DNA from: Candidatus Cloacimonadota bacterium | GTDB taxonomy: Bacteria; Cloacimonadota; Cloacimonadia; JGIOTU-2; B8-G9 | DNA length: 13,690 nucleotides | Assembly: GCA_003647765.1 (NCBI GenBank) | Contig: QMNM01000011.1 | Span: 1 to 13,690 of the forward strand | Direction: 5' to 3' | Notes under the pieces: model-generated | Databases searched by the model: none | What the model saw: the letters and a program-made list of their open reading frames with translations, nothing else | Told to the model about the DNA's origin: nothing | Made by a program: the position numbers and the translations under genes | In this document: piece after piece, positions 1 to 13,690 of the stretch | How the letters are laid out: each line of letters starts with the position of its first letter | Numbering within the stretch: position 1 is the stretch's first letter

Positions 1-110
1 GAACGCTTTCTTTGACTTAGCGTGTGGATTTATCCACTCGCAATTAGTTTGAACTTATAATAATAAAATTATTACACTGCGAAAGTCCTGTGCGAAAGTC
101 CTGTAAATAA
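1..110 (+). repeat. Dispersed terminator-linked repeat, copy 1 (left end cut by window)
   Basis: Bases 1-46 match the reverse complement of 5281-5326 at 42 of 46 positions. All four differences (10, 16, 20, 34) are transitions. Similarity continues more weakly beyond this: gaacttata at 51-59 and a gcgaaagtcct-type motif near 80-90 both have counterparts in the other copy. Bases 24-37 form a small perfect hairpin (gtgga/tccac, loop ttta). The first seven bases plus the T-rich run after them look like the right arm and tail of the terminator seen complete in copy 2. Copy 1 may therefore end a rightward gene lying to the left of the window; this is inference, because the left arm is missing. Confidence 0.7.
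78..103 (+). repeat. 13-bp tandem duplication (two perfect copies)
   Basis: The unit tgcgaaagtcctg occurs twice back to back, at 78-90 and 91-103. The related repeat copy at 5229-5326 (read on the minus strand) has only one diverged version (tgcaaaagtccta), so the second unit here is probably a local duplication. No function can be read from it. Confidence 0.85.
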
Positions 111-238
111 AACATCATTATAAATGGTGTTGGGACACTAATTTTTACAGTATATACATAGCGATTAATACAGTGTTTAGGCAATTTTTTACAGATTTCA
201 GGAAACTGCAACATCCTGACTAATGGGATATTTAAACA

Positions 239-2095
239 ATGGGTAAAATAAAAATACTTTCGGAAGAAGTGATAAATCACATTGCGGCTGGTGAGGTAGT
301 AGAGAGGCCAGCATCAGTTGTGAAAGAGCTGATAGAAAATTCATTAGATGCTGGTGCAGATGAAATATCTGTTTTCATTAAGCAAGGTGGTAAAAACTTA
401 ATAAAGGTTATTGATAATGGCTGTGGAATGGATAAAGAAGATGCTCTATTATCTATAAAAGGACATTCTACAAGTAAAATCTATAATACAGATGACATTG
501 CTAATATCTCAACTTTAGGTTTTCGTGGTGAAGCACTGCCAAGTATTGCTTCCATCTCACAAATGGAAATTATCACTCTACCGAATGATACTACAAAAAA
601 GAATGCTGTAAAAATAAGTATTGCAGGTGGGAAAATTCAGAATGTACAAGAAGTCGCAGCAAATCCTGGAACAATTGTAATTGTGAAAAATATTTTCTAC
701 AATTTACCAGCCAGAAGAAAATTTCTAAAAAGCGTAAGAACCGAGCTAAATCATATAATCAATCATATCTATCGTCTGGCACTAAGCCATCATAATGTGA
801 GTTTTAACTTAATTCATAATGATAAAGAATTATTTAACTATCCCAAAACTATTGATAGTGGACAAAGAATTGCTGAGATGTTTGGTAAAGAATTTTTGAT
901 GCAGGAATTAACAGAAGTTCATAACGAAAATAATATATTTCAGTTAACTGGTTATGTAGCTGGTTATATTGAAGATGACAGCAAATTTGCTGAGTATCAT
1001 TATATGTTTATAAATGGTAGATATATTCAGAATAAGATTATTTATCATGCAATTAGAAAAGGATATGAGCCATTTGCAAAAAAAATACGAGCATATAGTA
1101 AAGGCAAATTGCCACCTTACATTTTATTTCTTAATATTCCTACTTATATGGCTGATTTTAATGTTTCACCAACAAAGATAGAAGTCAGATTTATGAGTGG
1201 AATGCAAGTACATAGTTTTATAGAAGATTCTATAAGCAAAGCTCTTTTGGAATATCAAAATAAGAAATATCAGGAACTGCGTAAAAAAGTATTGCGATTT
1301 CAAAATGAGGAAAAAATTGATACTAAGGATAATAGCAGTAAGAAATTACAAAAGGCATTCTCTCACACAAAAGATAGAAAGCTCTTTTCCTCGTATAAAA
1401 AGGATTTGCAACAAATTTATCAATCAAATATCTTTCAAAAGAGCAGTCAAGAAGATGAGCAGATTCAAAAAATATTAGCGCATTCAGAAGAGCCAAGCCA
1501 AAAAATATCAGAAGAAAATATCATAAATCCATGGCAATTCCACAATACTTATATATTCGTGCAGATTAAAGACAATGTTGTAATCATAGACCAACATGCA
1601 GCTCATGAAAGAATACTTTATGAAAAAATATTAGCCAGATTAGAAGGAGAACAAGGAAAATCGCAAAAACTGTTATTCCCATTGGTATTGGATTTACCAG
1701 CACATCTCAGTCCAATCATTCAAGATTTAGTCGCAGAGAATATAAATCTTTTTCATCAAATCGGTTTTAGATTGAAAACATTCAGCGGAAATTCACTAAT
1801 AGTAGAAGAAATTCCTTATGAAATTCACGATTGGCATAAAGGCGAAGTGCTTATAGAAATTCTTAAACAATTACAAGAAGAGCAGAAATTGGGGCATAAC
1901 TTGAAAGAGAGTTTAGCAAAATCTTATGCTTGTAAAGCTGCAATTAAAGCTGGCAAGAAATTAAGTAAAAAAGAGATAATAAGCTTATTGAACAGCCTTT
2001 TTGCTACTAAAAATCCATTTTTCTGCCCACATGGCAGGCCTGTTATTATCCAAATAGGACTAAATGAGCTTGAAAAACGATTTGGTAGAATATAG
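239..2095 (+). CDS. mutL: DNA mismatch repair protein MutL (endonuclease type)
   Basis: MutL couples mismatch recognition by MutS to strand incision and removal. The N-terminal GHKL ATPase is intact: the helix with E33 and N34, DNGCGM at 59-64, and the ATP-lid motif GFRGEAL at 94-100. A low-complexity linker at about 345-435 joins it to the C-terminal dimerisation/nuclease domain. That domain carries the metal-binding DQHAxxExxxxE motif (D451-E462), an ACKAAIKA motif with C565, and CPHGRP at 596-601. These mark the nicking form found in bacteria without MutH, unlike E. coli MutL. The 618-residue length is normal. The start is fixed by an in-frame TAA at 233-235 and the family-typical N-terminus. 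No good Shine-Dalgarno is visible; only a gggat lies some 13 bases upstream. It leads a plus-strand block but is separated from miaA by 212 bp of repeat-derived sequence, so cotranscription is uncertain. Confidence 0.98.
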   Translation: MGKIKILSEEVINHIAAGEVVERPASVVKELIENSLDAGADEISVFIKQGGKNLIKVIDNGCGMDKEDALLSIKGHSTSKIYNTDDIANISTLGFRGEALPSIASISQMEIITLPNDTTKKNAVKISIAGGKIQNVQEVAANPGTIVIVKNIFYNLPARRKFLKSVRTELNHIINHIYRLALSHHNVSFNLIHNDKELFNYPKTIDSGQRIAEMFGKEFLMQELTEVHNENNIFQLTGYVAGYIEDDSKFAEYHYMFINGRYIQNKIIYHAIRKGYEPFAKKIRAYSKGKLPPYILFLNIPTYMADFNVSPTKIEVRFMSGMQVHSFIEDSISKALLEYQNKKYQELRKKVLRFQNEEKIDTKDNSSKKLQKAFSHTKDRKLFSSYKKDLQQIYQSNIFQKSSQEDEQIQKILAHSEEPSQKISEENIINPWQFHNTYIFVQIKDNVVIIDQHAAHERILYEKILARLEGEQGKSQKLLFPLVLDLPAHLSPIIQDLVAENINLFHQIGFRLKTFSGNSLIVEEIPYEIHDWHKGEVLIEILKQLQEEQKLGHNLKESLAKSYACKAAIKAGKKLSKKEIISLLNSLFATKNPFFCPHGRPVIIQIGLNELEKRFGRI

Positions 2096-2103
2096 GACAA
2101 AGA

Positions 2104-2299
2104 TTTCCAGCCACCAAGAACACTAAGTTACACTAATGATTTTTTATTCAAAACTTTATTTTAGTGCTACTTCTATGGGTTTTTAGAGTGTAGTCAGGAA
2201 AATTAAAAAAATATTCTCTGTGTTCTCTGTGTCTCTGTGGTAAATATTTCGTGAACTTCGTGGCTATATTTTTCAGCCACCAAGAACACTGAACATTAA
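2104..2299. repeat. Degenerate dispersed repeat between mutL and miaA (CTCTGTG / AGCCACCAAGA type)
   Basis: A 17-bp sequence, cagccaccaagaacact, occurs identically at 2108-2124 and 2274-2290. Between the copies, 2216-2240 carries three CTCTGTG units. The pair gtggct (2260-2265) and agccac (2275-2280) forms a small inverted repeat, and cactaa (2121-2126) pairs with ttagtg (2161-2166). Sequences of this flavour are common as non-coding dispersed repeats in many bacterial genomes (from memory, not searched). Reading the minus strand gives a meaningless peptide rich in His, Arg and Glu, typical of spurious ORFs over such elements. The element runs up to within ten bases of the miaA start and probably supplies its 5' untranslated region. 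Confidence 0.7.
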
Positions 2300-2307
2300 A
2301 ACCAAAA

Positions 2308-3219
2308 ATGCAGAAATTGATTATTATTTGTGGACCTACTTGCGTAGGCAAGTCCTTTTTAGCTGGGAAAATAGCCGAACAAATAGATGTAGAGATAATC
2401 TCTGCTGATTCAAGACAGATATATCGGTATATGGATATTGGCACTGCTAAACCAACTGCTGATGAGCAAAAGAAGATACCATATCATTTGATTGATATTA
2501 AAAGTCCAAATGAAAAGTATAGTGCTGGAGAATTCGCACAAGACGCTGATAAAAAAATAAATGAAGTCATTGCTAGAAATAATAAACCACTAATAGTTGG
2601 TGGCACAGGATTCTATATTAAGGCATTATTAGATGGCTTAAGCCCTATCCCTCAAATTCCAACTGAAATCAGACAAAAAATCAAACAATTAGCACAAAAA
2701 CAGGGCTCATTCTTTTTATATAACAAATTACTTTGCGCAGATAGAATTGCAGCAAAGAACATTCATCCAAATGATACAAAAAAAATCATACGAGCATTAG
2801 AAGTATATGAATATACTGGAAAACCTATATCTTATTTCTGGAATATTCAGCCAGATACAAAATATAGTGCTCTTATAATATTTATTACTCAACAGCGTGA
2901 GAAATTATACAAAAGAATCAATAATCGTGTTGATAGAATGATGGAACTTGGACTGCTGGATGAAGTAAAAAATTTACTGAGTAATGGCTATAATAGAGAT
3001 ACTTCAGGTATGAAATCTGTTGGTTATCAAGAATTGATAGATTACTTAGATGGTAAGTATGGTTTAGACAAAGCAATTGAACTAATAAAACAACACACTC
3101 GCAATTTTGCAAAGAGACAATTCACATGGTTTAGAAAAACAAACTTAGATTTGACAATTGATATAGATGATATTAACTTATGTAGTATAATTGATACGAT
3201 TAAGGAGTTCTGGAGGTAA
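2308..3219 (+). CDS. miaA: tRNA dimethylallyltransferase MiaA
   Basis: Transfers a dimethylallyl group to N6 of A37 in tRNAs reading UNN codons, the first step toward ms2i6A. It shows the P-loop GPTCVGKS (9-16), the catalytic and substrate-binding ADSRQIYRYMDIGTAKP segment (33-49, Asp34 as the conserved acid), GGTGFYIKAL (98-107), MKSVGYQE (235-242) and QFTWFRK (271-277). At 303 residues it is full length. The P-loop has Cys-Val where Ala-Ser or similar is usual, which leaves the glycine, lysine and serine intact. The start is limited by an in-frame TGA at 2290-2292. No Shine-Dalgarno is evident in the repeat-derived leader. The stop is two bases before the next gene, so miaA and the isomerase are almost certainly one transcript. 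Confidence 0.97.
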   Translation: MQKLIIICGPTCVGKSFLAGKIAEQIDVEIISADSRQIYRYMDIGTAKPTADEQKKIPYHLIDIKSPNEKYSAGEFAQDADKKINEVIARNNKPLIVGGTGFYIKALLDGLSPIPQIPTEIRQKIKQLAQKQGSFFLYNKLLCADRIAAKNIHPNDTKKIIRALEVYEYTGKPISYFWNIQPDTKYSALIIFITQQREKLYKRINNRVDRMMELGLLDEVKNLLSNGYNRDTSGMKSVGYQELIDYLDGKYGLDKAIELIKQHTRNFAKRQFTWFRKTNLDLTIDIDDINLCSIIDTIKEFWR

Positions 3220-3221
3220 AC
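3207..3221 (+). promoter_or_regulatory. Strong Shine-Dalgarno overlapping the end of miaA
   Basis: A GGAGG core lies in the last codons of miaA, overlapping its TAA stop region and a few bases before the ATG at 3222. This sets the start of the isomerase and suggests translational coupling with miaA. Confidence 0.8.
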
Positions 3222-4088
3222 ATGATTGTTGCAATTGTAAATAATTATGTAATTTTTGAGAAAGAGTATAATGCGGAATTATGTCAAATGTTAATAGAAG
3301 AGAATAGGAAAAGTATTACTGATAGGGATAAGGATAGAGCCCTATATCAATTGATTGATGTCCACCTGTTATTAGGTAAAGTGCAAAAAGAAAATTACAA
3401 AATTGATGAGCAGTTAGTTTATGATAACATTCTTGATATTATGCTTCAGTTTCCATCTAAAGATGAATTTGAAAAGATGATGACTTTTTATAATATATCA
3501 ATAGAGGATTTGGGCAATCTGATTAGAGACAATTTATTGGTTAAGATATTTATTAAAAAGAAATTTTACGATAGAATCCATTTCCATAAGCAGCAGATAA
3601 GAAGGTTTTGTAAAACTCATTCCGAATTTTTTACTATACCTGAAAAATTAAGAGTTAGACATATTTTAATAAAAGGGCATACACATCATAGTTTTGAAAA
3701 GGTAAATGAAATTTATGACATGATAAAAAATGGTTATGGTTTTGCGTTTTTAGCTCGAAGATATTCTGATTGCCCAAGTAGAAAAATAGGCGGGGACCTG
3801 GGATATTTTATTCGTGGTAAGATGTTGCCTTCTTTTGAAAAAGCTGCATTTTCCCTATCTATCGGCGAAATAAGTAAACCAGTAAGAACATATCTTGGTT
3901 ATCATATTATACAACTAATTGATAAAATAGGATGTTGTCAGTTAAGGTTTGATAAAGTCGTGGATGTATTAAAAAAGAGATTGGAAAGAATTCAGGCAGA
4001 AATTGAGCTACTTAAGTATATCAAGAAATTGCGTGATACTGCTAAAATAACCATCAATTATCCTATAATATCAAAGGTGAGGGGATAA
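3222..4088 (+). CDS. Parvulin-type peptidyl-prolyl cis-trans isomerase (SurA/PrsA-like), no visible signal peptide
   Basis: The likely role is cis-trans isomerisation of prolyl bonds during protein folding. The N-terminal part (about 1-135) is helical and SurA/PrsA-like, opening with a short AIVNNYVI strand where such chaperones usually read VNGxxI. The parvulin domain spans about 142-235: RVRHILIK (144-151), the helix to FAFLARRYSDCPS (174-186), GGDLGYF (190-196), the PSFEKAAFSLSIGEIS block (203-218) and GYHIIQLID (226-234). A basic helical tail follows to 288. Family members normally work outside the cytoplasm, yet no signal peptide or lipobox can be seen: the chaperone fold begins within about three residues of the start. 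The start is backed by a strong Shine-Dalgarno and a 2-bp gap after miaA. It may be a cytoplasmic paralogue or one exported without a classical signal. Family assignment is firm, partner and location are not. Confidence 0.87.
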   Translation: MIVAIVNNYVIFEKEYNAELCQMLIEENRKSITDRDKDRALYQLIDVHLLLGKVQKENYKIDEQLVYDNILDIMLQFPSKDEFEKMMTFYNISIEDLGNLIRDNLLVKIFIKKKFYDRIHFHKQQIRRFCKTHSEFFTIPEKLRVRHILIKGHTHHSFEKVNEIYDMIKNGYGFAFLARRYSDCPSRKIGGDLGYFIRGKMLPSFEKAAFSLSIGEISKPVRTYLGYHIIQLIDKIGCCQLRFDKVVDVLKKRLERIQAEIELLKYIKKLRDTAKITINYPIISKVRG

Positions 4089-4309
4089 TAACATTATTCA
4101 AAGGAGATATTGATAAGGACAAAGTGAATATAGTGTCTTGGAATTGTAGAGATAAAACAAGCAAAGAAGTTGGTTCTGCAAAATAGAGTTTTCCTGTTAT
4201 TGCGAAGGATGATTTGTTAGGGTCCTGCAATCTCATCTTAGTTGGAATGACATCGTTTCTACTTATTTTGAATGACTCATAATTAAACAACAAAGGTTAA
4301 GTCAGATTT
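4089..4309. other. Intergenic region between the isomerase and deoC, with a degenerate palindromic repeat
   Basis: No gene is convincing here. Bases 4199-4231 form an imperfect hairpin: attgc and agga on the left (4199-4203, 4206-4209) pair with tcct and gcaat on the right (4223-4231), with a 2-base bulge. The block continues as a caatctca...ggaatgaca string to about 4251. This TTGCGA...GCAATCTC...GGAATGACA layout resembles the small palindromic dispersed elements of many bacteria; the resemblance is from memory. A GGAG-like site near 4100 is followed by no usable start. No T-tailed terminator is evident. Confidence 0.5.
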
Positions 4310-5119
4310 ATGAATAAAGTAAGGAAAATTGCGTTGGAGTTATTTCCATATTTGGATGAAAATATTAAATGCCTATGCAATGGTGAACACGATATCTGTC
4401 TGCAATGTATTGTATGCCATGCAAAGAAATATGAGCCAGTCAAAATAGAGATTCCTCAACAACCAAAAGATATAGCAAAATATATTGACCATACTGCACT
4501 TAAACCAGATACTAGGATTCAGGATATAAAAAGATTGTGTGAACAAGCAGATAAGTATCACTTTGCATCAGTTTGTGTTAATCCAATATATGTTTCTTAT
4601 GCTAAAGAATTTTTACAGAAAAGTGATAATATCGCTGTATGTAGTGTTATAGGATTTCCATTGTCAGCAAATAGGACAGAGACGAAACTTAAAGAGTTGG
4701 AATTATCCTTACAGGATGGAGCAGAAGAGATTGATATGGTAATTAATTTGGGAATGCTGATGTCTGGTAAATATCAAATTGTAGAGCAAGAGATAGCGGA
4801 AATATCAAAAGTATGTAGAGATAATAATGTGATACTGAAAGTGATTTTGGAGAATTGTCTGTTGAATGAAGATAAGAAAATCATTGCCAATCTTCTTGCT
4901 AAAAAAGCAGGAGCGGATTTTGTTAAGACCTCTACTGGCTTCTCTTCTGGTGGTGCAGAAGTAATGGATGTTAAGTTGATGAGAAAAATCGTTGGTAATT
5001 ACATAGGCGTGAAAGCCGCGGCTGGCATACGCACTTTTGAAAAAGCAAAAGCAATGATACAAGCAGGAGCTAATAGAATTGGTGCAAGTGCAAGTTTAAA
5101 TATCATTAAGAGAGATTAG
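4310..5119 (+). CDS. deoC: Deoxyribose-phosphate aldolase with a cysteine-rich N-terminal extension
   Basis: Splits 2-deoxyribose-5-phosphate into glyceraldehyde-3-phosphate and acetaldehyde, the last step of deoxynucleoside catabolism. The TIM-barrel core begins at YIDHTALKP (58-66). Catalytic residues are present: D142 in EEIDMVIN, the Schiff-base lysine K206 in FVKTSTGF, and K235 in GVKAAAGIRT, equivalent to E. coli D102, K167 and K201. The protein has 269 residues, about 40-50 more than the short form of the family. The excess is an N-terminal segment with five cysteines (C21, C23, C30, C33, C36) plus H27 and H37, spaced CxC-x6-CxxCxxC, which looks able to bind a metal. The extension is real unless a non-ATG start is used, because the next in-frame ATG is M143; an in-frame TAA at 4298-4300 limits upstream starts. 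The Shine-Dalgarno is weak (aaagg, 13 bases upstream). No other nucleoside-catabolism gene is adjacent. Confidence 0.96.
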   Translation: MNKVRKIALELFPYLDENIKCLCNGEHDICLQCIVCHAKKYEPVKIEIPQQPKDIAKYIDHTALKPDTRIQDIKRLCEQADKYHFASVCVNPIYVSYAKEFLQKSDNIAVCSVIGFPLSANRTETKLKELELSLQDGAEEIDMVINLGMLMSGKYQIVEQEIAEISKVCRDNNVILKVILENCLLNEDKKIIANLLAKKAGADFVKTSTGFSSGGAEVMDVKLMRKIVGNYIGVKAAAGIRTFEKAKAMIQAGANRIGASASLNIIKRD

Positions 5120-5228
5120 TTAGATTGCGACAGTGTAATTTTATTTCGTTAAAACTCCGAAGAACAAGACGCTGATGTTACACTTGATCTTACAGGATTT
5201 GTAATCTTGTATGTTATTATCATAAATA

Positions 5229-5326
5229 CCATTAGGACTTTTGCAGAATAGTTATATAAGTTCGCTTAAAAAAGTACAAATAATTGCGAGTGAATAAATC
5301 CACACGTTAAATCAAAAAAAGCGTTC
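5229..5326 (-). repeat. Dispersed terminator-linked repeat, copy 2
   Basis: This is the inverted partner of the repeat at the window's left edge. The conserved core is 5281-5326, and weaker similarity extends left to the aggacttttgcag motif near 5235. On the minus strand the core starts within a terminator hairpin and then carries a second small hairpin (5290-5303). One of the four differences from copy 1 changes a G-C pair of that second hairpin into a G-U pair in the minus-strand RNA, so the fold is kept. Its orientation matches the end of the leftward kinase gene. Confidence 0.7.
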
Positions 5327-5337
5327 TAAAGAACGCT
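5314..5337 (-). terminator. Intrinsic terminator of the leftward kinase transcript
   Basis: Read on the minus strand, agcgttc (5337-5331) pairs with gaacgct (5326-5320) around a 4-base loop. The stem is seven perfect pairs and is followed at once by a T run (A7 on the plus strand, 5314-5320). It lies about 175 bases past the kinase stop. On the plus strand no T tract follows the stem, so it should work only leftward. Confidence 0.8.
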
Positions 5338-5445
5338 ATTAAAAGGACACTTTAGCCTCTTTTTATTCCTTTATGCATTATGCTCTTACACTGTCGTAAC
5401 ATCTATTTGTACCTTATTTGTGTTCTTTTGTGGCTAAAGAAATAC

Positions 5446-5494
5446 GCACTACGCCTTACGCATTACGCACTACGCATTACGCACTACGCCTTAC
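5446..5494 (+). repeat. 7-bp tandem array, seven units of GC(A/C)(C/T)TAC
   Basis: Seven consecutive 7-mers run from 5446 to 5494, in the order gcactac, gccttac, gcattac, gcactac, gcattac, gcactac, gccttac. An incomplete degenerate stretch lies just upstream (tgcattatgctcttac, about 5373-5388). The array ends 17 bp from the stop codon of the large kinase. A closely related array sits inside that kinase gene (8875-8958) and a two-unit remnant lies at 13629-13641, all in the same orientation. Confidence 0.95.
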
Positions 5495-5511
5495 GCTTGA
5501 ACTGATTTATC

Positions 5512-8500
5512 CTAAAACCCTGTTCTATGCAAAGGCAAAGATACAAAGAAAATAGAACCTTCACCTTTATTACTTTTCACCCAAATTTTGCCATTATGTA
5601 AATCAACAATAGTTTTAGCCACAGCTAATCCTAATCCTAGTCCAGATGACTTATATTCCATCAAACCAGAATGATGTGAGTTAATATCACCGACTAAATA
5701 AAATTCCTTGAATATATTTTCTTGTTCCTCTAATGGCACGCCTATGCCATTATCTTCTACATAAATAACTAATGATGTTTGCCCCTCTATTTTCTCATTT
5801 TGGAATCGTGATATACGGCTACCAATGGTAATTTTGCCATAATTATCTGTAAATTTTATAGCATTTGATATTAAACTATTAAGTAGGCTATTGATACTGT
5901 CTCTATTTATTTTTACTTTTGGCAAATCCTGTGCGAGATTCATAATCAGGTTCTGGTTCCGTTGTTTTGCAAAGAGCTTCATTTCTGAATATACTTCTTT
6001 AATAACTTCGTTAATATCTTCTTCCTTTTTTTCCAGAACATCTATATTTTTTACTTCACCTAATCGTAGAATACTTTGAGAACTATTTATTAGACGCTCT
6101 ATATTTTTTTTCATTATAGGGATTACTTCATTTAATTTCTTGTTTAGCTCTATCTCTGGATTAGATAACATTTTTAAGTATCCAGATAAAGTAGTTAGAG
6201 GAGTATTAAGCTCATGAGAAACTAAATGAATGAATTCTCTTCTAATTTTATCCGATTTTTTAAGTTCAGCATGGGCATTTTCCAATCTACTATAGTCAAG
6301 AGCATTTTTGATTGCAACAGAAACCTGCAATAAAAAGAGCTCTAAAAGTTTTTCATCAAATTTAAGAATTTTTTCCTTTGCTCCCAAATTATCAAGATAT
6401 AGATAACCAAAGTATTTATTATTTACTTTAACTGGTGAACAATATATAGAGTGTAGCTCATTTCTTCTAATGCTTAAAGAATCATTAAATTCATTATGTT
6501 CCATAGCATCTAAAGTAATAATTGGTAAACCATATTCACTAACATCTTTTATAATAGTTGTACTAACTTGAAGATTATTATTAGGAATGACCTCTTCATA
6601 TTTATTAATGTTTACTTTGAAAAGTAAATTATCATTTTTATCAATACGCACAAAAAATCCTCTTTCTGCACCAGATAAGTGAATAGCATATTTAGTGATA
6701 GCAAATAGTAATTCATCCAAGTTCATAATCATGTAGATATTTTTTGCAGATTCTAATAATCCTGCAATCTTTTTCTGTTGCTCTTCTATATACTTATGCT
6801 CCCCAATTTTGTATAGTAAAATTGTAAGATAGAGCTGAGTCCTTTTTATAAGCATCTTTTCTCTATTTGTAAAAACTAATTCTCCATTATCAGCAAAAAT
6901 CCCTACTCCTACTCGTTCATTTTGCAAAATAAGTGGGACAAATATATAATGTCTATCATCAATGTCTTTATACAGAATCTCTTTTGTATTAAGAGAATGA
7001 GTTATCCATTTATATATCAGCTCATCACGAACCTCTTCTTTATAAAAATTATATCTTATAAATGGCTCTTTTTTCTCTGCAATTTCTTCACTTGTTATAA
7101 TCGCAAATTTATAAGGGCTAATAACTGCTCTAATCTGTTTCCCAATGAAAAATTTTACTCGCTCCCTATCTCTAAGGTAAATTAAACTAAGAAATAATGG
7201 CTCCATTTTACTACTAAAAAAAGATTCTCTTGGGACAATATACTTTTTAATATCTACTTTATGAATATTTTCCTGATAGTCATTTGCTGCTAAATAAGAT
7301 GCCTTTTTTTTCTCATCTAATCCAGAAATAAGTTTCTTTACTGTATTTTGATAATTTCTAAAATATTCTTGCGATTTATCCTTTATTTTTAATGCATTAT
7401 ATACTATAAATAGTGAAAATTGAGTATGAACTAACAATACTAAGCAATTCATATCGTAGAAATTTTGTTCACAATCTAATAGTTCTCTGAGAATCTGTCG
7501 TAAATGGACATTTTTATCATACATATTTATTTGTGCAGATAATAAATTCAGATAATATTTCCAATATTTAAAACCATTTCTTTGTGTAATAGCACTTACT
7601 TTTTTAAGGTAAATAAGAGCATCTTTATAATTCCCTAAATTATAATAACATTTTATTAACGGTATTGTATCAACTACATACGCGTATTCATTTTCATTTT
7701 TTTCTGCTAAATTGATAGAAGTTTTAAAGAATTCAGTTGCTTTATTATATTCTTTCTTATGAAAATGGATCCATCCTTGAATTTGACTGATAAATTCTTG
7801 TTCAAGGCTATAATCTAATTCGCTTTTTTTAATGCTAACATAAATTTTCTCTAATTCCTCAATTTCGCCAATATTGTAAAGATAAAAGCAATAGGACTTA
7901 ACAAAAGCATCAATTTTAGTCGGCTTTTTAGTTTTGTAAAACATTGGACTATTTTTAGCTATAAAATTTAATGTCTCTTGAAAAGGTCTTATTTTCCCAA
8001 TTAAGAATGTATATCTGGACAATATTCTTTTTTCAAATTTTTTATCATCAATAGATCTGGCTATTTTCAATGATTCCTTATAATAATTATCAGATGATTT
8101 AAAATCACCCATTTTATAAGTAGTTTCAGCTAAATTAAATTTTCCTAAAGCAATTCCAGTCCGATTTTCTGTCTCCTCAAAATACTTAAGAGCTTGAGTA
8201 AAATTATCATAAGCTGTATTTAAATTACCTCTTTTTAATTCTATATCACCTATATTGTTATACACACTTGCTAAGTATATATGATTATTTCTTTTTTCCC
8301 AGATCTGACGAGCCATTTGAAAATATTCACTTGCCAATTTTAGATTATTTTTTACATTATAAATCAACGCTGTATTATTATAAATTCTAGCCAATATATC
8401 TTGAAATTTGTGCTGTATAGCAATTTGTTCACCTTTTCTTAAATATTGTAATGCATTATCATAGTATTCATTAAGATAGTAATGAATCCCTATCAAGTTA

Positions 8501-11124
8501 TAGAAAAGAGCTCGCTGTATATGACTCATATCCAAATTTATAAGCTTATCAATATGTTTCCTAGCCTCATCATTAGAAGTTCTACAATAAGAGCCAATTA
8601 AATGTATCTCTATGTCAATTTTCTCGCTATCATTCGCATATTTTCTAGAAAGATTGAAAACTTTAATTGCTTTCTGATGACTTGCATATTTTTGCAATAA
8701 TAATCCATAATAAAAAAGTATCTTAAAATTGGGCTCTACCTTTTCCTTTAATGCCTCGTATTTAGAAATACCTTCTATATAATACCCATTAGAATTACAT
8801 ATTTCCATAAATTTTATAAGATATTGTTTTAACTTGTCAGCACCAATATATTCTGTATTCTGACTTCTGGCTACGCTCTTCGCTCTTCGCTCTTCGCCTT
8901 TCGCATTTCGCTCTTCGCTCTTCGCCTTTCGCATTTCGCTCTTCGCTCTACGCTCTTCGCAATAGTGTTGTTCTGCTAGTTCTATAGCTTTTTTTGAATA
9001 TTGATATGCATACTCTCTTTGAAAATTTCCATGATAATAGTCGCTCAATAATGAATAATATTTAGTAGCAGATAAATAATCATTTATGAATAATGAGTGC
9101 TGAATTATACCCTGCATAATCTCTGGCACAGTAACTTCCTTATCCTGAAAATATGCTATGACTTTTTTACTAACATATTCTTTATCGTTATCGTCTGTTA
9201 ATTGTTGTAATTTCTCTTGGAGTTTTGGATAAATAAACTTATAATAACCATTCTTAGTATATTTTTCATCAAAAATAATTACATTCCTTTTGTAACATCT
9301 ATCAAGAAGGAAAAATGCATCTTTTTTATCAATATTTAGTATAAAAGCAGATAAATTTACTGAGATTGGAACTTTTAAAACAGAAATCTGTTTTAAAGAA
9401 AAGATTATATCATTAGGAATTTCAGAAATTTTTTTATCAATCATATCCTCTATTTCCTTAGGTAACATCACTTTTGACCAATCTATATCAAAATTATATT
9501 TGCCCTGCTTATTCAATATAAGTGTACTTATTTGTCCCTTTTTTATCATAGAACTTAATAAATGACGAATAAAATAAAGATTGCCATTAGTGATCTTGTA
9601 TATATTTTGTATGAATTGCACTGGACATTCATATTCCAAGATGAATTTAATATATTGAGCAGTTTCTTCGTAGTTAAGAGGTGTAACATTTATCCGAACA
9701 CAATAATACACTTTATCCATCAGTTCAAAATTTTCAATAGTAATAACGATAAGTATTGGATGGTTAATTATATCTTTGGAAATGTATCTAAGAAATTTGA
9801 TAGAATCTTCTGTCTCCATAGAAAGATTGCGAATAATGAAGATTAAAGGTTTGTCTTTTGCTTTCATAAACATCAGATTTTTTACTAATTCAAAATCTTT
9901 TTCTAAACTTTGCTTATCTTCTTTTAATTCTAATGCATCTTCTTCTGAACGGAAGAAAAATTCTTGAAGCTTATCAGATGCCTCTTTAACATAAGCAGTA
10001 ATTGTATCATCTTTATTTTCTCCTTTAACATAACAATATAATTCCTTAACTAATGCAAAAAATGGATCTTTATGAGAACTATCACAATTATAGTCAAACA
10101 GAAAATGCTCACCTGAAAGAATTTGCTTTCTAAAATATGATAAAGTTTCAGCTTTTCCTACACCAAAATCACCTGTTAATGCCACAATCTTTCCATTACC
10201 AGAATACACCAAGTTTACATAATCCTTCAAATTCGTTAAGTAACTATTCCTTATATAATAATTTTTAGATTCTATTATATTAATCAATGAGTAATCAGTT
10301 GCTACTAAATCATATTGTACATCTTGAATTTTGTTAATATATCTAATAATATCTGTTGCATTATGAATGCGGTTAGAACTATCTAATTCAAGTAGGTCTA
10401 GTATAATATTTTCTAATTCTCTTGATACTATTGGATTTATTTTATGAGGAAATTTAGGTATAATTTTTTGAAACCTTTTACTTTCCATTAGGCCAATTTC
10501 GTCTTTAGAAAAAGGATAGTTACCAGTAGATAGATAATAAAGTATTACTCCTAATGAGAAGAAATCACTTTCTGGGACAAAACCCTTTCCTTGCAGAACT
10601 TCAGGAGCAATGTAAGGAAGCGAACCTATTAATTCTTTATCTCCAGGAGAGTGTACAACCTTGTTAAATCCATAATCAACAATTTTGATAGATACTGTAC
10701 CATTCTCCTTGTGATATAATACATTATCTAATTTAAGATCCCGATGAATAATATCTTGTGAATGTAAGTAGTTCAGACCGTAACATATTTTTACAATTAT
10801 TTCATAGAAAATTGGTAGATTCTCCTTTGTTAGTCTGAAATCACTCAACTTCTGCTCTGAAAAATATTCAAATAGACAGTAAAGAGTATTTTTATGAACT
10901 CCGAAGTCATAAATCTTAATTACATTAGGATGATTCATTTTTGTAAGTAAGTACATATTTTGTGGATCTAATTTTTCCTTTATATCATCCAGTCCTAGTT
11001 TTGTGAATAATTTTAACGCATAAATTTTGTCATCTCTAATGTCTTTAACTTTATATACAACTCCAAAATTCCCTCTGCCTAATTCTTTTAATACCTTGTA
11101 ATGTAAATCAATTACTTTCATCAT
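5512..11124 (-). CDS. Giant hybrid Ser/Thr kinase - STAND ATPase-like - TPR - GAF - histidine kinase
   Basis: An 1870-residue signalling protein with no transmembrane segment or signal peptide, so probably cytoplasmic. Order: Ser/Thr kinase (about 8-265) with GRGNFGVV (16-23), K38, HRDLKLDN (127-134), D150 in a DYG variant of DFG, and APE (173-175). Then an AAA/STAND-like region (about 300-520) with P-loop GDFGVGKAE (318-326) where Ala325 replaces the usual Ser/Thr, and a hydrophobic strand ending in Arg-Asn (432-433) where Walker B acids belong. A long helical and TPR region (about 660-1250) follows, then two GAF-like domains (about 1300-1440, poor; about 1450-1600, better). The histidine kinase ends the protein: H1637 in SHELNTPL, N-box N1754, G1 D1791 in EDNGIG, and a GLGLGLAVAK G2 box near 1825-1834. 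Cyanobacterial HstK-type proteins combine the same two kinases. No response regulator is in the window. Residues 723-750 are an in-frame repeat array. It probably shares a transcript with the BatE-like gene 108 bp upstream. The exact ligand and targets are unknown. Confidence 0.93.
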   Translation of the reverse strand: MMKVIDLHYKVLKELGRGNFGVVYKVKDIRDDKIYALKLFTKLGLDDIKEKLDPQNMYLLTKMNHPNVIKIYDFGVHKNTLYCLFEYFSEQKLSDFRLTKENLPIFYEIIVKICYGLNYLHSQDIIHRDLKLDNVLYHKENGTVSIKIVDYGFNKVVHSPGDKELIGSLPYIAPEVLQGKGFVPESDFFSLGVILYYLSTGNYPFSKDEIGLMESKRFQKIIPKFPHKINPIVSRELENIILDLLELDSSNRIHNATDIIRYINKIQDVQYDLVATDYSLINIIESKNYYIRNSYLTNLKDYVNLVYSGNGKIVALTGDFGVGKAETLSYFRKQILSGEHFLFDYNCDSSHKDPFFALVKELYCYVKGENKDDTITAYVKEASDKLQEFFFRSEEDALELKEDKQSLEKDFELVKNLMFMKAKDKPLIFIIRNLSMETEDSIKFLRYISKDIINHPILIVITIENFELMDKVYYCVRINVTPLNYEETAQYIKFILEYECPVQFIQNIYKITNGNLYFIRHLLSSMIKKGQISTLILNKQGKYNFDIDWSKVMLPKEIEDMIDKKISEIPNDIIFSLKQISVLKVPISVNLSAFILNIDKKDAFFLLDRCYKRNVIIFDEKYTKNGYYKFIYPKLQEKLQQLTDDNDKEYVSKKVIAYFQDKEVTVPEIMQGIIQHSLFINDYLSATKYYSLLSDYYHGNFQREYAYQYSKKAIELAEQHYCEERRAKSEMRKAKSEERNAKGEERRAKSVARSQNTEYIGADKLKQYLIKFMEICNSNGYYIEGISKYEALKEKVEPNFKILFYYGLLLQKYASHQKAIKVFNLSRKYANDSEKIDIEIHLIGSYCRTSNDEARKHIDKLINLDMSHIQRALFYNLIGIHYYLNEYYDNALQYLRKGEQIAIQHKFQDILARIYNNTALIYNVKNNLKLASEYFQMARQIWEKRNNHIYLASVYNNIGDIELKRGNLNTAYDNFTQALKYFEETENRTGIALGKFNLAETTYKMGDFKSSDNYYKESLKIARSIDDKKFEKRILSRYTFLIGKIRPFQETLNFIAKNSPMFYKTKKPTKIDAFVKSYCFYLYNIGEIEELEKIYVSIKKSELDYSLEQEFISQIQGWIHFHKKEYNKATEFFKTSINLAEKNENEYAYVVDTIPLIKCYYNLGNYKDALIYLKKVSAITQRNGFKYWKYYLNLLSAQINMYDKNVHLRQILRELLDCEQNFYDMNCLVLLVHTQFSLFIVYNALKIKDKSQEYFRNYQNTVKKLISGLDEKKKASYLAANDYQENIHKVDIKKYIVPRESFFSSKMEPLFLSLIYLRDRERVKFFIGKQIRAVISPYKFAIITSEEIAEKKEPFIRYNFYKEEVRDELIYKWITHSLNTKEILYKDIDDRHYIFVPLILQNERVGVGIFADNGELVFTNREKMLIKRTQLYLTILLYKIGEHKYIEEQQKKIAGLLESAKNIYMIMNLDELLFAITKYAIHLSGAERGFFVRIDKNDNLLFKVNINKYEEVIPNNNLQVSTTIIKDVSEYGLPIITLDAMEHNEFNDSLSIRRNELHSIYCSPVKVNNKYFGYLYLDNLGAKEKILKFDEKLLELFLLQVSVAIKNALDYSRLENAHAELKKSDKIRREFIHLVSHELNTPLTTLSGYLKMLSNPEIELNKKLNEVIPIMKKNIERLINSSQSILRLGEVKNIDVLEKKEEDINEVIKEVYSEMKLFAKQRNQNLIMNLAQDLPKVKINRDSINSLLNSLISNAIKFTDNYGKITIGSRISRFQNEKIEGQTSLVIYVEDNGIGVPLEEQENIFKEFYLVGDINSHHSGLMEYKSSGLGLGLAVAKTIVDLHNGKIWVKSNKGEGSIFFVSLPLHRTGF
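8862..8960 (+). repeat. In-frame 7-bp tandem array inside the hybrid kinase gene
   Basis: Twelve perfectly phased 7-mers of GCNNTTC type (one GCTCTAC) fill 8875-8958. Degenerate units extend to about 8862. The total of 84 bases is a multiple of three, and three units make 21 bases, so the host protein gains a 7-residue repeat: EERRAKS, EMRKAKS, EERNAKG, EERRAKS (residues 723-750). The array falls between predicted TPR-type helices. The highly charged composition is unlike the flanking protein and is explained by the DNA repeat rather than by protein family conservation. Confidence 0.95.
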
Positions 11125-11127
11125 AAG

Positions 11128-11132
11128 CCTCT
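11128..11132 (-). promoter_or_regulatory. Shine-Dalgarno of the hybrid kinase; favours the second of two ATGs
   Basis: On the minus strand AGAGG lies 3 bases before the first ATG (11124) and 6 bases before the second, adjacent ATG (11121). The longer spacing is more usual, so translation may start at 11121 and give MKVIDL rather than MMKVIDL. The difference is one residue. Confidence 0.6.
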
Positions 11133-11141
11133 AATATCCTT

Positions 11142-11170
11142 TGGATACTTTTAAATTTCGTATTTGTCAA
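11142..11170 (-). promoter_or_regulatory. Possible sigma-70-like promoter before the hybrid kinase
   Basis: On the minus strand a perfect TTGACA (11170-11165) is followed after 17 bases by TATCCA (11147-11142), a poor -10 box. If used, it would let the kinase be made separately from the BatE-like gene upstream. Sequence resemblance only. Confidence 0.25.
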
Positions 11171-11232
11171 CGCGATAATATACAATTGTATTGGATTTAA
11201 CGTATGTGGTTCTACTCACATCTCTTAAAAAG

Positions 11233-11976
11233 TCATATTTTACCAAGGTGTGATTTCTCTATCCAGCCACCTATACCATTTGGCAGTTTGATTAAATACC
11301 AATTATCTTGCTCCTCCTCTATGGAAACTTTTAAGCCCTCATGAATTGTAAATGTTTTCTTATAATCCGTTCCTGGTCCGCTATAACCATCAATAGTATC
11401 AGATATTATTACCCCAAACTCATTCTTTTGAAAATAAGATAACTTGACTATGCCATAAAATAAGGAAAACATAAAAATAACCGCTGTTATGCTCAACAGA
11501 AATTTCTGCAATTGCACATCCTTTTCTCTTCTACACAAAATAAGGAAAATAAGTTGAACAGATAATATTATAAATAATCCCAATATAACCCAAAGAACTA
11601 GGTTTATTCCAAAAAAGTTATTTATCTTTTTCAGCACTTTCAGAATAAAACTATCCTCTTCCTCAGGAACCTTGTCTGTTAAATATTGCTTAATGAATTG
11701 TATATTATATAAAATATCTTTATCATTAGGACTTAGTTTTCTTGCTTTTTCATAATATAGTCGTGCTTTACCATACTTCTGTAGTTTAAAATATGTATTG
11801 CCTAAATTGAAAAATAACTTGCTATTCTTCACATCTTTTTGGACAAGTTGTAAGTAAATATCTCGTGCTTGCTCATATTTTTGCTCTTTATATAGTTCGT
11901 TCGCTTCGGATATGCTAATAGCAGATAATCTCACAGTTGAAATTATTATAAAAATAATAAGTGTTAGCTTTTTCAT
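11233..11976 (-). CDS. BatE-like TPR / two-membrane-segment / SH3-like protein
   Basis: This 247-residue protein begins with a hydrophobic signal sequence (MKKLTLIIFIIIS, cleavage possible near 19-22). Two tetratricopeptide repeats follow: about 22-50, and 53-86 with FFNLGNTYFKLQKYGKA. A linker leads to two hydrophobic segments (about 125-147 and 158-178). The C-terminal 60 residues (187-245) read as a bacterial SH3 domain, with SGPGTDYKKTFTIHEGLKV and NWYLIKLPNGIGGWI as hallmarks. The layout matches BatE-family proteins, which usually sit in bat operons beside MoxR ATPase and von Willebrand-domain genes. No such neighbour appears here; the downstream gene is the hybrid kinase, 108 bp away on the same strand. 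TPRs and SH3 domain should lie on the same, probably periplasmic, side of the membrane. A role as an envelope-anchored scaffold or sensor is inference. A GAGG Shine-Dalgarno 4 bases before the ATG supports the start. Confidence 0.85.
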   Translation of the reverse strand: MKKLTLIIFIIISTVRLSAISISEANELYKEQKYEQARDIYLQLVQKDVKNSKLFFNLGNTYFKLQKYGKARLYYEKARKLSPNDKDILYNIQFIKQYLTDKVPEEEDSFILKVLKKINNFFGINLVLWVILGLFIILSVQLIFLILCRREKDVQLQKFLLSITAVIFMFSLFYGIVKLSYFQKNEFGVIISDTIDGYSGPGTDYKKTFTIHEGLKVSIEEEQDNWYLIKLPNGIGGWIEKSHLGKI

Positions 11977-12193
11977 TCTACCTCAAGTATATTGCCAATT
12001 TTTAATGAAAAGTTTTTGTCTGCAAATTTTTTAATAGTTTCTTGAAAGTTCTTCAAGCTTTATTTCTCAATAGATTATTTCTTTGTTAGAACAATCTATG
12101 TTTCTGTTTGTTATCATTATTTTTTCTTAATTATAATATTTGCAAAAGCAATTATTATCCATTAGAATTAAAGTACCATAAAGTTGTCAATAA

Positions 12194-12222
12194 AATCAGA
12201 AATAACTGATTGATTAGTTATT
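12194..12222 (+). promoter_or_regulatory. Two overlapping, mutually exclusive hairpins
   Basis: aatcag (12194-12199) can pair with ctgatt (12206-12211). Alternatively aataact (12201-12207) can pair with agttatt (12216-12222). The stems share bases 12206-12207, so only one can form. This could be an operator or simply chance in AT-rich sequence. Confidence 0.3.
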
Positions 12223-12365
12223 ATAGTATTCCACAGAATATTCTTAATCACCTTATGATGAAAATCAGCAATTTAGCCAAATAACATCCGCTAAAAATAA
12301 TAATAGATATAGCCAAATTCTTGACAAGTCCCAGTCAATTATAGAGATTTTACATTGCAGTAATG

Positions 12366-12373
12366 AAGGGAGA
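12366..12373 (+). promoter_or_regulatory. Shine-Dalgarno of ribBA
   Basis: AAGGGAGA ends 3 bases before the ATG at 12377. It is among the clearest ribosome sites in the window and fixes the ribBA start. Confidence 0.75.
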
Positions 12374-12376
12374 ATT

Positions 12377-13588
12377 ATGAATGATAATATAATATTCAGT
12401 AATATACAAGAAGCAATCAAAGATATACAAGATGGCAGAATGATTATTGTTGTGGATGATGAAGATAGAGAAAATGAAGGTGATTTAATTATGTCAGCAG
12501 AGAAAATCACTCCGGATGATGTTAATTTTATAATAAAATATGCACGGGGCTTAATTTGTACTCCAATGCAAGAAAAGGATTTACAACGATTACATCTGCC
12601 ACAAATGACTTATGAGAATACAGATCGTCTAAGAACGAAATTTACAGTATCTGTAGATGCGAAATATCATACGACAACTGGCATCTCTGCTTATGATAGA
12701 GCTGAGACAATTAAGAAATTAGCGGATCCAAATTCCTCTGCAAGTGATTTTCTTCGGCCAGGTCATATTTTCCCTTTGAAAGCCGAGCCTGGTGGAGTCC
12801 TACATCGGGCAGGACATACTGAAGCCGCAGTAGATTTAATGAAATTAGCAAAACTTCAACCAGTAGGCGTAATCTGTGAAATTATCAAAAATGATGGAAC
12901 AATGGCTCGGCTCCCTGACTTAAAGAAATTTGCAGATAAATATCATATGCATATAATTACTATTCAGGATTTAATAAGCTATCGTCAACGGAATGAAAAA
13001 TTGATATTTCGTGTTGTAGAAGCAAAATTGCCTACTCGGTATGGTGAGTTTAAAATTATTGGTTATGAAAGTCCTATAACAGGCGAACATCATGTCGCTT
13101 TAGTTAAAGGAGATGTAGCAGGCAAACAGAATGTGTTGGTCAGAGTTCATTCCCAATGTCTAACTGGCGACACTTTTCATTCCAAACGATGCGACTGTGG
13201 AGAGCAATTGGAACAATCTATGCAAATGATAGAAAAAGAAGGATGCGGTGTCCTTCTTTATATGCATCAAGAAGGACGAGGTATTGGCTTGATAAATAAA
13301 TTGAAAGCATATAAGTTGCAGGACAATGGAAAGGATACAGTAGAAGCAAATAAAGAACTCGGATTTAAAACGGACTTGCGTGATTATGGAATTGGAGCTC
13401 AAATTCTTAAGGATCTGGGATTAACAACAATTCGCCTTCTGACTAATAATCCTAGAAAAGTAATCGGATTACACGGCTACAATATAGATATTGTAGAAAG
13501 AGTGCCTATTAACATAAAACCAAGTGACGAAAATATAGATTATCTTAAAGTAAAAAGAGATAAAATGGGACATTTGATAAATATTTGA
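12377..13588 (+). CDS. ribBA: Bifunctional riboflavin biosynthesis protein RibBA
   Basis: Carries both entry reactions of riboflavin synthesis: ribulose-5-phosphate to 3,4-dihydroxy-2-butanone-4-phosphate (RibB half, about 1-205) and GTP to the diaminopyrimidine precursor by GTP cyclohydrolase II (RibA half, about 206-403). The RibB half shows DDEDRENEGDL (27-37), the TTTGISAYDRAETI block (99-112), RPGHIFPL (127-134) and RAGHTEA (144-150). The RibA half has the zinc cysteines C261, C272 and C274, HQEGRGIGL (297-305), YGIGAQIL (337-344) and LTNNPRK (355-361). Both active sites look complete, so the fusion should be bifunctional, unlike fusions with one decayed half. Length (403) is normal. It stands alone at the start of a rightward unit with no other rib gene in the window. 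Expression may be constitutive, because no FMN riboswitch is visible upstream. Confidence 0.98.
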   Translation: MNDNIIFSNIQEAIKDIQDGRMIIVVDDEDRENEGDLIMSAEKITPDDVNFIIKYARGLICTPMQEKDLQRLHLPQMTYENTDRLRTKFTVSVDAKYHTTTGISAYDRAETIKKLADPNSSASDFLRPGHIFPLKAEPGGVLHRAGHTEAAVDLMKLAKLQPVGVICEIIKNDGTMARLPDLKKFADKYHMHIITIQDLISYRQRNEKLIFRVVEAKLPTRYGEFKIIGYESPITGEHHVALVKGDVAGKQNVLVRVHSQCLTGDTFHSKRCDCGEQLEQSMQMIEKEGCGVLLYMHQEGRGIGLINKLKAYKLQDNGKDTVEANKELGFKTDLRDYGIGAQILKDLGLTTIRLLTNNPRKVIGLHGYNIDIVERVPINIKPSDENIDYLKVKRDKMGHLINI

Positions 13589-13628
13589 TTACTTACACCA
13601 AATATTAGAAATCGTCAAAGAATGATAT

Positions 13629-13641
13629 GCCCTACGCATTA
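13629..13641 (+). repeat. Two-unit remnant of the 7-bp tandem family
   Basis: gccctac (13629-13635) followed by gcatta matches the unit and phase of the array at 5446-5494. It overlaps the first base of the AGGTGG ribosome site of the gene starting at 13652. Confidence 0.5.
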
Positions 13642-13646
13642 GGTGG
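13641..13646 (+). promoter_or_regulatory. Shine-Dalgarno for the gene at the right edge
   Basis: AGGTGG with a 5-base spacer before the ATG at 13652. It abuts the heptamer remnant and is the main support for calling a gene here. Confidence 0.6.
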
Positions 13647-13651
13647 CACTT

Positions 13652-13690
13652 ATGGAAAGTTATGGACAATATTTACAATCAGTAAGAACA
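13652..13690 (+). CDS. Partial CDS at right edge, RodZ-like HTH protein N-terminus
   Basis: Thirteen codons (MESYGQYLQSVRT) run open to the end of the window. A G-x-x-L-x-x-x-R pattern directly after the start is typical of the xenobiotic-response-type HTH at the front of RodZ and related DNA-binding proteins, where the text usually continues with a KGLSLEE-like helix. RodZ links MreB to the membrane in rod-shaped cells. The fragment is too short to prove this. A good Shine-Dalgarno and 63-bp spacing after ribBA make a real gene likely; it may be cotranscribed with ribBA. Confidence 0.5.
   Translation, partial: MESYGQYLQSVRT

Follow-up and report, generated by a model that had tools for sequence, protein, structure and literature searches.

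A dispersed heptanucleotide repeat as an in-frame insert in the hybrid kinase gene of a Candidatus Cloacimonadota bacterium

Several families of short repeats have been described that resemble the one reported here. The GGGNATC heptads of Xanthomonas and Nostoc are dispersed tandem repeats, mostly intergenic with some intragenic, which favour the sense strand within 50 bp of stop codons and prefer four units (PMC4692102). Geobacter metallireducens carries heptad elements of fixed copy number, GGACCGG x4 (49 sites) and MTYCTGA x5, for which a regulatory role was proposed (PMC2700814). TAACTGA repeats of Beggiatoaceae, Cyanobacteria and Bacteroidetes consist of one invariant unit and lie mostly just upstream of start codons (PMC4679880). 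Borg tandem repeats and aaTRs are genome-specific and add amino-acid repeats to conserved proteins (PMC9879509), and the palindromic elements of Rickettsia are the classic case of in-frame insertion into genes (described in PMC1950309).

The window analysed here is a stretch of 13,690 nucleotides that represents contig 11 of a metagenome-assembled genome (360 contigs, 1.97 Mb in total), and it holds an array of GCGTANN-type heptads within a kinase gene. The repeat is like the GGGNATC family in being dispersed and mostly intergenic, in its sense placement near stop codons and in its preference for four units. In contrast to the G-rich, G-quadruplex-forming GGGNATC unit, it lacks G-tracts and combines a GCGTA core with two variable bases; the one G-tract per unit expected of a G-quadruplex heptad is absent from both the GCGTA and the GCGAA cores. 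A stop-free coding variant is present here, and none was found in the portion of the GGGNATC account available (PMC4692102). G. metallireducens likewise has short heptad arrays both in intergenic sequence and inside genes (PMC2700814), and its MTYCTGA unit is similar to the TTCTG units found here at 8849-8869. Like TAACTGA, the repeat is patchy across lineages and has one orientation that translates to stops, limiting its presence in genes, but TAACTGA is a single invariant unit near starts, unlike the variable-spacer GCGTANN (PMC4679880). Borg repeats are likewise genome-specific tandem repeats that lengthen conserved proteins; however, the unit length of those in ORFs is always divisible by three (PMC9879509). 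The units here are 7 and 8 bases, so it is the unit count that decides the frame. As in Rickettsia, dispersed DNA lies in frame within genes, although the Rickettsia elements are palindromic and the kinase array consists of tandem heptads without a palindrome (PMC1950309).

The array occupies positions 8849-8960 on the reverse strand, and its host gene (5512-11124, reverse strand) was defined by its ORF and Pfam matches as encoding a 1870-aa hybrid Ser/Thr kinase - ATPase - TPR - GAF - histidine kinase. On the coding strand, units 1-8 are GCGAAGA, GCGTAGA, GCGAAGA, GCGAAAT, GCGAAAG, GCGAAGA, GCGAAGA and GCGAAAT, and units 9-16 are GCGAAAG, GCGAAGA, GCGAAGA, GCGAAGA, GCGTAGC, CAGAAGT, CAGAATA and CAGAATA. 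Thirteen GCGWANN units are thus joined in phase to three CAGAANN units (8849-8869, reverse strand; TTCTG core on the forward strand). The initial annotation had placed twelve phased 7-mers at 8862-8960; the location stands, but the array reaches 8849 and comprises 16 heptads. The heptapeptide EERRAKS and its variants were read correctly. TRF reports a 7-mer in 12.4 copies (8874-8960) and gives a higher score to a 28-mer, that is, a four-heptad higher-order repeat in 3.0 copies with 94% matches (8879-8961, reverse strand).

Nine exact matches to GCNNTTCGCNNTTCGC were found at the array and none in 200 shuffles, which confirms that it is genuine and beyond chance. Since the genome is a fragmented MAG, the assembly may have settled on a compromise for the exact number of copies. 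The fragmentation and the shortness of the repeats might even suggest that the whole array is an assembly artefact, or else a chance stretch of low-complexity coding sequence. Either is very improbable given the shuffles, the occurrence of the motif on dozens of contigs of the same genome, a frame that stays open through all 112 nt of in-phase heptads, and a GC content of 52% in the array vs 28% in its gene.

Pfam domains in the host protein include Pkinase (3e-51), TPR_12, GAF, HisKA and HATPase_c. Homologues of its middle part were found in 57 of 59 genomes searched, those outside its own genome at about 41% identity or less. The segment aligned to the array region has exactly 60 residues in 26 of 29 homologues from the same class (58, 59 and 69 in the other three) vs 96 in the window protein, so the latter has an insertion of 36 residues (108 nt). 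This length replaces the 84-base core and 99-base full length proposed earlier. The array heptapeptides are absent from all 29 aligned homologues, as expected for the in-frame insert that had been suggested, and its position between TPR helices was also supported. The further suggestion of a charged helical insert is compatible with an AF2 model computed without an alignment, where the insert and its flanks form one continuous helix (local pLDDT 66-88), but this support is weak with a whole-model mean of 49.9. The insert is read as 36 residues, charged and probably helical.

To place the array in its genome, 955 kb (48%) was read and the other half was covered by pattern searches only; gene calls were the longest open frames. 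In the first 823 kb, scanned without a preset motif, tandem arrays were mainly of period 7 (34) and period 8 (24) with few elsewhere, period-14 arrays echoed period 7, and mononucleotide-shuffled sequence gave no tandem arrays. The top-scoring period-7 array (L169:5781-5897) belongs to a separate A/T-rich family, AAT(C/T)AGA. The 955 kb contains 56 arrays of the heptad family, GCGTA plus two variable bases, 35 arrays of an octad family, CAAGANNN (CAAGA plus three variable bases), and smaller families including CAGAA plus two; arrays of different families do not co-localise beyond chance. The repeat is therefore dispersed, as the initial annotation had it. Non-coding sequence and gene ends (145 kb) hold 51 of the 56 heptad arrays vs five in 810 kb of ORF interiors, a density about 57-fold higher outside gene interiors than inside. 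With its head-to-tail 7-bp units beyond chance and this distribution of its family, the kinase array is classified here among the dispersed heptanucleotide repeats, as a variant form. Of the 266 GC-type units that lie outside gene interiors, 238 match the GCGTA core exactly, and the spacers vary (AT, GT, GG, GA, AG, AA). Genomic GC is 29%, and matches to Por_Secre_tail and Peptidase_C25 domains are present; these features point, though not conclusively, to an FCB-group bacterium. Four consecutive GCGTANN units were found in 2 of 97 related genomes, none of them nearer than the same order, and four of CAAGANNN in 1 of 97; being nearly absent from these relatives, both repeats are lineage-restricted. 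CAGAANN x4 was found in 12 of the 97. Heptads with an ATGCG core, mostly invariant ATGCGTT, occur in three other class members (L225-L244; G047, G080, G089).

Because 7 = 1 mod 3, successive heptads run through all three phases, and sense GCGTAR places TAA or TAG in frame at each third unit. Outside gene interiors, 262 of 266 units have a purine (A or G) as their first spacer base, so TAR is nearly universal there. Phases were counted in four in-frame arrays from three genes: the kinase, a UvrD helicase (two arrays) and a T9SS-type secreted protein with a Por_Secre_tail domain. At the critical phase, all eight units are GCGAA, encoding Lys, vs 10 of 21 units that keep GCGTA at the other phases of the same arrays. 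The same T-to-A change is thus the stop-avoiding solution in all three genes. The earlier reasoning that the frame is kept since 3 x 7 = 21 was incomplete, as the usual sequence brings stops and only the stop-free variant survives. The pattern is partly a survivorship effect, because an array with a stop would no longer lie in an open frame. At least five non-coding arrays contain GCGAA units too; the variant is therefore no proof of coding selection, and it could be that arrays were already stop-free on entering the genes.

Spacer order indicates how the arrays grow. Compared with within-array shuffles, matches between adjacent spacers are fewer (50 vs 68, p=0.001) and those at a distance of four units more numerous (54 vs 34, p<2e-4), the latter signal deriving largely from three arrays. 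Growth thus proceeded by blocks of about four units and not by single-unit slippage. The 28-bp block is clearest in the kinase array, L150 and L204, and as three such blocks make 84 nt, the reading frame is preserved. Between GC-array loci, three pairs share spacer order over at least six units vs 0.2-1.0 expected; since order is barely shared, local expansion is favoured over whole-array copying. Of the two words "mobile or expanding" used in the initial annotation, the second is borne out by 28-bp duplication here and genome-wide; the first may or may not apply, spacer order being shared between loci hardly above chance.

Mobility could have come from a larger unit. Octad arrays are often part of longer composite dispersed elements and lie next to fixed modules: CAAGA units are found upstream of 12 of 15 copies of the TAIL module. 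In the gene for a bifunctional NAD(P)H-hydrate repair enzyme, where an octad array fills the interdomain linker (28 residues vs 6 in 2ax3), a palindromic module found elsewhere in the genome travels with the octads in frame, and some GCGTA arrays have a CACCACAGAGACACAGAG junction in common. The kinase array might then have arrived in a mobile composite of array and fixed modules, the modules being lost later. We regard this origin as quite unlikely: no palindrome, shared flank or fixed module adjoins the kinase array, neither a transposase nor a target duplication was seen, and the weak sharing of spacer order applies here also.

Heptad arrays in sense orientation cluster at gene 3' ends. Seventeen of 23 lie no more than 25 nt after a stop codon vs 8.2 expected under uniform placement in the same gaps, and antisense arrays do so in 1 of 7. 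Octads behave likewise in the sense orientation only (7 of 15 vs 2.3 expected). The kinase gene itself is followed by a sense array of GCGTANN (5443-5496, reverse strand; TRF); the second array that had been reported just past the stop is thus present, but with 7.7 units at a distance of 15 nt rather than 17. These placements raise the idea that a transcription-linked process makes or targets arrays on the sense strand at gene 3' ends, those within genes being stop-free off-target survivors. Two families with different cores and lengths share the placement, and the 5-nt core is protected while arrays grow about four units at a time, which also speaks in its favour; even so, we hold such a process to be unlikely.

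Arrays were found in frame in other conserved genes. With its arrays, UvrD is longer by 14 aa than its nearest homologues; HypF is longer by about 11 residues than 3vth, and class II ribonucleotide reductase, with a GCGAA-bearing coding array, by about 10 than 1xje. In LptD, an octad array and a heptad array adjoin each other. Other candidates were rejected: MurA (L084), whose array adds only about 3 residues, and several arrays near ORF N-termini, judged to lie in open frame that precedes the true start, as in CoaE (L195), whose domain begins at residue 80. Separately, octad composite elements are read through as C-terminal tails of three ORFs (L075:9620-9705, L109:9227-9296, L142:8108-8252). 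The palindrome GAACGACCTTCCAAGGTCGTT has 21 copies in half of the genome (L073, L075, L091, L106 and others), about ten of which overlap ORFs, and several directly follow octads.

The kinase insert might instead have a function: as a single charged helix, it would extend or tune the TPR sensor and have been selected for in this lineage. Its open frame and the single helix in the AF2 model fit this view, and in-gene octad and GC-type heptad arrays are nearly always in the orientation that gives a charged peptide. However, selection against hydrophobic inserts would produce such a bias as well, the same DNA motif occurs in the unrelated UvrD, RNR, LptD and HypF and mostly between genes, and kinase homologues without the array hold a strict 60-residue loop. 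Selection for a sensor role therefore seems doubtful to us.

What we consider likely is a lineage-specific expanding short repeat that is tolerated as a charged helical insert in the kinase. The GCGTANN repeat, a 5-nt core with a 2-nt variable spacer, is normally found at gene borders. A stop-free, GCGAA-rich version with a few CAGAANN units may have arisen or landed between two TPR helices of the kinase, and duplications of about four units each then enlarged the array, its net length staying divisible by three; its length may still be changing. The TPR solenoid presumably tolerates the resulting charged, probably helical insert of 36 residues at little or no cost, and no signalling function for the insert would be needed. 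Even with a unit length that three does not divide, a tandem repeat can settle in conserved genes, the route into them being set by the number of units and the absence of stops at one phase only. The phase pattern lets a single genome reveal which of its arrays are translated. In an uncultured lineage, conserved enzymes bear inserts derived from repeats, a point to consider in annotation and when such genes serve as markers.

Other repeats were noted in the window. The remnant at 13629-13641 (reverse strand) listed in the initial annotation is real, with 0.01 matches expected in the window; it is a two-unit remnant or seed downstream of a ribBA-like gene. A hairpin element of about 80-95 bp (AGCGTTCT..AGAACGCT) lies at 1-90 and, inverted, at 5272-5367, and dozens of copies, complete or partial, occur in the half of the genome that was sampled. 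A CACCACAGAGACACAGAG-type repeat at 2104-2290 is matched by BLAST at about 40 places in the sampled sequence, and copies of this type adjoin GCGTA arrays in L086, L101, L104 and L150.
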